From: Candidatus Acidulidesulfobacter diazotrophicus
GTDB lineage: Bacteria > SZUA-79 > Acidulodesulfobacterales > Acidulodesulfobacteraceae
DNA: 64,000 bases
Assembly (NCBI GenBank): GCA_004195025.1
Contig: SGBB01000012.1
Span: 1 to 64,000, forward strand
Direction of reading: 5' to 3'
Made by a program: the position numbers and the translations under genes. Shown here piece by piece: positions 1-64,000 of this stretch. How positions within the stretch are numbered: position 1 is the stretch's first letter; each line of letters starts with the position of its first letter. Under the pieces are notes generated by a model that made no database searches, was not told the DNA's origin, and was given only the letters and a program-made list of their open reading frames with translations.

Positions 1-127
1 TTATTAAGTTAACTAAAAGGCAGACTTTTTTAGCCGCCTTTATGCGGCTATTATAAATTAATTTGTTTTAAAATAAGGGGTCAATTCTAAATGACGATAG
101 GGGGTCAATTCTATTATACGATTTACA
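1..127 (-). mobile_element. IS21-family insertion sequence, left end (body lies outside the window)
   Basis: Positions 1-127 are the exact reverse complement of 41325-41451, where the same sequence is followed by an istA-type transposase gene. The terminus reads TGTAAATC, so the outer tip is at 127 and the element runs leftward out of the window. Inside are two copies of AGAATTGACCCC, the kind of repeated end motif that IS21 transposases bind. The insertion supplies the stop codon of the gene at 123-917. The window therefore starts inside a repeated element, a common reason for a contig to end. Confidence 0.85.
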
Positions 128-917
128 GATGAAATACCCCATATCTGCCGGATTCCATTTTTTTAATTTCAATCTTAAACTCGGATACTAAAATATCTTT
201 TCTATTTATTATTTCCTTTAGAATTGCGCTCTTTCTTTGTTTGGTCGTTGTTTGAGTTAATATAGATTTTTCATATAAAATCGCTTGAAGGTCTTTATTT
301 AGGACATTGTGAGATAGAGTATAATAAATTAAATCTTTCAATATCGCACTTTCCAGCTTAATTATTTTTTTGACGATTTCATCATCTATGAGAATTTTAA
401 GATCGTAATTTTGAAATTCAAAATATGTTCTGCTGATTTCTATCAAATAGTAATATTTTTCGATATTTAGCCGGTCAAGCCTATCATCATTTATTTTAAT
501 ATTACTAGGCTTAAATTCATTGACATATTGAAACGGCGTGAATATTTTCTTATCGTCGACAGGCGAAGCAAAAAATTTAGTTATAAAAAGTTCCTTTAAC
601 TTTTCAATGATCGTTTCTTTTGAGTATCGTCGGTTTAACGCGTTATATATACTACTGATGGAAAACAAAGCCCTAAAATCTCCAGATTTTGTAAAGGATC
701 TTTTATAATTAAAGATAAAAATAGCATATATAATATCTCTGTGCGCCTGGGTTAAAGTTATATTAGTTTCAATCAATATTTTTAATCCGCTTATATCGAT
801 TATAAAGCTCCGGCCTATGCCTTTTAGGACTTGATTGGGCGTTCTTGTTAGCGGCGCCCAGAAACAGGTCCTGCATTCATTTTTCGTGGTTTGTATCCTG
901 TTCTCTTTGTTTATCAT
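123..917 (-). CDS. Hypothetical protein, 3' end cut by IS21
   Basis: The protein has about 264 residues, is rich in Ile and Lys, and has no motif I can name with confidence. Helical segments in the middle and C-terminal half would be compatible with a plasmid or phage replication or DNA-binding protein, but that is only context, because it follows a DnaB-like helicase gene. I start it at the ATG at 917, five bases after the helicase stop codon and behind a G-rich ribosome site. An in-frame ATG at 929 would overlap that stop. The stop TAA at 123-125 belongs to the inserted IS end, so the native C-terminus is probably lost. Confidence 0.5.
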   Translation of the reverse strand: MINKENRIQTTKNECRTCFWAPLTRTPNQVLKGIGRSFIIDISGLKILIETNITLTQAHRDIIYAIFIFNYKRSFTKSGDFRALFSISSIYNALNRRYSKETIIEKLKELFITKFFASPVDDKKIFTPFQYVNEFKPSNIKINDDRLDRLNIEKYYYLIEISRTYFEFQNYDLKILIDDEIVKKIIKLESAILKDLIYYTLSHNVLNKDLQAILYEKSILTQTTTKQRKSAILKEIINRKDILVSEFKIEIKKMESGRYGVFHL

Positions 918-919
918 AA

Positions 920-2284
920 TTACCCCCATTTTTCCGGATCGTCTATATTTTCGGAGTTAGACGGTTCCGTATAGTTATTATTTTTTGTTTTTATCGAACC
1001 TTTTTTAACGCTACTAATAGTATTAAAAGTATTAAAATCAACTACCTTTTGATACCTCCGCGTAGCGACATCGAAAGTATAAATATTATCTTTAAATGCG
1101 CCGTTTAACCAACTGTCTTTAATATTGAATAGCAACATATATTTTCTGAATTTATCCTTTGCTTTTCGTCCTAAATGCCATTTATTTGTTTTCCTTTCTT
1201 CCTCATCCGCGAAGAATAAGCAGAATCCATAATCTGCGTCATATCCGATATCACCGGATTCTTTAATTCCGTTGACTACAGTCAACGGGTCGGGTGTTTT
1301 TTCCGCACTTATCTTATTCATCCCGTCTTTTGAGATTGAATTTAAAAAATAAATACAGATATTGTCATATTTATTCCTTAAATTATCGAAATCATCAAAT
1401 ATTGTATCGATATAAACAGACAACCCGTTATTTTCCGTTTTATGCGCTTTCTTGTCCTGCGTCCGGTTTGTTCTGACCATTTTTTGTAAATAATCGATTA
1501 CGACAAATATTTTTTTGTCCTAATTATCATCAATAAATCTTTCTATTTTTTGAAAATCAGGTTTAATAGAGTAAAGGATATTGGGGTTGTTAATGTTTTT
1601 AAGGGCGAGTCTTTGGCGGATATGTTTATCGGAGCCTTCGAAATAGCATAATAAAACCATATTATTTTTATCCTGCTTAGCGAAAATATCAGCTATTTCC
1701 GCCATATATTCCGTCTTACCCGTCCCCGTGGCACCGGCCAGAACGCCTATGCTGCCGAATTCAATCGGTATCCCAAACACGTCGATAGGCTCTTTGTTTT
1801 CAATAATGAGATTTATTGCTGGTTGAAATTCTCCATGCCCCCCTTTTCCTGAGTGGGCGATTTTTCCGATAATGTCTATTAATTCCTTATCGCTAATTTT
1901 ATTGGTTCTAAAATCCTCTATTGCCGATATTTTCCGTCTCGATAGTGAATTTTGCTTGACTTTATCCAAATAAATATCGGTCTGTAGTCCGTTCATTTCC
2001 AGTAATTCATAGATTAAATCTTGGTAATCCGAGCCGAGCGTAGCTATCAGGTCGACCTCATTTAAATATTCCGCCATGCCGGAAAGCTCCGTCATCGCCA
2101 CATAAATACTTTTATTTTTAAAGTCGTAAAAATCATCGGCGGTAATGTTTTCTTGCGCTTTCCTTATGTCTTGTAGGCTTAGAATTGCCGATAATAGGGC
2201 TTTTTCGGCGAAAGTATGATTTTGGAAATCGAAAGCTGAATTTGAATTATTAGTCTTAATCGTTAGACACCTCCGCAAACTCAA
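920..2284 (-). pseudogene. DnaB-like replicative helicase with in-frame TAG
   Basis: Two open stretches in one reading frame make a single DnaB-type protein. The first (2284-1520) has the N-terminal helical domain and a Walker A motif GATGTGKTEY. A TAG at 1520-1522 interrupts it, and the frame then continues to 920 without another stop. Right after the TAG comes IFVVIDYLQKM, the Walker B motif typical of DnaB (hydrophobic run, then DYLQ). The total is about 454 codons, normal for the family. The 5' end is uncertain: TTG at 2284 opens the frame, but a GGAGG lies downstream of it and would better suit an ATT at about 2260. An ATG at 1480 could restart a fragment lacking Walker B. The gene is either a nonsense-mutated pseudogene or is read through. 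Confidence 0.75.
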
Positions 2285-2308
2285 ATAAATTCTGCTGTTC
2301 CGGGTGTA

Positions 2309-2773
2309 TTAGCCCTGTCCGGTACGGCGACCTGATAGCCTGGACTGCGGGCTCCGCTCGTCCTGGTCATCGGCCAGGTCGAATAACAGGCCTTTCTCGA
2401 TGCGCTCCGCGGCGTCGTATTCGCTAATTATCCGGGCATTCTCGTCCTCGGACAGGGCGTCCAGGGCAGCTTGTTCTGCGGTTGACCGTTCCGCCGCAAG
2501 TAGAATTGCCAGCGGCTCAGGGCTGCCCCCGGGGATAATATCGTGCAGGGTCGTTTTTTTTCCGCCGTCTGCCGACGGTAAATCAGCGTCCATACTATAT
2601 TCACGGCGATTAAGACTCCGGCGGGCGGCTATTATTATAGATGCTTGCTTTGTTTTTTGTCCGGCGTCCGGCGCCGGTGCCTCGGTGATAGTCAGCAATA
2701 ACCGGTCTATCTCGCCGTATACGGCATTATTTAATGTCCTGTAAGCATTGATATTGCTGACGTCAAGGGTCAT
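2309..2773 (-). CDS. Hypothetical protein, possibly sigma-factor-like, GC-rich
   Basis: The gene is clearly richer in G and C than its neighbours. The middle, with ARRSLNRREYSMDADLP followed by TTLHDIIPGGSPEPLAI, resembles the linker before region 4 of sigma-70 family factors (the SLDAPL...LxDLIPD...SPE pattern), and LDALSEDENARI resembles the start of region 4. This is a weak resemblance. The same frame stays open upstream to about 3040 with no ATG, GTG or TTG before 2773. The true protein may therefore be about 240 residues, with a lost start, a rare start, or a frameshift joining it to the gene at 3028-3285. The start at 2773 is the first usable ATG. Confidence 0.4.
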   Translation of the reverse strand: MTLDVSNINAYRTLNNAVYGEIDRLLLTITEAPAPDAGQKTKQASIIIAARRSLNRREYSMDADLPSADGGKKTTLHDIIPGGSPEPLAILLAAERSTAEQAALDALSEDENARIISEYDAAERIEKGLLFDLADDQDERSPQSRLSGRRTGQG

Positions 2774-3027
2774 CTCGTCGGGATGATTAATGCATTTTTG
2801 AGTAATTTTTTCAAAAATATATTTTTGAATTTCGGGGCGGCGGAGATGCCGGCGATAGGACTTGTTCGGCTTGGGTTTATCTAATAAAGTGTCAAATACA
2901 GCAGGGAGTAGCGATTGCAGGTCGGAATATACGGAGGATACAGGGTCGGGCGGTCCAGCGGGTGGGGCGTTACTTTCTGCCGCTTCAGTCGCTATACTGC
3001 GGCTGAATGATATATAACCGTCCGTAT

Positions 3028-3285
3028 TTATATGATTTTAATCGCTTTTTTTGTTACTACTTTTTTAAAAATTCGCAATAAATTATTAACCGCGGCACGC
3101 TCTATCCTGCGGCGCTTCTCTTTCGGGATTATTGCGTCGAGATCCGGCCGGTCATCCATATAATCGAAAAATTTTCTTAAAATTGGAAATTTTTTAACCA
3201 AAAAAATCTGGAAAATCTCAACTATTGCCAGTAAATCCGGGAAATTTGAATAAACCCAAAAATCAAATTTGGCTGCCGTTTTCAT
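3028..3285 (-). CDS. Small basic hypothetical protein
   Basis: The protein has 85 residues, with an aromatic and hydrophobic N-terminal half and a Lys/Arg-rich C-terminal half (KEKRRRIERAAVNNLL). I recognise no family. AGAGAGG lies close upstream of the ATG. Its 3' end overlaps the open frame that leads into the gene at 2309-2773, so the two may be halves of one frameshifted gene. An A-run at the overlap looks slippery, but the -1 frame meets a stop almost at once. Confidence 0.4.
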   Translation of the reverse strand: MKTAAKFDFWVYSNFPDLLAIVEIFQIFLVKKFPILRKFFDYMDDRPDLDAIIPKEKRRRIERAAVNNLLRIFKKVVTKKAIKII

Positions 3286-3314
3286 TTTTTTTACCTCTCT
3301 TTAAAGTTTAATTT

Positions 3315-3497
3315 TTATTTTTCAATTAAAATTTTATAGGCATTTATATAATTTTTTATAAAATCTCGCAATAGATTAGCTGCCGACCTCCCCTGTATCC
3401 TAAGTATTTCCTTTATTTCTTGTTTTTCTGATACGGTCAATCGTATCATTATTCGTTCCGTTTTTTCCGTTCCGTCTATTATTTTTTTGCGTCCCAT
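3315..3497 (-). CDS. Ribbon-helix-helix (CopG/Arc-like) DNA-binding protein
   Basis: This is a 60-residue protein. Residues 14-52 (ERIMIRLTVSEKQEIKEIL, then a helix ending in FIKNYI) have the strand-helix-helix pattern of plasmid copy-control and MobC/CopG-type repressors. It is the first gene of the leftward group, and the AT-rich region to its right is a likely place for its operator and promoter. Small RHH proteins next to a DnaB-like helicase fit a plasmid or integrative-element replication region. Confidence 0.6.
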   Translation of the reverse strand: MGRKKIIDGTEKTERIMIRLTVSEKQEIKEILRIQGRSAANLLRDFIKNYINAYKILIEK

Positions 3498-3891
3498 TTT
3501 TTTTATTCCTTTTGTTTTAGATTATTTAATTCTTATTATAATTATATCACACTAATAATTAATGTCAACATATATTTTTAATATTTTTTTATTTATTTTT
3601 GACAGATAAGTTTATATTACAGCTATATATTATAAACTTTTAGGACATATATAATTATACCTTTATTTATTATTTTTAGTTGACAAATAAACGCATAAAA
3701 TAAAACTACACGGTAAAATATAACACTATACGGTATTATACGGAAAATATTTTAATGTTTTAGGTTATAAGGATTATATTAAAATCTTTAAAGAGCAGTA
3801 TTTATAAGGGTTATAAGGCGTTGACTTTTTCAAATAATAGGGATAAAGCGGATTTAAAGGGTATTTTTAAGATTGTTTTTTATGGATAGGT

Positions 3892-3916
3892 CTTTTGTCC
3901 GCTTTGCGGACAAAAG
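3892..3916. repeat. Perfect hairpin upstream of promoter
   Basis: CTTTTGTCCGC, loop TTT, GCGGACAAAAG: 11-bp arms with a 3-base loop. It sits two bases before a -35 box and could be an operator or a terminator of upstream transcription. Confidence 0.7.
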
Positions 3917-3918
3917 AA

Positions 3919-3947
3919 TTGACATTTATCTAAATACATAATATTAT
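3919..3947 (+). promoter_or_regulatory. Sigma-70 type promoter of the coiled-coil gene
   Basis: TTGACA at 3919-3924, a 17-base spacer and TATTAT at 3942-3947, followed 43 bases later by the start of the next gene. It is a near-consensus promoter directly beside the 11-bp hairpin. Confidence 0.65.
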
Positions 3948-3990
3948 ATAAATAATAACGGAATAAATAATTTTAAAAGAGGTGCGTAAA

Positions 3991-4299
3991 ATGCCCGCGA
4001 CCGAAAGCATTAAAGAAAACGCCATAAGAAAACTTATCCAGGAACTTATCGTCCCAGATTTAAGCGCAATTAAAAATAAAATTAATATTCTCGAGGAGAG
4101 AATAAATTCTGTTGATGGAAAAATCGATTATAAAATAGACGCCGTAAACAGTAGAATGGATTCCCTTAAAAATGAAACAAACAGTAAAATAGACGCCGTA
4201 AGCGACAAAATAGATTCTCTTAACGACAAAATAGATTTAATGAATAAATACAACGAAAGATTGCTTGATTTTATAATGCACCCCGCCCAAAAACAATAA
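3991..4299 (+). CDS. Small coiled-coil protein with KID repeats
   Basis: This protein of about 102 residues is made largely of heptad-like repeats of the type KIDAVxxxIDSLxxK, a parallel coiled coil. There is no signal peptide or enzymatic motif. I start it at the ATG at 3991, six bases after AGAGGTG; a GTG at 3982 lies inside that ribosome site. It has its own promoter and a terminator hairpin right after it. Similar short coiled-coil proteins occur in phage and plasmid remnants, but the function is unknown. Confidence 0.6.
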   Translation: MPATESIKENAIRKLIQELIVPDLSAIKNKINILEERINSVDGKIDYKIDAVNSRMDSLKNETNSKIDAVSDKIDSLNDKIDLMNKYNERLLDFIMHPAQKQ

Positions 4300-4322
4300 T
4301 CTATTAAAGTTTTTTATAAAAA

Positions 4323-4350
4323 TATAGCGGCCGTCCACGGTGCCGCTATA
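4323..4350 (+). terminator. Terminator-like hairpin
   Basis: TATAGCGGC / GCCGCTATA, 9-bp arms, 24 bases after the coiled-coil gene. There is no long T-run immediately after it, so termination strength is uncertain. Confidence 0.5.
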
Positions 4351-4593
4351 TCCCTACCAGAGGCACTGACTACTTTTTTTATACGCCGATTATCTTATTA
4401 TTTTTATTAATCTTTTTAGTGGTAGAGCAACTGACTAAAAGTCACCGGCTCGGACTATCATAAAATTATAATAAAATTATCAAAAAATCGATATAAATCG
4501 ATATAAAAATATATAAATCAAAAACCTATCAAACATAGAAAGTAAGCCGTGAAGCCGTTAATTTATTCATTTTAAAAATTCATCTAAAATTCA

Positions 4594-4638
4594 CTGTTAA
4601 TCACTGGGTCGATGGTTCGAATCCGTCTCGGGGAGCCA
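4594..4638 (+). tRNA. Displaced 3' half of tRNA-Asn(GTT), attachment-site remnant
   Basis: From the anticodon loop CTGTTAA (anticodon GTT) to CCA at 4636-4638 this is a tRNA 3' half. It has the T-arm GATGG TTCGAAT CCGTC, the acceptor strand TCGGGGA, the discriminator G usual for tRNA-Asn, and an encoded CCA. The 5' half is not upstream; only a weak D-arm-like stretch lies near 4417-4437. Integrative elements that recombine in the anticodon loop leave exactly such a 3' fragment at their far end. That places a mobile element on the left (1-4593) and chromosome on the right. Confidence 0.75.
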
Positions 4639-4727
4639 CTCAAAACCGCAGTAAATAAGCAGTTTCAGCAACATTTCCCTTGACGTATTTATGCATTATT
4701 TTGAATTTTCTATGAATTGTACCCAAA

Positions 4728-5336
4728 CTATGGTTGCATCACTCCGAGCGGCCACACCGTCCTTCCGTAAACTTCGTTTAAAACCTGTGCAAGCCCTGTA
4801 TAAACAGCCGATAATCCGCAAATTATTCCGTCCCAGCCCGCTATAACGGTAATTGAGGAATTGCCGGTTTCCGTAGCGGCGGCAAGAAGAAAAAATAAAA
4901 CAACCAGCGTAAAAAATACGACCTGAAGAGCTTTATTGAGTTTAATCGTTCCTATGAACATAACTAAAGTAAAAATTCCCCACATAATAAAATACGCCGC
5001 CATGCCGCCTTTATCCGTAGCAGGTATCCAGCCCCATTTCGCAAACAATATCAACGCAACCAAGGAAAGCCAAAAAAGCCCGTACGATGTGAAAGCCGTC
5101 GCGCCGAACGTATTTTTCTTTTTCCATTCCTGGGTACCCGCAATAATCTGCGCAATGCCGCCGTAAAAGACGCCCATTGCGAGAATCATGCTTCCAAAAC
5201 TGTAAACGCCGGCGTTCGCCAGGTTTAACAGCACCGTCGTCATGCCGAATCCCAATAAACCGAGCGGAGCAGGGTTTCCGGTTAAGTCCTTAATTTCGAT
5301 AAAAGTTGAAACATTCCCATGTCTTTCTTCTGACAT
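4728..5336 (-). CDS. satP: Acetate uptake transporter, GPR1/FUN34/SatP family
   Basis: This 202-residue membrane protein has the family signature [11 protein letters not shown] near residue 17 and six hydrophobic segments. The length matches bacterial SatP (YaaH). It moves acetate or succinate across the inner membrane with protons. It stands alone next to the tRNA-Asn remnant with no operon partner. Acetate exchange fits the CO dehydrogenase and hydrogenase genes elsewhere in the window. Confidence 0.9.
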
Positions 5337-5809
5337 AATGCGCCTCCGTTTTAGTAATTAATGTTGCCTGCCTTTTTTTATATTATGCAAATGTTTATTT
5401 TAAGGTCTTAATCCATTATCTGCAATAAATTTTAGATAGAGCTTTTTTAACGGCTTTCATTAAATCTTCGTCTATCGTAGCTGAATTTAAACCAGGCATA
5501 AGTTAGGGAATGCCTCTCCGAGGTTTATTATGGCATAAGATTGCCATAAATACTAATTATAAAAAATACAAAAAGAAATTATGCGCTTGGCAAAGCAATA
5601 TAACTTTAATCCATATTTTTTTATTATATCAGCAATTTTTATTAAAAATCAATAAGTTACTATCCTGCACAAATAATTGTTAATATGTTTCTGGGCCGCA
5701 ACTCAATGTAGCGCATTGTGAAACATTCTGAAGCCGGGACATAAATTATATCGGCAGGCAGGCAATAAAAACGGCGGCGTAAAATAAAGGCATCCGGATT
5801 TTGTCTGAT
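5337..5809. other. Intergenic region, no gene seen
   Basis: These 470 AT-rich bases lie between two minus-strand genes. No RNA gene, repeat or convincing open frame was found. The promoter of satP must lie near its left end, but no clear box stands out. Confidence 0.5.
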
Positions 5810-7072
5810 TTAACGCTTTTCGTACACTGCCAATGAGCTGGTTCTATCCGATTTTTGTTTCTTACTCAAATACATGGCTTTATCCGCATTATTAATCAAT
5901 ACTGCAGGACTGTTCCCGCTGCATTTCCCTGGATACAGGCATATCCCTATGCTGACGCAGACGGATACGGTTTTGCCGGCCCCAATATTTATCGGCTGTC
6001 CTATCGCATATTCTATCTTGGAAAGAATCCTATCTAAATCATCCTCCGTATTTAAATCTTCTATAAGAAAAATAAATTCGTCGCCGCCCAGACGGGTTAG
6101 CATATCCGATTTGCGCAATGCGGTGGAAATCCTTTTAGCTGCGCTTACCAGTACAACATCCCCTGCACCGTGCCCGTAAATGTCGTTTATGGATTTAAAC
6201 CCGTCTAAATCCATAAAGCATACCGCCATAAATTTGCCGCTTCTATCGGTTCTTGCTATTGCCTTTTTTATATATTCTTCGAACAAATGGCGATTAGGCA
6301 GACCTGTTAGTAAATCATAATATGCGGCATTATAAAGCCTTGTAATTTCAATAGAATTGGCGATATAAGAAGTAATCGATGAAAGAATTTTAAAATCCGA
6401 CGTATTATACTGTATACCCTTGAAAGAACAAACATTAATAATTCCTATGACCTTTTCTTTAGTTTTTAGAGGAACGGACATAAATGAATAAGCGGCATTT
6501 TCTTTCTCAAAAATTTCGTTAATAATTTCACCTCTGCCGTTTTTAAAAATCTTGCTGTTGATTTTTTCGATATATTTTTTGTAATAGCTGCACCCGCAAT
6601 CATTTTCGTAAGAGGAAAGGGATTCAAAGGTATTTTTCGTTTCGTTAAAAATTAATATGGAAGCATAATCGAATTCTATAAGCCTTTTAAGTTCATTAAT
6701 AATAAAACCGGCCATATCCTCTGTTTTAGGATGAAGAGAAGCTACATCGTTTATATTGTAAAGCAAATCATGTTCTTTATATTTTTTCAGTATTTCGTCT
6801 GCAAGAGACCTCTGCACCGACCATGTTTCGATAAGGCCGGATATAACCTGCGCCGCATTTTTCGCCACCGGTCCGCCGGATACATGCCCTATCGTTTCTT
6901 CTTCAAGTTTTACGGGAAAAGAATCCCTTTTCCCTGAAGGCTGTTTGCCTGAAATTAAAGTTCCGTCATCGTCAAAAACGGCAATCGGACCGGCGGCAAT
7001 ATTAATAATATTTTCCAGTAAAGCAAAATGTTCTCTTTTTGAAAAAATATTTTTTAGATTTAAATCTTTCAT
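5810..7072 (-). CDS. GAF-domain diguanylate cyclase
   Basis: Starting at the ATG at 7072, seven bases after AGAGGTG, this is a 420-residue cytoplasmic protein. Residues 1-95 form a conserved N-terminal sensory region, about 110-255 a GAF domain, and about 262-415 a GGDEF domain with the intact active site RLGGDEF. It should make cyclic-di-GMP from two GTP. The first 260 residues are clearly paralogous to the N-terminus of the NtrC-like activator at 11732-13549 and share architecture with the HD-GYP protein at 7854-9227. A sigma-54 type promoter lies 100 bases upstream. Confidence 0.88.
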   Translation of the reverse strand: MKDLNLKNIFSKREHFALLENIINIAAGPIAVFDDDGTLISGKQPSGKRDSFPVKLEEETIGHVSGGPVAKNAAQVISGLIETWSVQRSLADEILKKYKEHDLLYNINDVASLHPKTEDMAGFIINELKRLIEFDYASILIFNETKNTFESLSSYENDCGCSYYKKYIEKINSKIFKNGRGEIINEIFEKENAAYSFMSVPLKTKEKVIGIINVCSFKGIQYNTSDFKILSSITSYIANSIEITRLYNAAYYDLLTGLPNRHLFEEYIKKAIARTDRSGKFMAVCFMDLDGFKSINDIYGHGAGDVVLVSAAKRISTALRKSDMLTRLGGDEFIFLIEDLNTEDDLDRILSKIEYAIGQPINIGAGKTVSVCVSIGICLYPGKCSGNSPAVLINNADKAMYLSKKQKSDRTSSLAVYEKR

Positions 7073-7171
7073 GTTTAAGCACCTCTGCGTTTTAAAACAT
7101 CTTATTTTTATGAAATACCCTGCATTTTCCAAAGGCTCTTTTGAGTCTGGCTATTAGATATAGATGTTTAA

Positions 7172-7190
7172 GTTGCAATTTTTATGCCAA
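7172..7190 (-). promoter_or_regulatory. Sigma-54 (-24/-12) promoter of the GAF-GGDEF gene
   Basis: On the minus strand it reads TTGGCAT-AAAAA-TTGCA, matching the TGGCAC-N5-TTGCA consensus with one transition. Transcription would start near 7160 and run into the diguanylate cyclase gene about 90 bases away. Confidence 0.75.
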
Positions 7191-7340
7191 TTTCATAAAT
7201 TAATGGGTGCAGGTGCATTGCTGGTTGTTTGCTCGCATTGTTAATAATTTCCGTAACGGTATGACAATTATTAACGGCAAATTGGGTTGGCATACCAGTA
7301 ACAATGTTGGCAATATTAATACGGCAGATAGTAATATATA

Positions 7341-7718
7341 TTATTTGCCGAATACTATTTCGCGGGCCTTGCTTACAACGTCATCGGGATTAAAGGGCTT
7401 GGTCATATACAGGTCGGCTCCGACTTCGGCGCCTTTTAGCCTGTCCACTTCCTGCCCTTTTGCGGTAAGAAGAATAATATATATATCGGATATTTTAAGA
7501 TTAACTTTTACTTCGTAGCAGACTTCGAATCCGCTCATTTTCGGCATCATTACGTCAAGAAAAACCAAATCGGGCTTATGGCTTTTTATTATTTCAAGAG
7601 CTTCTTCACCGTCTTTTGCAATTAGAAGTTCAACTCCTTCATCTTCCACATCTTCAAGCGTTTGCTCCATAAGCAGCCTTATATGAGGCTCGTCATCGGC
7701 AATAAGTATTTTAGGCAT
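7341..7718 (-). CDS. Stand-alone response regulator receiver (CheY-like)
   Basis: This 125-residue single receiver domain has the acidic pair DDE near residue 8, the phospho-acceptor Asp in LVFLDVMMPKMSGFEV (about residue 53), the conserved Thr in LLTAKG and Lys in YMTKPF. It has no output domain. It lies between a diguanylate cyclase and an HD-GYP phosphodiesterase, downstream of a hybrid histidine kinase, and could relay phosphate from that kinase. Confidence 0.88.
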   Translation of the reverse strand: MPKILIADDEPHIRLLMEQTLEDVEDEGVELLIAKDGEEALEIIKSHKPDLVFLDVMMPKMSGFEVCYEVKVNLKISDIYIILLTAKGQEVDRLKGAEVGADLYMTKPFNPDDVVSKAREIVFGK

Positions 7719-7853
7719 ATTTTTCTCCGTACTGCAGGAATTAATATTAACACTAACACGGTAAAAATTATAACTATTCCGCTATGTTTTTATATTATAA
7801 TATATTATATTGCAATGCAATATAAAAATTATTTTTTTTATATTGCCGCAGGC

Positions 7854-9227
7854 TTATTTTTCTTTAATATCCGGAAAAGCTTCGATAAACGCATCGACTA
7901 TTGCGGGGTCGAATTGGGTACCCGAACATTTTTTAAGTTCGCTAAAGGCTGCATCGTACGAAAGCCCCTTTCTATATGGCCTGTCGGTAGTCATTGCGTC
8001 AAAAGTATCGGCAACAGCAATTATTTTTGCCATTAAATCTATATCGCCGCCGCCTAACCCTTCGGGATAACCCTTTCCGTCATATCTTTCGTGGTGATAT
8101 TTAACTCCCGGTATAATATGATTCAACTGCTTAATGTTTTTTAGTATTTTTTCACCGAGAAGAGTATGGCTTTTTATTATTTCAAACTCCTCATCGGTTA
8201 ATTTGCCTGGTTTCAAAAGAACGGAATCGCTTATCCCTATTTTTCCTATATCGTGAAGTATAGAGGAAAGTTTTAACGTCTCTAATTCTTCCCCGGATAT
8301 TCCAAGATTCCCTCCTATTGCCAAACTATAATCCATAACCCTTCTTGTATGGTCGCCCGTGTAGTTATCCCTCATTTCTATTGTTTCCGCCAAAGTATAG
8401 ACCGTCGATATAAATGTTTCCTGCAAGTTCTGAAGGAGTTTGCCGTTTTCGATAAAAGCCGCCACCTGGGAACTAAAAACCATTAATAGTTTTAAATTCT
8501 CAGATGTATATGCTATCGGATTTTCCTTGATTAAATATATGGCGCCAGTCACCCTGTTTTGTATCCTTAAAGGAGCGCATAAAACGGAACCGGTTCTTCT
8601 GGGCAATATCCTTGCCAACTCAACATCCGTAGATAGGTCGTTTACTATCTCCGCCCTGCCCGAAAGAATAACGCGTTCCGGTATAATTGCGTCTTCCGGT
8701 TTTAACGGCGCATATTTTGCCGCATCTGCGCCGAATTTAAAAACAACTTCGAGCAAACCCGTATTTTCATTTTTTAATATTATTAAAATTGAATCGGCGT
8801 TTAACAATTCGCTTATCTGCGTTGAAGTAAGCATGGCCATATCATTAAAATCTTTGCGGATATTTATGTTTTCGGCAAAATCGTAAAAAAGATTTATTTC
8901 TCTATACTTGCTTAAAAGTTCGCTCGTTAAATCTCTTTTATCGGACTCGATTTCTGCTACGCAGTCAATAATGGAAGCGACTAACGAGCATCCCTCGTTT
9001 CCTTTGACAAATCCTATCTGCTCGTCTCCACCTGCGTTTATCGGGTAGATAACCATACTATTGCTGCTGTTTCCAAATTCGCCGTCCCGTCCGATATCGG
9101 CTATAATATTATCGCCGGCATCGGTTATTAATATTCTGATATTTAACCGCGCCGACATATCGTTTAAAATTTTTGCGGTATTCTTACGCGATATAATTTT
9201 TTTTAAAAAAGGATTAGGGTTTTTCAT
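7854..9227 (-). CDS. GAF-HD-GYP cyclic-di-GMP phosphodiesterase
   Basis: The protein has 457 residues. After a sensory N-terminus and a GAF domain (about 125-270) comes a complete HD-GYP domain (about 275-455). It has the HD motif in SSILHDIGKIG, then HTLLGEK, then HHERYDGKGYPEGL, which together hold the metal ligands and the GYP triplet. It should hydrolyse cyclic-di-GMP. The gene ends 3 bases before the hybrid kinase gene begins its 3' end, so the two are co-transcribed (kinase first). Its N-terminal module resembles those of the GGDEF protein and the NtrC-like activator. Confidence 0.88.
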   Translation of the reverse strand: MKNPNPFLKKIISRKNTAKILNDMSARLNIRILITDAGDNIIADIGRDGEFGNSSNSMVIYPINAGGDEQIGFVKGNEGCSLVASIIDCVAEIESDKRDLTSELLSKYREINLFYDFAENINIRKDFNDMAMLTSTQISELLNADSILIILKNENTGLLEVVFKFGADAAKYAPLKPEDAIIPERVILSGRAEIVNDLSTDVELARILPRRTGSVLCAPLRIQNRVTGAIYLIKENPIAYTSENLKLLMVFSSQVAAFIENGKLLQNLQETFISTVYTLAETIEMRDNYTGDHTRRVMDYSLAIGGNLGISGEELETLKLSSILHDIGKIGISDSVLLKPGKLTDEEFEIIKSHTLLGEKILKNIKQLNHIIPGVKYHHERYDGKGYPEGLGGGDIDLMAKIIAVADTFDAMTTDRPYRKGLSYDAAFSELKKCSGTQFDPAIVDAFIEAFPDIKEK

Positions 9228-9230
9228 TTT

Positions 9231-11699
9231 TTATGCCTCGTTAATTTTTTGCGCGTCCTTGCCTATTATAATAAAAGTAAGCATATTTCCTGATATGTCT
9301 GCAGCTTTAAGCGCTTTTATTATATTTTCTTCATGGGCGACAAATTCATCTATGATAATTATATTGGGCTGTTCTGTCTTAATTTTTGCGATATAATCTG
9401 CATCTGCTTTGGAAGAGATACCCATTACCGTATATCCCTTTTCGCGCATAACGTCCGTAAGCAGATTAAAAATAGATTTATCTTTATCTATAATCATAAC
9501 CTTTCGCTTAGAACTGCCCATGGATATAAGCTGGTCAACTTCTTTCAGGAGATTCTGGGAATCTATTCCCTTCGTGAGATACTTGTCGGCGCCTACTTCA
9601 TTCCCTCTTTTTCTATCTTCCATCATGGATAAAATCATAATAGGTATGCTCATAGTATCGGGATTGCTTTTTAGGACCGCCGACAGGTCGAACCCGCTTA
9701 ATCCCGGCATCATAACATCTAAGATAATAAGATTATATTTTTTCTGTTTTACTTTACTTAGAGCTTCTATTCCGTCGACGGCCTGGTCTGTTATGTAACC
9801 GGCATTTTCAAGTTCCTGTTTTAAAAGTTCCCTGATTCCTGGGTCGTCATCCACTATTAATATACTTTTTTCCAGCATGCCGGCTTCGGACACCGTCCAG
9901 GCGTTTTCATTAAGTTTTCCTATGAAACTTTTAAGGTCTATTTTACTTACGCCGTCTATTTTATTATCGGAATGCTCGCTGCTAGTATACGGAACCGTGA
10001 AACAGAAAGCGCTCCCCTTTCCTTCTTCGCTGTCAACCCATATTTTGCCGCCGTAATGCCCTATTATCTGCTTGCATATAGGCAGTCCTAGTCCGGTACC
10101 CTGCGGCTTGTCCGTAAGCGTATCGCCTACCTGTTTAAATTTTTCGAATACTTTATCCGCATTTTCTTTGCTTATGCCTATACCCTGGTCAGTTACGCTC
10201 ACAACAATAGATCCTTTTTCAATTTTCGCCCTGATTGTAATGTCTCCGCTATCCATAAATTTAACGGCATTAGATATAAGGTTTATTATGACCTGGATAA
10301 ATCTGTCTTTGTCTCCTGATATTTCTGGAAGATTGTTTTCTATATCCGTAATCATATTGAGCCCTTTTTGCTCTAAAAGCGAAACCGTAGCCGCTATGGC
10401 ATGGTCTATTACATCCTTCACGGCAAAATTTTCATCTTTCCAGTCTATTTTGCCCGCCTCCATTTTTGCTATATCGAGAACGTCGTTTATTAATGTGGTA
10501 AGCCTTTGCCCTTCGGATACTATTATATCCAGGTTGCTTTCTATCTGGTCTGCGGTTTTTTTAGTTTTTTTATCTTCTATGTCTAATAAGGGCATAATGG
10601 AATCTTTAAATTTTTTCCGTATTATGTTCGCAAAACCCATAACAGAGGTTAGGGGCGTTCTCAATTCGTGGGATACCGTCGATATAAAATCCGTCTTCAT
10701 CATATCTATTTCTTTTTCTTTACTAATATCCTGATAAATCCAGACGGAATCGGCATCTTCCATCTCGTCCGAGCTTACTGATTTTCCTGTTAGCAAACAC
10801 CAGAATTCGGAGCCGTCTTTTCTCTTTCCTAAAAGTTCCAATCTGGCTTCTTTTCCTTCCGCAAGGTCGGAATATACAATTTTACCTATTTCTTCAAAAT
10901 CCTCGTCGGAACGGTAAAGTATTCTTGTTAAATTGCCCAGCATTTCTTCAGGAGAATCGTATCCGAAAAGCTCCGCCATTTTTTTATTTGCCTGGACAAT
11001 ATGCCTTTTATTTAACAGAATTATACCGACAAGGGAATTATTTAAAATAGCAACATACGTATCTTTAGCGCGGGACAGTCTGGCCTGCGCCTCCGAAAGA
11101 GAACGCATCATTTCCTTTTCTTTTGTAATATCCTGAAAAACCCATACCGAATCGGAACTGACCGCCCCGTCATAACTATTAATAGATTTTCCCGACAGCA
11201 GACACCAGAATTCGGAGCCGTCCTTTCTTTTTGCGATATATTCCAGCCTGTATTCTTTTCCTTCGCTCAATGTGGAATATGCATTATTGCCTACTTTATT
11301 AAAGTCTTCTTCGGAAGCATAAACTATTCTGGAGGATTTGCCTATCATATCGTCGGGAGAATCGTACCCGAAAAGCTCCGCCATTTTTTTATTAACTTGA
11401 ACAAAAATTCTGTTCCTTACCATTGTTATTCCTACAAGAGAATTATTTAAAACAACGTTCTGGCGCGCTATAAGATTTTCGTTTTCTTCCTCGACAGCCT
11501 TAATACTACGGACGGTCTCTTCGGCCCTTAACAAAGAATCCCTGTATTCTTTGGCAAGAGCTTTAATATATGCGGAAAGTTCCTTATCGGGTATATCCGG
11601 AACATCGGGCAGATATTTAAAATCGTGTTCTAATACCCTTTTTATATAATCGGCCATGCCGGTTACCCTTTTATCAGGTTTATCTGGTTGGTTTTCCAT
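9231..11699 (-). CDS. Hybrid sensor histidine kinase, PAS-PAS-HisKA-HATPase-REC-REC
   Basis: This 822-residue soluble kinase has no membrane segment. It carries two tandemly duplicated PAS domains (about 80-200 and 210-325, both with NKKMAELFGYDSP) and HisKA with the phospho-His in VSHELRTPLTSVMGF (about 345). HATPase_c follows with the N and G boxes (NLISNAVKF, GTGLGLPICKQIIG). Next come a complete receiver with LIILDVMMPGLSGFDL and a second, shorter and degenerate receiver at the C-terminus. The lack of membrane segments suggests it senses a cytoplasmic signal. It is the first gene of a pair with the HD-GYP phosphodiesterase. Confidence 0.88.
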   Translation of the reverse strand: MENQPDKPDKRVTGMADYIKRVLEHDFKYLPDVPDIPDKELSAYIKALAKEYRDSLLRAEETVRSIKAVEEENENLIARQNVVLNNSLVGITMVRNRIFVQVNKKMAELFGYDSPDDMIGKSSRIVYASEEDFNKVGNNAYSTLSEGKEYRLEYIAKRKDGSEFWCLLSGKSINSYDGAVSSDSVWVFQDITKEKEMMRSLSEAQARLSRAKDTYVAILNNSLVGIILLNKRHIVQANKKMAELFGYDSPEEMLGNLTRILYRSDEDFEEIGKIVYSDLAEGKEARLELLGKRKDGSEFWCLLTGKSVSSDEMEDADSVWIYQDISKEKEIDMMKTDFISTVSHELRTPLTSVMGFANIIRKKFKDSIMPLLDIEDKKTKKTADQIESNLDIIVSEGQRLTTLINDVLDIAKMEAGKIDWKDENFAVKDVIDHAIAATVSLLEQKGLNMITDIENNLPEISGDKDRFIQVIINLISNAVKFMDSGDITIRAKIEKGSIVVSVTDQGIGISKENADKVFEKFKQVGDTLTDKPQGTGLGLPICKQIIGHYGGKIWVDSEEGKGSAFCFTVPYTSSEHSDNKIDGVSKIDLKSFIGKLNENAWTVSEAGMLEKSILIVDDDPGIRELLKQELENAGYITDQAVDGIEALSKVKQKKYNLIILDVMMPGLSGFDLSAVLKSNPDTMSIPIMILSMMEDRKRGNEVGADKYLTKGIDSQNLLKEVDQLISMGSSKRKVMIIDKDKSIFNLLTDVMREKGYTVMGISSKADADYIAKIKTEQPNIIIIDEFVAHEENIIKALKAADISGNMLTFIIIGKDAQKINEA

Positions 11700-11731
11700 A
11701 ATCGGTTTACCCCTTTAATATTTAATAATAT

Positions 11732-13549
11732 CTATATGCCTAATTTTATCATTTTCTTTCTTAAGCCTTCCCTGCTGATTCCAAGTATTTTTGCGGCGGC
11801 GGTTTTATTCCAGTTAGAACTCTCTAACGCCTTTCTTACTACGCTTATTTCATGCTCTTCGATGCTCATAATTCTTCTTTCGGGAGCATTATAGTCCCGC
11901 TGCTGCCCGAACCGCAAAATATTTTCGGATAAATCCCCCCTGGTTATATTGCCGGAAATAGACAGGGCTACCGCCCTTTCTATTTCGTTCTCGAGTTCTC
12001 TTATATTGCCCGGCCAATCATGGTTGGCAAGCGCCCTTACCGCTTCGGGAGAACACTTGATATCATGCCTTCCCAATTTTAAAGCGGTTATTTTTAAAAA
12101 ATAGTTTATAAGAATAGGTATGTCGTCCTTTCTTTCGCGAAGGGGGGGTATATTTAAGCTGACAACATTTAGCCTGTAAAACAAATCTTCCCTGAAGTTT
12201 CCTTTTGCTATCTCTTTCATAAGGTCTTTATTGGTAGCGGCTATTATTCTTACATTAAACCGTATCGGGCTTGAGCCGCCTACCGGAACGACCTCCCTGT
12301 CCTGTATGATTCTTAGTATTTTAGCCTGCCCCGCTAACGGCATATCTGCGATTTCGTCAAGAAAAAGAGTTCCGTTGTCCGCTTCGAGTATTTTCCCTTT
12401 GCGTTTATCGACTCCGGTCGCAATGCCTTTTTCTATGCCGAACAGTTCGCTTTCAAATATGGATTCGGGAATGGCTGAGCAGTTAATGGCGATAAACGGC
12501 TTGTCCGCCCTGTTGCCGGAGTAATGCACCGCTTTAGCCACAAGCTCTTTCCCTGTTCCGCTTTCCCCCGTTATAAGAACATTGGAAGGAATATCGGCTA
12601 TTTTGTTAATTTTATCGAGAATCTGTTTTATAGGTTCGCTGATGCCGAGTATCTTTTTGGGAGAGAATTTTTGCCTCAGATTTTGCTTTAAATTAATATT
12701 TTCGTTTACGACTATTTCTTTTGCCGCGCTGATTTCCTCATTCTTTTTCTGCAATTCCTTAACCCTTTCTTTTTCTGCATTATAAAGCCTTGTGATTTCT
12801 ATGGAATTGGCGGTATAAGAGGCTATTGCCGAAAATAATTTAAAATCGGATGCCGTATATTGAATCCCTTTGAATGAAAAAACGTTAATAACCCCGATAA
12901 TTTTTTCCTTGGTCTTTAAAGGAGCAGACATTAAAGAATAAGGGGAGCGGGCGTTACTCAAGATAATATTGTTAATTATTTCGCCCCTGCCGCTCTTAAA
13001 AACTTTGCCGTTAATTTTTTCTATCTGGCCGGCTTGGTTTTTAAAGGAGGCTTCGCCATAGCTGCCATCGTCATAAAAAGCAAGAATTTCAAAAACATTC
13101 AATATTTCGTTATGCGTAATAATGGATGCACGCTCAAATTTTATAATCATTGCAAGGTCGCTTATAATGTAATTGGCTATATCCGCCTGCTCGGTGCAAA
13201 GCGCTATCCTGTCGCTTATATTATAAAGCAGATGGGATTCTTTATATTTTTTCAGCAATTCGTCTGCAAGCGACCTTTCCATCGACCTTGCTTCGGCAAT
13301 ATAGGAAAGGATAGCGGCTATATTTTCCGCCGCCGTTTTTCCCGAAGCCGTTGCGGAAACCTGTCCTACCGTTTTTCCTTCGATATTTACGGGATAAAAA
13401 GAAGTTTTTTTAGCGGACTGAACGCCTGAAATTAAATTTCCGGCATTGTCTAAAACGGCGGTTGGTTCGCCGGCGAGGCCGATAATAGTATCCAATAAAG
13501 CGAGGTTTTCCTTTTTTGAAAAAAACTTTTTGAGATTTAATGCTTCCAT
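11732..13549 (-). CDS. NtrC-family AAA+ activator with GAF sensor and non-canonical GAFTGA loop
   Basis: From the ATG at 13549, behind AGGAGG, this is a 605-residue protein. Residues 1-260 are the sensory/GAF module shared with the GGDEF protein at 5810-7072. About 290-525 is a sigma-54 interaction AAA+ domain with Walker A GESGTGKELVAKA and Walker B TLFLDEIADMP. The end is a Fis-type helix-turn-helix (NKTAAAKILGISREGLRKKM). The loop that normally reads GAFTGA is GIATGV here, so the Phe that contacts sigma-54 is Ala. It is the likely regulator of nearby -24/-12 promoters, though the loop change makes its mechanism uncertain. Confidence 0.88.
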   Translation of the reverse strand: MEALNLKKFFSKKENLALLDTIIGLAGEPTAVLDNAGNLISGVQSAKKTSFYPVNIEGKTVGQVSATASGKTAAENIAAILSYIAEARSMERSLADELLKKYKESHLLYNISDRIALCTEQADIANYIISDLAMIIKFERASIITHNEILNVFEILAFYDDGSYGEASFKNQAGQIEKINGKVFKSGRGEIINNIILSNARSPYSLMSAPLKTKEKIIGVINVFSFKGIQYTASDFKLFSAIASYTANSIEITRLYNAEKERVKELQKKNEEISAAKEIVVNENINLKQNLRQKFSPKKILGISEPIKQILDKINKIADIPSNVLITGESGTGKELVAKAVHYSGNRADKPFIAINCSAIPESIFESELFGIEKGIATGVDKRKGKILEADNGTLFLDEIADMPLAGQAKILRIIQDREVVPVGGSSPIRFNVRIIAATNKDLMKEIAKGNFREDLFYRLNVVSLNIPPLRERKDDIPILINYFLKITALKLGRHDIKCSPEAVRALANHDWPGNIRELENEIERAVALSISGNITRGDLSENILRFGQQRDYNAPERRIMSIEEHEISVVRKALESSNWNKTAAAKILGISREGLRKKMIKLGI

Positions 13550-13662
13550 AAATAAACCTCCTGATTTGAAAAGACGCATAATTCTACCTTTACGGTTCCA
13601 ATGCGACACCCGGACCGGACATACGATAAATCATGCTTTGCCGTATATTTATTTATATATGA

Positions 13663-13884
13663 CTAAAACTGAATCTGCGCCTTTTTAGCTCCCGCTTCTT
13701 CCTTTATCCACATAAGCATTTTTTTAGACCTGGAACACCAGTCTCTTACGTCGTTTTCGAAAGTAGCGCAGTCCGCCATAATTTCCAGTATATCCCCCGG
13801 TTTCATCTTTATAGCGTTGGCCGTAATTTTTAAAATAGGCTGCGGACATTTAAGCCCTCTTGCGTCGATAATCTGAACGGGCAT
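13663..13884 (-). CDS. tusA: TusA-family sulfur carrier protein
   Basis: This 73-residue protein has the family signature DARGLKCPQPILK, the Cys carrying persulfide sulfur, and the usual TusA fold length. TusA-like proteins pass sulfur to tRNA thiolation or to dissimilatory sulfur enzymes. No sulfur-oxidation genes are beside it, so the partner is unknown. The gene stands alone between signalling genes. Confidence 0.85.
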   Translation of the reverse strand: MPVQIIDARGLKCPQPILKITANAIKMKPGDILEIMADCATFENDVRDWCSRSKKMLMWIKEEAGAKKAQIQF

Positions 13885-13967
13885 CTTAAATACTCCTTTT
13901 TTAATAAATTAATTTATTTATAGTTAATTATAGGTAATTATAATATATAATTCAAATAATTTATTTT

Positions 13968-15908
13968 TCAATTAAATTTATCCGTTAACGTCCAGTAATA
14001 TTTTCTGTCCGCTTTATGTTCCTTGCTCTGATACAAGGCGTTATCCGCATAGCGTAAAAGAATATCCGCGCTGACGGCATGGTCTAAAACACAGAGATGG
14101 ACTCCCATGCTAAGCCCTACGCTTATAGTATTGTTTCCCGAAAGCGCTACGGGAACACGGATGCTTTCCTCGAGCTTTTTAAACACCGGCATCAGGCTGT
14201 CGATGTTTTTGCAGTCTTCTAAAATGAGGACGAATTCGTCGCCGCCGATTCTGGCTACAAAATCAGTTTTGCGAAGGGAATCGCGCATCCTTCTTCCGAT
14301 TACCTGAAGAACGGTGTCTCCCGCTTCGTGCCCGTAAGCATCGTTTACGGGCTTAAAACCGTCAAGGTCTATCATCGCCACTGCCATTTGCCACTTCTGG
14401 CGGATAGCCCTTTCTATCGCTTTTTCCAATTCATCCGTAAGGGCGCGCCGGTTCGGAAGTCCGGTCAAAGCATCGTAAAATGCCGCAATTTTAAGTTTTT
14501 CCTGAAGGGAAAGCAGTTTTAAATAATTGTCTATTTTCTCCAGCGCAAACGAAACGTCTAACTGGATTTCTTCCAAAAGATTCATGCGGTCTTCGCCGGC
14601 GCCGACTCTTATGCCGCCCCAGTGCCTGCCTCCTATGAATACCGGAACGCCGACATCGCTCATTATCTCCCCTGTATCCCTCGGATATGTCTGAACGATA
14701 AACCTGTCCGTATTTCTCGCAACCGACAAGCCTACAGGGTCGTCGAAGATTCTCATGGAGCGGTTTCCGTAAAGGTCTTTTTTGTAATCTCCCGTTAACG
14801 GCTGGTCGTTGATGCCGTTATGAGCCGCGACGTAGCCGTTGTCGTCCGTCAGGACGAAAAACCTGAAATTAGGATTCATTCTTAAATATTTATCCTGGAC
14901 CGGCTGAATACGATTTTTTACAAAACCGGTAAAAAGGGTTGTGTACTTTTGGGGGGTTGTATCGGGCACAGGAATATAGTTTCTGTCCCATATATCCGAA
15001 GCGGATATTTCGCCGCTCTTTAATGCGCCTTCTATTATGTCCGCTATTTTGCCTGCGCAGGAGCCGGCAAGTTCTATAATCTTATCTATTTTGTTCTCGC
15101 TGAACGAACTCTGCATGCTGTCTAAAAGAAGAAATATATATTCTACTTTATTGTTTTTTAAAATAGGTATAGAACAGGTGGAGTTTATATTAAAACGCCT
15201 GTAATAATCATGCCAGTAGCTCATATCCCGCTCTTTAAGGACGTCCGACACGAGACTTACCCTTTCGCTTGCGAAAGCCCTTGCCACCGAACCTTTGCCG
15301 TAAGGGGTATCGAGGTCGACGCCGATGATAAGCGACCTCAGACGTTCTTCATGTTCATTTGTTCTGGCTTTAGTATATTTTTGCTTAAAAAGCATTGAAC
15401 CGTCGATATATCCTACGGTAGCGGCATCGTATCCTACGGTATCCACAAAAATATCGCATATTTTTCTTAAGAGCGTTTCTTCATCCGCCACCCTCACTAT
15501 AAGCTGATTTATCTGGCTTATGGAAAGAAACAGCTTTTCATAAGATTTTTCCTTAGCTTTGTCTATCACGAGGACAAGCCCTGAAGGCTTGCCTCCGTGG
15601 GAGACGGTATAGGAACAAATCGAAATAGGTATTAAAGAGCCTTTTTTAGATTTGAATATATAACGGGCATCTTCTTTCAAAAACTCTTCTCCTCTCGTTC
15701 TCCTGCTTATGGTATCTTTAATTTCGTTTTCCGGGTCTATTACGAAATCAAGAAAGCTCTTGCCTATAAATTCCCGTTCATCGTAGTCCAGCATATCGGC
15801 GATACGTTTATTTGCGCGGACTATCCTCCCATCGTCCTGATATATGAATAAGCCGAAATATTCCGAGTTATTTAACGCCTCAGGTAAAGAATCTTTAATG
15901 TCTAACAT
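13968..15908 (-). CDS. PAS-GAF-sensor diguanylate cyclase
   Basis: The protein has 646 residues. A PAS domain (about 10-125) is followed by a GAF-like region (about 130-300). Next is a module of about 135 residues starting at SDIWDRNY and ending at GGRHWGGIRVG, then a GGDEF domain with IARIGGDEF and GLPNRRAL. The WDRNY...RHWG module is the same as the C-terminal part of the neighbouring chemoreceptor (16026-17693), so both probably sense the same signal. There is no transmembrane segment. The product should make cyclic-di-GMP. Confidence 0.85.
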   Translation of the reverse strand: MLDIKDSLPEALNNSEYFGLFIYQDDGRIVRANKRIADMLDYDEREFIGKSFLDFVIDPENEIKDTISRRTRGEEFLKEDARYIFKSKKGSLIPISICSYTVSHGGKPSGLVLVIDKAKEKSYEKLFLSISQINQLIVRVADEETLLRKICDIFVDTVGYDAATVGYIDGSMLFKQKYTKARTNEHEERLRSLIIGVDLDTPYGKGSVARAFASERVSLVSDVLKERDMSYWHDYYRRFNINSTCSIPILKNNKVEYIFLLLDSMQSSFSENKIDKIIELAGSCAGKIADIIEGALKSGEISASDIWDRNYIPVPDTTPQKYTTLFTGFVKNRIQPVQDKYLRMNPNFRFFVLTDDNGYVAAHNGINDQPLTGDYKKDLYGNRSMRIFDDPVGLSVARNTDRFIVQTYPRDTGEIMSDVGVPVFIGGRHWGGIRVGAGEDRMNLLEEIQLDVSFALEKIDNYLKLLSLQEKLKIAAFYDALTGLPNRRALTDELEKAIERAIRQKWQMAVAMIDLDGFKPVNDAYGHEAGDTVLQVIGRRMRDSLRKTDFVARIGGDEFVLILEDCKNIDSLMPVFKKLEESIRVPVALSGNNTISVGLSMGVHLCVLDHAVSADILLRYADNALYQSKEHKADRKYYWTLTDKFN

Positions 15909-16025
15909 GAAAAACCTCTTTTATTTGTTTATTTAATTAATTTATTATAAATAATTATAATTATTAAATTTACATTTAAAGATATAAATAAAATTAATTT
16001 TATTTTTACTGCCTCATGCTTATGT

Positions 16026-17693
16026 TTATGCTCTCAACCCTATTCTTACCGCGCCCCAGTGTCTGGAATCTATAAAAACGGGTACGGCTATATCGTTGAT
16101 TATTTCGCCGGTATCTCTCGGATAAGTTTGAATAATGACGTTATCGGTATTTCTTGCCAGCGCCAGTCCGACGCCGTCGTTAAATATCCTCATAGACCTG
16201 TTGCCCGGAATATCTTTTGCGGGGTCACCCGTAAGCGGCTTGTCGAACATCGAGTTGTGCGCCGCCGCATAGCCGTTTTCATCGACGAGCAAAACATATA
16301 CGAAATCGGGGTCTGCGCCTAAATACTTGTCTTCTACCTGCTGTATGTTGTTTTTTATAAAATCCGTAAACCTCGTCTTATATTTCTGGGGATTAGTGCC
16401 GGCAACCTTAACGTAGTTTCTATCCCATATGTCGGAAGAAGAAATCATGCCGTTTTTAATGGAATCTTCGATTATTCCGCTTATTTTGCTTTTAGCCTGT
16501 TCCGCTGTGTCTATAACCCTTTCTAACGGCGAACCCACTTTTACTTTTTTCAGGATATTTTCGGATTTTTCGGCAATCTTGCTTAATTCCGCGCTTTTCA
16601 GGCTTAAATCGCTAAGATTTGCCGAAATGTCTTTAACGAATCCGGACATATGCGAAACGGTCTGCGAAACCTCTTCTATAGCGCTCGACTGCTGTTCCGT
16701 TCCGGCGGTAATCGACGTTATCATATCGTTAGCCTGCGATATCTTGCCTGCAAGGTCGCCGAAAGAATCAAGCATCTGCTCCACCGATGCAGTATTTGTT
16801 TTTATAATTTCTATAATCGCACTGTTTTTATTAACCAACACGTCGAAATTGTTAGCGACTATGCTTGTCGTTTTTTCTATTTCCTTGGATTGCTTTTGCG
16901 TCTGTTCGGCAAGTTTTCTGACTTCGTCCGCTACCACGGCAAAACCCCTGCCGTGCTCTCCGGCTCTCGCCGCTTCTATCGCGGCATTTAACGCCAATAA
17001 ATTTGTCTGGTCGGCAATTTCGTTTATTATATTTACTATGGACAGAATGTTATTCATCTGGCCATGGAGGTTTTCCAAAGAATCTTTATTGGTATTTATA
17101 GCGGTTATGGTGTCGGACGAGCTTCTGTTGATTTCTTCCGCCGTCTGAATGGTATGCCCGCTTATCTTATTTAACTCTTCCATAAAACTTCTGAAATTTT
17201 CCATATTGCGGGAAATATCGTTTACGGATTTTGCGGAATCGTTCATGGCCGCGTTGATAGCTTCGAAATTATTTTTAATTTCGCTCATCTGTTTTGTCGC
17301 GCCGTTAATTTCATAATTGAATTTTGCATTGGATACCGAAGACGTGGCGGCGTTTTCGACAAGCTCCCCGATGGCATTCTTAGAAAAATTTATTAAATTA
17401 TTTATAAAAGCGTCCAAAAAAATGAATACATTGGGGAAGCTATAGTTTTTTGTAAAATCATAGGTTTGGGAGGACGCCGCATTTTTAAGTTCTATTTCCA
17501 GCTTGCCCATCGGTTTTATCAAAATGGCGTAATAATACAAAACATCCGCTATAACTAAAATCAGGGACGACAAAATAAAAACGGGCAGAAAATACCGGCT
17601 TATAAAACTTTTAAAGAGAAGGCCGGCTAAAATTATTACGAAAAAATAAGCCGTAAACGTAATGCCGGCAAAAAGCGTTAATTTTTTATTCAT
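16026..17693 (-). CDS. Methyl-accepting chemotaxis protein with C-terminal sensor module
   Basis: This 555-residue protein has two hydrophobic segments near the N-terminus (about 8-30 and 34-55) with almost no periplasmic loop. The MCP signalling domain (about 150-370) has the hairpin tip [23 protein letters not shown]-terminal cytoplasmic module from [11 protein letters not shown] to [10 protein letters not shown] is shared with the diguanylate cyclase next door. The receptor therefore likely senses an intracellular or membrane-diffusible cue. A near-perfect sigma-54 promoter lies upstream at 17871-17887. Confidence 0.88.
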
Positions 17694-18159
17694 ATAATTT
17701 TCTCCTCTATTTCTGTTTAATCCATTAATCTTACAATAGAAACTATTTATAAATTCTAATGCTAAATAACTCCGGATGAGCCGCCTGAATGCCTGCGGCT
17801 TTAAAACTTGCCCGCTTACGCTGGAATGGCACCTAACGCATTAGATATTTAATATATATAAGTATAGGATTGCAATTTATGTGCCAGTTTGGTAAATTAA
17901 ACGTAAAAGGACGTTGTTTAAGGGAATTAAGGCTTTTTGCCGGGGCTCCCGTATTGCTGAGACGGCTGCGGCGCCAACTAAGTTGGCATATTATTGTGAA
18001 TTAAGTTGGCGGCATCTGATTGTTGAAGAAAAGTTTTTAAACACGAAAAAACAAATTGATTTGTTATTATCACGTTAATTACCACGTTTAATGGGGTTAT
18101 TACCAATTTCTCCCAGAGCGCCCCGCGGCGGCAGGTATCCTTGCCAACGATACGTCCTT
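17694..18159. other. Intergenic region with sigma-54 promoter
   Basis: The region has no gene. It holds the -24/-12 promoter described separately, reading left into the chemoreceptor, and otherwise unremarkable sequence. Confidence 0.5.
17871..17887 (-). promoter_or_regulatory. Sigma-54 (-24/-12) promoter of the chemoreceptor gene
   Basis: Minus strand: CTGGCAC-ATAAA-TTGCA, a perfect match to the consensus. The start of transcription would be near 17859, giving a leader of about 165 bases before the gene at 17693. Confidence 0.85.
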
Positions 18160-18660
18160 CTATACTTTTTTTAACGGACCTAATTTTTTAACCGATTTCA
18201 CGGTTTCGTTTATTACGGTAACAAACCTGTCGCCTTCGCCGGCCGATACATAATCGAAACGGCACCTTTCTTCCTCTATGCCGAACTGTCCGAGCAGGCG
18301 CAGTAAGAGCCTGTGCCTCTGAACCGCCCTATAGTTTCCTTCTTTATAATGGCAGTCTCCGGGATGACAGGCAAGAATCATAACCCCGTCGGCTCCTTTT
18401 TCAAATGCTTTGAGGATAAACTGCGGGTCTATCCTGCCGCTGCACATAACCTTAATTACATTGACATTGGGAGAATACGGTTTCTGTGCGGAACCGGCTT
18501 TGTCGGCTCCCGCATAAGAACACCAGTTGCATAAAAAACCTATTATTTTAGGCTCGAATTTTTCATATCCGGCAAAGCTTTTCATATCCGGAATACTGCC
18601 GATTATATTTCCGGATTTATCCTTGCCTGCTTCAAAGCCGGCATTAGCCGCATTTTCCAT
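18160..18660 (-). CDS. mvhD: MvhD/FlpD-type hydrogenase delta subunit
   Basis: This 166-residue protein has the MvhD pattern FLCNWCSYAGADKAG, VMCSGRI and LACHPGDCHY, whose cysteines bind a [2Fe-2S] cluster. In the methanogen Mvh-Hdr complex MvhD passes electrons from hydrogenase to HdrA. The length is slightly above the usual 130-140 because of a short N-terminal extension. It is the last gene of the mvhG-mvhA-protease-hdrA-mvhD group and is separated from hdrA by a 250-base MITE-like insert. Confidence 0.88.
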   Translation of the reverse strand: MENAANAGFEAGKDKSGNIIGSIPDMKSFAGYEKFEPKIIGFLCNWCSYAGADKAGSAQKPYSPNVNVIKVMCSGRIDPQFILKAFEKGADGVMILACHPGDCHYKEGNYRAVQRHRLLLRLLGQFGIEEERCRFDYVSAGEGDRFVTVINETVKSVKKLGPLKKV

Positions 18661-18719
18661 GATTTCTTCTCCTTTTTTAACTATTTGCCTTCTTTTTTAT
18701 TATTGTTAAGTAAATAATA

Positions 18720-18895
18720 TTACCTTAAATCACCGTTAGAAACTATTAAAGTTGCTTCAACATATAATAAAGACAGGATTCCTGCTGAAGCGGGTTGGGA
18801 CACCCGTTGGGTTAAAGTTTAAATTCTCTTATCGTCATTCCTGCGTAAGCAGGAATCCAGAAAAATAAATCTCTAACGGTGATTTAAGGTAATAT
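18720..18895. repeat. MITE-like element with terminal inverted repeats
   Basis: ATTACCTTAAATCACCGTTAG at the left and its complement at the right (about 18874-18895) enclose about 175 bases. Inside is the dispersed palindrome GTCATTCCTGCG...GCAGGAATCC. There is no coding capacity. It sits between hdrA and mvhD and does not break either gene. Confidence 0.65.
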
Positions 18896-18908
18896 TATAT
18901 TTTTATTT

Positions 18909-20873
18909 TTATGCAAGCATAATCCCTATTTCTGCAAATATTTCTTCGTTTGTAAATTGATTGCCCTTTATAGCCGAAGACGGACAGGCGGCAACACATG
19001 TTCCGCAGCCCTGGCATAGCAGTTCGTTTACAAAAGACGACTTTTTTTCTCCGTCAAAAGATACGGCTTTATAAGGGCAAACGCCGATGCATATTTCACA
19101 GCCGGAACACCTGTCCTGATTTACTACCGCAATTATAGGGTCGATAACGAGTTTTTTACCGGGTACAAGCCCGGACAAGACAAGTCCTGCGGAAGCCATG
19201 CCTTCGCTCATCGCCTCTTTCGTATCCATAGGGGAATGGCAGGTTCCCGCAAGATATACTCCTTTTATCTTGCTTCTGTTGGCATCCGTTCTTCCGTGCA
19301 GTTCCTCAAAAAATCCGTTTTTATCCCTGACGACTTCAAGAATATCTCCGAGAAAATCGGCGCCTTCCCCGGGAACCACGGCAGGACACAAAATCACCAT
19401 ATCTACGAATATTTTACTATTTTCACAGGAATTACCCGCAGCGAAAAAAACTTTTTTATTTCCTTCCTCCGTAATTTTCATGTTATTTATATCGTTTACG
19501 CGTATAAAAGACGTATCTTTATCTTCCATTATATGTCCATACAGGCTTGAACCTTCTTTGCCCGGGATAACTATTTCTTTGTATATATGGTATATTTTAG
19601 CCTCCGGTATTTTACCTCTTATGATATGATTGAATTTAAAAGCATATTCGCAGCAAATACCCGAACAATAATCGTTATGGTCTTTATCGAGGCTTCCAAC
19701 GCAGTGAAATATAGCGACGGATTGCGGTTCTTCGCCGCCGCTCATTTTTATGCTTCCACCGGTAGGTCCGTTAGAAGCGGCTATTCTCTCGAACTCAAGA
19801 CTGTTGTAAATATCGGGCATTTTCCCATAACCGAGCGAAGGAATTTTTTTGCAATCGTATAACATAGAACCGGTCGCCAGTATAATGCTTCCGGCGGTTC
19901 TTTCCAGAATCTCCTCTTTTTCGTCGAACTTAAAGACTTCTTCGCCTACCGGACAGGCTTCTATACAGGCTCTGCATGAGCCGTCTTTAAATCTCAGGCA
20001 AATTTCATCGTTTATAAAAGGAACATTCGGCAATGCGCCCGCAAACGAAAAATCTATAGCTTTTCTATCGTTCATATCGCAATTAAAGTAATTCTTAAAA
20101 GAAACGGGGCATGGTTCTATGCATTCTGCGCATCCTATACATTTTTCGGTATCCACGTAACGGGGGCTGCGCCTGATTTTAACCGTAAAATTTCCGTACG
20201 ACCCGACAATGCCGTCTATTTCCGACAGGGTTAAAAACTCTATATTATTTGATGCGTCTCCATGGAGAGCGTCTCCCAAAATAGGTTCAAGCATGCACGG
20301 GCCGCACTCCATATTGGGAAAAATCTCTTCGTATCTTACTGGAAGGCCGCCTATAACGGGTGATTTTTCGACCACCGTTACTTTTCTTCCCGCTTCCGCA
20401 ATGCTTAAAGCGGCTTTTAGCCCTGCCGGTCCCGCCCCTATCACTACGGCGTCTGGACAGATATCTATTTCGCGTTTTTCTAAAGGCTCTTGAAGTTTAA
20501 CTCTGGATATAGCGGCATTGATATAATTTATGGCCTTGGCGGCGGCTTTTTCTTTATCTTCCGTAACCCAGGCCACCTGTTCCCTTATATTAACCATTTG
20601 CATCATATAAGGGTTAACTCCGGCAGAAGTTAAAACATTCATAAAAGTTTTTTCATGGTCTCTTGGGGAACATGCCGGAATTACCACGGCATCTATACCG
20701 CCCTCCATAATGTCCTTTTTCATAAATTCTTTGCCGTCTTCGGAACATAAGAAGCCCGCAACCCTGAATAACACATCGCCGTTGCTTTTTTTCACCGCCT
20801 CTTCGACTGCATCGGGATTTATTTTATCGGATATATTGGTTCCGCAATTGCAAAAATACACGGCTGTTTTCAT
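18909..20873 (-). CDS. hdrA: HdrA-like flavoprotein, heterodisulfide reductase subunit A family
   Basis: The protein has 654 residues, the normal length. The N-terminal part has CNCG and a CSPRDHE motif. A Rossmann FAD site GAGPAGLKAALSIAEAG lies near residue 150. Cysteine-rich inserts (CIGCAECIEPCPV near 240; CRACIEACP) bind [4Fe-4S] clusters, and the C-terminus has a 2x[4Fe-4S] ferredoxin (CSGCEICIGVCPYKAV, CQGCGTCVAACPSSAI). HdrA is the flavin-based electron-bifurcating core. With MvhAGD it would oxidise H2 and reduce ferredoxin plus a second acceptor. No hdrB or hdrC gene lies nearby, so the high-potential acceptor is unknown. Confidence 0.92.
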   Translation of the reverse strand: MKTAVYFCNCGTNISDKINPDAVEEAVKKSNGDVLFRVAGFLCSEDGKEFMKKDIMEGGIDAVVIPACSPRDHEKTFMNVLTSAGVNPYMMQMVNIREQVAWVTEDKEKAAAKAINYINAAISRVKLQEPLEKREIDICPDAVVIGAGPAGLKAALSIAEAGRKVTVVEKSPVIGGLPVRYEEIFPNMECGPCMLEPILGDALHGDASNNIEFLTLSEIDGIVGSYGNFTVKIRRSPRYVDTEKCIGCAECIEPCPVSFKNYFNCDMNDRKAIDFSFAGALPNVPFINDEICLRFKDGSCRACIEACPVGEEVFKFDEKEEILERTAGSIILATGSMLYDCKKIPSLGYGKMPDIYNSLEFERIAASNGPTGGSIKMSGGEEPQSVAIFHCVGSLDKDHNDYCSGICCEYAFKFNHIIRGKIPEAKIYHIYKEIVIPGKEGSSLYGHIMEDKDTSFIRVNDINNMKITEEGNKKVFFAAGNSCENSKIFVDMVILCPAVVPGEGADFLGDILEVVRDKNGFFEELHGRTDANRSKIKGVYLAGTCHSPMDTKEAMSEGMASAGLVLSGLVPGKKLVIDPIIAVVNQDRCSGCEICIGVCPYKAVSFDGEKKSSFVNELLCQGCGTCVAACPSSAIKGNQFTNEEIFAEIGIMLA

Positions 20874-20940
20874 TATTCTCTCCCTTTATTATTTAAAAAT
20901 AGTCATTCCTGCGCAGGCAATATTCATGACTGCATGCTTG

Positions 20941-21477
20941 TTAAAGCATACCTTTGACACAGCCATGAGTGTCTGTCCTCTTTGCTAATAATAACTTTAT
21001 TTCATCAACTACTATGCCAAGAGAAATCTCAACCTCTTCGGTCAGCTTTTCGCCAAAGGTAACCGTATCTTCAGCCTCTATGGCAAATATAATGATTGTG
21101 GGCGGCAAAGCAATACCGAGATACTTTCCCATTTCAAGCGCCATAGGCAAATCCATATCATGAGTAGAAACGGTATTTCTTGTATAAGGTATATCCGGAT
21201 AAATAAATTTAAAAACAGTGCCCGCTTTATGCTTGCCCGTAACGATAGCGTCTATTATAATCGCCTTATTAAATCCCGCCATATATTCCATAAGATTAAT
21301 GCCTCCCGAAGATACCTCGATAAATTCGACTCCATGAAATTCTTTTTCTTTCGCCGAGCGTAATGCATGCATGGCCTTTATACCGACGCTGTCGTCGGAT
21401 AATATTGCATTGCCTATGCCTATAACTACGGTTTTTGCTTCCGATTGCATGTTTTCCATATTTATTTTACTTGTCAT
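20941..21477 (-). CDS. [NiFe] hydrogenase maturation endopeptidase (HycI/HybD family)
   Basis: This 178-residue protein has the family start VVIGIGNAILSDDSVGIKA and a DAIVTG metal-ligand segment. It should clip the C-terminal tail of the large subunit encoded just upstream (21552-23057). The start is unclear: ATG at 21477 overlaps a dispersed palindromic repeat, and ATGs at 21459 or 21450 are alternatives without a clear ribosome site. Confidence 0.85.
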   Translation of the reverse strand: MTSKINMENMQSEAKTVVIGIGNAILSDDSVGIKAMHALRSAKEKEFHGVEFIEVSSGGINLMEYMAGFNKAIIIDAIVTGKHKAGTVFKFIYPDIPYTRNTVSTHDMDLPMALEMGKYLGIALPPTIIIFAIEAEDTVTFGEKLTEEVEISLGIVVDEIKLLLAKRTDTHGCVKGML

Positions 21478-21498
21478 TCCAGCGAAAGCAGGAATCTA
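21473..21498. repeat. Dispersed palindromic repeat
   Basis: GTCATTCCAGCG...GCAGGAATC, a member of the family also seen at 18834, 55612 and 59721. It overlaps the start of the protease gene. Confidence 0.65.
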
Positions 21499-21551
21499 GT
21501 CCAACTCAAACGCTAAATTCATTAATAATTTCTATCGGCGATTTCAGGGTA

Positions 21552-23057
21552 TTAATCCCATGAATTCCTTGTTATTGTTTTAAACGTCTCTCCTTCTTTG
21601 TTTTTTATATTTACTATAAGCGGCATCTGTCCCGGCAAGGAATGCGTAGAACAGGACAGGCAGGGGTCGTAAAGCCTAAAAGCCATCTCTATCTTATTTA
21701 ACAGCCCCTCTTCCACAACTTTGCCTTTGCTTATAAGCTTTTCGGCCGCCCTTTTTATCGACATAGTCATAGGGGCATAGTTGTTTGTCGTTCCGACTAT
21801 CAGGTTTACTTTCTTAATTACGCCTTTTTCGTCGGAAACATAATGATGAGTCAGCGTGCCTCTCGGCGCTTCCACGGAACCTATACCCGTAGCTTCGGCA
21901 GAACCGTTTACACCTTCGGGGATATTCCTTACATGAGGCGAACCGATTTCCGGATCGTTTGCAAGCTCCAGCATATGTTCGGCGGCGTACAAGAGTTCTA
22001 TTAATCTCGCCCAGTGGGTCACAAGCCTGTGATGAACCGGTTTATATCTTCCGTTAGTGCCTTTACCGCTTAGAGTATCGTACATTCTCTCGAAATTTTC
22101 CTGCGCTAACGGGGTTGCCATTCTATCGGATACATTCAGCCTCGACAGAGGAGTAGCGCAGTAAACCCCGCTATCCGCCCCATCGACGAAGCCCTTCCAA
22201 CCTATTTTTTTTATATAAGGATATTTAAGATATGTCCATGGTTCGACCCTTTCTGCGATATGTTCCGCATAATCGGCGGAATCGTATTTTACGTATTCGT
22301 TTCCTTCCGGGTCGACTATTCTGATTTTGCCGTCGTAAAAATTAACGCTGTTATTTTCATCGACCGTTCCCATATAATATGTTTTATGGACATAAATATC
22401 GGAAAGAATAAGCTCTTTATACACGGGATTATTTAATACTATATCGTCAAAGGCTTTCAGGGAAAAGAGGGCAAAATCTATGTTCTTTTTTGCCGTATCT
22501 TTAATTTCTTCTATCTCTTCTTTTGAAAGAGATTTACTCCAGCCGCCCGGCAGCCCTCCGGTCAGATGAACGCCTCTCCCGCCGAGCATTTCTATCACAT
22601 GATGATTTCTCGCCCTTGTGCCTATGACTTCTTTTCCTATATCGATGCCGACTTTACGTATTACGCCAAGAATATTCCTTTCCGAGGGCGGCGCATCCGG
22701 CCCGATTATAAAATCCGGTCCGCCGAGAGCATAAAAATGCGTCGTATGGTCTGTAACGAAAAAAGCCATATACAATAGTTCCCTTATTTTTTTTGCAGCC
22801 GCCGGAGGTTCTACTCCAAAAAGCATATCTAACGCTTTGACGGATGCCATATGATGGGCTTCGGGACAGACGCCGCATATTCTGTTTGTCAAAACAGGCA
22901 TATCTTCGGCAAGCCTGCCGACGCAAAACTGTTCGAATCCTCTTAATTCGGGAACTATGAAATACGTGTTTTCGACATTTCCTTCGTCATCCAGAAATAT
23001 GTCTATCCTGCCGTGCCCTTCCAGCCTTGTTACCGGGTCTATAGAAATCTTTCTCAT
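21552..23057 (-). CDS. mvhA: [NiFe] hydrogenase large subunit, MvhA-like (group 3)
   Basis: The protein has 501 residues. The N-terminal Ni ligands are in RICGVCPEAHH (Cys61, Cys64) and the C-terminal ones in DPCLSCSTH (Cys466, Cys469). A 29-residue tail after His472 is what the adjacent protease should remove. The overall sequence fits F420-non-reducing/Hdr-linked hydrogenases that split H2 in the cytoplasm. The gene begins 5 bases after mvhG ends, so they are co-translated. Confidence 0.92.
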   Translation of the reverse strand: MRKISIDPVTRLEGHGRIDIFLDDEGNVENTYFIVPELRGFEQFCVGRLAEDMPVLTNRICGVCPEAHHMASVKALDMLFGVEPPAAAKKIRELLYMAFFVTDHTTHFYALGGPDFIIGPDAPPSERNILGVIRKVGIDIGKEVIGTRARNHHVIEMLGGRGVHLTGGLPGGWSKSLSKEEIEEIKDTAKKNIDFALFSLKAFDDIVLNNPVYKELILSDIYVHKTYYMGTVDENNSVNFYDGKIRIVDPEGNEYVKYDSADYAEHIAERVEPWTYLKYPYIKKIGWKGFVDGADSGVYCATPLSRLNVSDRMATPLAQENFERMYDTLSGKGTNGRYKPVHHRLVTHWARLIELLYAAEHMLELANDPEIGSPHVRNIPEGVNGSAEATGIGSVEAPRGTLTHHYVSDEKGVIKKVNLIVGTTNNYAPMTMSIKRAAEKLISKGKVVEEGLLNKIEMAFRLYDPCLSCSTHSLPGQMPLIVNIKNKEGETFKTITRNSWD

Positions 23058-23062
23058 TATAT

Positions 23063-24049
23063 TTACATCCTCCTCTTTAGAATAGAATCGGCAAGGCTGT
23101 ACTTATAAAACAAACCTGCCGGGTCTTGTATGGATTCTATTGCTTCGTTTATTTTATCGGTTATTTTCTCTTCATCCAGCCCTTTAATTCTATCCACGTC
23201 TATTATTGAACCGAGCGCGGAAACCATTTTGGCGCCCTGGTCCAGCACGCCTTCGGGAGGACCGTAGCATCCGGTGCAAGGCATATTAACCTTAGGACAC
23301 AGGGCGCCGCAGCCGTCCCTTGTCGCTATACCCATACATATAAGGCCCTGTTCTAAAAGACATTTTTCCTTTTCCGGTATTATTTCGTAATTTCTATAAA
23401 ATCTTTCTATCTTCTTTTCTTCTTTTTTTCTGTCGCATTCGGCGCAAACGGAAGAAATGCCGGCGCCTATAACCGAACCTTTCGGCGGAAGCGGCGCCCC
23501 CAAAAGAACAAGCTCAATAACATTCCATATCTGTTTCGGTTCGGGCGGACACCCTGGGATAAAATAATCGACGTCCACAACCTGAGAAAGAGTCTTTAGC
23601 GTGTCGCAAAAACGGGGAATTTCAATCTCTCCTTCAGGAACGTCCGATTTTGGAACCGGCAAAACATTTAAAGGATTATCTATGGTAAAATTATCGGTAT
23701 AAACGGTATTAAAAAGTTCATTTTTAGAAGATAAGTTTGCCAGAGCGGGTATGCATCCTTCATAGGCGCAGGAACCGAAGGCAATAAAAATTTTTGATTT
23801 TTTTCTCATCAGATGCGCCATCTCTTCGTTTTCTTCCGTTCTGATTCCGCCGTTAAAAAAAGTTATAAAAATATCTCCGTCGGGAAGCGCCCTAACATCA
23901 CTCTTCTTAGTATCCAATAAACACGGACAGAACATGAAATCAAAATTGGCATCCACGTCTATTATTTTTTCGTTTATATTGACTAAGGCAATCTCGCATC
24001 CTCCGCAAGACGATGCCCAGTACATGCTGATTTTAGGTTTTCCCGTCAT
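23063..24049 (-). CDS. mvhG: [NiFe] hydrogenase small subunit, MvhG-like
   Basis: The protein has 328 residues. The proximal cluster motif is at the N-terminus (WASSCGGCEIALVNI) and further cluster cysteines come later (CPGC-like segments, CAEC, CGALCP, CTGCYGPPEG). There is no Tat signal, so it is cytoplasmic, as expected for group 3 enzymes. It is first in the hydrogenase group. A fragment of the dispersed palindrome lies 50 bases upstream. Confidence 0.92.
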   Translation of the reverse strand: MTGKPKISMYWASSCGGCEIALVNINEKIIDVDANFDFMFCPCLLDTKKSDVRALPDGDIFITFFNGGIRTEENEEMAHLMRKKSKIFIAFGSCAYEGCIPALANLSSKNELFNTVYTDNFTIDNPLNVLPVPKSDVPEGEIEIPRFCDTLKTLSQVVDVDYFIPGCPPEPKQIWNVIELVLLGAPLPPKGSVIGAGISSVCAECDRKKEEKKIERFYRNYEIIPEKEKCLLEQGLICMGIATRDGCGALCPKVNMPCTGCYGPPEGVLDQGAKMVSALGSIIDVDRIKGLDEEKITDKINEAIESIQDPAGLFYKYSLADSILKRRM

Positions 24050-24205
24050 TATTTTATAACCTCCTTGTTTTTTCGTTAATTAAGCTGCCCCAACCTGCTT
24101 CGGCAGGAATCCAAATATAAAATGCTATTGCGAGATTAAATGTCTAACATTAATTTGAATGTTATAATAATGCCGTATTTATTTAAATAATATTATATTT
24201 ATAGT

Positions 24206-25546
24206 TCATAGTTTATAAAGATTCGTAATGCTCGATGCTTTATCCATTTTATCGACTATCTGCAGCACTTCTTCCACTATGTTCGATGTAGAAACCGATA
24301 TCTGTTTGGCTTCGGAGGATATCCTTACAGACGACCGGCTTAATTCTTCCATAGACGCATTCTGTTCTTCTATGGCTGACGCAAGATTATCTATGTCTTC
24401 TTTTATAGAATCGGTTTCTTTATTCATAAAACTATTGGACTCTACAATCTTGTTTACTATATCTACTCCGTTTGAAACCCTGCTTTCGGTTTCCTTAATG
24501 AGTCCCGATACGTCTTGGGTAGCCTTGGAAACTTTTTCGGCTAATTTTTTTACTTCGTCCGCAACAACCGCAAATCCTCTTCCCTGTTCTCCCGCTCTTG
24601 CGGCTTCTATTGCGGCGTTAAGGGAAAGAAGATTGGTCTGGTCTGCAATTTCTCCTATAACCGTTATGATGTTGGTGATTTTTTGGGTGCTTTCGTGAAT
24701 TTTTTGAATAGAATCATTTAAATCTAAAATATCGGATGCATTCCTGCTTATCATGCCTACTATATTATCTGCCTTTTCTCTGGATTTAACGCTTAACGAA
24801 GCTATGCTGTTAATAGTTTTCGTATTTTCTTCTATGGTCGATGCAGTCAGCGACAGTTCGTTGAACTGCTCCTCTCCGGAATTATTAAGTTCGCTTATGC
24901 GGCCCAATAATGTCGCAAATTCGTTAGATATATCTATTAATTCATTTTTAATTTTTGTGATATCGCTTGCAACTACGTTAACCGCATCAACAAAACCGGA
25001 TTGAAATTTTATAAAACCTCCATTATTTCCTCCGGTATGTTCCAAACTTAAAGCATTGCCGATATCGGTTAAATTGCGGTTATTTATAAAATCCAAACAC
25101 TTGTGCAAAGAATTTGTAAAAATGCCTATCTCTCCTGCAACCGCATTCAATCTTTTCAGAACTCCTTTGGCATCTCTTGCCCGCACGGTATCATCTACCC
25201 CGGATAAACCGTTTTTTTCAAGATTACCTACGGTAATACTTATTTCCTTAAAAGGTTTTACGAACAAAAAATAGATAAATACTGCCGATATTGCCATGCC
25301 CGCAGCAATCAATATACAGGCGGCGGCTATAGAAATAAATCTGTCTCTGGCGAACTCCCCGCTGATAATTCCTGCCGTAGCAATATTATGGGCATTTAAC
25401 TGTCCTAATTTTTTATTATATTTATCCGCAATATCGGACATATATGTCCAGCTGATAATAAAAGGTATAGTGAATATAAGCATCATAAAAACACAAATAG
25501 ATATTAATCTTATCTTAATATCGCTGAATAGATTTTTAAACGGCAT
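24206..25546 (-). CDS. Methyl-accepting chemotaxis protein
   Basis: This protein of about 446 residues starts at the ATG at 25546, eight bases after AGAGG (an ATG at 25552 sits inside the ribosome site). Membrane segments are at about 12-34 and 70-95 with a short loop between, followed by a HAMP-like stretch. The MCP signalling domain has [21 protein letters not shown]. There is no large periplasmic ligand domain. It is preceded by a sigma-54 type promoter. Confidence 0.88.
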
Positions 25547-25661
25547 TTGCATACCTCTATTGATTTTTATTTAAAATGTTTTATATATAACATATATAAA
25601 AAGCATTCTCTTTTTGTCAAGGTTTTAATTTACAATTTATAACATTATTATATATATTAGA

Positions 25662-25678
25662 AGCAATTTTCATGCCAA
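25662..25678 (-). promoter_or_regulatory. Sigma-54 (-24/-12) promoter of the second chemoreceptor
   Basis: Minus strand: TTGGCAT-GAAAA-TTGCT. Spacing is exact and it has the GG and GC dinucleotides. The start would be near 25650, about 100 bases before the receptor gene. Confidence 0.75.
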
Positions 25679-25818
25679 TCTAATAAATATCTGTATTTAC
25701 CGTTTTTAACGGCTATTTATATAAAGAATAAAAATTATAAACATATAATTAGATTTGCAGAGCGGCAACAAAATTGGCGATTTTATATTTAATAAGTTGG
25801 CAGGTTACGGATTACGGA

Positions 25819-26049
25819 TTAATATTCATAAAATTTTAAAGCGGCTGCTGCGGCTAATAGTACTACAGCGGAAAGTATTATAAAATATAAAATGGAATAA
25901 ACCGCTATCCCGATAACTAAATAAAAAATTAAAATTAATCTTTTAATTTTTTTAAGTTCTTCGCCCTTTAAAAGATAGCCGACAATTATCCCTACAATAA
26001 TATATATAATAGATTCTACTATTATTACGGTAAAATTAAGCTTAATCAT
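25819..26049 (-). CDS. Small membrane protein, unknown
   Basis: The protein has 76 residues, with two hydrophobic helices (about 5-28 and 38-70) separated by the basic segment KGEELKKIKR. It follows the sugar-nucleotide enzyme fragment by one base, so it was probably part of the same operon. I recognise no family. Confidence 0.5.
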   Translation of the reverse strand: MIKLNFTVIIVESIIYIIVGIIVGYLLKGEELKKIKRLILIFYLVIGIAVYSILYFIILSAVVLLAAAAALKFYEY

Positions 26050-26050
26050 G

Positions 26051-26497
26051 TTAACGCCTTACGGCTTTTTCGAAATACGCTATCGTTTTTTTAAGCCCCT
26101 CTTCTATGCCGACCTGCGGATTATATCCTAATGCTTTTTTTGCAAGCGTCAAATCGGGATTTCTCTGAATAGGGTCGTCCTTCGGCAATTCCACAAATTT
26201 TATTTTTGATTTTGAACCGGTAAGAGATAAAACCAATTTTGCAAAATCTACTACGGTAAATTCGTAATTGTTGCCGAGATTCACGGGCCCGGTAAATCCG
26301 CTTTTATCTTCTATGAACAGCATAATGCCGTCTATCAAGTCTGATACATAGCAAAAAGACCGCGTCTGCTTTCCTTCTCCGTAAACGGTTAAATCTTCTC
26401 CTTTTAATGCCTGAACTATAAAATTGGAGACCACTCTGCCGTCGTTTTCCAGCATTTTGGGACCGTAAGTGTTGAAAACCCTTACTATTCTTATATC
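26051..26497 (-). pseudogene. NAD-dependent sugar epimerase/UDP-glucuronate decarboxylase, C-terminal fragment
   Basis: About 149 residues remain. They begin at [15 protein letters not shown], the substrate loop of extended short-chain dehydrogenases, and run through [20 protein letters not shown] to the normal C-terminus. The N-terminal NAD-binding half, including GxxGxxG and YxxxK, is missing. The sequence switches at 26498 to the end of an IS21-type element, so insertion and deletion removed the rest. Confidence 0.85.
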
Positions 26498-27037
26498 TGT
26501 TAAAGTCAACTAAAATTCCCCACCTAAAGAGCGTTTATTTCCCCCACTAATTCCACAGGGTAAATTTTAATTATTTTTATAAAATAATTAATTTTTTTTA
26601 TTGATTTTTTTAAAACTTTAATTAATCATAAATGCCGATTTAAAATTACACTTACTACCTACTAAACAACTTAATATTTATATTTGCGCCTCCTTTTTTC
26701 AACATTACATTCAAAGAACCCCAGCATTGTCCCCCGATGGGGACTTGCGCTTTTTTTTGAAAAAAGAAAAAAAAGCGCTCTGATTTATTTGCATATTAAA
26801 AATTTACAATATTAAAATAAATATCTGCAGCTGTTATTGGTTATTTTTTATAAGTTCTTTCATTCTGTAGCTGTTACCTGTTATTTTAAATACTATAGAG
26901 TGATGTATTACTCTATCTAATATAGCTGAAGCTAAAACAGCGTCTCCAAATATATTAGCCCATTCTTCAAAAGGTCTGTTTGTCGTAATTATAATAGAAC
27001 CAGTTTCATATCTCCTTCTTATTATTTCAAAGAACTC
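26498..27037 (-). mobile_element. IS21-family remnant (second type): istB C-terminus plus right end
   Basis: The reading frame from about 27037 to 26834 encodes FEIIRRRYETGSIIITTNRP and FEEWANIFGDAVLASAILDR, the C-terminus of the IstB ATPase helper. From 26833 to 26498 follows the non-coding end with repeated TTCCCC-type motifs and the tip TGTTAAAG at 26498. A strong hairpin with 12-bp arms (GCGC plus T/A runs) lies at about 26747-26777. The end sequence differs from the element at 41325. No istA or istB N-terminus remains. Confidence 0.75.
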
Positions 27038-28050
27038 GTCAACCGCCTTTTTTAGCGTCTCCGGCACCAAATGGCTATACCGTTTCGTCATTTGCGTCGT
27101 CCTGTGTCCTAACAGTTCGCCTGTGATATAAAGCGATGTTCCGTTCATAACCATTTTACTTGCGAATACGTGCCTTAAATCGTGAATATGCATATCTTTA
27201 AGTCCGGCATTTTTACAAGCCGTATGAAAAGAACGCTTAAAATCGCCGATTTTAGTCCCGTTTTTATTAAAGTCATATAAACGTCCCGATGTTTTTCTAT
27301 ACCGCTTAAAAGCTCTTTTAACGGCTTTGAAATTGGTATATACCTATCGTATTTCGTCTTGGTTCCTTTTATAGCGATAACGCCGTTCTGCAAATCCACG
27401 TCGTCCCATTTAAGATTTAGCGCTTCGCCTTTCCGGCAACCGGTATAAATTAAAAAGCTTACTAAATCTTTTGTGAGTTTATTTGTAGCTCCGGCGATAA
27501 GCTTATAGATATCTTCGTCGGATAATGTTTTAAGACGGGATAACGTATTTAATTTCTTTATCCCCGCGCAGGGGTTTTTTTCAATTAAACCCTTTTCAAT
27601 ACAGAAATTAAAGAAATTAGAAAGAATTAATATCTCTTTGTTAAGATAAGCAAAAGATATTTCCGATTCTCTTTTATTCCGATTCCTCGGCATAGCTATA
27701 ACTTCCAACTTTCTTTTCAATTGATATTCTTTAATCTCGGATTGCGTTATATCGGTTATATTTTTCTTTTTCAAAACCGGCAAAAAATGATTTGAAATAC
27801 TAACTTTATTTTCAATCGTCCTTTTTACGTTATTTGACAAGCTTTGGATATAATTTACAAAAATTTCTTCAAATACTGGCTTAGGTTTATATTTCTGAGG
27901 CAAGTTAAAATTACCCCTGACAACCTCGCCCCGGATAGCGTTCTCTACTTCTTCGGCAACTTTTTTATCGGCGGTCTTACAACTGTAACGATGTCTTTTG
28001 CCGTCAAAGATAAATTCGCACCAGTAAATCTTTCCGCGTTTATAAATCAT
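27038..28050 (-). pseudogene. Tyrosine-type integrase, frameshifted and fused to istB
   Basis: From 28050 the frame gives an N-terminal arm/SAM-like region, then the catalytic domain with TGCRKGEALNLKWDDVD. Near 27275-27280 an extra AT dinucleotide shifts the frame. In the other frame the protein continues FNKNGTKIGDFKRSFHTACK up to HDLRHVFASKMV, GHRTTQMTKRYSHL, giving the HxxR and Tyr motifs. After about 27038 it runs into IstB sequence without a stop. It belongs to the phage/genomic-island integrase family and lies 220 bases from a tRNA-Gly 3' half, its probable attachment site. It is inactive as it stands. Confidence 0.85.
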
Positions 28051-28272
28051 TTTTTTAGTTCTCCGTTTCCGCTGTGGTCACCACAATATAATTTTGACTA
28101 CCCAGTTTATAAAAATAGTATAGAAAAATAGAAATATTTTTGTGGTATGTGTGGGGGATTTTGTGTCATAATTTCTTATTTTTTACCTTATTTTACCATT
28201 TTTAAGAAGATTGTCAAGGAATAGAGTATTGCTAATAAAGGCTTGAATGTGCTTATTTACTGAGGTTTTTAA

Positions 28273-28317
28273 TGGAGCGGGAAACGGGATTTGAACCCGC
28301 GACCCTCACCTTGGCAA
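28273..28317 (-). tRNA. Displaced 3' half of tRNA-Gly(GCC), attachment-site remnant
   Basis: On the minus strand it runs from the anticodon loop TTGCCAA through GCGGG TTCAAAT CCCGT and TTCCCGC to TCCA. The 5' half is absent: the sequence changes three bases before the loop into the terminal repeat at 28320. It is 45 bases long, the same extent as the tRNA-Asn remnant at 4594-4638, so both come from recombination inside the anticodon loop. An integrase gene lies on its 3' side. Confidence 0.8.
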
Positions 28318-28319
28318 AG

Positions 28320-28458
28320 GGATACGGTAAAATTAATCAAACGGGCTTTCTACCTTCGCTTATAGATTTATTAGTATATTGACGGCATTATGTATTTTAC
28401 GATATTTTCTATATATTCATATGCTTTCGGATATTTTGTGTGACAGTCGTGTGACAGT
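28320..28458 (+). repeat. 139-bp inverted terminal repeat, left copy
   Basis: It matches 42975-43113 in inverted orientation over exactly 139 bases with about nine mismatches and no gaps. The outer end GGATACGG is next to the tRNA-Gly remnant, and the inner end carries two GTGTGACAG units. A third, partial copy is at 43705-43769. Confidence 0.85.
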
Positions 28459-28646
28459 TGGTTTTTAAGAAATTAAAATATTCTTATTTTTTAAATTTAT
28501 TTTTTTTAAAAAGTTTTTAAAAAATAGGCAAGACAGGACGGCGAGACAATCTTTATAAATATTACATGATTTGTCCTGCTCATGCCTTAAAGCTGTCTAT
28601 TATCCTCCTTGAGCGATTTTTATTGCAGAATATCTAACAAATCTGA

Positions 28647-28868
28647 TTAATTAGCTTTATCTAATAAATAATCTTCATTGTATTCACAAGAAAATAAAGA
28701 TTTCAACGAGAATTTTTTAGAAGCGTCAAGAATTTCTATGCCTACTATTTCGTTTTTATCCGTGGTATCTATATTTAATCCTTCTTTTACTTCAATGACG
28801 CCTGTAGGTATATCATCCGATAGCCTTAAATATGCGGCATCTACATCTTTATCATAATATATTTTCAT
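28647..28868 (-). CDS. DUF2283 domain protein
   Basis: This 73-residue protein has the family start MKIYYDKDVDAAYLRLSDD and the IVGIEILDAS segment. DUF2283 proteins are very often paired with a DUF4258 protein, as here, where the upstream gene overlaps it by 17 bases. The pair is thought to be toxin-antitoxin-like, but the activity is not established. Confidence 0.8.
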   Translation of the reverse strand: MKIYYDKDVDAAYLRLSDDIPTGVIEVKEGLNIDTTDKNEIVGIEILDASKKFSLKSLFSCEYNEDYLLDKAN

Positions 28869-29112
28869 TTTTATATCCCCTTTTTAGTGGAAAAACGCTA
28901 ATTATAATTAATTTATCGGCTTCAGCGGTAAAAATTATTTTTATAGGATATACGTATTTTTCAGATAATTCTTTATTTATAATATCATGTTTTCCGTATA
29001 TTATTTTATTTTTTTTTAAATATTCGTTTAATGTATTAATTATATCAATCTCGGCGATACTATACAGTTTTATTCTTCTTTCTGCATGTCTTGAAAATTC
29101 AATTTTAGTCAT
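28852..29112 (-). CDS. DUF4258 domain protein
   Basis: This 86-residue protein has SRHAERRIKLYSI near the N-terminus and VYPIKIIFTAEADKLIIISVF, the fold pattern of the RelE/BrnT-like DUF4258 family. It overlaps the DUF2283 gene downstream, suggesting one transcript with coupled translation and a toxin-antitoxin type pair. Confidence 0.75.
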   Translation of the reverse strand: MTKIEFSRHAERRIKLYSIAEIDIINTLNEYLKKNKIIYGKHDIINKELSEKYVYPIKIIFTAEADKLIIISVFPLKRGYKNENIL

Positions 29113-29326
29113 TTTAATTATTGGAATAATATGAAATATTTTTTATAACATAAATTTACTATAAATTTTTACTGTAATATTTTTTGATTTTACTATTATC
29201 GTTTACTATTTAAAATAGTTTTTAAAAAATAAGCAAGACAAGAAGACAGATAAGACAAGCCTTATAGTTATTGCTTTATCGCTATCTTGTCTTTATCTTG
29301 CGTCTCATGAGGAAGATAAAGACAAA

Positions 29327-29710
29327 TTATTCTTTTTTTCCTTTTTTAATGACTGAATGTATCGAAGAAATACATTTATAAGCGGCAAACATTAAATCAT
29401 TGTTGTTAGATTTAAAAATATCTTTAGTCATGAGAATCATATTTTCAAGTTTTTTGTCTTCTTTTTCAACAGATTTTCCTGAAGAAATATCGCTTAAAAA
29501 ATAATTTATATCGGTATTTAAAAACCCTGCTATTTTTGCAAGGTAGTCTAAAGGTATTTTAATTTTGCCGGTTTCATAACGCCAAATCTGGACATACTCT
29601 ACATCTAATATTTCTGAAAGTTTTTCCTGCGATATATTCAATTCTTTTCTTTTATTTTTAATTTTAAGACCTATGTTTTTAAAAAGGTCTAAATCTTTAT
29701 TTCTCGGCAT
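29327..29710 (-). CDS. XRE-family helix-turn-helix regulator
   Basis: The protein has 127 residues. Residues 8-66 are a standard HTH_3 domain (KIKNKRKELNISQEKLSEIL, then YVQIWRYETGKIKIPLDYL). The C-terminal half is helical and unassigned. It is transcribed away from the lipoprotein and outer-membrane genes and may control itself and that divergent operon through the 225-base region between them. Confidence 0.85.
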   Translation of the reverse strand: MPRNKDLDLFKNIGLKIKNKRKELNISQEKLSEILDVEYVQIWRYETGKIKIPLDYLAKIAGFLNTDINYFLSDISSGKSVEKEDKKLENMILMTKDIFKSNNNDLMFAAYKCISSIHSVIKKGKKE

Positions 29711-29935
29711 TTCACTTTTTTAGAATTATTTAATTTAATTTATATCTATTATTGTAATAAAAAGTTAAAAATACTATTACATATAACGCAATTATTTTAT
29801 TGACTTATTTCTTTATTAGTAATATTATTAGATAAAATTATTTAAATATTTATTGTAATATTTTATAAAAATTATTATTATACATATAATTATGTATTAA
29901 ATTAAAAAACTAAAATCTTATTTGCACAATATTAA

Positions 29936-30919
29936 ATGAAAATAATAAAAAAGATAACAACCGTTGTATTTTTTATCTTTATTTTAGCTTTTTCTTCTTT
30001 AATTTTTTCCGGATGCGGAACAATGATGGGGCAAACCCCCCATCAATTTATAATTAATTCTACTCCTGAACATGCCAATGTAGCGTTAAATAACCCAAAT
30101 TTAATTATTGGTCAAACGCCGACTTCTTTAAAATTAATCCATCATTGGCATTTTCAATGGACTAATACGCATCAAATCTTTATATTTTCAAAAAAAGGTT
30201 ACAAAGTTGCTAAGTTATTTATCTATATTGTGCCTAATACTGCTGCAAATTTAGAAGATTTGCCTTTAGATTTTCTAACTTTTGGTCTTAGTGGATGGGT
30301 TGACACAGAAACCGGCGCAGATTATCAAATATGGAATCAAGCTAAGCTTTGTTATGCAAATTCTTATGGTAGTTTTAATCAATGTGAAAAAGTTACTATT
30401 AACCCGCAAGGTTTTAATATTAAAATGTTGCCTCTTAATCATTTAGAGCATATTAATGATATAGCTGAACAAAATAATAACCAAATTAAAAATTTATCAA
30501 ATAAAATTATCGTGCATGAAATATTTTTACATTTACCGCCAAAATATAAACGTGTTTATAAATTTTCGGTAAATAATGATGCTAAAATAGCAGGCAGTTT
30601 TAAATCAAAAAATAAAATAAATCTTTTTATATTTACCAAACACGAATATCACGAATTTTTAAATAACAGCGGAAGTTATGATAGTATATATGATTCTGGG
30701 CATGTTGATTCTTCATCGTTTAGTAAAAAATTGAATAATGGAAAATACTATTTAGTTTTATACAACGGCAATAAATCACGTTCTACAACGATTAGTATAA
30801 CAAAACATATAATAATTTATAATAACAATTTAATTAGTAATCCTAAAATTGTTAATGATAATTATTTAATAAGCAAAAGTTGGCATAATTTTAACAAATT
30901 ACTTCATAAACAACAGTAG
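29936..30919 (+). CDS. Outer-membrane lipoprotein, PEGA-like N-terminus
   Basis: This 327-residue protein has a signal peptide and the lipobox LIFSGC (Cys at about 27). The following STPEHANVALNN and IGQTPTSLKL resemble the PEGA surface-domain repeat. The remainder is low in charge and rich in Asn and Lys, without a known domain. It is followed 20 bases later by an outer-membrane protein gene, so the two probably act together at the cell surface. Confidence 0.65.
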   Translation: MKIIKKITTVVFFIFILAFSSLIFSGCGTMMGQTPHQFIINSTPEHANVALNNPNLIIGQTPTSLKLIHHWHFQWTNTHQIFIFSKKGYKVAKLFIYIVPNTAANLEDLPLDFLTFGLSGWVDTETGADYQIWNQAKLCYANSYGSFNQCEKVTINPQGFNIKMLPLNHLEHINDIAEQNNNQIKNLSNKIIVHEIFLHLPPKYKRVYKFSVNNDAKIAGSFKSKNKINLFIFTKHEYHEFLNNSGSYDSIYDSGHVDSSSFSKKLNNGKYYLVLYNGNKSRSTTISITKHIIIYNNNLISNPKIVNDNYLISKSWHNFNKLLHKQQ

Positions 30920-30940
30920 ATTTAATCTTTTGGAGGAAAA

Positions 30941-32020
30941 ATGAAAATGAAGAAGATATTAATTTTTCTTGTTATTATTTTTATGTTTAGCGCTATCAAT
31001 GTTTATGCACAATCTATGTCAAAATATGGCTATCCATCTAATTACCATCCAAGCAAGAAAACAACTACTACATCAAACTCTGGCTATCCTGTCAGTCAGA
31101 AGCAAAATAATAATCAAAATTATTCAAATATAAATCCAGCAATATTGTCTGTGAATAATATGTTAAGCATATCCTTTTCGGATTTAGGTTTAAATTATGG
31201 GGAATACAACGATGGGTCTGTTGCGAGCATTAATAATAAATATTTAGATACCAATAACGGTTCTATAAAAGGATTTAATATAAGCGGTTCAAACACATAT
31301 TATAATTGGTATACTAATGTAAATTTTAGTTATTATACAGGTAATGATACATATTCAGGTTATATTCCATCATATAGCGGAACCCTTCAAAATCCTCAAA
31401 TAATAATCTCGCCTCTTACACAAACAAGCAGCAGTAAAATATATAATTTCAATTTAAAAATTGGCTATATGTTCCCGATAACTAATAAATTTGTTCTTAC
31501 GCCTTATGGAATGATAGGCTGGCATATATGGGATAGAGGAGACAATACTATCCAATATGCACATTACTCAAATTTGTTAGCAATGGTCGGTATTTTAGCT
31601 CAGTATGCAATTGCGCCAGAACTCGTTGGCAATGTGGATTTAGGTTATGGAACAACATTTGACGCTAAAGCAAAAGAAAATCATAATATGAGCGGTGGCG
31701 CACTTTATTGTCAAAATACAGTAAGTTCGTGCAATCCTTTTCTTATCGGCGAAGATACTATTACTTTTAACTTAGGTTCTAAGGCTATATACAACCTTTC
31801 AGCAGGTTTAGATTATAGATTTAATAATAACTTTCATATTTTTGGCAATGTAAACTATGAAAGATTTGAATACGGGCAGTCTTCTACCGTTTATTTAACG
31901 CCTACAAATATATATAACAACGACGGCGTTTTAGTAAATAAATTACCAAATAATTATACAGAGCCAAACAGTGTAACTAATGAAATAATTTACAGCATTG
32001 GTATAGGATATTCATTTTAA
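30941..32020 (+). CDS. Outer-membrane beta-barrel protein
   Basis: The protein has 359 residues and a signal peptide cleaved after VYAQS. Alternating aromatic/polar strands run through the protein (for example FVLTPYGMIGWHIWDRGD and LSAGLDYRFNNNFHIFGNVN), and it ends in IIYSIGIGYSF with a C-terminal Phe, the barrel-insertion signature. It resembles the autotransporter-barrel/OmpW-type porin-like family. GGAGG lies four bases before the ATG. A hairpin AAACCCTT/AAGGGTTT at 32168-32190 may end the transcript. Confidence 0.75.
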   Translation: MKMKKILIFLVIIFMFSAINVYAQSMSKYGYPSNYHPSKKTTTTSNSGYPVSQKQNNNQNYSNINPAILSVNNMLSISFSDLGLNYGEYNDGSVASINNKYLDTNNGSIKGFNISGSNTYYNWYTNVNFSYYTGNDTYSGYIPSYSGTLQNPQIIISPLTQTSSSKIYNFNLKIGYMFPITNKFVLTPYGMIGWHIWDRGDNTIQYAHYSNLLAMVGILAQYAIAPELVGNVDLGYGTTFDAKAKENHNMSGGALYCQNTVSSCNPFLIGEDTITFNLGSKAIYNLSAGLDYRFNNNFHIFGNVNYERFEYGQSSTVYLTPTNIYNNDGVLVNKLPNNYTEPNSVTNEIIYSIGIGYSF

Positions 32021-32290
32021 CGGATTATACAATATAATATGTTATAAATCTTATTTGCACGATAAAAAATAATACCGATTAAATTTACTTTTAATATATA
32101 TGTTTGTATCAAAAAATAAATATGCCTTTAAAACTGCTTAAAACAGCCTTAAATAGTATGTTTCATTAAACCCTTGATATATAAGGGTTTGCGGGCTTAT
32201 ATATAACCATAACTAACGCCCGTTTCCTACGGTTTAAGTATGTTTTTAAAATATAAATCTTAAAAGTTCGCAATTTATAAAAATATTAAT

Positions 32291-33256
32291 ATGTATACTG
32301 AAACCCAGCTAACAGGCTATTTAGATGGAATACGAGATATTATAACAAGACCTGAAAAAACCCACCAGAGGTTTGGACATGGAGAAGCCACTTTCACTCC
32401 TGTATTTGACAGGCTCATTAACTATTCTGAATTAAATATAGAATCTGTTTTTCAAGAACAAAGCATAAGAACCGGCAATAGACCAGATTTTTCAATTTAT
32501 AGTGACGACAAATTAATAGGATGCATAGAATGTAAAAAAACTTCAATAAGCCTTGATAGCGAAGACTGTTATAATCAAGTACAAAAATACTCAAAAGAAT
32601 ATAATAATGTTATATTGACTAATTTTATTGAGTTTAGATTGTATCAAAATTCAAGATTAGTAGATACTATGTTGTTTGATAACCTTTATAAAGCAAGTTC
32701 CGAAAATGTTAAACATTTTAATAATCTTATAGTAAGCTTTTTTAAATACGGCAGCCTTTATAATAAAAGACTAAATAAACATACAGATTGGATAAGCAAA
32801 AATGCAAATAATTATGGATTCGCATTTCCCACATGGGAAATAATATCTTTACTAACTGGCTTTTTTGTTCCCTCGGTTATAAAAAATATTATATTTATAT
32901 TTTTATACAGAAAGTTAAAATCTAATCCTGATTCTTGGTTGGAATTAGTAGAGATAATGGCGTTTATTTTGATGATAACAATTGTCATAATGTTCAAAAA
33001 TTTTAAAATATTTAATTTAAAAATTTTCCAAAAAATTTCACAACAATGGATATGGATGACAATCGGAACAATTTTAGCGGTATGTATAACATTTCTTTCA
33101 ACAAAAGTGGCCGGTTTTCCGTATGTTTTATTATCTCCTACATTCCATAGTCACGTAAAAAATGATATTAAAATTGGTTTGTTTATAGGTATCGCCGTAA
33201 TTTTCATTTTAGCATCGCTTATTGGTTATAGCGCACTTAAAAAGTATAAAAAGTAA
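32291..33256 (+). CDS. Membrane-anchored PD-(D/E)XK nuclease-like protein
   Basis: The protein has 321 residues. Residues 1-145 resemble the N-terminal nuclease domain of type ISP/type I restriction enzymes. NRPDFSIY (Asp66) and IGCIECKK (Glu80, Lys82) give the D...ExK active site, followed by YNNVILTNFIEFRLYQN. Instead of a helicase or methyltransferase, the C-terminal half has four hydrophobic helices (about 185-210, 222-242, 258-280, 295-315) and a basic tail. It should sit in the inner membrane with the nuclease in the cytoplasm. It is followed 12 bases later by a TPR gene. A defence role is inferred, not shown. Confidence 0.65.
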   Translation: MYTETQLTGYLDGIRDIITRPEKTHQRFGHGEATFTPVFDRLINYSELNIESVFQEQSIRTGNRPDFSIYSDDKLIGCIECKKTSISLDSEDCYNQVQKYSKEYNNVILTNFIEFRLYQNSRLVDTMLFDNLYKASSENVKHFNNLIVSFFKYGSLYNKRLNKHTDWISKNANNYGFAFPTWEIISLLTGFFVPSVIKNIIFIFLYRKLKSNPDSWLELVEIMAFILMITIVIMFKNFKIFNLKIFQKISQQWIWMTIGTILAVCITFLSTKVAGFPYVLLSPTFHSHVKNDIKIGLFIGIAVIFILASLIGYSALKKYKK

Positions 33257-33268
33257 AAAGAGGCATAA

Positions 33269-34651
33269 ATGTTTACAGAGAAAAAAATAAAAAATTTAAT
33301 TGCTGGTACTTATAAGAAGCTTCAAGATGTCAATGAATTTTTAATTGATATAAAGACATCCTGTGAAATCGATAAAAATAAGTTAGACGAATATAATAAA
33401 TTAAAAAATGATATTAATAATCTGCTTGAAACGATAAATTATGATTTTTTACACATGGATGCGAACGAAAATGAATCCCCGGCTATAGAAATAGAACAAA
33501 ATAAATATTATAATAATGCAGACGTGTTTTATAACAAAGGCTTAGCATATATAAAAAACAATGAACAGGAAAAAGCGCTTATTGAATTTACCAAAGCAAT
33601 CAGTTTAGAACAAAATAACCCAGATTATTATCTTAAAAAGGGCGATGCGCTAAAGAACATGGAACGGTTTAACGAAGCATTGACAGAGTATAATAATGCT
33701 ATTAGGCTCAACACGCAAAATCCTGATTGTTATATAAGTAGGGGTGATCTTTTTCATAAAATGAAGCTATATAGAGAATCTCTTTTGGATTTTGATAGGG
33801 CGATAATGTTAAATCCCAAAATTGCAGATTATTATTTTGCTAAAGGTAAGGTTTTATATGATTCGCGACAATATAATGATGCGATAAACGAATACAATAA
33901 AGCATTGGATTTAAAGCCCGATGAATCTCTTTATTATAACGCAAGGGGAAATGCCTACTTAGAACTGGAACAATATGACAAATCAATGATAGAATATGAA
34001 AAAGCTATCGAAATTAATCCAAATGTCCCAAAATATCACCTGAATAAAGGTATATGCTATGACGATATTAAAAATTATGATGAAGCATTGCGAGAACTTG
34101 ATATCGGGATAAGCCTAAATCCGGAAGAAATTAGCAATTATTATTATATGAAAGCAGAAATTTTTTATGATTTAGAACAATACGAAGAAGCGATACATAA
34201 CTATGATTTAGCAATAAAAGCAGATCTAAATAATCCTGACTATCATTTTGGAAGAGCTGATTCACTATCTGAATTAAAAAAATACGACGAAGCGCTTAAG
34301 GAATATGATATTGCTATCGGCATTAATCCCGGCTTTACAGATGCATATGCTGCTAAAGCTTGGACGCTTATAGAAACAGGCAAGTTTGACGAGGCGGAAT
34401 TAATAATCAACGACGGTCTAAAAATTGACCCATTTTCTGATTATCTTCTTCTGACTTATTTTGAGCTGTTGGCTTTAAAAGGAGAAACCGCTGAAGCAAT
34501 AAAACTCATAGAAGGGAAAGTTAAATTAAATCCATCTCTTAATGTCTTAATTTGTTATCAGATGAAATTAGATTTTGAAAATGAATCCTCTACGGATATT
34601 GAAAAAGAAGCGCTCAAATTGTATCTGGAAAAAAATTGCAATTCAAGATAA
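33269..34651 (+). CDS. Tetratricopeptide-repeat protein
   Basis: The protein has 460 residues. A helical N-terminus (1-80) is followed by about ten TPR units (from YNKGLAYIKNNEQEKALIEF onward, each with the KAIxLNP-type second helix), filling residues 85-440. There is no signal peptide. It is a protein-protein scaffold. Its gene directly follows the membrane nuclease gene and probably shares its transcript. Confidence 0.85.
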   Translation: MFTEKKIKNLIAGTYKKLQDVNEFLIDIKTSCEIDKNKLDEYNKLKNDINNLLETINYDFLHMDANENESPAIEIEQNKYYNNADVFYNKGLAYIKNNEQEKALIEFTKAISLEQNNPDYYLKKGDALKNMERFNEALTEYNNAIRLNTQNPDCYISRGDLFHKMKLYRESLLDFDRAIMLNPKIADYYFAKGKVLYDSRQYNDAINEYNKALDLKPDESLYYNARGNAYLELEQYDKSMIEYEKAIEINPNVPKYHLNKGICYDDIKNYDEALRELDIGISLNPEEISNYYYMKAEIFYDLEQYEEAIHNYDLAIKADLNNPDYHFGRADSLSELKKYDEALKEYDIAIGINPGFTDAYAAKAWTLIETGKFDEAELIINDGLKIDPFSDYLLLTYFELLALKGETAEAIKLIEGKVKLNPSLNVLICYQMKLDFENESSTDIEKEALKLYLEKNCNSR

Positions 34652-35122
34652 GAAAAATTAATATTTACAAATTGATGATATATTTATTAAATATAATGAC
34701 CATTTCGGACACCATAGACGGATATTTTTAGATACTTGAAAACTGGATAATTTGGAAATATTTGACATATTTGACATCATTTTAAATGTCATTACTTTTA
34801 TAATTTGGATATTTTATAACTATTTAATTTAATTAATTAATCAATATCTTAATTTTTTTTAATTGTAATTTTATTTTTTCAGATTTTTTACCTAATTTTA
34901 CTATAAATTTTTACTATAAATCTATTGCTTTTCGATATTAAATCGGCGCATATAACCGTAAATACATAGCCGTTAATAGCCTTTTTTATCGCCATTATTA
35001 TAATATTTTAATAGTTTTAATTTATATCACTTGACAATCATATTCACGCATATTAACATTGCACACCGCTAATGCAGATATTTACAGACTTTAGCGACAA
35101 AATTAACCTAAATTAAGTAGGC
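34652..35122. other. AT-rich intergenic region, nothing recognised
   Basis: These 470 bases lie between the TPR gene and the small HMA-like gene. A short repeat ATATTTGACAT occurs twice near 34758-34778. No gene or RNA was found. Confidence 0.45.
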
Positions 35123-35128
35123 GTGTTT

Positions 35129-35356
35129 ATGAAAATGATTAAAATCGATGTTGGCGGGATGGTGTCTGAAAAATGCGTTGATAAAATCAATGAGGCTATT
35201 CAAACTATTCACGGTATAAAAATAGTTGACGCCGTTTTAAATGAAAATGCCGTTTATATTATCATAGAAAACAATATCGATATAGAAGGTATTAAAAATA
35301 TTATCAGGAAGGCAGGCTATATTCCGGGACTTCATATCAGCTGGGTTATATCCTAA
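35129..35356 (+). CDS. HMA-like small protein without the CxxC pair
   Basis: About 75 residues have the beta-alpha-beta-beta-alpha-beta layout of heavy-metal-associated (MerP/CopZ-like) domains: IKIDVGGMVSEKCVDKINEA, then IHGIKIVDAVL, then IRKAGY. The metal motif GMxCxxC is reduced to GMVSEKC, so one Cys is lost and metal binding is doubtful. I start at the ATG at 35129; a GTG at 35123 and an ATG at 35135 are alternatives. Confidence 0.55.
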   Translation: MKMIKIDVGGMVSEKCVDKINEAIQTIHGIKIVDAVLNENAVYIIIENNIDIEGIKNIIRKAGYIPGLHISWVIS

Positions 35357-35548
35357 AACAGCCTTGAAAATCTTTTACAACGGTAAAAACAGGCGTTTAT
35401 TCAGGGCTGTTAATGGTTTTATATTAACCGCAAATCAGAAGCTTATAAATAAAGCCCCTGACGGCGACATCTCAAAAAATGCCTTTTAAACCCACACAAA
35501 TGCGTTTTAAGGGCTATATGCTTTTAACGGCTTAAGTAGTTTATAGCC

Positions 35549-36925
35549 TTAAAATAAAAATTTCAATTTTACGGCAGGGTTTAATTCAAGAGACATTGCA
35601 TATCTGGAATAAAGAGCACAGTTCATATTCTTAAGACATCCGATGTAATTCTTATTCTTACAGGCATTACATGCTATACAGAAAGCACTTAGTGGTATGT
35701 CGCTATCGTAATCCCATTTAAATTCTTTTTTGTAAAATTCTAAAATATCGTAATAAGTAAACCTTCCTAAATTATAATCTTTTAAATCATCAATAGTATT
35801 AACGGCTTTCAATCTAAGATAATAGTTATCATTATAAATATTTTTAGGTAATAATGATTTCCACTGTTTACTTTCTTTGTTATAGCTCGGTCGAATCCAT
35901 CCTTCAAAACCAAGAAAAGATATAATATGCGAGATTATTTCTAAAGAGGCTTTTTCTTTAAGTATTGTTTTTATAAGCTTTATTATTTTTATATCATCGC
36001 TTGTTTCTTGAGGTCGTCCTTTGTTCCTCCCGCTTGTAATTATTATATCTTTAGGATACTTTTCTATCGTAAAGTTATCATTACAAATATTTTCCAATTT
36101 TTTAATCAAAGCTGGAAAAGCACTATTTTCATTTAAACTTTTAATATAGTTTTTATATATGCTAATTTTGTCATTGACTGGTTTAAAGTCCACGATATCA
36201 AGTTTTTCCTTGCTTTCCTTGCTTATATTTTTATTTTTATAATAATATTGCTGAACAAGCCTTGAGATACCAGAACCCCACGATTCAAAAAGAAACTCCA
36301 ATAATTCCTCTGAACCGTCAAATTCTCTTATTTGTTGCCTTATAAGATCATCTAAAATAATAGAGTTTATTATAGGTATTCTCTTAAAAAATCCGGATAA
36401 AAAGTCTTTAAATTCCCCGCTTTTGATTAAGTTCCTTACCTTGTTAAGTCTAATTGCGTAATCGCCGTTAATACGGCAAGTTCTAATAAATATCTCCTTT
36501 GACATCCATTTATCCCAATCATCGTTAAAACACATTTCTATTATTTTATAGCATTTTTCATAATTTTTATCGTTTCCCGCTTTTGTTGTATCAAAGAACC
36601 CCCTTTTAATTTTATACCCCCAAACTATATTCAGATTGTCGTCTTTTAATGCCTCTATTTTTTTAATGTCGCTCTCGATTAAAGCATTATTTTTATGTGA
36701 GGTTATTTTTTTAGTTAATTCAAATATTGTCTTTAAGTTCTTTATATAACCACTCAGATAAATGCCTACACCCCTATAAGAAGATTCTTTACGAATATGG
36801 CTTTCTATCCTAAATACGCATATCATAAAAATTAAAGGCTTTACATCTATTTTTTTGTTTTCAAGGATTTCTAATAACCCGCTGAATCCCTTTTTTTCTA
36901 AGTTATTATATGCGTCATTATTCAT
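35549..36925 (-). CDS. Unknown 458-residue protein with C-terminal cysteine cluster
   Basis: This large helical, lysine-rich protein has no family I recognise. Near the C-terminus is AFCIACNACKNKNYIGCLKN with one further Cys (spacing C-x2-C-x2-C-x8-C-x5-C), which could bind zinc or an iron-sulfur cluster. A basic stretch GRNKGRPQE lies in the middle. The gene is divergent from the excisionase-like gene at 37026 and its base composition matches the surrounding accessory DNA. Confidence 0.5.
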   Translation of the reverse strand: MNNDAYNNLEKKGFSGLLEILENKKIDVKPLIFMICVFRIESHIRKESSYRGVGIYLSGYIKNLKTIFELTKKITSHKNNALIESDIKKIEALKDDNLNIVWGYKIKRGFFDTTKAGNDKNYEKCYKIIEMCFNDDWDKWMSKEIFIRTCRINGDYAIRLNKVRNLIKSGEFKDFLSGFFKRIPIINSIILDDLIRQQIREFDGSEELLEFLFESWGSGISRLVQQYYYKNKNISKESKEKLDIVDFKPVNDKISIYKNYIKSLNENSAFPALIKKLENICNDNFTIEKYPKDIIITSGRNKGRPQETSDDIKIIKLIKTILKEKASLEIISHIISFLGFEGWIRPSYNKESKQWKSLLPKNIYNDNYYLRLKAVNTIDDLKDYNLGRFTYYDILEFYKKEFKWDYDSDIPLSAFCIACNACKNKNYIGCLKNMNCALYSRYAMSLELNPAVKLKFLF

Positions 36926-37025
36926 AATTTTTTTCGCATTTTTCGTCTTTTTAAATTGCCTATTTAAGCTAAATTTAATGATGTATATTGACTATTATAC
37001 ATCATAAAGAAAGTAAACAAAAATT

Positions 37026-37220
37026 ATGAAAAAATTAAGTTTCACGATAAAAGAATTTTCAAGAATTCACAAAATAGACCAGTTTTCAACTTACCGAGCA
37101 ATCTGGAGCAAGAGAATTAAAGCGACAAAAATTGGCGGCAAATGGTTTATTTCTTTGAACGAATCAAATAATTTTAAAAAATACAAAAAAGGGGAGGTGA
37201 AAATAGCACATGCCAACTAA
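37026..37220 (+). CDS. Excisionase-like helix-turn-helix protein
   Basis: The protein has 64 residues. FTIKEFSRIHKIDQFSTYRA followed by KRIKATKIGGKWFI is the winged-helix pattern of MerR/Xis-type HTH_17 proteins. It starts a rightward group of plasmid/phage-like replication genes. The next small gene overlaps its end by 11 bases. Confidence 0.7.
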   Translation: MKKLSFTIKEFSRIHKIDQFSTYRAIWSKRIKATKIGGKWFISLNESNNFKKYKKGEVKIAHAN

Positions 37221-37362
37221 ACGAGAGTTATACGAGGAAAACGAAGCACTGAGAGATATTCTCGAAGACGTAAAAACCCGATTAAACGACATCGATTCAG
37301 ACGAAGACGATTCGGAAGATGAGGATGAGGAAGAATCTGAAGAGAGCGAAGACGAGGATTAA
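37210..37362 (+). CDS. 50-residue, extremely acidic small protein
   Basis: The ATG at 37210 lies nine bases after GGAGGTGA and overlaps the end of the HTH gene in another frame. The N-terminal half is a short coiled coil (ELYEENEALRDILEDVKTRL). The C-terminal half is almost all Asp, Glu and Ser. About 26 of 50 residues are acidic. It is followed at once by a terminator. DNA mimics and acidic anti-restriction or chaperone-like phage proteins look like this, but no family is assigned. Confidence 0.6.
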   Translation: MPTKRELYEENEALRDILEDVKTRLNDIDSDEDDSEDEDEEESEESEDED

Positions 37363-37369
37363 AACCGCC

Positions 37370-37393
37370 AAGCCCCTGTTCTGGCAGGGGCTT
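37370..37393 (+). terminator. Rho-independent terminator
   Basis: AAGCCCCTG, loop TTCTGG, CAGGGGCTT followed by TCATTTT, eight bases after the acidic gene. Confidence 0.8.
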
Positions 37394-37511
37394 TCATTTT
37401 AACTTTTAAAACGGTTTTTCTTAATGACTAATAGTTTTCTACCTGTTAGCCCGTTTTAAAGCCTTAAAAGGCAAATTTGAAAGCTTCTTAATAACATTAA
37501 TGAGACTTATT

Positions 37512-39005
37512 ATGAAAATTAAAATCGTCAACATTTCGGACATTAAAATAAAGGAAAGGAATAGGCATTATAACGCTCCAAAAGCCAATGAACTCGCTAA
37601 AAGCATTGAAGAAATAGGTTTATTGCATCCGGTAATTATTAATTCGGATAATACCCTTATAGCAGGACTTCATCGGCTTAAAGCCTGTGAAATGCTTGGA
37701 TGGGAAGAAATACCCTGTTCCTTGATTGACTTGAATAACGCCGAAGAACTTGCAGAGATAGACGAGAATTTAATCCGTGCAGAGTTAACCGAGATAGAAA
37801 AAGCTGATATACTCAGCCGCCGCAAAGAAATTTTTGAATTAAAATATCCTGACACTAAAAAAAGTGAGATTGTTAAAAAGAATTTAAAACAATTTTCTAC
37901 CGAAAAGGAAATAATTTCACTTTCGGATAGAACCCGCCATAGCAATGATTTGCTTAAAATTAATAGTAAAAGTTTTGCAAAGACTACGGCAGATAAAATC
38001 GGCATATCCTCACGGAGCATCCTTCAATCAATTCAAATATCTAAAAATATTGCGCCGGAAATTAAAGAAAAAATTAAAGATACGGCGCTTGCCGACAATA
38101 AAACTGAACTGCTAATGTTTGCAAGGATTGAACCTGACAAACAAAGAAAGGTTATTGACATTATCGTTGACAAAAACAAAAAAGTTAGAGAAGCAATTTA
38201 TCAGGTTAAAAAAGAAGATTTTAAGCATTTGGCAAAAGATGCCGAATTAGCAACAACTCAAACAGATTTAGATATTTCCAGTAAAGGTATAGAAAATATA
38301 TTGCCTATATCTTCCGGCGATATATTTCAATTAGGCAATCATATACTTGTTTGTTGCGACAATACCTCACCTGAAATTATTAATTATTTAAAGCAGTATC
38401 ATTTTGCCTTTTGTTTTGCCGATCCGCCTTACGGCGCAGGAATTGCCGATTACGACCTTAAACCTTTCGCTTGGAATCAGGATTACTTAACTGATTTAGC
38501 CGATATTGTGGCTGTTACACCCGGCGTAATGTCTATAAAATCGTTTATGCGGGCGACCTCAATGAATTATCGCTGGAGTATCGCATGCCATGCTATAAAC
38601 GGTCACGGTGGCTGTCCGATAGGATACAGGCACTGGTATTACGTCGCTATTTTCAGCAATTTAAAAAATATCTTTAAGGGAGCAAATGACCACTTTAGCA
38701 TAACATTTCTGCCTATACCGGAAGAAGATAAGCAAATTGCGGCGCAAAGACAGAAACCCGCGGGTTTATTGACTTACTTGTTAGATGTTTTCAGTTCACA
38801 GGGAGATTTTGTTTTAGACCCTTTTGCCGGAAGCGGGCAAACGCTTATGGTCTGCGAGGCATTGAATAGAAAGTGCGTAACGATAGAAATTTTACCGGAA
38901 ATGGTGGAAGCAATAATCCGCAGGTTTGTAAATAAATTTCCAGATTTAATTATTAAAAAAATCGGCAATTTAATCGACCGTGAAGAGCTAAATGCTTTTA
39001 GATAG
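37512..39005 (+). CDS. ParB-like nuclease domain fused to DNA methyltransferase
   Basis: About 497 residues. Residues 1-95 are a ParB/sulfiredoxin domain (NRHYNAPKANELAKSIEEIG, LIAGLHRLKA). The middle is a ParB-type HTH region. From about 290 there is an N6-adenine/N4-cytosine methyltransferase with DPPYGAG (motif IV) before DPFAGSGQT (motif I), the beta-class order. Such ParB-methyltransferase fusions are common on phages and plasmids and modify DNA. An ATG at 37500 is an alternative start; I prefer 37512 because the domain begins there. Confidence 0.85.
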   Translation: MKIKIVNISDIKIKERNRHYNAPKANELAKSIEEIGLLHPVIINSDNTLIAGLHRLKACEMLGWEEIPCSLIDLNNAEELAEIDENLIRAELTEIEKADILSRRKEIFELKYPDTKKSEIVKKNLKQFSTEKEIISLSDRTRHSNDLLKINSKSFAKTTADKIGISSRSILQSIQISKNIAPEIKEKIKDTALADNKTELLMFARIEPDKQRKVIDIIVDKNKKVREAIYQVKKEDFKHLAKDAELATTQTDLDISSKGIENILPISSGDIFQLGNHILVCCDNTSPEIINYLKQYHFAFCFADPPYGAGIADYDLKPFAWNQDYLTDLADIVAVTPGVMSIKSFMRATSMNYRWSIACHAINGHGGCPIGYRHWYYVAIFSNLKNIFKGANDHFSITFLPIPEEDKQIAAQRQKPAGLLTYLLDVFSSQGDFVLDPFAGSGQTLMVCEALNRKCVTIEILPEMVEAIIRRFVNKFPDLIIKKIGNLIDREELNAFR

Positions 39006-39018
39006 ACATTTAAATAAA

Positions 39019-39042
39019 ATAGCCCGTCTGTAAACGGGCTAT
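39019..39042 (+). terminator. Hairpin after the methyltransferase gene
   Basis: ATAGCCCGT / ACGGGCTAT with a 6-base loop, 13 bases after the stop codon. The T-run after it is weak. Confidence 0.55.
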
Positions 39043-39058
39043 AAACTTTGGGATAAAC

Positions 39059-39105
39059 AGGTATGTTACGCCTTTAATCACAATGAGAGCATAACATACC
39101 TTTTT
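39059..39105 (+). terminator. Terminator-like hairpin with T-run
   Basis: AGGTATGTTA / TAACATACCT, 10-bp arms with a 23-base loop, followed by TTTT. It lies between the methyltransferase and the zinc-finger gene. Confidence 0.55.
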
Positions 39106-39153
39106 AGAAAAATCAAATCAATTTTTAAAAAAAACTTAGAATTGGAGGTAGTT

Positions 39154-39369
39154 ATGAAAATTCTTTCATTTTTAGAAAAAAATAGAATTCAATTTAAAAG
39201 AATCGGACAAAATTATGTTTGCAGATGCCCTATCTGCAAGGGCGACAACCAACTGCATAGATGCAATGCCCAAATCAATCTAAATTTTAATAATATTTAT
39301 TGCTATTCAGAAGGCAAAGTTTATTTTGCAAGCGATATTCAGTCTGCTGTCAGGGGGAAAGCACTGTGA
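39154..39369 (+). CDS. Primase-type zinc-ribbon protein
   Basis: This protein of about 71 residues has CRCPICKGD, then HRC and YC about 20 residues later, like the zinc-binding domain of DnaG/P4-type primases. The ATG at 39154 follows GGAGG; a TTG at 39142 lies in the ribosome site. The stop TGA overlaps the ATG of the primase-helicase gene (TGATG), so the two are translationally coupled and probably form a split primase. Confidence 0.65.
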   Translation: MKILSFLEKNRIQFKRIGQNYVCRCPICKGDNQLHRCNAQINLNFNNIYCYSEGKVYFASDIQSAVRGKAL

Positions 39370-41384
39370 TGACTTCAGAACAAAAACTTATAGCGTTCAA
39401 TCACAGAGAAAATAAACAGGATATATTTAAGGAACTGCTATTAAAGGAAATTCCGGTATTTTTATGGAATGCCGAAGCGGCAAGTTTTAAAAATATTGGT
39501 TTAAAGCAAGATGACAACAGCAGTTTTCATTTATTGTTCGTTATTAATGATGAAAGTTATATCGAAAGAAATATTATTGAAAAAACCGGCGAGATTATAA
39601 AATGGAAATGGCATGGAAAACAGCCCATTTTTAAACGTTTATCCGGCAATAAATTAGTATTTTTTGCCTCAGGCATTGCAGAATGGCTTATTTTAGACTG
39701 GTTGGGGCTGGACTATATAGTATTGCCGTCTGACAGCCATAAAAATAAGATTGCCGAATTTAAAGAAAAACTAAACAGAAAGGCTTTAATTATTTTGCCG
39801 GACAATGATGCAAACGGCAGTTTTAGCAAAGTAATAGAAAAAGTAAAAGTGGAGCTTAAAAATTCTTTTATTTTTACCGCTGATTTTTACGAAGAAAAAG
39901 ACTTTAGGGATTATGTGAGAAATATAGCAAGCGATTACGATAGTCAAGACAGGTTTTTAGAGGCTTTATTCTATAATATTTATGTAAATGCGGGCGGCTC
40001 GGAAGCTAAAGATGAAGCAATAGACGAGACTTTCCTATTTGAAAAGATAAAGGAGGCTGCGCCTATTATATCTCCTTACGATGAAAATATTTCTAAAGAG
40101 ATTATTTTTTATGACCGTGGTATTAAAGAATATGCAATCTTTGGCGGCAAAACTTTATGCTATACACGGAAAGATAAAATTTTAGAATATATCAAAAATT
40201 TACATTTTAAAAACGAATCAATAAAAGACGCAAATAAAAAGGCAGGAGTTTTATTACATGAATGTCCGTGTTATGAAGCTATATTAGACACAAAAATTCC
40301 GTTCGGGGTAAACGGCGACAAACTTAATATATTTAAGCCGACCTATATTATCGGTTATAAAATAAATGACGAAGACAGGCAAGATATCTATATTGAATAT
40401 TTTAAAGAAAATTTTCCATATTCGTATATATTGCTGAACAATCTCTTTAATACGGAAGATAAACTATCATATTTCTTAAACTGGTTCGGCTATATCATAA
40501 ATACACTCAATAAAACAAAAAACTGCATTGTATTAACCGGCGCACAAGGAACAGGCAAAGGTTTGTTTTACGAAAAGATTATACAAAAAGCCTTCGGAAA
40601 GAATTACTGCGTAAATCTTTTATCTCATCAACTTAAATCCAACTTCTCCGGAATGCTTCACAACAAATTATTTTTAGTGGCGGAAGAAATGGAAAAAAGA
40701 AATTCATACGATATTTTGGATAAGCTAAAAACCTATATTACCGATCCGACAATTATAATCGAAAAAAAATATGCGGATAGTTTTGAAGCGGAAAATCTCT
40801 TTAATATGATGATTTTCAGTAATTCAATTGCCCCGATAATAATAGAAGCGTCGGATAGAAGATATTCCATTTTTAAAAGCGATATACCAATTAAATCTGT
40901 TATAGATACAGAAGCATTAGTAGAAGGCTTGAAAGCCGAATCCGATAATTTTCTGAAGTCGGTTAAATCTTTAAAGTACAATACAAAACAAGCTTTGAGC
41001 CTTCTTGAAACGGATGAAAAGATAATTGCCAGAGAAGATTCTTATAGCAAGGTAGAATCGATAGCAAATAAGTTAAAAGATACAAGATTTGACGAGTTAA
41101 TAGATGATTATCCCGAAGCAGAAATGTCAATAGAAATAATAAAAGATGAAATCAATGAATTTTACGGCAAGGTTAAATCATCGTCGCTAAGGGAATTCTT
41201 TAAGCAGATATTACCTGAAAATGAATTTAAAAAATTTATACCAAGGCTATACGTCTATTTCGGCAACTCAGGGCAAGACAGGATAAAAGGTAGCAACGGA
41301 AGAGACAGATTTTATAAAATAACGTGTAAATCGTATAATAGAATTGACCCCCTATCGTCATTTAGAATTGACCCCTTATTTTAA
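39369..41384 (+). CDS. Primase-helicase (Toprim plus superfamily 3-type ATPase), 3' end cut by IS21
   Basis: About 671 residues from the ATG overlapping the previous stop. A Toprim-like region with LIILPDNDANG is near residue 140. Walker A is VLTGAQGTGKGLFYEK at about 388, and Walker B is LFLVAEEMEK at about 434, followed by NMMIFSNS (sensor). This is the helicase pattern of P4/D5-type plasmid and phage primases. The last 19 residues are encoded by the IS21 left end that begins at 41325, so the native tail is missing. It may still work if the lost part is short. Confidence 0.8.
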   Translation: MTSEQKLIAFNHRENKQDIFKELLLKEIPVFLWNAEAASFKNIGLKQDDNSSFHLLFVINDESYIERNIIEKTGEIIKWKWHGKQPIFKRLSGNKLVFFASGIAEWLILDWLGLDYIVLPSDSHKNKIAEFKEKLNRKALIILPDNDANGSFSKVIEKVKVELKNSFIFTADFYEEKDFRDYVRNIASDYDSQDRFLEALFYNIYVNAGGSEAKDEAIDETFLFEKIKEAAPIISPYDENISKEIIFYDRGIKEYAIFGGKTLCYTRKDKILEYIKNLHFKNESIKDANKKAGVLLHECPCYEAILDTKIPFGVNGDKLNIFKPTYIIGYKINDEDRQDIYIEYFKENFPYSYILLNNLFNTEDKLSYFLNWFGYIINTLNKTKNCIVLTGAQGTGKGLFYEKIIQKAFGKNYCVNLLSHQLKSNFSGMLHNKLFLVAEEMEKRNSYDILDKLKTYITDPTIIIEKKYADSFEAENLFNMMIFSNSIAPIIIEASDRRYSIFKSDIPIKSVIDTEALVEGLKAESDNFLKSVKSLKYNTKQALSLLETDEKIIAREDSYSKVESIANKLKDTRFDELIDDYPEAEMSIEIIKDEINEFYGKVKSSSLREFFKQILPENEFKKFIPRLYVYFGNSGQDRIKGSNGRDRFYKITCKSYNRIDPLSSFRIDPLF

Positions 41385-42280
41385 AACAAATTAATTTATA
41401 ATAGCCGCATAAAGGCGGCTAAAAAAGTCTGCCTTTTAGTTAACTTAATAAAAACTAAAAGGAGGGCAAAGGGGTGATAAGTATGTATAAATGGTATGAG
41501 GTGAAAAGACTAAAATCTTTAGGAATTGGAATTAAAACAATTGCAAGAAAGCTAAAAATATCAAAAAATACGGTAAAAAAATATTTAAAAGATCCAAATC
41601 CGCCGATATTAAATAAAAGAGAATATGTTAAATCTCTTGATGAATATGAAATAAATATAAAAGATATGATAGAAAATGAATACATAGGAACAAGAATCTA
41701 TGAAGAACTTAAAAATATCGGATTTTCAGGTTCTCTTTCAACTGTTCACAGATATATTAACAGTATAAAAGAAACTGCAAAAATAAATAAAAAAATGACA
41801 ACGAGATTTGAAACGGATCCCGGCGAGCAGATGCAGTATGACTGGACTGTATGGTTTTTGCCGGCAGCGGGTAAAAAAATAAGAATATATGTTCACGAGC
41901 TTGTTTTAAGTTTCAGCAGGAAAAAATATTATACTTATTCTTTATCTATAACCGCTAAAGATATAATAAGAGCAATAGTAAACGGAATAGAATTCTTTGG
42001 CGGATTTGCAAAAGAACTTATAATAGACAATCCAAAACAGATGATATTATTTCATAACGATATAGTAATAAGATATAATGACGAGTTTTTAAGATTTTTA
42101 GGATTATACGGAATCAAATCTGAACCTTGCGTTAATTACAGAGCCAGAACAAAAGGGAAAGTAGAAAGACCGTTTTTTTACATTAAAGAACATCTTTTAA
42201 GAGGACTTGAACTGAACGATATTTTAGAATTAGATAATCTGATAATTCAATTTACGGAAAATTATAATAAAAGAATCTAA
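41325..42280 (+). mobile_element. IS21-family element: left end and truncated istA
   Basis: The tip TGTAAATC is at 41325. The first 127 bases repeat 1-127 exactly in inverted orientation and include two AGAATTGACCCC motifs and a hairpin AGCCGC/GCGGCT near 41404-41421. The element stops abruptly just after NKRI in IstA, and there is no istB and no right end. It is a deletion remnant. Confidence 0.85.
41474..42280 (+). pseudogene. istA: IS21-family transposase IstA, C-terminally truncated
   Basis: 268 residues remain, against the usual 400-500. An N-terminal HTH (IKTIARKLKISKNTVKKYLK) is followed by a DDE integrase core. This has DPGEQMQYDW for the first Asp, IIDNPKQMI for the second, and the region of the Glu in ARTKGKVERPFF. 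The protein ends just after NYNKRI, where full-length IstA continues. GGAGG lies eight bases before the GTG at 41474; an ATG at 41483 is the alternative start. Confidence 0.85.
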
Positions 42281-42348
42281 AACTACCCGATATTTTAGAA
42301 TTATTTTTTTATTTAAAAAAATATAAATTATGGTATAATAAAAATCAT

Positions 42349-42558
42349 ATGGAAAAGATTATTAATATAAATATAGAAAAATTGCCGGAAGGTTTATATC
42401 TGGCTACTTCCGATGATATTCAAGGGCTTATTGCTCAAGGAAGGACGATTGCCGAAACGATGGAAATTGCTTCTGACATAGCTAAAAAATTACTGGAATT
42501 GCAGGAAAACACTTTAGACGACAAAGACCTTGAATTTACTCTATTAAACTTCCCATAG
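42349..42558 (+). CDS. hicB: HicB-like antitoxin
   Basis: This 69-residue protein has the HicB/UPF0150 beta-sheet domain (LPEGLYLATSDDIQGLIAQG, then TIAETMEIASDIAKKLLEL). It lacks the C-terminal DNA-binding domain, as short HicB forms do. It sits 13 bases before hicA in the order antitoxin-toxin. Confidence 0.8.
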   Translation: MEKIININIEKLPEGLYLATSDDIQGLIAQGRTIAETMEIASDIAKKLLELQENTLDDKDLEFTLLNFP

Positions 42559-42571
42559 TCGTAGGTTTGTA

Positions 42572-42796
42572 ATGGGTAGTCTTGCCGGTTTTAAGTATAG
42601 AGAAATCGTTAAAAAATTAAAAAAGTTAGGTTTTGAATTTTTAAGGCAAGGGGCAGGAAGCCATGAAATATGGTATAATCTCTCAACAAACAAATACACT
42701 ACCATACCGAACCATCCGGGAGATATGCCGGAAGGCACTTTAAAAGCAATATTAAATCAAGCGGATATTAGTACAGATAAGTTTTTGAAAAACTAA
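42572..42796 (+). CDS. hicA: HicA-like mRNA interferase toxin
   Basis: This 74-residue protein has the double-stranded-RNA-binding-like HicA fold: REIVKKLKKLGFEFLRQGAG, the catalytic His in GSHEIW, and TIPNHPGDMPEGTLKAILNQ. It cleaves mRNA when not bound by HicB. The pair lies just inside the right terminal repeat of the 14.8-kb segment and may help to stabilise it. Confidence 0.88.
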   Translation: MGSLAGFKYREIVKKLKKLGFEFLRQGAGSHEIWYNLSTNKYTTIPNHPGDMPEGTLKAILNQADISTDKFLKN

Positions 42797-42974
42797 TTAT
42801 TTATAAAAATAAAAAAATGTATTATATTTTAGCGGATAGGACAACAAGACAAGAATGAGACAAACAAATGCAGTATGTATAAGCTTTGTCTTGCCGTCTT
42901 GTTCTGTCTTGCCTATTTTTTAAAAAATAAATAAAGCATAGAGGCATTAATTAAAAACAAATTATTATACATCC

Positions 42975-43113
42975 ACTGTCACACGACTGTCACACAAAAT
43001 ATCCGAAAGCATAATAATATATAGAAAATATCATAAAATACCTAATGCCGTCAATCCGTTAATAAATCTATAAGTGAAGGTAGAAAGCCCGTTTGATTAA
43101 TTTTACCGTATCC
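42975..43113 (-). repeat. 139-bp inverted terminal repeat, right copy
   Basis: It is the inverted partner of 28320-28458, about 93 percent identical without gaps. The outer boundary ACCGTATCC ends at 43113, where the IS110 fragment begins. Its inner flank around 42890-42920 also mirrors the left side. Confidence 0.85.
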
Positions 43114-43519
43114 TGATCTTGATATCATATCGTCTATAAAAGGCATATCCGATATTACCGCATGCCATTTTATAGCAGAAGTTAAAGATATAAAAAGATT
43201 TCCTACAAGAAACAAGCTTATTGCCTTTGCGGGAACGGATCCTTCGATAAGACAATCAGGAACTAGTGTAAACTCAAACGGAAAGATCAGTAAAAAAGGT
43301 TCAAGAACGCTAAGACGGTATTTATTTCTTATGGGACAGTCATTAATAGTACACAACCCTAATTTTAAAGAATATTACGAGAAAAAGAAAAAAGAAGGTA
43401 TGCCTTATAGAAAAGCTATGATTGCGCTTTGCAATAAACTGCTTAGAATTTTATATGCGCTTTTAACGAAAAGACAGATTTTAATGAATCATGAATCGTT
43501 AAATAAAGCTTATATTTGA
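43114..43519 (+). pseudogene. IS110-family transposase, C-terminal fragment
   Basis: One open frame of about 134 codons encodes IKGISDITACHFIAEVKDIK, FAGTDPSIRQSGTSVNSNGK and KKGSRTLRRYLFLMGQSLI. This is the Transposase_20 domain of IS110/IS1111 elements, with the conserved Ser in the SGT segment. There is no start codon at the left edge, and the N-terminal DEDD domain is missing. The left boundary coincides exactly with the end of the 139-bp terminal repeat. Confidence 0.85.
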
Positions 43520-43704
43520 TTATATGGTCGATTAAGACGGCGATAATTAATATTTGAATTAGTAAATTTTTTACATATAAAATTAAAAAAAGAGCTTAAA
43601 GCTTTAAAAAGCGTTAAAAGCAGTAAGCCCCTAAATGCAGATATTTAAAGAGATTAGAGAGGGTTTAAAGTAGTTAAATAATATAGTTGACTTTTTATAA
43701 AAAA

Positions 43705-43769
43705 CCAACTGTCACACAAAATGTCCTAAAGCGCAAGAATATATAGAAAATATCGTAAAATACATAATG
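43705..43769 (-). repeat. Partial third copy of the terminal repeat
   Basis: CCAACTGTCACAC...AAAATATCGTAAAATACATAATG matches the inner half of the 139-bp repeats, lacking one of the two GTGTGACAG units, and diverges after 43769. It has the same orientation as the copy at 42975 and so brackets the IS110 fragment. Confidence 0.7.
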
Positions 43770-43810
43770 TTTTATTAAGTATTATTTGTCCTATATGTTA
43801 TAATGTAATT

Positions 43811-43974
43811 ATGAAAAGAATAAATTATAAAAATAAAGACGAAATTATTCAATATTAAAAAAACACAAAGAAGAGCTTTATAATAAATACGGCATAAAAT
43901 AAATAGGTTTATTCGGTTCTTTTGTAAGAGAAGATGAAGCGGCTAAAAGCAATATTGATATTCTAGTAGTATAA
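43811..43974 (+). pseudogene. MNT-type nucleotidyltransferase, decayed
   Basis: Reading with one added base near 43855 gives LKKHKEELYNKYGIK, then a TAA, then IGLFGSFVREDEAAKSNIDILV, the GSFVR...D.D core of minimal nucleotidyltransferases. A frameshift, an internal stop and a truncated C-terminus show it is dead. It is the first of three MNT/HEPN loci in this region. Confidence 0.7.
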
Positions 43975-43995
43975 ATAATAAAGGAGAACAAAATA

Positions 43996-44424
43996 ATGAC
44001 GCTATATGAACAAATAAAATCCGACTTTTTAACCGCCAGAAAAAATAACGATAATACGAAAAAGAATATACTTACAATGATTCTTAGCGATGCGTTAAAA
44101 CTTACAAAAGAGAAGAATCATAGCGATATCGTAAGCGATGACGATAGTATTAAAATAATAAAATCATGGATTAAAAAAACGGAACAGTCTATAGAAATAC
44201 TAACGGCTAATAACAAAGATATATCGGAGCCTTCTAAAGAAAAAGAGATACTTTTATCGTATATTCCAAAAACATGGTCGCATGAAGAAACCAAATCGCA
44301 TATTGAACAGATTTCTAAAGAAAAAAACAGCAAGGAAATCAGCGTTATAATGAAAGAGCTTAAAACTGATTATAACGGTTTATACGACAACAAAACCGCG
44401 TCCGAAATTATCAAGAGCTTATAA
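43996..44424 (+). CDS. yqeY: GatB/YqeY domain protein
   Basis: This 142-residue protein has the YqeY pattern LYEQIKSDFLTARKNNDNTK, then IKSWIKKTEQSIEIL and EKEILLSYIPKTWS. YqeY shares the C-terminal domain of the tRNA amidotransferase subunit GatB and may act in RNA binding, but its job is not firmly known. AAGGAG precedes the ATG. Confidence 0.85.
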   Translation: MTLYEQIKSDFLTARKNNDNTKKNILTMILSDALKLTKEKNHSDIVSDDDSIKIIKSWIKKTEQSIEILTANNKDISEPSKEKEILLSYIPKTWSHEETKSHIEQISKEKNSKEISVIMKELKTDYNGLYDNKTASEIIKSL

Positions 44425-44982
44425 AAAGGAATATTTATGATAAACACGTATTATGCGAATAAAATATCTAAACTGCAATTAAAATATTTATATTTGCGCT
44501 TATCTTGTTTTCCGCAACTGCGGCTTCCGCCTGGATGCTGGTCGGTAATTATAATAAATCAGATTCTAACTTTAACAAACTTGCTATATAAGGGTTATTT
44601 CTGTTGATTTTGATTTATGTATTGCCTTAATTGCAATATTTTGCATTGTGTTATGCATTAAATTTATATTATTAGCAGAGCTGAATCTTGAAAGAAAAAT
44701 TCCTATTATTGAAGAATGAGGAATATTTTTTAATATTATTTTCCCCTGTAATCCTTTGTAATATCTAACAATCATACATATAATAGACATATAATTCAAT
44801 ATGTAGTGTATAACCGCCTCTATTAACTTTTATTCCTCTTTTAACGCTAAACTATAATATTTTATTGACAAATTACTGTTTACCGTATATATATTATAAA
44901 TAGCTTTAAAACCTTTATTGTTTAACGGTTTTAATAACAGTTTCACAAATTAATCAAACTTAATTTAATAACAGGAGTTATT
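44425..44982. other. Intergenic region upstream of the HU gene
   Basis: A short frame near 44480-44590 reads like a signal peptide (IFIFALILFSATAASAWMLVG) but has no start codon and is probably a remnant. TTGACA at about 44873 may belong to the HU promoter. Nothing else was recognised. Confidence 0.4.
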
Positions 44983-45285
44983 ATGACAAAAAAAGAATTA
45001 GTAGACGCTATGGCAAAAGAATCAAAGCTTTCTAAAATTGACAGCGAGAAGGCGTTAAATTCATTCGTAAATGCCGTTACCAATGCTCTTAAAAAGGGAG
45101 ACGAAGTTAAAATGATAGGTTTCGGAAATTTCAGCGTTATGAGCAGAGCGGCAAGAACCGGCAGAAACCCCCAGACAGGAAAAGCAATTCAAATTAAGGC
45201 TTCTAAAGCGCCTAAATTTAAAGCGGGAACTGCTTTGAAGGATGCAGTTAATACCGTTAGCGCAAAGAAAAGCGGTAAAAAATAA
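44983..45285 (+). CDS. hup: HU-family DNA-binding protein
   Basis: This 100-residue protein has the full HU/IHF fold: MTKKELVDAMAKE, KMIGFGNFSV and the DNA-binding arm with RTGRNPQTGKAIQI, followed by FKAGTALKDAV. It is a nucleoid-shaping histone-like protein. AGGAG precedes the ATG and a strong hairpin follows. Confidence 0.95.
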   Translation: MTKKELVDAMAKESKLSKIDSEKALNSFVNAVTNALKKGDEVKMIGFGNFSVMSRAARTGRNPQTGKAIQIKASKAPKFKAGTALKDAVNTVSAKKSGKK

Positions 45286-45297
45286 TTTTATTTTATA

Positions 45298-45338
45298 TTC
45301 AACGATTAAGTCGTTAGATAGACGACTTAATCGTTGAA
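45298..45338 (+). terminator. Strong hairpin after the HU gene
   Basis: A perfect 17-bp stem (TTCAACGATTAAGTCGT and its complement) with a 7-base loop is followed by TAGTTTT, 12 bases after the stop. Confidence 0.8.
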
Positions 45339-45404
45339 TAGTTTTAACCGTTTACTCCATATTATTATATTATTCAAGTTTATCTATATTAAGCATATTT
45401 GTTC

Positions 45405-45434
45405 TTGACAGTAAACGAACGTTCACTGTATAAT
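45405..45434 (+). promoter_or_regulatory. SOS-type promoter with palindromic operator
   Basis: TTGACA at 45405-45410 and TATAAT at 45429-45434 with an 18-base spacer. The spacer holds a near-palindrome centred on GAACGTTC that extends as ACAGT...ACTGT over 45408-45429. An operator between the two boxes, right before a LexA-like gene, is the expected layout for autorepression. Confidence 0.75.
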
Positions 45435-45442
45435 ATGTTATT

Positions 45443-46219
45443 ATGATTACAAATATAAATATAAATATAAATGCCGTTAAAAATGAAGAATGTAAGCAGA
45501 ACAATATTAAAAATAATATTAAAAAAAATATAAATAAAAATATTAATAATAGAACAGATGCAAAACTTAAACAAAGAACAGAGCTGATATTGAGCTTTTT
45601 TAACGAACATAAAAGAATGCCTTCTTATTCGGAAATGGCTATTCTTTTTGGTCTTAAATCAAAAAACGCCGTATTTAAAATAGTAAATAAATTGCAGAAA
45701 GAAGGAATTATAATAAAGGACGATAAACGCCGTACTATTTTTAATTCTAATTTTTATTCTTCTCAAGCTTTTTCTCCTACTCCTGATTCTGATTCTGGTA
45801 CTGCGCCTTCTCTCCCTTCTTCTTATTTTTCTCCTTACGGCTTTTCTATAAAACTTTTAGGAAGAGTAGAAGCCGGTTTCCCGAGCCCAGCCGAAGAAGA
45901 GCTTTTAGATATGATTTCTATAGATAAATTATTAATTAAAAATCCCGTTTCTTCTTTCCTTCTTAAAGTAACAGGCGATTCTATGACGGAAGCCGGCATA
46001 ATGCAGGGTGATTACGTAATAGTCGATAAATCGCTGACGGCATCCGAAGGAGATATAGTCATAGCGCAGGTAGATAACGCATGGACTATGAAATATCTCT
46101 CAAAAGAAAACGGCTCATATATTCTTTTGCCTGCAAATCCCAGATATAAACCGATAAAACCGAAGAACGAACTGCAAATAGCAGGAGTAGTAACAGGGGT
46201 GGCTAGAAAATATAAATAA
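45443..46219 (+). CDS. lexA: LexA/UmuD-like S24 self-cleaving repressor
   Basis: The protein has 258 residues. After a polar, Asn-rich extension (1-35) there is a winged helix of the LexA type (LILSFFNEHKRMPSYSEMAI, then KNAVFKIVNKLQKEGII). The linker is Ser/Pro-rich. The C-terminal S24 peptidase has the cleavage site in VEAGFPSP, the catalytic Ser in GDSMTEAG and Lys in WTMKYL. It would repress its own promoter and the downstream polymerase until cut after DNA damage. Confidence 0.88.
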   Translation: MITNINININAVKNEECKQNNIKNNIKKNINKNINNRTDAKLKQRTELILSFFNEHKRMPSYSEMAILFGLKSKNAVFKIVNKLQKEGIIIKDDKRRTIFNSNFYSSQAFSPTPDSDSGTAPSLPSSYFSPYGFSIKLLGRVEAGFPSPAEEELLDMISIDKLLIKNPVSSFLLKVTGDSMTEAGIMQGDYVIVDKSLTASEGDIVIAQVDNAWTMKYLSKENGSYILLPANPRYKPIKPKNELQIAGVVTGVARKYK

Positions 46220-46271
46220 GATATTATAATATCGACGCCGAATTATAATAAATAAAATAGGTAAATTATTT

Positions 46272-47501
46272 ATGCAAGTTTTATCTATTCATTCATGGCC
46301 TCAAGCTATAGCTCATTTAGACGCCGACGCTTTTTTCGTATCATGCGAACAGGCGGTAAAACCGGAACTTAAAGGCAAATGCGTAGCCGTGGGGAAAGAA
46401 CGCGGAATAATAACCGCTTTAAGCTATGAAGCCAAAGCAAAAGGAGTCAAAAGAGGCATGTTTGTATCCGATGCCGGAAAAATATGCCCAGGCATAATAA
46501 TACTTGATTCTAATTATGAAACTTACAGTCTTTTTTCCGTCCGTATGTTTGAAATATTAAAAAGATTTTCTCCCATAATAGAGGAGTATTCCATAGACGA
46601 AGCATTTATTGATTTAACCGGACTTAGAAGGCTGCATTCAGGTTCTTACGAAGATATTGCCCTGAAAATTCAGCAGACTATAGAAAAAGAACTTTCCATA
46701 AGCGTGTCTGTCGGAATCAGCATAACCAAAGTCTTGGCGAAGATTGCCTCAAAATATAAAAAACCGCGCGGAATAACCGCAATACCGGGTAAAGAGATAC
46801 ATCTATATTTAAAAAACATACCGATAGAAGACGTATGGGGAATAGGACCCAATACCGCTTCGCTTCTTAAAAAATTCAACGTTAAAACCGCTTTGGATTT
46901 TGCCCTTAAAAACGAAAGCTTCGTTAAACAATATCTTTCTAAACCTTATATCCAGATATATAACGAACTTAAGGGTAACCCTTCTATAGATTTCATTAAA
47001 AGAATCTCTTATAAATCGATATCTAAGGCAAAAAGCTTTTATCCGCCGTCTAACGAAGAAAAGTTTATATTTTCCGAACTTCTTAAAAATCTCGAACTTG
47101 CATGCGCCAAAGCAAGAAGATTTAATTTGGCGGCTAAAGAACTTTCAGTTTTTTTAAAAACGCAGGATTTTCAGGTTTCAGGCATAAAAGTTAAACTTTC
47201 TTCTCCGAGTGCCATGCCGCTTATGCTCACGGAAAGCCTCAGGGAAGTTTTTCTTAAGATATATAAACCCGGATATTTATATAGACAAACAGGCGCAGTT
47301 TTATCAGGTTTGACCGAAAAAATTCAGTATTCGCTTTTTGATGATGTTTCTAAAATTGAAAAGATTACCGACGTTTACAATGCCATAGACAACATAAACA
47401 GACGTTTCGGCAGAAATTCGGTGCATCTTGCGGCAAGCTCCGATTCGTATTCATTGTCTGAACAAACGACGAATCTGCCGTTGTTAGATATAAAAGTGTG
47501 A
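46272..47501 (+). CDS. dinB: Y-family DNA polymerase (DinB/UmuC type)
   Basis: The protein has 409 residues. The palm has AHLDADAFFVSCEQ and the metal-binding YSIDEAFIDLTG (DE pair). The helix-hairpin-helix region is IEDVWGIGPNTASLLKKFN, and a little-finger domain follows. It performs error-prone translesion synthesis. It lies 52 bases behind the LexA-like gene, matching the lexA/imuA- or umuDC-like SOS cassettes. Confidence 0.9.
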   Translation: MQVLSIHSWPQAIAHLDADAFFVSCEQAVKPELKGKCVAVGKERGIITALSYEAKAKGVKRGMFVSDAGKICPGIIILDSNYETYSLFSVRMFEILKRFSPIIEEYSIDEAFIDLTGLRRLHSGSYEDIALKIQQTIEKELSISVSVGISITKVLAKIASKYKKPRGITAIPGKEIHLYLKNIPIEDVWGIGPNTASLLKKFNVKTALDFALKNESFVKQYLSKPYIQIYNELKGNPSIDFIKRISYKSISKAKSFYPPSNEEKFIFSELLKNLELACAKARRFNLAAKELSVFLKTQDFQVSGIKVKLSSPSAMPLMLTESLREVFLKIYKPGYLYRQTGAVLSGLTEKIQYSLFDDVSKIEKITDVYNAIDNINRRFGRNSVHLAASSDSYSLSEQTTNLPLLDIKV

Positions 47502-48105
47502 TGAAATATGGCAAAAAAAAGGTTGTATTAACCAAAAAAAAGATTTATAGCTGTTATTTTGCTTGTATATGTATATTCCGTGTCTTTCCCGCAGGAATAG
47601 AACGCAGAGCTGACCAAACCTCTTGTTGAAACAAGGATATAAATGTTTTTTTCCATAAGTTCCGACATGGCTAATTTAACGGCATATGATACGGTTTCCA
47701 TCATCATTATTGTTTTTGAAATGTCATATCTTTGTTCTTTGTTTAACTTTTTGAATTTTCTCGTAGAACGCTATATAATCAATATGACCTTTAAATGCTT
47801 CGCTATCGATAATTTTATATTTAAAGTATAAAAATATATATTGATAATATTAGTATTTTATGATATTTTACAAATAAAAGAGAAAAAGTTATAATGAATC
47901 CGTTGTATAATATATGTATTATATTTAAATATATATATAAATATAATTGTAAGGGCGGGGCGGGAATATTTAGCCCATATTTTTTAAGACATAAAGTTTA
48001 TTAAATTGTTTTTTGATGCAGTATAATTTTTATTATAAGTTATATAGTGCTATAACACAGTGTAAACTAATAAATAATTCAATAATGCAGGAGGAATAAT
48101 TAATA
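47502..48105. other. Intergenic region with decayed fragments and a dispersed repeat
   Basis: No intact gene. A minus-strand open stretch (about 47528-47707, 59 codons) and another to its right look like pieces of one lost gene but cannot be named. At 47943-47975 AATTGTAAGGGCGGGGC and ATATTTAGCCCA recur inverted at 59935-59972. Confidence 0.45.
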
Positions 48106-48882
48106 ATGAGTATAAAAATTAAGCTTATATTGATCGAACTTATTTTAATAGTCGGTTTTGTAATAATCCAGATTTTTACATATACCACAACCTCTGCAAT
48201 ATCAAAAGATATGAAAGAAATGGCTAATTACAATTTACGTTACGGGAAGCTTCAAGATTTAAGAGGGTATATGTATAAAGTTGCGGCGGCGAGCAGGCAA
48301 ATTATAATAATACCTGCTAAAAAATTGCCGTACAAACAGTATGTTAAGGCTACCGACGGAATTGTAAAATTATACCCTGTTTTAGACAAACTTCCGGGCG
48401 GATTAGTCGTAAAAGATTTATTTACTAAATTTATTTCACATACAACGCAGGCAGTTGATTTTGCAAGACAAGGGCATCAACATATAGCAATTCACACGGA
48501 ATTATTAGCTACCGCTCACTACTGGATTTCTATGAGAAGGCATTTGACAAAAATACTTAATACGGAACTGGGTTATATAACTTTAATCCATAAAAAAGTT
48601 AACAACGAAGCTGTCGTATTGAATGAGACTATTTTTGCAATGGTTGTAATATTTGTCCTAATATTAGTCTTTATTATAACATTTTTAAGCAGAGGGATAA
48701 TTAAACCGATTGAAAAACTAACCGAACATGCTACTCAGGTATCATTGGGGAAATCTACCGATGATTTTATCGTTAAATCCAATGATGAAATCGGTAAACT
48801 TACTATCGCATTTAATAGGTTGCAAAAAAGTTATTTAAAGGCAGTTGAGATGCTTATAAAAGCAAATCAAAACAAACCCTAA
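48106..48882 (+). CDS. Membrane sensor with HAMP domain, no output domain
   Basis: The protein has 258 residues. Membrane helices are at about 6-27 and 182-205, enclosing a helical periplasmic region (30-180) of the four-helix-bundle type. A HAMP domain follows (RGIIKPIEKLTEHATQVSLG, to FNRLQKSYLKAV). The protein ends there, where chemoreceptors and cyclases continue. It may work with a separate partner or be a truncated receptor. It stands alone in an AT-rich region. Confidence 0.7.
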   Translation: MSIKIKLILIELILIVGFVIIQIFTYTTTSAISKDMKEMANYNLRYGKLQDLRGYMYKVAAASRQIIIIPAKKLPYKQYVKATDGIVKLYPVLDKLPGGLVVKDLFTKFISHTTQAVDFARQGHQHIAIHTELLATAHYWISMRRHLTKILNTELGYITLIHKKVNNEAVVLNETIFAMVVIFVLILVFIITFLSRGIIKPIEKLTEHATQVSLGKSTDDFIVKSNDEIGKLTIAFNRLQKSYLKAVEMLIKANQNKP

Positions 48883-48947
48883 ATAATTCCTTTTTTAATT
48901 TTAAAAAATATGTCTTAAAATGCGGGGTGCAGTATACTAATATAAAC

Positions 48948-49291
48948 ATGGATAATAAGAATTATATACTAAATACAGCAAAACAGATAATAGCCGAAGA
49001 GGCAGAAAAAGCAGGTTATAAAACTGAAGCTGTTTATCTTTTCGGTTCCAGAGTAAGATAGGATTATAATGAAGACTGCATGAGGGTTTTTTATGTCGTG
49101 TTTATGTCGTGATAGATAAATCAATGTATTTTACCGCAAAAAAGCATATTCGTGGCAGGATAAGTATAAGACTTGCAGAATCTCACATTTATAGCGATGT
49201 AATAATTCAATCGGCAGATATAGCCAACGAAAGAAAGGATAAATTCAGATATCTGACGTATTACGCTTTAAAAGAAGGATTAGCGGTATGA
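48948..49291 (+). pseudogene. MNT nucleotidyltransferase with TAG and 11-bp duplication
   Basis: The start encodes an N-terminal helix and YLFGSRVR, then a TAG at 49059-49061 and DYNED. An 11-base tandem duplication (TTTATGTCGTG twice, 49090-49111) then shifts the frame. Removing it restores VVIDKSMYF, ISIRLAESHIYSDVIIQS and YYALKEGLAV to the normal end. Two independent lesions mean the toxin-antitoxin partner is inactive. The following HEPN start overlaps its stop. Confidence 0.8.
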
Positions 49292-49374
49292 ACGAAGAAC
49301 TTGTAAGTCGATGGATGATTAAAGCCGAACATGATTTAAAAACGGACAAGGATGAGATTATTATATATGTATGA
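49288..49374 (+). pseudogene. HEPN-domain protein, N-terminal remnant
   Basis: 28 residues (MNEELVSRWMIKAEHDLKTD, then a stop) match the N-terminus of HEPN proteins that pair with MNT nucleotidyltransferases. The rest is missing. It overlaps the previous gene's stop codon (ATGA). Confidence 0.65.
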
Positions 49375-49395
49375 ACCGGTTACCATGGTGTTAAT

Positions 49396-49698
49396 ATGAG
49401 ACTGTCGCATGACGAAGCGGAAATAATCAGGAATTTAACTATTAAATATTTTGGAAAAAATTCTAATATTTATCTATTCGGCTCTAGGGCCGACGATAAA
49501 AAAAGAGGAGGCGATATAGATATTTATATAGAAACCGATAAGCCTTTATGCGAAATTTTTGATTTAAAAATAAGTTTTATGGTGGATTTAAAAAACGAAC
49601 TGGGCGATCAAAAAATAGACGCCGTAATTAAAAGTTTACGTTCCGACAAAAATATACCTATCTACGAAATAGCAAAAAAAACCGGCGTAGCATTATAA
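49396..49698 (+). CDS. mntA: MNT-type nucleotidyltransferase (antitoxin-like)
   Basis: This 100-residue protein is intact, with the core YLFGSRADDKKRGGDIDIYIE supplying the GSR and DxD metal-binding residues. MNT proteins AMPylate and silence the HEPN RNase encoded beside them. The next gene (49722) is the expected partner but is interrupted by an in-frame TAG. Confidence 0.85.
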   Translation: MRLSHDEAEIIRNLTIKYFGKNSNIYLFGSRADDKKRGGDIDIYIETDKPLCEIFDLKISFMVDLKNELGDQKIDAVIKSLRSDKNIPIYEIAKKTGVAL

Positions 49699-49721
49699 TA
49701 TTATAAATAGACGATAAATAG

Positions 49722-50222
49722 ATGAACGAAAAGCACGAACACGAACATAAAAAATTGCAAATATTAAAACTAAAACTTTCATACGTTTTAGAAGAATGCG
49801 ATAAACACATATATAGGATGACTTACGCAACAGGAAAAATACAAAATTTTATGCCTGTAAATGTTGAAAAGTATGACTCCTTAACAGATGAAGAAATAGG
49901 ACATATAGACTAGTTTATATTCAGATTTTCAAAATTGCAGGATTCTATTGGAAAGCGTTTATTTCCTTTAATTTTGATAATTATAGGAGAAGATATAGAT
50001 GATATGTCTTTTTCCGATATTTTAAACAAACTGGAAAAACTTAAAATAATAACTGGTGCCGGCGATTGGAAGAAATTAAGAGAAATCAGAAATGAAATAT
50101 CCCATGAATATTCCTCCGAAACGAACTATTTAGTAGAAGGCATAAATAAATTTTACCTGAACGTTTCTTATATTATTAGCGTTTATTCAGGCATTAAAGA
50201 ATATTTAAAAACACACGTATAA
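49722..50222 (+). pseudogene. HepT-like substrate-binding/HEPN partner with in-frame TAG
   Basis: The open frame runs 63 codons to a TAG at 49911-49913 and then continues in the same frame for another 103 codons. Across the stop it reads EEIGHID-stop-FIFRFSKLQDSIGKRLFP. Related proteins, as I recall them, have DQFxxRFxKLQD here, so the TAG stands where Gln (CAG) is usual. The C-terminal half keeps LREIRNEISHEYS, the RxxxxH RNase-type motif. It is a point-mutated pseudogene or an amber-read gene. Confidence 0.75.
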
Positions 50223-50281
50223 ATATTTATTGCCAACAAAGAGCGAGCAACAATGCAGTTAGAAATGCGCAAAAGGAAAAC

Positions 50282-50392
50282 ATGAAAAAGGGCATCCCTA
50301 ACGTATATCATAAAAACGGCAAACTGTATTACGAGCTTCCTGACGGAGAAATTACGTCAGACACGCCAGATATCTATAAAAATTTTGTCTAA
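50282..50392 (+). CDS. Possible small protein or integrase N-terminal remnant
   Basis: 36 codons starting MKKGIPNVYHKNGKLYYELP. The pattern of short strands (VYHKNGKLYYE) resembles the arm domain of integrases, so it may be a remnant of one. AAAGGAAA precedes it. The call is weak. Confidence 0.3.
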   Translation: MKKGIPNVYHKNGKLYYELPDGEITSDTPDIYKNFV

Positions 50393-50508
50393 TACAATTA
50401 TACTCTAATTGCAATTGTCTGCAAAATGTTTTGCAAAAGAGTGCCGCTATGCGGCAATTGCCCCTTAAAATAAGTGTAAAAAAAGATTGATAATTGATAG
50501 AGTCAAAA

Positions 50509-50524
50509 TGTGATAAAAATCACA
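50509..50524. promoter_or_regulatory. CRP/FNR-family operator
   Basis: TGTGATAAAAATCACA is a perfect TGTGA-N6-TCACA palindrome, the consensus of CRP and related FNR-type regulators such as HcpR. The nearest downstream genes are the CBS and HPP genes at 50694 and 51290. Confidence 0.65.
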
Positions 50525-50693
50525 TACAGGAGTACTTATTCTATTTATAATAATAAATATTATACACTATTACTATAAGTACAATAGATACTATACAATA
50601 GATATTGCGCCGATTTTGTATTTTGCAATAATCAGTAATTCTATTATGTATAAAATAAACGCCAATTTAAAATATGAATAATAAAATAATAAT

Positions 50694-51293
50694 ATGATGA
50701 ACAACAACAATAAAAATATAGACTATTTAAATATATCCGATGAAGATATCAGGATAGCCTTTAAAGAAACAATAAATTATATAGATATTACTGAAGAAGA
50801 TTTTAAACATATCTTTCAGTTGGCGTTTGAACATGCAAAAGAAAGATTATTAAGGGTTACGGTCGGCGATATAATGATTAAAAATGTCGTCTCGGTAAAT
50901 GAAAATTCAGACATTGATGACGCTATTCGCTTATTATCAGATAATAAAATAAGCGGGATGCCTGTTTTAGATGATAATAATGCGGTAAAAGGATTTATTG
51001 CAGGTGCTAATATACTGTCTATGACGGGTATGGTAAAGAATCATACATTTAAAGATATACTAAGGCATCTTCTCGGCGAACCATTTCCGCATGCCAATGT
51101 TAATAATGCAAAAAAGGTTAAAGATATAATGAATTTTCCTGTCATTACTATATCTCCCGATATTGAAATCAAACAAGCTTCACAGTTACTGCTTGAAAAG
51201 AGAATAAAAAAATTGCCCGTTATTGACGCAAACAATAAGCTCATAGGAATAATCTCTGCGGCAGATATAATTAAACATATAGGAGAAAGATGA
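50694..51293 (+). CDS. CBS-domain protein
   Basis: The protein has 199 residues. A helical N-terminus (1-55) precedes two CBS motifs (VGDIMIKNVVSVNENSDIDD and VKDIMNFPVITISPDIEIKQ), which bind adenosyl nucleotides. It overlaps the HPP gene by 4 bases (ATGA), so the two are coupled. The cytoplasmic CBS pair probably regulates that membrane protein. Confidence 0.88.
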   Translation: MMNNNNKNIDYLNISDEDIRIAFKETINYIDITEEDFKHIFQLAFEHAKERLLRVTVGDIMIKNVVSVNENSDIDDAIRLLSDNKISGMPVLDDNNAVKGFIAGANILSMTGMVKNHTFKDILRHLLGEPFPHANVNNAKKVKDIMNFPVITISPDIEIKQASQLLLEKRIKKLPVIDANNKLIGIISAADIIKHIGER

Positions 51294-51835
51294 ATATAAA
51301 AGAGTACCTTGGGAAAATGAAGGGAGGGGCGAAAAGTCCTCCCAGCGTTAAATTTTATGAAATATTATGGGCAGGCTTAGGGTCGGCGATTGGTATATTT
51401 GTATTGGGTTATCTTTCTGCAAAATATTTTAATCCAATCGGTTTAACTCTATTTATAGGTTCTTTTGGAGCATCTGCCGTTCTTGTATATGCGGCTATAA
51501 AAAGTCCTTTGGCTCAGCCGAGAAATCTTATCGGCGGGCATATCATTTCCGCTGTGGTCGGAGTAGCTTCTTATCAGCTTTTCGGTCATTTTATTATTAT
51601 TGCCGCATCTGTTGCAGTTTCTTTTGCTATTATGTCTATGCTTGCTACTAAAACCTTACATCCTCCTGGTGGCGCTACGGCTCTCATAGCTGTAATCGGC
51701 GGTAAGGGCATTTATAAATTAGGATATCTTTATGCCTTAATTCCGGTAGGATTGGGCGCCGCAGTTCTATTAATTATAGCGCTTATAGTAAATAATTTAT
51801 CCGAAAACAGAAAATACCCCGAGTACTGGCTATAA
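51290..51835 (+). CDS. HPP-family integral membrane protein
   Basis: This 181-residue protein has four hydrophobic segments and the family motif LHPPGGATALIAV. HPP proteins are linked to nitrite or other small-solute transport in some bacteria and plastids, and many are fused to CBS domains. Here the CBS part is a separate overlapping gene. Confidence 0.85.
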   Translation: MNIKEYLGKMKGGAKSPPSVKFYEILWAGLGSAIGIFVLGYLSAKYFNPIGLTLFIGSFGASAVLVYAAIKSPLAQPRNLIGGHIISAVVGVASYQLFGHFIIIAASVAVSFAIMSMLATKTLHPPGGATALIAVIGGKGIYKLGYLYALIPVGLGAAVLLIIALIVNNLSENRKYPEYWL

Positions 51836-51929
51836 ATGCCGCCCCAGCCAGCCACGCAATATTCAATCTGCAAATATTTTATTAGCAGGCACGCACAGGT
51901 GTGTTAATGCAAATATGATTTTCCCCGAT

Positions 51930-52051
51930 ATTTTAATTTTAATTTTAATTTTAATTTTAATTTTAATTTTAATTTTAATTTTAATTTTAATTTTAATTTT
52001 AATTTTAATTTTAATTTTAATTTTAATTTTAATTTTAATTTTAATTTTAAT
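51930..52051. repeat. Microsatellite, about 20 copies of TTTTAA
   Basis: ATTTTA repeats without interruption for about 120 bases. Tracts of this length are prone to slippage in replication, so copy number may vary between cells. Confidence 0.95.
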
Positions 52052-52064
52052 ATTGATATTAAAA

Positions 52065-52226
52065 TTATCTCAACTTCACCTCTTTTATTATTATAAAATT
52101 ATAACTTATTGATATTATAGCGTTTTATTTTTTATTTTGTAGTCCCCATAGACATTTTTATTGTCCCCATAAATTAAATATAGTAATGTCAATATGTTGC
52201 TGATAATTATGGTTAAGTTGGATTAT
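52065..52226 (-). repeat. MITE copy (inverted relative to 55333-55489)
   Basis: It shares with 55333-55489, in opposite orientation, the stretch TGTCTATGGGGACTACAAAA and flanks, about 160 bases in all. The terminal repeats (TCAACTTCACC and GGTTAAGTTGGA) are partly decayed. Confidence 0.75.
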
Positions 52227-52454
52227 GGTCTTTATACAAACTTTTTCCAATTTACAGCAATAATTTTAATAAATATATACTGGATATGCTATAATTTAAT
52301 TTAATAGACACTCGGTTAAGATTGTATTAAAATAATTAAATTAATATAAAAACATTACATGCGAGACTAATTTTTTAGCTTCTTAATGTATGTTTTATTC
52401 ATTTTTTTAATTTTATAGCACGGATTATCGCACAGAGTAAAAGAGTATTTTTAT

Positions 52455-53993
52455 ATGGATAATAAGCATAAAAATAAAGCCTTTTTAATTAAACTTATCC
52501 CGAAAGTCATATCTATAGGTTTATTAGTGTTAATTTTATATGTAATTATCGCCGCATCAATTTATATGATTTTGCAGATAGAAAGCGGATTTTATATTAA
52601 AAGATCTACAAATCTTGCGCTTTATACGACCAAACTTTCAACTAACTTAAATAAGCTAATTATGCAGTCTTCATTTATCATAAAATATTCAAGATTAAAT
52701 GATCAAAAAAGGCTTAAAGCAACCTTAGATACGGCTAAATCTTTAATTATTTCCACAAATGCGGACTTTAAAAATGTGAAACACTATATAAAAGATACAC
52801 GAATTGGATCAAAAACCATTTTGCCGTATATAAATAAATCCTATTTTAATTATGTAAATCTTATAAGACCGATAATGCTGAGGCTTATAAAATATCACAA
52901 ATTAATCGCAAAAAAAATATTTTTTATGCCGATAGAACTTGCCCTTTATAAAGAATCGCCTATTTTTTCTCCATTTGCCATAAAAGCTATTGAAAAAACG
53001 ATAAACCGTGAAAAAATATTACGATTTTATTTTGATATAGTTTACTTAATAGGTTCATTGTTAATATTTATCTCCATATTATTTTTTATTATTTATTCAA
53101 ATAAGAAAAACGAAGAGATAAAAAGGCTTTATACCAGATTTAATTTAATTTTTGATAATATATATGATTTAGCTTATGTGACGGAATTTACTTACGATGC
53201 CGTTCCTAAGCATTTTATAGAGGTAAACGATATGGCTTTAAAAACATTAGGCTATTCTAAAGATGAATTTTTAAAATTAAACCATCTTTCTATCATTAAT
53301 GCAAACAAAGAAGATATATTAAAAATGATGCGGCTATTATTTAAAAATGAATCAATGACTTATCCCGCCGAAATTAAAACAAAAGACGGAAGAATAATAC
53401 CTTTTGAAGTTACCAGCCGTATATATAAAATTAAAGGTGAATCTCCAATAGGGGTATGTATTGCAAGAGATGTAACCGAAAGAATTAAAATGGAAGAGGA
53501 ACTTAAAAGATTATCGGTGGAAGATTCTTTAACAGGCGCGTATAACAGGAATAAATATAAAGAAATAATCGGAAAAGAAATTAAAAAAGCAAAGAGATAT
53601 AGATACCCTCTTTCCGCCGTAATGTTTGATATAGATTTTTTTAAAGAAATAAACGATAGATATGGGCATATAACCGGCGATGATGTATTAAAAGATTTAG
53701 CTTCATTAATAATGAAAAATATAAGGGAAGAAGATTATTTTATAAGATGGGGAGGCGAGGAATTTCTAATTATAACCCCTTATACTTCTATTGAAAGTGC
53801 ACGTATGTTAGTCGAGAAATTGAGATCGCAGGTGGAGTCGCATAATTTTGTTGAAAATATAAAGATTACTTCAAGTTTCGGCGTTACAATGCTTCGTAAA
53901 GAAGATAATGAGGTATTTTTTATAAAAAGAGCCGATGACGCCCTGTATAGAGCAAAATCAAACGGAAGAAACAGATGTGTAATTTTGGATTAG
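52455..53993 (+). CDS. Membrane PAS-GGDEF diguanylate cyclase
   Basis: The protein has 512 residues. Membrane helices are at about 13-38 and 195-217, with a periplasmic helical region between. A PAS domain (about 225-345, VNDMALKTLGYSKDEFLKL) is followed by a GGDEF domain with DSLTGAYNRNKY, FDIDFFKEINDRYGH and the active variant RWGGEEF. It should make cyclic-di-GMP in response to a periplasmic or PAS-bound signal. It is transcribed alone. Confidence 0.88.
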   Translation: MDNKHKNKAFLIKLIPKVISIGLLVLILYVIIAASIYMILQIESGFYIKRSTNLALYTTKLSTNLNKLIMQSSFIIKYSRLNDQKRLKATLDTAKSLIISTNADFKNVKHYIKDTRIGSKTILPYINKSYFNYVNLIRPIMLRLIKYHKLIAKKIFFMPIELALYKESPIFSPFAIKAIEKTINREKILRFYFDIVYLIGSLLIFISILFFIIYSNKKNEEIKRLYTRFNLIFDNIYDLAYVTEFTYDAVPKHFIEVNDMALKTLGYSKDEFLKLNHLSIINANKEDILKMMRLLFKNESMTYPAEIKTKDGRIIPFEVTSRIYKIKGESPIGVCIARDVTERIKMEEELKRLSVEDSLTGAYNRNKYKEIIGKEIKKAKRYRYPLSAVMFDIDFFKEINDRYGHITGDDVLKDLASLIMKNIREEDYFIRWGGEEFLIITPYTSIESARMLVEKLRSQVESHNFVENIKITSSFGVTMLRKEDNEVFFIKRADDALYRAKSNGRNRCVILD

Positions 53994-54452
53994 AATATCA
54001 TGTATTGATTATAATAATACATAATTAAAAGTGAATTGATACCATAATAAAAAACAGTAATGGTTTTTTCATCAAGTATCAAGCGATAATTTTTTAAGTA
54101 AAATTAAGGTACATTATATTATGCAATGAACATATACTTATGTATTATACGCACTTGAAAATTACAAAAACTGTGATATTCTTAAAATAAATATAGGGAT
54201 ATAGTTATTATATTATAAATAATATGCAGATATTTAATATTGTAATTTAACTAACATTGCCGAGAAGTCCCTTTCCGTAAGGCAGGAGTAGTTCACTATT
54301 GAGATTGTCGTATGATTAGTAATATTTAGACTGTTTCCCTTTCGCTCGCCGCTACTTGGGGTAGTTCACTATTGTAATTGTCGTATGATTAGTAATGAGT
54401 ATTTGTAATGTATAGCTATAATTAAATTATTATAATAATCGGTATTTGATTA
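53994..54452. other. Intergenic region with CRISPR-like repeats
   Basis: AT-rich and without genes, apart from the two 36-bp repeats and their spacer at 54288-54396, which are much less AT-rich than the surroundings. Confidence 0.55.
54288..54396. CRISPR. CRISPR-like locus: two 36-bp repeats, one 37-bp spacer
   Basis: The repeats at 54288-54323 and 54361-54396 agree at 34 of 36 positions (start GTAGTTCACTATTG, end TCGTATGATTAGTAAT). They are separated by 37 unrelated bases at 54324-54360. Repeat and spacer lengths fit CRISPR. No third repeat, no leader and no cas genes are in the window, so it could be a relic, an orphan mini-array or simply a duplicated intergenic motif. Confidence 0.4.
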
Positions 54453-55112
54453 ATGTTTAAAAATAGAGCAGAAGCCGGAAAATTGCTGGCAAAGAAATTA
54501 TTACAATATAAAAATAATAAAGCCGTTGTCATTGGACTTGCCAGAGGAGGTGTTCCCGTTGCTTTTGAAATTGCATATGAGCTGTGCGCTTTTTTAGATG
54601 TTGCTTTAGTTAAAAAATTAGGAGCTCCCATACAAGAAGAGCTTGCAATAGGAGCGATAGTTGATGGAAAAAATCCTCAAATATTTCTTAATAATGAAAT
54701 TATCGGACATCTTAATATTGCAAAAGATTATATTGATGAAATTATTAAAATTAAGCTTTCAGAAATTAGAAAACGTGAAAAGATTTATAGAAGCGGTAAA
54801 GATAGAATTGATATTACCGGTAAAATTGCAATTGTTGTTGATGACGGTATTGCAACGGGCGCATCTATTAAAGTAGTAATAAAATCTTTAAAATCAGAAA
54901 ATCCAAAGAAAATTATTGTTGCCGTTCCGGTTGCTCCTATTGAAACAATAGCGGAACTAAAAAGAGAAGTCGATGAAGTCATTGTTTTATCGGTTCCTGA
55001 AAATTTTTATGCAGTCGGAGCATTTTATGATGATTTTAGTCAAACATCAGATGAAGAAGTGATTAGCCTTTTAGATAAAGCAAATGATAATTTATGTTTT
55101 ATAAAGCCATAA
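54453..55112 (+). CDS. Phosphoribosyltransferase-fold protein
   Basis: This 219-residue protein begins MFKNRAEAGKLLAKKL and has the PRPP-loop motif AIVVDDGIATGASIK and ARGGVPVAFEIAYEL. The family (often annotated as predicted phosphoribosyltransferase) is of normal length here. The substrate is unknown. Confidence 0.85.
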   Translation: MFKNRAEAGKLLAKKLLQYKNNKAVVIGLARGGVPVAFEIAYELCAFLDVALVKKLGAPIQEELAIGAIVDGKNPQIFLNNEIIGHLNIAKDYIDEIIKIKLSEIRKREKIYRSGKDRIDITGKIAIVVDDGIATGASIKVVIKSLKSENPKKIIVAVPVAPIETIAELKREVDEVIVLSVPENFYAVGAFYDDFSQTSDEEVISLLDKANDNLCFIKP

Positions 55113-55332
55113 ATTTCGTTATTTAAATATCAATTTTTAGATAAAGTGTGCAAGAATTTATATTGCTAAGATAGTAATACCAATTTAACAACGAAACTTC
55201 TTGTAATTATAATTATAACTATAACTATCATTATAACTATGACAGACATTCTATCTTAATTCTATTCTATTCTATTCTATCTATTCTATTTTATCTATTC
55301 TATTACCCCGTTTTAACAACCTAATAAACATC

Positions 55333-55489
55333 TTAACCCAACTTCACCATAATTACCGGCAACCTGTTGATATTGCTGTATTTATGGGGGCAACAAAAAT
55401 GTCTATGGGGACTACAAAATAAAAAATAAAATGTATTAATATTGATGGGTTATAATTTTAGAATAATAAAAATGGTGAAGTTGGGTTAA
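55333..55489. repeat. MITE with 18-bp terminal inverted repeats
   Basis: It begins TTAACCCAACTTCACCAT and ends with the exact complement, enclosing 121 bases. The outer TTAA may be a target duplication. An inverted, more decayed copy lies at 52065-52226. It has no coding capacity. Confidence 0.8.
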
Positions 55490-55611
55490 TTTAATTTTAA
55501 TTATTTTTAAAAAAGTTCCATTTACTAAAAATTGCCGATAGAAAATTTTATTCTGGGTTCCTGCCAGAGGGGGAATGACTTTGATGGATTTTAACAGTTC
55601 ACCCGTCGGGT

Positions 55612-55637
55612 GTCATTCCTGCGAAAGCAGGAATCCA
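55612..55637. repeat. Dispersed palindromic repeat
   Basis: GTCATTCCTGCG AAA GCAGGAATCC. Same family as 18834-18860, 21473-21498 and 59721-59746; partial copies lie near 20899 and 24100. Confidence 0.75.
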
Positions 55638-55968
55638 ATATTCTTAATGCATTGCGGTATATTTAACAATCTATATTGGCAATTTTGGGATTTAATTTAA
55701 TAACACGAAAATATTCACCTCCGACCCAAGCTCCTCCGTCAAGGAGAGGGCGAAAGGTGGATAGCTATATTTTCTAACAAAGGATTAAAGAATAAATATT
55801 TAATTGCATCGCTTGAATTAAAGAATTTTAAAGATATAATCTATATATATCGTTAAATTAAAGTTATAAAAGTTATAAATAATGGCGACAAAATAAATTA
55901 AGAATTTTAAAAGTTAATTTATTATACTAAAAATAATTAAATTTATTAAATTTCAGTGGAGGCGGTAT

Positions 55969-56397
55969 ATGTCTAAATCATTAAAAGGTACAAAAACTTT
56001 AGAAAACTTAAAAACTGCATTTGCAGGTGAATCTCAAGCAAACAGAAGATATTTATATTTTGCTAAACAAGCTGATACAAACGGAGAGTCTGATGTCGCC
56101 AATAATTTTAGAGAAACGGCAGAGGCTGAAACAGGACATGCATTCGGTCATATTGATTATTTAAAGAAATATGAAGGCGGGGATCCCGTAACAGGCAAAC
56201 CCATTAGCACCATAAAAGAAATGTTAGAATCAGCCGTTGCAGGTGAAACTTATGAATATACCGAGATGTATCCCGGGTTTGCCAAGACTGCAAAAGAAGA
56301 AGGTTTTGATGATATTGCAGTATGGCTTGAAACACTTGTTAAGGTAGAAAAATCACATGCAGATAGATTTCAGAAAGTGCTTGATAACTTAAAATAA
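55969..56397 (+). CDS. rbr: Rubrerythrin, ferritin-like domain only
   Basis: This 142-residue protein has the diiron ligands in two ExxH pairs (AFAGESQANRRYLYFAK, ETAEAETGHAFGHIDYL, EMYPGFAKTA, LVKVEKSHADRF). The C-terminal rubredoxin domain of classical rubrerythrin is absent, as in many anaerobes. It reduces peroxide and protects oxygen-sensitive enzymes such as CooS. GGAGG precedes the ATG. Confidence 0.92.
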   Translation: MSKSLKGTKTLENLKTAFAGESQANRRYLYFAKQADTNGESDVANNFRETAEAETGHAFGHIDYLKKYEGGDPVTGKPISTIKEMLESAVAGETYEYTEMYPGFAKTAKEEGFDDIAVWLETLVKVEKSHADRFQKVLDNLK

Positions 56398-56569
56398 TCA
56401 TGATTATTTTGGCAATGTAACTTTTTTAGAAACTTCATAGTATGTATTTCTCTGATACATTAGAGAGTTGCATAGTTGCATACGATACTATATGTAAATA
56501 ATATTTATTTGAGTGTAGAGGATATTACTATTAGCTGAACGGTAATTTTAACTTTGAGGATTAAATTAT

Positions 56570-58126
56570 ATGTTTAAACAAGGATTAGATCCCAAAAGCA
56601 TTTATGAATTTAAAATAAAAGATATTAATTTTTTAGATGAAAAAAATCTTTTTAATGAAATTAGAAGAGTTTATTTAAAATGCATTAGTTGCAGGATTTG
56701 TATAGGTTTTTGTCCATCTTTTCCGGCTCTTTTTAATGCGTTCGACAATAAAGACGGCGATATGAATGCTTTAACCGATAATGAGCTCATTAATCCGCTT
56801 GATTTATGTTTTTATTGCAAGCAGTGCTATTTTAAGTGTCCTTTTACCCCTCCGCATGAATGGCGGATAGATTTTCCTCACTTGGCTTTGAGATATAAGG
56901 TTTTCAGATTTAAAAAAGAAGGAGCTAAAATTCAAGACAAATTACTTCTTGACACCGATAAAATGGGTAAAAGGTCTGTTCCGTTATCGCCCGTGATTAA
57001 TAAACTTAATAATTTTCCGCTTTTTCGTTCACTTTTAGAACCTCTAATGGGGATTGACAAAAGGGCAAAAGTTCCTTCATTTAACAAGGTTACTTTCGAA
57101 AAATGGTTTTACGATAATTATAAAAAACCATCAAGTTTATCGGGCTCTAACGATGTTTTTAAACCTAATCCGCTAAAAACTATTAATAGCAGTTATGATA
57201 AAACTGATAATGCAATAAATAAAGAAATAAATAAAGAAATAAATAAAGAAATAAATAAAGAAATAAATAAAGAAATAAATAAAGAAATAAATCCAAAAAT
57301 CAATAATAGCGATAAAGGTAATAATAGCGTTAATATAAACGATAATAATATAAGCAATAACATTACAAATAATAATAATACAAACAACAATAATAATAAT
57401 ATAAGTAATAGCGACAAGGCAGTTCTTTTTTATACCTGTATGATTAATTATAATTTTTTAGATAGAGGCATAGCTTTAATAAAAGTTTTGGAGAAAAACG
57501 GCATAAATATTGAACTTCCCGATGTGCAGTGCTGCGGCATTCCTTATTATGATATAGGCGATATTGAAAGTTCTATTCAAAAAGCTAAATTCAATGTGAA
57601 AAGCCTGAAAAGATATGTAGATAAAGGGTATGACATAATAGTTCCCGTACCGACATGCGCTATGCAAATAAAACATGAATATCCTCTTTTACTCCCTGAT
57701 GACGATGATGTTATTGCGGTGGCAAATAAAACTTATGATGTGCATGAATATTTATTCCATTTATATGAAAACGGAAAATTTAATATGGATTTTAAAAAAC
57801 CTATGGGCAAGATTGTATATCATATTTCCTGCCATTTGAAATCTTTGAATGTAGGATATAAGGCGTTATCGCTTTTAAAGCTTATTCCTCAAACAGAGAT
57901 AACAGTCATTGAAAAGTGTTCCGGGCACGACGGCACATTTGGAGTGAAGAAAAAAACTTTTAATTATGCCGTTAATGTCGGTAAAAGTTTGTTTGAAGAT
58001 ATAAATTCAACGAATGCCGATTATTATGTGTCCGATTGTCCGTTAGCCTCCGATCAGATAGAAATGGGAACGGGGAAAAAGGTAATGCACCCTTTAGAAA
58101 TTTTATACAAATCGTACATGGGTTAG
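56570..58126 (+). CDS. Fe-S oxidoreductase with CCG domains (GlpC/HdrD-like) and NKEI repeat insert
   Basis: The protein has 518 residues. Two [4Fe-4S] motifs are near the N-terminus (CISCRICIGFCPSFP, CFYCKQCYFKCPF). There are two CCG-type domains (DVQCCGIPYY near 325; EKCSGHDGT and DCPLASDQ near 455-485), as in GlpC and HdrD. Between them lies a low-complexity insert, NKEI repeated about six times and then Asn-rich (about residues 215-282). Such proteins often sit beside rubrerythrin and may supply it with electrons. TAG is used as the normal stop. Confidence 0.85.
   Translation: MFKQGLDPKSIYEFKIKDINFLDEKNLFNEIRRVYLKCISCRICIGFCPSFPALFNAFDNKDGDMNALTDNELINPLDLCFYCKQCYFKCPFTPPHEWRIDFPHLALRYKVFRFKKEGAKIQDKLLLDTDKMGKRSVPLSPVINKLNNFPLFRSLLEPLMGIDKRAKVPSFNKVTFEKWFYDNYKKPSSLSGSNDVFKPNPLKTINSSYDKTDNAINKEINKEINKEINKEINKEINKEINPKINNSDKGNNSVNINDNNISNNITNNNNTNNNNNNISNSDKAVLFYTCMINYNFLDRGIALIKVLEKNGINIELPDVQCCGIPYYDIGDIESSIQKAKFNVKSLKRYVDKGYDIIVPVPTCAMQIKHEYPLLLPDDDDVIAVANKTYDVHEYLFHLYENGKFNMDFKKPMGKIVYHISCHLKSLNVGYKALSLLKLIPQTEITVIEKCSGHDGTFGVKKKTFNYAVNVGKSLFEDINSTNADYYVSDCPLASDQIEMGTGKKVMHPLEILYKSYMG
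57214..57291 (+). repeat. Coding 12-bp tandem repeat (NKEI)
   Basis: AATAAAGAAATA repeats about six and a half times inside the Fe-S protein gene. The unit is a multiple of three, so copy-number change would not shift the frame. Confidence 0.9.
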
Positions 58127-58178
58127 TTGCTTTAATAGCAGTTTAATTATTATTTTAATGAAAATATGGAGGTTTATT

Positions 58179-58367
58179 ATGATGATGACGTCACCTTTAA
58201 TTTACGTATTGCTGATACTTATAGTTGTCGGCGTGATTCTTTGGCTTGTTAATAACTATATACCTATGGCGTCTTCTATTAAGACGATACTGAATGCTGT
58301 TGTGGTAATCGTCGTAATATTATGGCTCTTGGAAGTTTTTGGAATTTTCACTCGCTTCCATAGGTGA
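58179..58367 (+). CDS. Small Thivi_2564-type membrane protein
   Basis: About 62 residues from the ATG at 58179, which follows GGAGG; the ATG at 58158 lies upstream of that site. Two hydrophobic helices (ILIVVGVILWLVNNYIPM and AVVVIVVILWLLEVFG) match the short two-helix family. Function unknown. Confidence 0.7.
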   Translation: MMMTSPLIYVLLILIVVGVILWLVNNYIPMASSIKTILNAVVVIVVILWLLEVFGIFTRFHR

Positions 58368-58420
58368 ATGCTTGTATTAAAATTTATTTATTAAAATTTA
58401 AAAATGAGAGGTATTATGTC

Positions 58421-58708
58421 ATGATTTTGGGATGGGCAGGAAATGGAGGATGGCCTATGATGGGATTTGGTTATGGTTTAGGAATTTTAGGTTTAATATT
58501 TATGATTGCCGTTATGTTTTTACCTGTTATTATTTTTGTTTATTTTATCGTATGGCTATTTGATAATAAACATAGAGGCAATAACCGCCATCATTTTAGA
58601 TCTTTCAGTGATGAAGAGCATATAGACATACTCAAAAAAAGATACGCAAAAGGTGAGATAACAAAAGAACAATATGAGGATATGAAAAAAACTTTAAAAA
58701 ATGAATAA
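58421..58708 (+). CDS. SHOCT-domain membrane protein
   Basis: About 95 residues from the ATG at 58421 behind GAGAGG. A Gly-rich start and one long hydrophobic helix (about 15-45) are followed by the C-terminal SHOCT motif IDILKKRYAKGEITKEQYED. It probably forms an operon with the preceding small membrane protein. Confidence 0.8.
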   Translation: MILGWAGNGGWPMMGFGYGLGILGLIFMIAVMFLPVIIFVYFIVWLFDNKHRGNNRHHFRSFSDEEHIDILKKRYAKGEITKEQYEDMKKTLKNE

Positions 58709-59010
58709 TTAATAATTAATAATTAATAATTAAATAGAATACATTTTAGTTGCGAGATGATGATTCTTAAACAGTTTTTAGTATATTTTTGTGTAAATTT
58801 AAATAATAAGGGATTATAATAATTTACATAATTGCAATATCGATAATCATCCCTGCAACAAGCGTATAAATTTAATAACAATAAGGATTATAAAATAAAG
58901 GATTATAAAATAATTTATTCTGTTTTATATTTTAATTATTACATTCATTTTTATTTCCGTGTAAAATAATATTATCTTAATTAATTTACCTTATTTTATT
59001 TTTTATTATT

Positions 59011-59448
59011 TTACAGCCAAGCTTTCATTAAATTTATACTGTGAAGACTAAGATAATAATAAACAAAAGTATAAAAAATAATGCTTGTTATTAAAGGCAC
59101 ATAGAAATATAAAATATCATTTTTTCTATTTTGTATTAATCCTAAAATTAAAGAAATAAAGAAAGTGCCTATAAATAATTGTCCTACATAGAAACCGATA
59201 TAAGCGCCGTGTTCTATCCACTTACCATTACTATTAATTTTACGCAATCTTTTATTTATAAAATTAAATTTTCTTAAATATTGAGCAAAATAAAAACCTA
59301 AAATACATATAAGAATATCGGAAATTATTATAACCAGAATAGATAATAAAGGATTTAAGTTTGCAATAGTTATATAAGAAACAGCTAACAACCTGCCGCC
59401 GAAAAAAGGATTAATATTAATAAATATTAGCATAATATAATTTAACAT
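59011..59448 (-). CDS. Integral membrane protein, unknown
   Basis: The protein has 145 residues with four hydrophobic segments. FFGGRLLAVSYITIANLNPL and the overall layout faintly recall small multidrug-export (COG2426-like) proteins, but I cannot assign it. It is the only minus-strand gene in this part. Confidence 0.5.
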   Translation of the reverse strand: MLNYIMLIFININPFFGGRLLAVSYITIANLNPLLSILVIIISDILICILGFYFAQYLRKFNFINKRLRKINSNGKWIEHGAYIGFYVGQLFIGTFFISLILGLIQNRKNDILYFYVPLITSIIFYTFVYYYLSLHSINLMKAWL

Positions 59449-59720
59449 AATATAATTTTATCTCACCGATTTATTTCAAATTATTCTAAAAGCATTTTTT
59501 TAGTTAGATTTAATTAACAAGGGGATATTTTATATCTCAATCCTCCCATAAGAACCGTCAATGATATTTTGTTCAATAATAAACAATACCGGATAACCCC
59601 GCTTCGCTCTCGACTTATAGCCTCAAGAAGTTTCCTCCGGGGGATTCATGCTTTCGCAGGAATAAAATATGACCTGTACTTGTATGGCACCCGACTGGCG
59701 AAACGATAAATTTTATTTAA

Positions 59721-59746
59721 GTCATTCCCGCCTTCGCGGGAATCCA
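59721..59746. repeat. Dispersed palindromic repeat
   Basis: GTCATTCCCGCCTTCGCGGG followed by AATCC; variant stem of the family at 55612-55637. Confidence 0.7.
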
Positions 59747-60067
59747 TAAATAAATTTCTATAGAAGGATTAAAACTTTCTACTGCGCCGTTTGAAACAAT
59801 TATATAAAAAAACTTTGGTTTGCCCAATTTAATATTTTAATGTTATATTAGTATTATAGTATAGTATTATAAGTATTATAGTATTATAATATTGATAAGA
59901 AAAAATTTAAATTATAAAAGTTTATTTTTTTGGATGGGCTAAATATTCTCGTCCATGCCCCGCCCTTACAATTTTATAAAATATATATTAAATTATAATA
60001 TGTCCATTGTACAAGGGTTAATGTTGTATTATTCGCTTGTAATATTTTATACATTATTATACATATA

Positions 60068-60231
60068 TAATTATATAAAATATATATATAGTTTTTTTTA
60101 ATCTATTATAATTATATAAAATATATATATAGTTTTTTTTAATCTATTATAATTATATAAAATATATATATAGTTTTTTTTAATCTATTATAATTATATA
60201 AAATATATATATAGTTTTTTTTAATCTATTT
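60068..60231. repeat. Four 41-bp tandem repeats upstream of the regulator
   Basis: The unit ATTATAATTATATAAAATAT followed by ATATATAGTTTTTTTTAATCT occurs four times almost without change, ending 18 bases before the ATG at 60249. Each unit carries TATAAT-like boxes and a T8 tract. 41 bases is close to four helical turns. Confidence 0.9.
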
Positions 60232-60248
60232 TTTGTAAATATAAATAA

Positions 60249-60953
60249 ATGGAAACTATTAGCAGTTTTTCAAATATTGGATTAGTTTTACTTTCATCAG
60301 ATCTTAAAGTTGTCGGCATGAACGATTTTGCCAGAAATATTTTAGGTCCTGCAATGCAAGGGTTAGATAAAAATGTATTTCAATATCATTCTCGTAAAAG
60401 CCAGCTAAAAATCAAAGGTGTCCTTGATGAATCCCAAATGCATCAATCCGATATTTCCACTACAATGGTTATTGATGTATTAAGCAAGGTATTAATGATT
60501 AATGTTTGCAAGGTTATACAGGGAAAACCTTCTTCAGAACCTATATATGTTATGTCATTTTTAGATGTAACCAATCAGGTAGGGGCAAAGACAAGTCCGC
60601 AATCGGGATTAATGGAGTTAAAGAAATTACCTGTTCTAAGCAAAGGTTCATTTCAGTTTTTAGATATAGGGTCTATATATTTTATTCAGTCGGATGGAAA
60701 TTATTGCAAAATATTTACGGAAACCAGATGGTTTCATCTTCATTTTACCTTAAAAAATATTCTCAAACGGTACGTAGGCAATAAATTTTTTTTGGTGCAT
60801 AAATGTTTTATCGTAAATACCGATCATATAGAGAGAATAGAACAGGATTTTCATGGACACATGAAGATAGTCTTTGATAAAAGCACTGTTCCTTTAGTTC
60901 CGGTAAGTCGCCGAAAGATGCATGCGCTAAAGAATATTCTTAGTATTGCATGA
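60249..60953 (+). CDS. PAS-LytTR transcription factor, RcoM-like CO regulator
   Basis: The protein has 234 residues. An N-terminal PAS domain (about 5-112) is joined to a LytTR DNA-binding domain (about 130-232; IYFIQSDGNYCKIFT, FFLVHKCFIVNTDHIERIEQ, VPVSRRKM). This is the architecture of RcoM, a heme CO sensor. His47 in YHSRKSQLKI sits where RcoM has its heme His, and Met73 or Met83 could be the second ligand. The cooF-cooS operon begins 200 bases downstream, behind two LytTR boxes. CO sensing is inferred from architecture and neighbours. Confidence 0.75.
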   Translation: METISSFSNIGLVLLSSDLKVVGMNDFARNILGPAMQGLDKNVFQYHSRKSQLKIKGVLDESQMHQSDISTTMVIDVLSKVLMINVCKVIQGKPSSEPIYVMSFLDVTNQVGAKTSPQSGLMELKKLPVLSKGSFQFLDIGSIYFIQSDGNYCKIFTETRWFHLHFTLKNILKRYVGNKFFLVHKCFIVNTDHIERIEQDFHGHMKIVFDKSTVPLVPVSRRKMHALKNILSIA

Positions 60954-61016
60954 TTTATATAATTTATGCGGCTATAAAAATAGACTTATAACAATAACCC
61001 CGATTACATAATTAAA

Positions 61017-61077
61017 ACCGTTTATCAAACATAATTTACCGTTTATCAAAAAATTATTTACTTGAAATTAATATAAT
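61017..61077 (+). promoter_or_regulatory. LytTR direct-repeat operator and coo promoter
   Basis: ACCGTTTAT occurs at 61017-61025 and 61038-61046, 21 bases (two turns) apart. Both match the LytTR-box consensus. TATAAT follows at 61072-61077 with no good -35 box, so the proximal site lies where an activator would contact polymerase. The cooF gene starts 78 bases later. Confidence 0.75.
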
Positions 61078-61155
61078 GGAATAATTTTATTATGCAATAA
61101 ACTATTATGCAATAAACAATGATAATTAGACAAAAATAGAGGAGGGTGATTTAGA

Positions 61156-61719
61156 ATGAAAGAAATCTTTATTGATATAGAAAGATGTACTGCTTGTAAG
61201 TCATGTGAGATTGCCTGTGCAGTCGAGCATTCCTTATCTAAGGATCTCTTTTCAGCCATTTTTGAAAATCCTTTACCCATAAAAAGGGTTTATGTTGAAA
61301 AAGCTTTTTTGTTTTCATATCCTGTCAAGTGTATGCACTGCGCAGATGCCGCATGTATAGCAGCCTGCCCTACGGGCGCAATGCATAGGAATCACGAATT
61401 TGGAAGCGTTGTCGTTAATACCGATAAATGTATGGGGTGCTGGATGTGTGCGATGGTCTGTCCTTTTGGCGCAATTATTCCGGATTACGCAGTGAAGACG
61501 GCACGGAAGTGTGATTTCTGCCCCGATAGGTTAAAAGAAGGAGGAAAACCTGCCTGTGTTGAGGCATGTCCCACTAGTACCATTACTTTTGGCGAGATGA
61601 AAGACCTTTTTAAATCAAAAAGATTGTTATCGGCAGAAAGAGTTGTAAAAGCTGTTTTGGTTCAGGAAGATAAGAAAGTTACGCCGCTGGAAATGTTAAG
61701 AAGCATAGAAAATATTTAA
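61156..61719 (+). CDS. cooF: CooF-like ferredoxin, electron partner of CO dehydrogenase
   Basis: This 187-residue protein has four [4Fe-4S] cysteine sets: CTACKSCEIAC, CMHCADAACIAACP, CMGCWMCAMVCPFG and CDFCPD...CVEACP. It carries electrons from CooS to a hydrogenase or other acceptor. GGAGGGTG precedes the ATG. cooS follows after 14 bases. Confidence 0.9.
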   Translation: MKEIFIDIERCTACKSCEIACAVEHSLSKDLFSAIFENPLPIKRVYVEKAFLFSYPVKCMHCADAACIAACPTGAMHRNHEFGSVVVNTDKCMGCWMCAMVCPFGAIIPDYAVKTARKCDFCPDRLKEGGKPACVEACPTSTITFGEMKDLFKSKRLLSAERVVKAVLVQEDKKVTPLEMLRSIENI

Positions 61720-61733
61720 AAAGGAGGAATAAA

Positions 61734-63635
61734 ATGTCAATGAAAACTTTTGACGCGGTTACACAAAGCTTGATAAATAGAGCAGAAGCGATGGGAATAG
61801 AAACGGGTATAAACAGGTTAGAGTCTCAGTTGCCGCAGTGCGGATTCGGTCAGCTTGGTTCCTGTTGCCGTATATGTTATATGGGTCCTTGCAGGATAGA
61901 CCCTTTCGGAGAAGGCGCCTCAAAAGGCGTATGCGGAGCAACTGCCGATGTTATCGTGTGCAGGAATCTATTAAGAGAAGAAGTCGGAGGTGCGGCATCA
62001 CATGTAGGTCACGCAAGGCATGTAGTACTTGCTTTTCAAAAAATGCTGGAAGGAAAAGCTCCGGGATACAAAATAACGGACAGAAATAAGTTGATGGATA
62101 TAGCCTTGAGACTTGGAATTAAAACTGAGGATAAGTCCGATATTGAGATCGGTAAGGAAGTAGTCGGTAAAGCATTGGAAGATATATCCAATCAAAATGG
62201 GGAACCAATGAACTGGCTTAAATTAAGTGCGCAAAGCAGGGAATTTGAGATGTGGAAAGAACAGGGTATCTTAATATCTAATGCCCATAATGAAATTGAA
62301 GAGGCAATGCACAGGACATCAATGGGCAATGACGCCGACCCTGTTAATCTGCTCCTTGCCTGCCTTAAAATGGGGCTTGTAGACGGCTATGCAGGGCTTC
62401 ATATGGCAACGGATTTTCATGATATTTTGTTTGGCACGCCTCAGATTACAACCGTAGAAGCAAATATAGGCGTTCTAGATAAAGATAAGGTCAATATAGC
62501 TATACACGGGCATAACCCAGTGCTTTCGGAAAAGATATTGGAATGGGCTTTTAAAATGAAAGAAGAAGCTAAAAAAAGTGGCGCGCTTGATATAAATGTC
62601 GTCGGCGTTTGCTGTACGGGCAATGAACTTACAATGAGGCATGGCGTTCCCTTAGCCGCGCATAATTTGCAATCGGAGCTTGTTCTTATCACGGGAGCCG
62701 TAGATGCCATGGTTGTAGATATGCAGTGTATATGGCCGTCTTTAGCAATGATAGCAGAATGTTTTCATACAAAACTTATTACTACCGAGCCTTTTGTGAA
62801 AATACCCGGCGCTATTCATGTGCCTTTTGATGTTGAACATGCCGATGAAGAGGCAAAAAATATCGTGATGATGGCTATAGATTCTTTTAAAGAAAGAAAA
62901 GGGGAGGATGTGCATATACCAAAAGAAAAATCCGTTGGCTTTGTAGGATTTTCAGTAGAAGCAATAGTCGATATGCTTAAAAAAATTGATTCGTCAGATC
63001 CTCTAAAACCTATAGTAGATAATATTGTCAATGGAAATATCTATGGAGTGGTCGGTTTTGTCGGCTGTCCCAGTATAAAGCTTAGAGATACATTTATGAC
63101 GGAAAAGATGACGAAAGAGCTTTTAAAAAATAATGTGCTTGTCGTTACTACGGGATGTACGGCTCAAATATGTATTCAGGCAGGATTAATGGACTCATCT
63201 GCCACTGATAAATATTGCGGGGAAGGACTAAAAACCGTATTACACGCGCTTGGAAAGGCTGCAGGGTTCGATGTGCCGCTGCCTCCTGTCTGGCACATGG
63301 GCTCTTGTGTTGATAACGCAAGGATTGGAACTTTGCTTGGTGCATTGGCAGATAGAATAGGCGTAAAAATAAGTCAATTACCTGTTGCAGGATCTGCACC
63401 CGAGCTTGTTCAAGAGAAGGCTATATCTATAGGGACATGGTTTCTTGCCCTCGGGCTTCTTGTGCACATAGCGCCAAGTCCCAGAATTTTAGGAAGTCCG
63501 GTCGCTACAAATATATTAACAAAGGATTTAGAAAATATTACCGGCGGTAAAGTGTATGTTGAATTAGATCCTATAAAGGCAGCGGCTGGAATTATTTCGC
63601 ACATAAAACATAAAAGAACGGAGTTAGGTATTTAA
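61734..63635 (+). CDS. cooS: Anaerobic Ni-Fe-S carbon monoxide dehydrogenase
   Basis: This 633-residue protein has normal CooS length. The B- and D-cluster cysteines are in CGFGQLGSCCRICYMGPCRI. The C-cluster ligands are around GHNPVLSEKI, VGVCCTGNEL, GFVGCPS, TTGCTAQ and MGSCVDNAR. It oxidises CO to CO2. The ACS-linked subunits are not in the window, and no cooC or cooJ is seen before the window ends. Confidence 0.95.
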   Translation: MSMKTFDAVTQSLINRAEAMGIETGINRLESQLPQCGFGQLGSCCRICYMGPCRIDPFGEGASKGVCGATADVIVCRNLLREEVGGAASHVGHARHVVLAFQKMLEGKAPGYKITDRNKLMDIALRLGIKTEDKSDIEIGKEVVGKALEDISNQNGEPMNWLKLSAQSREFEMWKEQGILISNAHNEIEEAMHRTSMGNDADPVNLLLACLKMGLVDGYAGLHMATDFHDILFGTPQITTVEANIGVLDKDKVNIAIHGHNPVLSEKILEWAFKMKEEAKKSGALDINVVGVCCTGNELTMRHGVPLAAHNLQSELVLITGAVDAMVVDMQCIWPSLAMIAECFHTKLITTEPFVKIPGAIHVPFDVEHADEEAKNIVMMAIDSFKERKGEDVHIPKEKSVGFVGFSVEAIVDMLKKIDSSDPLKPIVDNIVNGNIYGVVGFVGCPSIKLRDTFMTEKMTKELLKNNVLVVTTGCTAQICIQAGLMDSSATDKYCGEGLKTVLHALGKAAGFDVPLPPVWHMGSCVDNARIGTLLGALADRIGVKISQLPVAGSAPELVQEKAISIGTWFLALGLLVHIAPSPRILGSPVATNILTKDLENITGGKVYVELDPIKAAAGIISHIKHKRTELGI

Positions 63636-63636
63636 A

Positions 63637-64000
63637 ATGAAAATAGTTATTATAGGAAATGGTCCCGCCGCTATAAGCGCCGTAGAGGCAATACGAGAAA
63701 CAGACAAAAGTTGCGAGATAACAATAATATCAAAGGAAAACGAACCCTTCTATACTCCTTGTTTTATTGCAAATTATTTAAGCGGAGAAATTGCAAAGGA
63801 TAGACTCTATCTAAAGAATAATTGTTTTTATGATGAACAAAGGGTAAAAACTATATTAGGCAATGCCGTTACAGACATCAAAGTAGAAGATCAGAATGTA
63901 AGGCTCTCTGACGGCAGCGAACTATTTTATGATATGCTGCTTATAGCAGCAGGCTCTAATTCTGTTATTCCTAAATTACCAAATATTGAAGGCGAAGGGG
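63637..64000 (+). CDS. FAD/NAD-dependent oxidoreductase, 5' part (runs off the window)
   Basis: 121 residues are visible, starting one base after the cooS stop. MKIVIIGNGPAAISAVEAIR is a Rossmann FAD site, and SKENEPFYTPCFIANYLSG and DMLLIAAGSNS match NADH-oxidase/nitrite-reductase-type flavoproteins. Such genes follow cooF-cooS in several anaerobes, where CO oxidation is coupled to NAD(P) or to peroxide defence. It continues beyond 64000. Confidence 0.85.
   Translation, partial: MKIVIIGNGPAAISAVEAIRETDKSCEITIISKENEPFYTPCFIANYLSGEIAKDRLYLKNNCFYDEQRVKTILGNAVTDIKVEDQNVRLSDGSELFYDMLLIAAGSNSVIPKLPNIEGEG

Follow-up and report, generated by a model that had tools for sequence, protein, structure and literature searches.

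The pairing of an RcoM-type regulator with anaerobic coo genes was reportedly first described in 2008. RcoM genes beside anaerobic coo genes have been published for Geobacter, Pelobacter, Rubrivivax and Deferribacter (PMC4703632, PMC4257681, PMC6896113); in the accessible parts of these sources, RcoM control of the anaerobic coo genes of Geobacter, Rubrivivax and Deferribacter is proposed from the gene neighbourhood and no operator is reported. As a result of these published neighbourhoods, the reason for interest put forward in a preliminary description of the locus studied here, namely that an RcoM type beside an anaerobic CooS is notable, does not hold, and the novelty of this combination was rejected on the basis of the literature.

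The DNA analysed (the window: 64,000 nucleotides, positions 1 to 64,000 of contig C12 of Candidatus Acidulidesulfobacter diazotrophicus; assembly of 47 contigs and 2.46 Mb, 98% complete) shares with RcoM-1 and RcoM-2 of Paraburkholderia xenovorans LB400, the regulators of aerobic cox genes, the succession of heme-PAS and LytTR domains in the regulator, the residues corresponding to His74 and Met104 and the position beside CO-oxidation genes. The window RcoM deviates from the LB400 proteins by its sequence (28% identity), the absence of Cys94, the putative target (Ni,Fe CODH instead of coxMSL) and a candidate operator of two ACCGTTTAT-type boxes, whereas the characterised RcoM-1 operator consists of three TTCNNGCA repeats. 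At the locus this triple operator is absent and two ACCGTTTATCAAA boxes are found instead; such an operator difference is not a defining trait of the RcoM protein family. A canonical RcoM (His, Cys and Met present) was also observed directly upstream of Mo-type coxM-coxS-coxL in a Nitrospirota genome (L026, 5968-10759).

The rcoM-cooS-cooC-cooF-FNOR loci of Geobacter sulfurreducens and Deferribacter autotrophicus, compared by their published description, likewise carry an RcoM-type gene directly upstream and need no CooA, but differ from the window order (cooF-cooS-FNOR-nicO, no cooC nearby). Their arrangement was recovered in four genomes of another order, whose CooS proteins are 41-47% identical to that of the window. 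The operon of C. hydrogenoformans CODH-IV (6ELQ), the closest solved CooS, contains CooF and FNOR partners as in the window; in contrast, it comprises cooF, FNOR and rubrerythrin genes with no RcoM reported, and the window operon lacks rubrerythrin and is accompanied by nicO. Operators of the PlnC/PlnD and AgrA type are built alike, from a pair of 9-bp direct repeats that are separated by 12 bp and precede a promoter, an arrangement required for binding in the case of PlnC/PlnD (PMC2714321), although these proteins are phosphorylated quorum-sensing response regulators, unlike the gas-sensor-type regulator of the window.

Layout of the locus and proposed function

Table 1. Features of the rcoM-coo locus (window coordinates unless stated otherwise)
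Feature	Position	Strand	Basis
rcoM, 234-aa single-component regulator	60249..60953	+	ORF, Pfam, homology, predicted fold
rcoM domains: N-terminal PAS-type heme domain (predicted), C-terminal LytTR	aa 1-112; aa 137-231	+	
His47 codon	60387..60389	+	aligned with heme ligand His74 of P. xenovorans RcoM
Met73 codon	60465..60467	+	aligned with CO-replaceable heme ligand Met104
LytTR-type box 1, ACCGTTTATCAAA	61017..61029	+	exact 13-mer, conservation
LytTR-type box 2, ACCGTTTATCAAA, 21 bp from box 1	61038..61050	+	exact 13-mer, conservation
Probable core promoter region, two candidate readings	61057..61085	+	promoter scan
cooF, 187-aa ferredoxin-like CODH electron carrier	61156..61719	+	
cooS, 633-aa Ni,Fe CO dehydrogenase	61734..63635	+	TIGR01702; closest solved relative 6ELQ
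FNOR, FAD/NAD(P) oxidoreductase, 386 aa	63637..64000 (start; continues past window end)	+	
nicO, 342-aa NicO nickel transporter, 3' of FNOR	contig C12 65063-66091		

The gene order given earlier (PAS-LytTR reading frame, box pair, cooF-cooS, flavoprotein gene) was confirmed on the sequence. The intergenic region between rcoM and cooF measures 202 bp and the gap between FNOR and nicO 265 bp; no cooC-like ATPase gene was found between rcoM and nicO. Judged from the sequence comparisons, the locus is well supported as an anaerobic CODH operon under RcoM control, with a candidate operator that is conserved. Since sensor, conserved candidate operator and complete target operon lie together within about 6 kb and no CooA was found, the locus offers a convenient test case.

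We regard it as probable that the locus forms a local RcoM-family CO switch, in which the CO-bound regulator on the box pair activates cooF-cooS-FNOR. According to this reading, a b-type heme in the PAS domain would be held between His47 and Met73, and the latter would be displaced by CO; through its LytTR domains, the dimer would thereupon attach to both ACCGTTTATCAAA boxes, spaced by two helical turns a short distance ahead of the cooF promoter, and RNA polymerase would be recruited, so that cooF-cooS-FNOR and probably also nicO would be transcribed. CO would be oxidised by CooS and the electrons passed via CooF and FNOR towards NAD(P), with nickel supplied by NicO. The binding of heme and CO, the recognition of the boxes by RcoM, activation rather than repression and the use of low CO concentrations are the parts of this scheme that we infer.

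The regulator and its putative heme ligands

In the regulator, the LytTR domain was detected by Pfam (PF04397, E 2e-19), and the PAS domain was missed by Pfam, NCBIfam and a sequence search of the PDB. The AlphaFold2 model (mean pLDDT 80) predicts a PAS fold at the N-terminus with the PAS strand-helix pattern; Foldseek matched the model to AgrA-type LytTR domains and to the heme-PAS domains of FixL and Ec DOS, the first structural PAS matches being to the O2 sensor FixL. A profile search of 84,980 genomes returned 29 relatives of the regulator, among them both RcoM genes of P. xenovorans LB400 (chromosomes 1 and 3; E 2e-17 and 3e-17, query aa 9-233), the alignment with the characterised protein running end to end (about 28% identity). 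The kinship with RcoM proposed in the preliminary description is thereby borne out. In a search for RcoM in 386 broadly sampled genomes, the matches were to LytTR only. In all three genomes of the family having RcoM, rcoM adjoins CO-oxidation genes, with cooF-cooS-FNOR downstream. By sequence and predicted fold, membership of the 234-aa protein in the RcoM family is well supported.

Residues 74, 94 and 104 of the LB400 RcoM are His, Cys and Met (numbering verified). When the regulator was aligned with them, His47 and Met73 fell on the heme ligand positions His74 and Met104, as had been anticipated for His47 and a methionine; both residues are invariant in an alignment of 26 sequences. An equivalent of Cys94, which we take to be the ferric-state thiolate ligand of P. 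xenovorans RcoM-2, is absent from the regulator, this column being occupied by Met or Thr in the window lineage; to our knowledge, Cys94 is not required of all RcoM members. In the AlphaFold2 model, two PAS helices flank His47, and Met73 lies where the following strand begins, a placement as would be expected for a heme sandwiched between them. Met104 is an established heme ligand of RcoM (PMC9670170). An AhbD-like heme synthase is encoded in the genome (full length, near-full score, E 7.5e-148) and would provide a route to the predicted cofactor of the regulator.

The coo-linked RcoM-like proteins of the four rcoM-cooS-cooC-cooF-FNOR loci from the other order (L119, L120, L121 and L122) keep the heme His and have Lys in the Met104 column; the Lys-bearing alignment contains a 2-residue gap, and no Met is present at the expected place. 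Going by these sequences, this group may use a different distal ligand. The PAS domains of these four proteins are 16-21% identical to that of the window, compared with 31% for LB400; together with the Met versus Lys difference, these values place the window sensor domain nearer to the cox-linked RcoM type. Which of the coo-linked RcoM proteins use Met as a CO-replaceable ligand is a question that this Met/Lys split makes testable.

Enzymes of the operon

CooS is a full-length CODH (TIGR01702, 699 bits against a cut-off of 478), in which the Cys and His residues at what we take to be the cluster ligand positions of CODH-II are all conserved in the alignment. Its closest solved enzyme is 6ELQ (747 bits versus 648 for CODH-II), i.e. 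ChCODH4, the CODH-IV of C. hydrogenoformans (PMC10979024), an enzyme characterised in the title of its report as O2-resistant and CO-scavenging. RcoM proteins bind CO at nM levels (PMC9670170), and the pairing of such a sensor type with a scavenging enzyme suggests that trace CO is used. It is conceivable, although on balance doubtful, that a cox-type heme RcoM (with the His74 and Met104 equivalents) was recruited to an anaerobic CODH-IV-like operon, where a two-box LytTR operator would take the place of the three-repeat RcoM-1 site. On this view, the compact, high-affinity switch would serve the scavenging of trace CO and would stand apart from the Lys-bearing RcoM-like proteins of other anaerobic coo operons.

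Upstream of rcoM, a rubrerythrin gene (55969-56397) and a gene for a cysteine-rich (CCG) Fe-S protein are located at 55969-58126; their order is kept in the genome of a close relative (G006).

The relationship of CooS to an enzyme titled O2-resistant would also agree with a heme PAS domain that answers mainly to the redox state or to oxygen/NO, the operon then being a CODH-IV-type oxidative-stress module. A link to oxygen detoxification has been drawn for FNOR clusters, and the rubrerythrin gene and the first structural PAS matches to FixL point in the same direction; however, rubrerythrin is encoded outside the operon, the distal Met73 matches RcoM, whose Met104 is replaced by CO, and the nearest characterised homologs are CO sensors. 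A redox or oxygen response is thus considered unlikely in comparison with the CO switch.

Box pair and promoter

The box pair noted earlier was confirmed with its distance of 21 bp, but the boxes are longer than first stated, being exact 13-mers. Their arrangement (9+12+9 bp, period 21) is the direct-repeat layout of LytTR sites; when the intergenic region was shuffled 20,000 times with its dinucleotides preserved, just 7 of the shuffled sequences contained an exact run of at least 13 at a period of 20-22. With the sequence that we presume to be the LytTR consensus, a search of both strands of the window found this pair alone with a 12-bp spacer, 0.07 being expected.

TATAAT without a -35 box, as previously described, is indeed present at 61072-61077; the promoter scan, however, favours TTTACT-17-AATAAT at 61057-61085 instead, with a score at chance frequency. 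In G012, the genome of a different genus of the same family (RcoM 82% identical), 3 bp are inserted between the boxes and the TATAAT equivalent. In view of the chance-level scan preference and this 3-bp shift, the assignment of the -10 element is weak; the core promoter is given in two candidate readings. With TATAAT as -10, the box centres would be situated near -40 and -61.

In this case box 2 would come close to the -35 position, as would befit a regulator that represses PcooF until CO relieves the repression. This mode of action is known from CoxC of Afipia, a CO-responsive LytTR repressor whose repeats overlap the -35 box; yet the sensor of CoxC is a membrane MHYT domain instead of a heme PAS, activation from a site upstream of -35 is the mode of RcoM and of most LytTR regulators, and the lack of a good -35 at PcooF fits an activator-dependent promoter. 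Repression relieved by CO is therefore held to be improbable, and activation by the CO-bound regulator is preferred.

For the boxes themselves, the strongest evidence is their conservation across genera at the sequence level. The orthologous cooFS operon of G012 also has the box pair upstream: all 26 box bases are kept there, compared with 111 of the 187 remaining intergenic columns (59%; Fisher p 5e-6). According to the tandem repeat search, the 21-bp repeat unit takes in part of the spacer, so that the pair may owe its origin to a local duplication event; the spacers have since diverged and the boxes have not. A perfect 15-bp tandem duplication, TATTATGCAATAAAC, was observed between the boxes and cooF (61088-61117), with a single copy in G006. 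An origin of the boxes by chance or by neutral tandem duplication, or their use by another regulator with RcoM acting elsewhere, is very improbable: the 78% A+T of the intergenic region, this second exact duplication and the extension of the 21-bp repeat into the spacer would suit it, but the box bases were retained across genera while spacers and flanks drifted, the pair is the sole one of LytTR consensus in the window with no other good pair in the genome, and the genome holds one LytTR gene only.

The genome search for paired boxes, proposed earlier as a check, yielded the rcoM-cooF pair as the sole exact one; degenerate pairs occurred at the frequency of a reversed-pattern control, and a wider box regulon was rejected. 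No such pair was found at six other cooS loci examined, and no ACCGTTTAT pair upstream of cooS in the four rcoM-cooS-cooC loci of another order.

Genomic context

The rcoM gene is the sole LytTR gene in the genome. Full-length CooS is restricted, among the 30 genomes compared within the family, to G000, G006 and G012, and RcoM is present in exactly these three. A CooA gene that would explain the regulation, the counter-explanation named in the preliminary description, was not found in the 98% complete assembly: the single CRP-HTH protein resembles other CRP/FNR proteins (2e-17) more closely than CooA (7e-12), and CooA elsewhere in the genome was rejected on the basis of these E-values. Among the orthologs, none of the three refuting conditions named in the preliminary description was borne out.

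On contig C26 (25988-26428; locus L019, 9489-9929), rcoM codons 1-82 are present with 91% DNA identity to the window copy and are followed without a gap by the final 186 bp of nicO (91%); cooF, cooS and FNOR are missing. As the truncated rcoM is joined to the nicO end, this segment was interpreted as a deletion remnant and not as a working copy, and a second CO locus on this contig was rejected; the remnant corresponds to the loss of about 5.4 kb from a homologous, diverged copy of the CO island. Upstream of it (L019, 9370-9405), 34 bp show 85% identity to part of the coo promoter region of G012, a sequence likeness hinting at a shared or rearranged promoter.

Ahead of the intact rcoM, an A+T-rich unit of 41 bp is repeated perfectly in tandem, with four copies (60066-60230), and the array ends 18 bp before the start codon; fewer copies are present in the G006 assembly, and the repeat could affect rcoM expression or be neutral.
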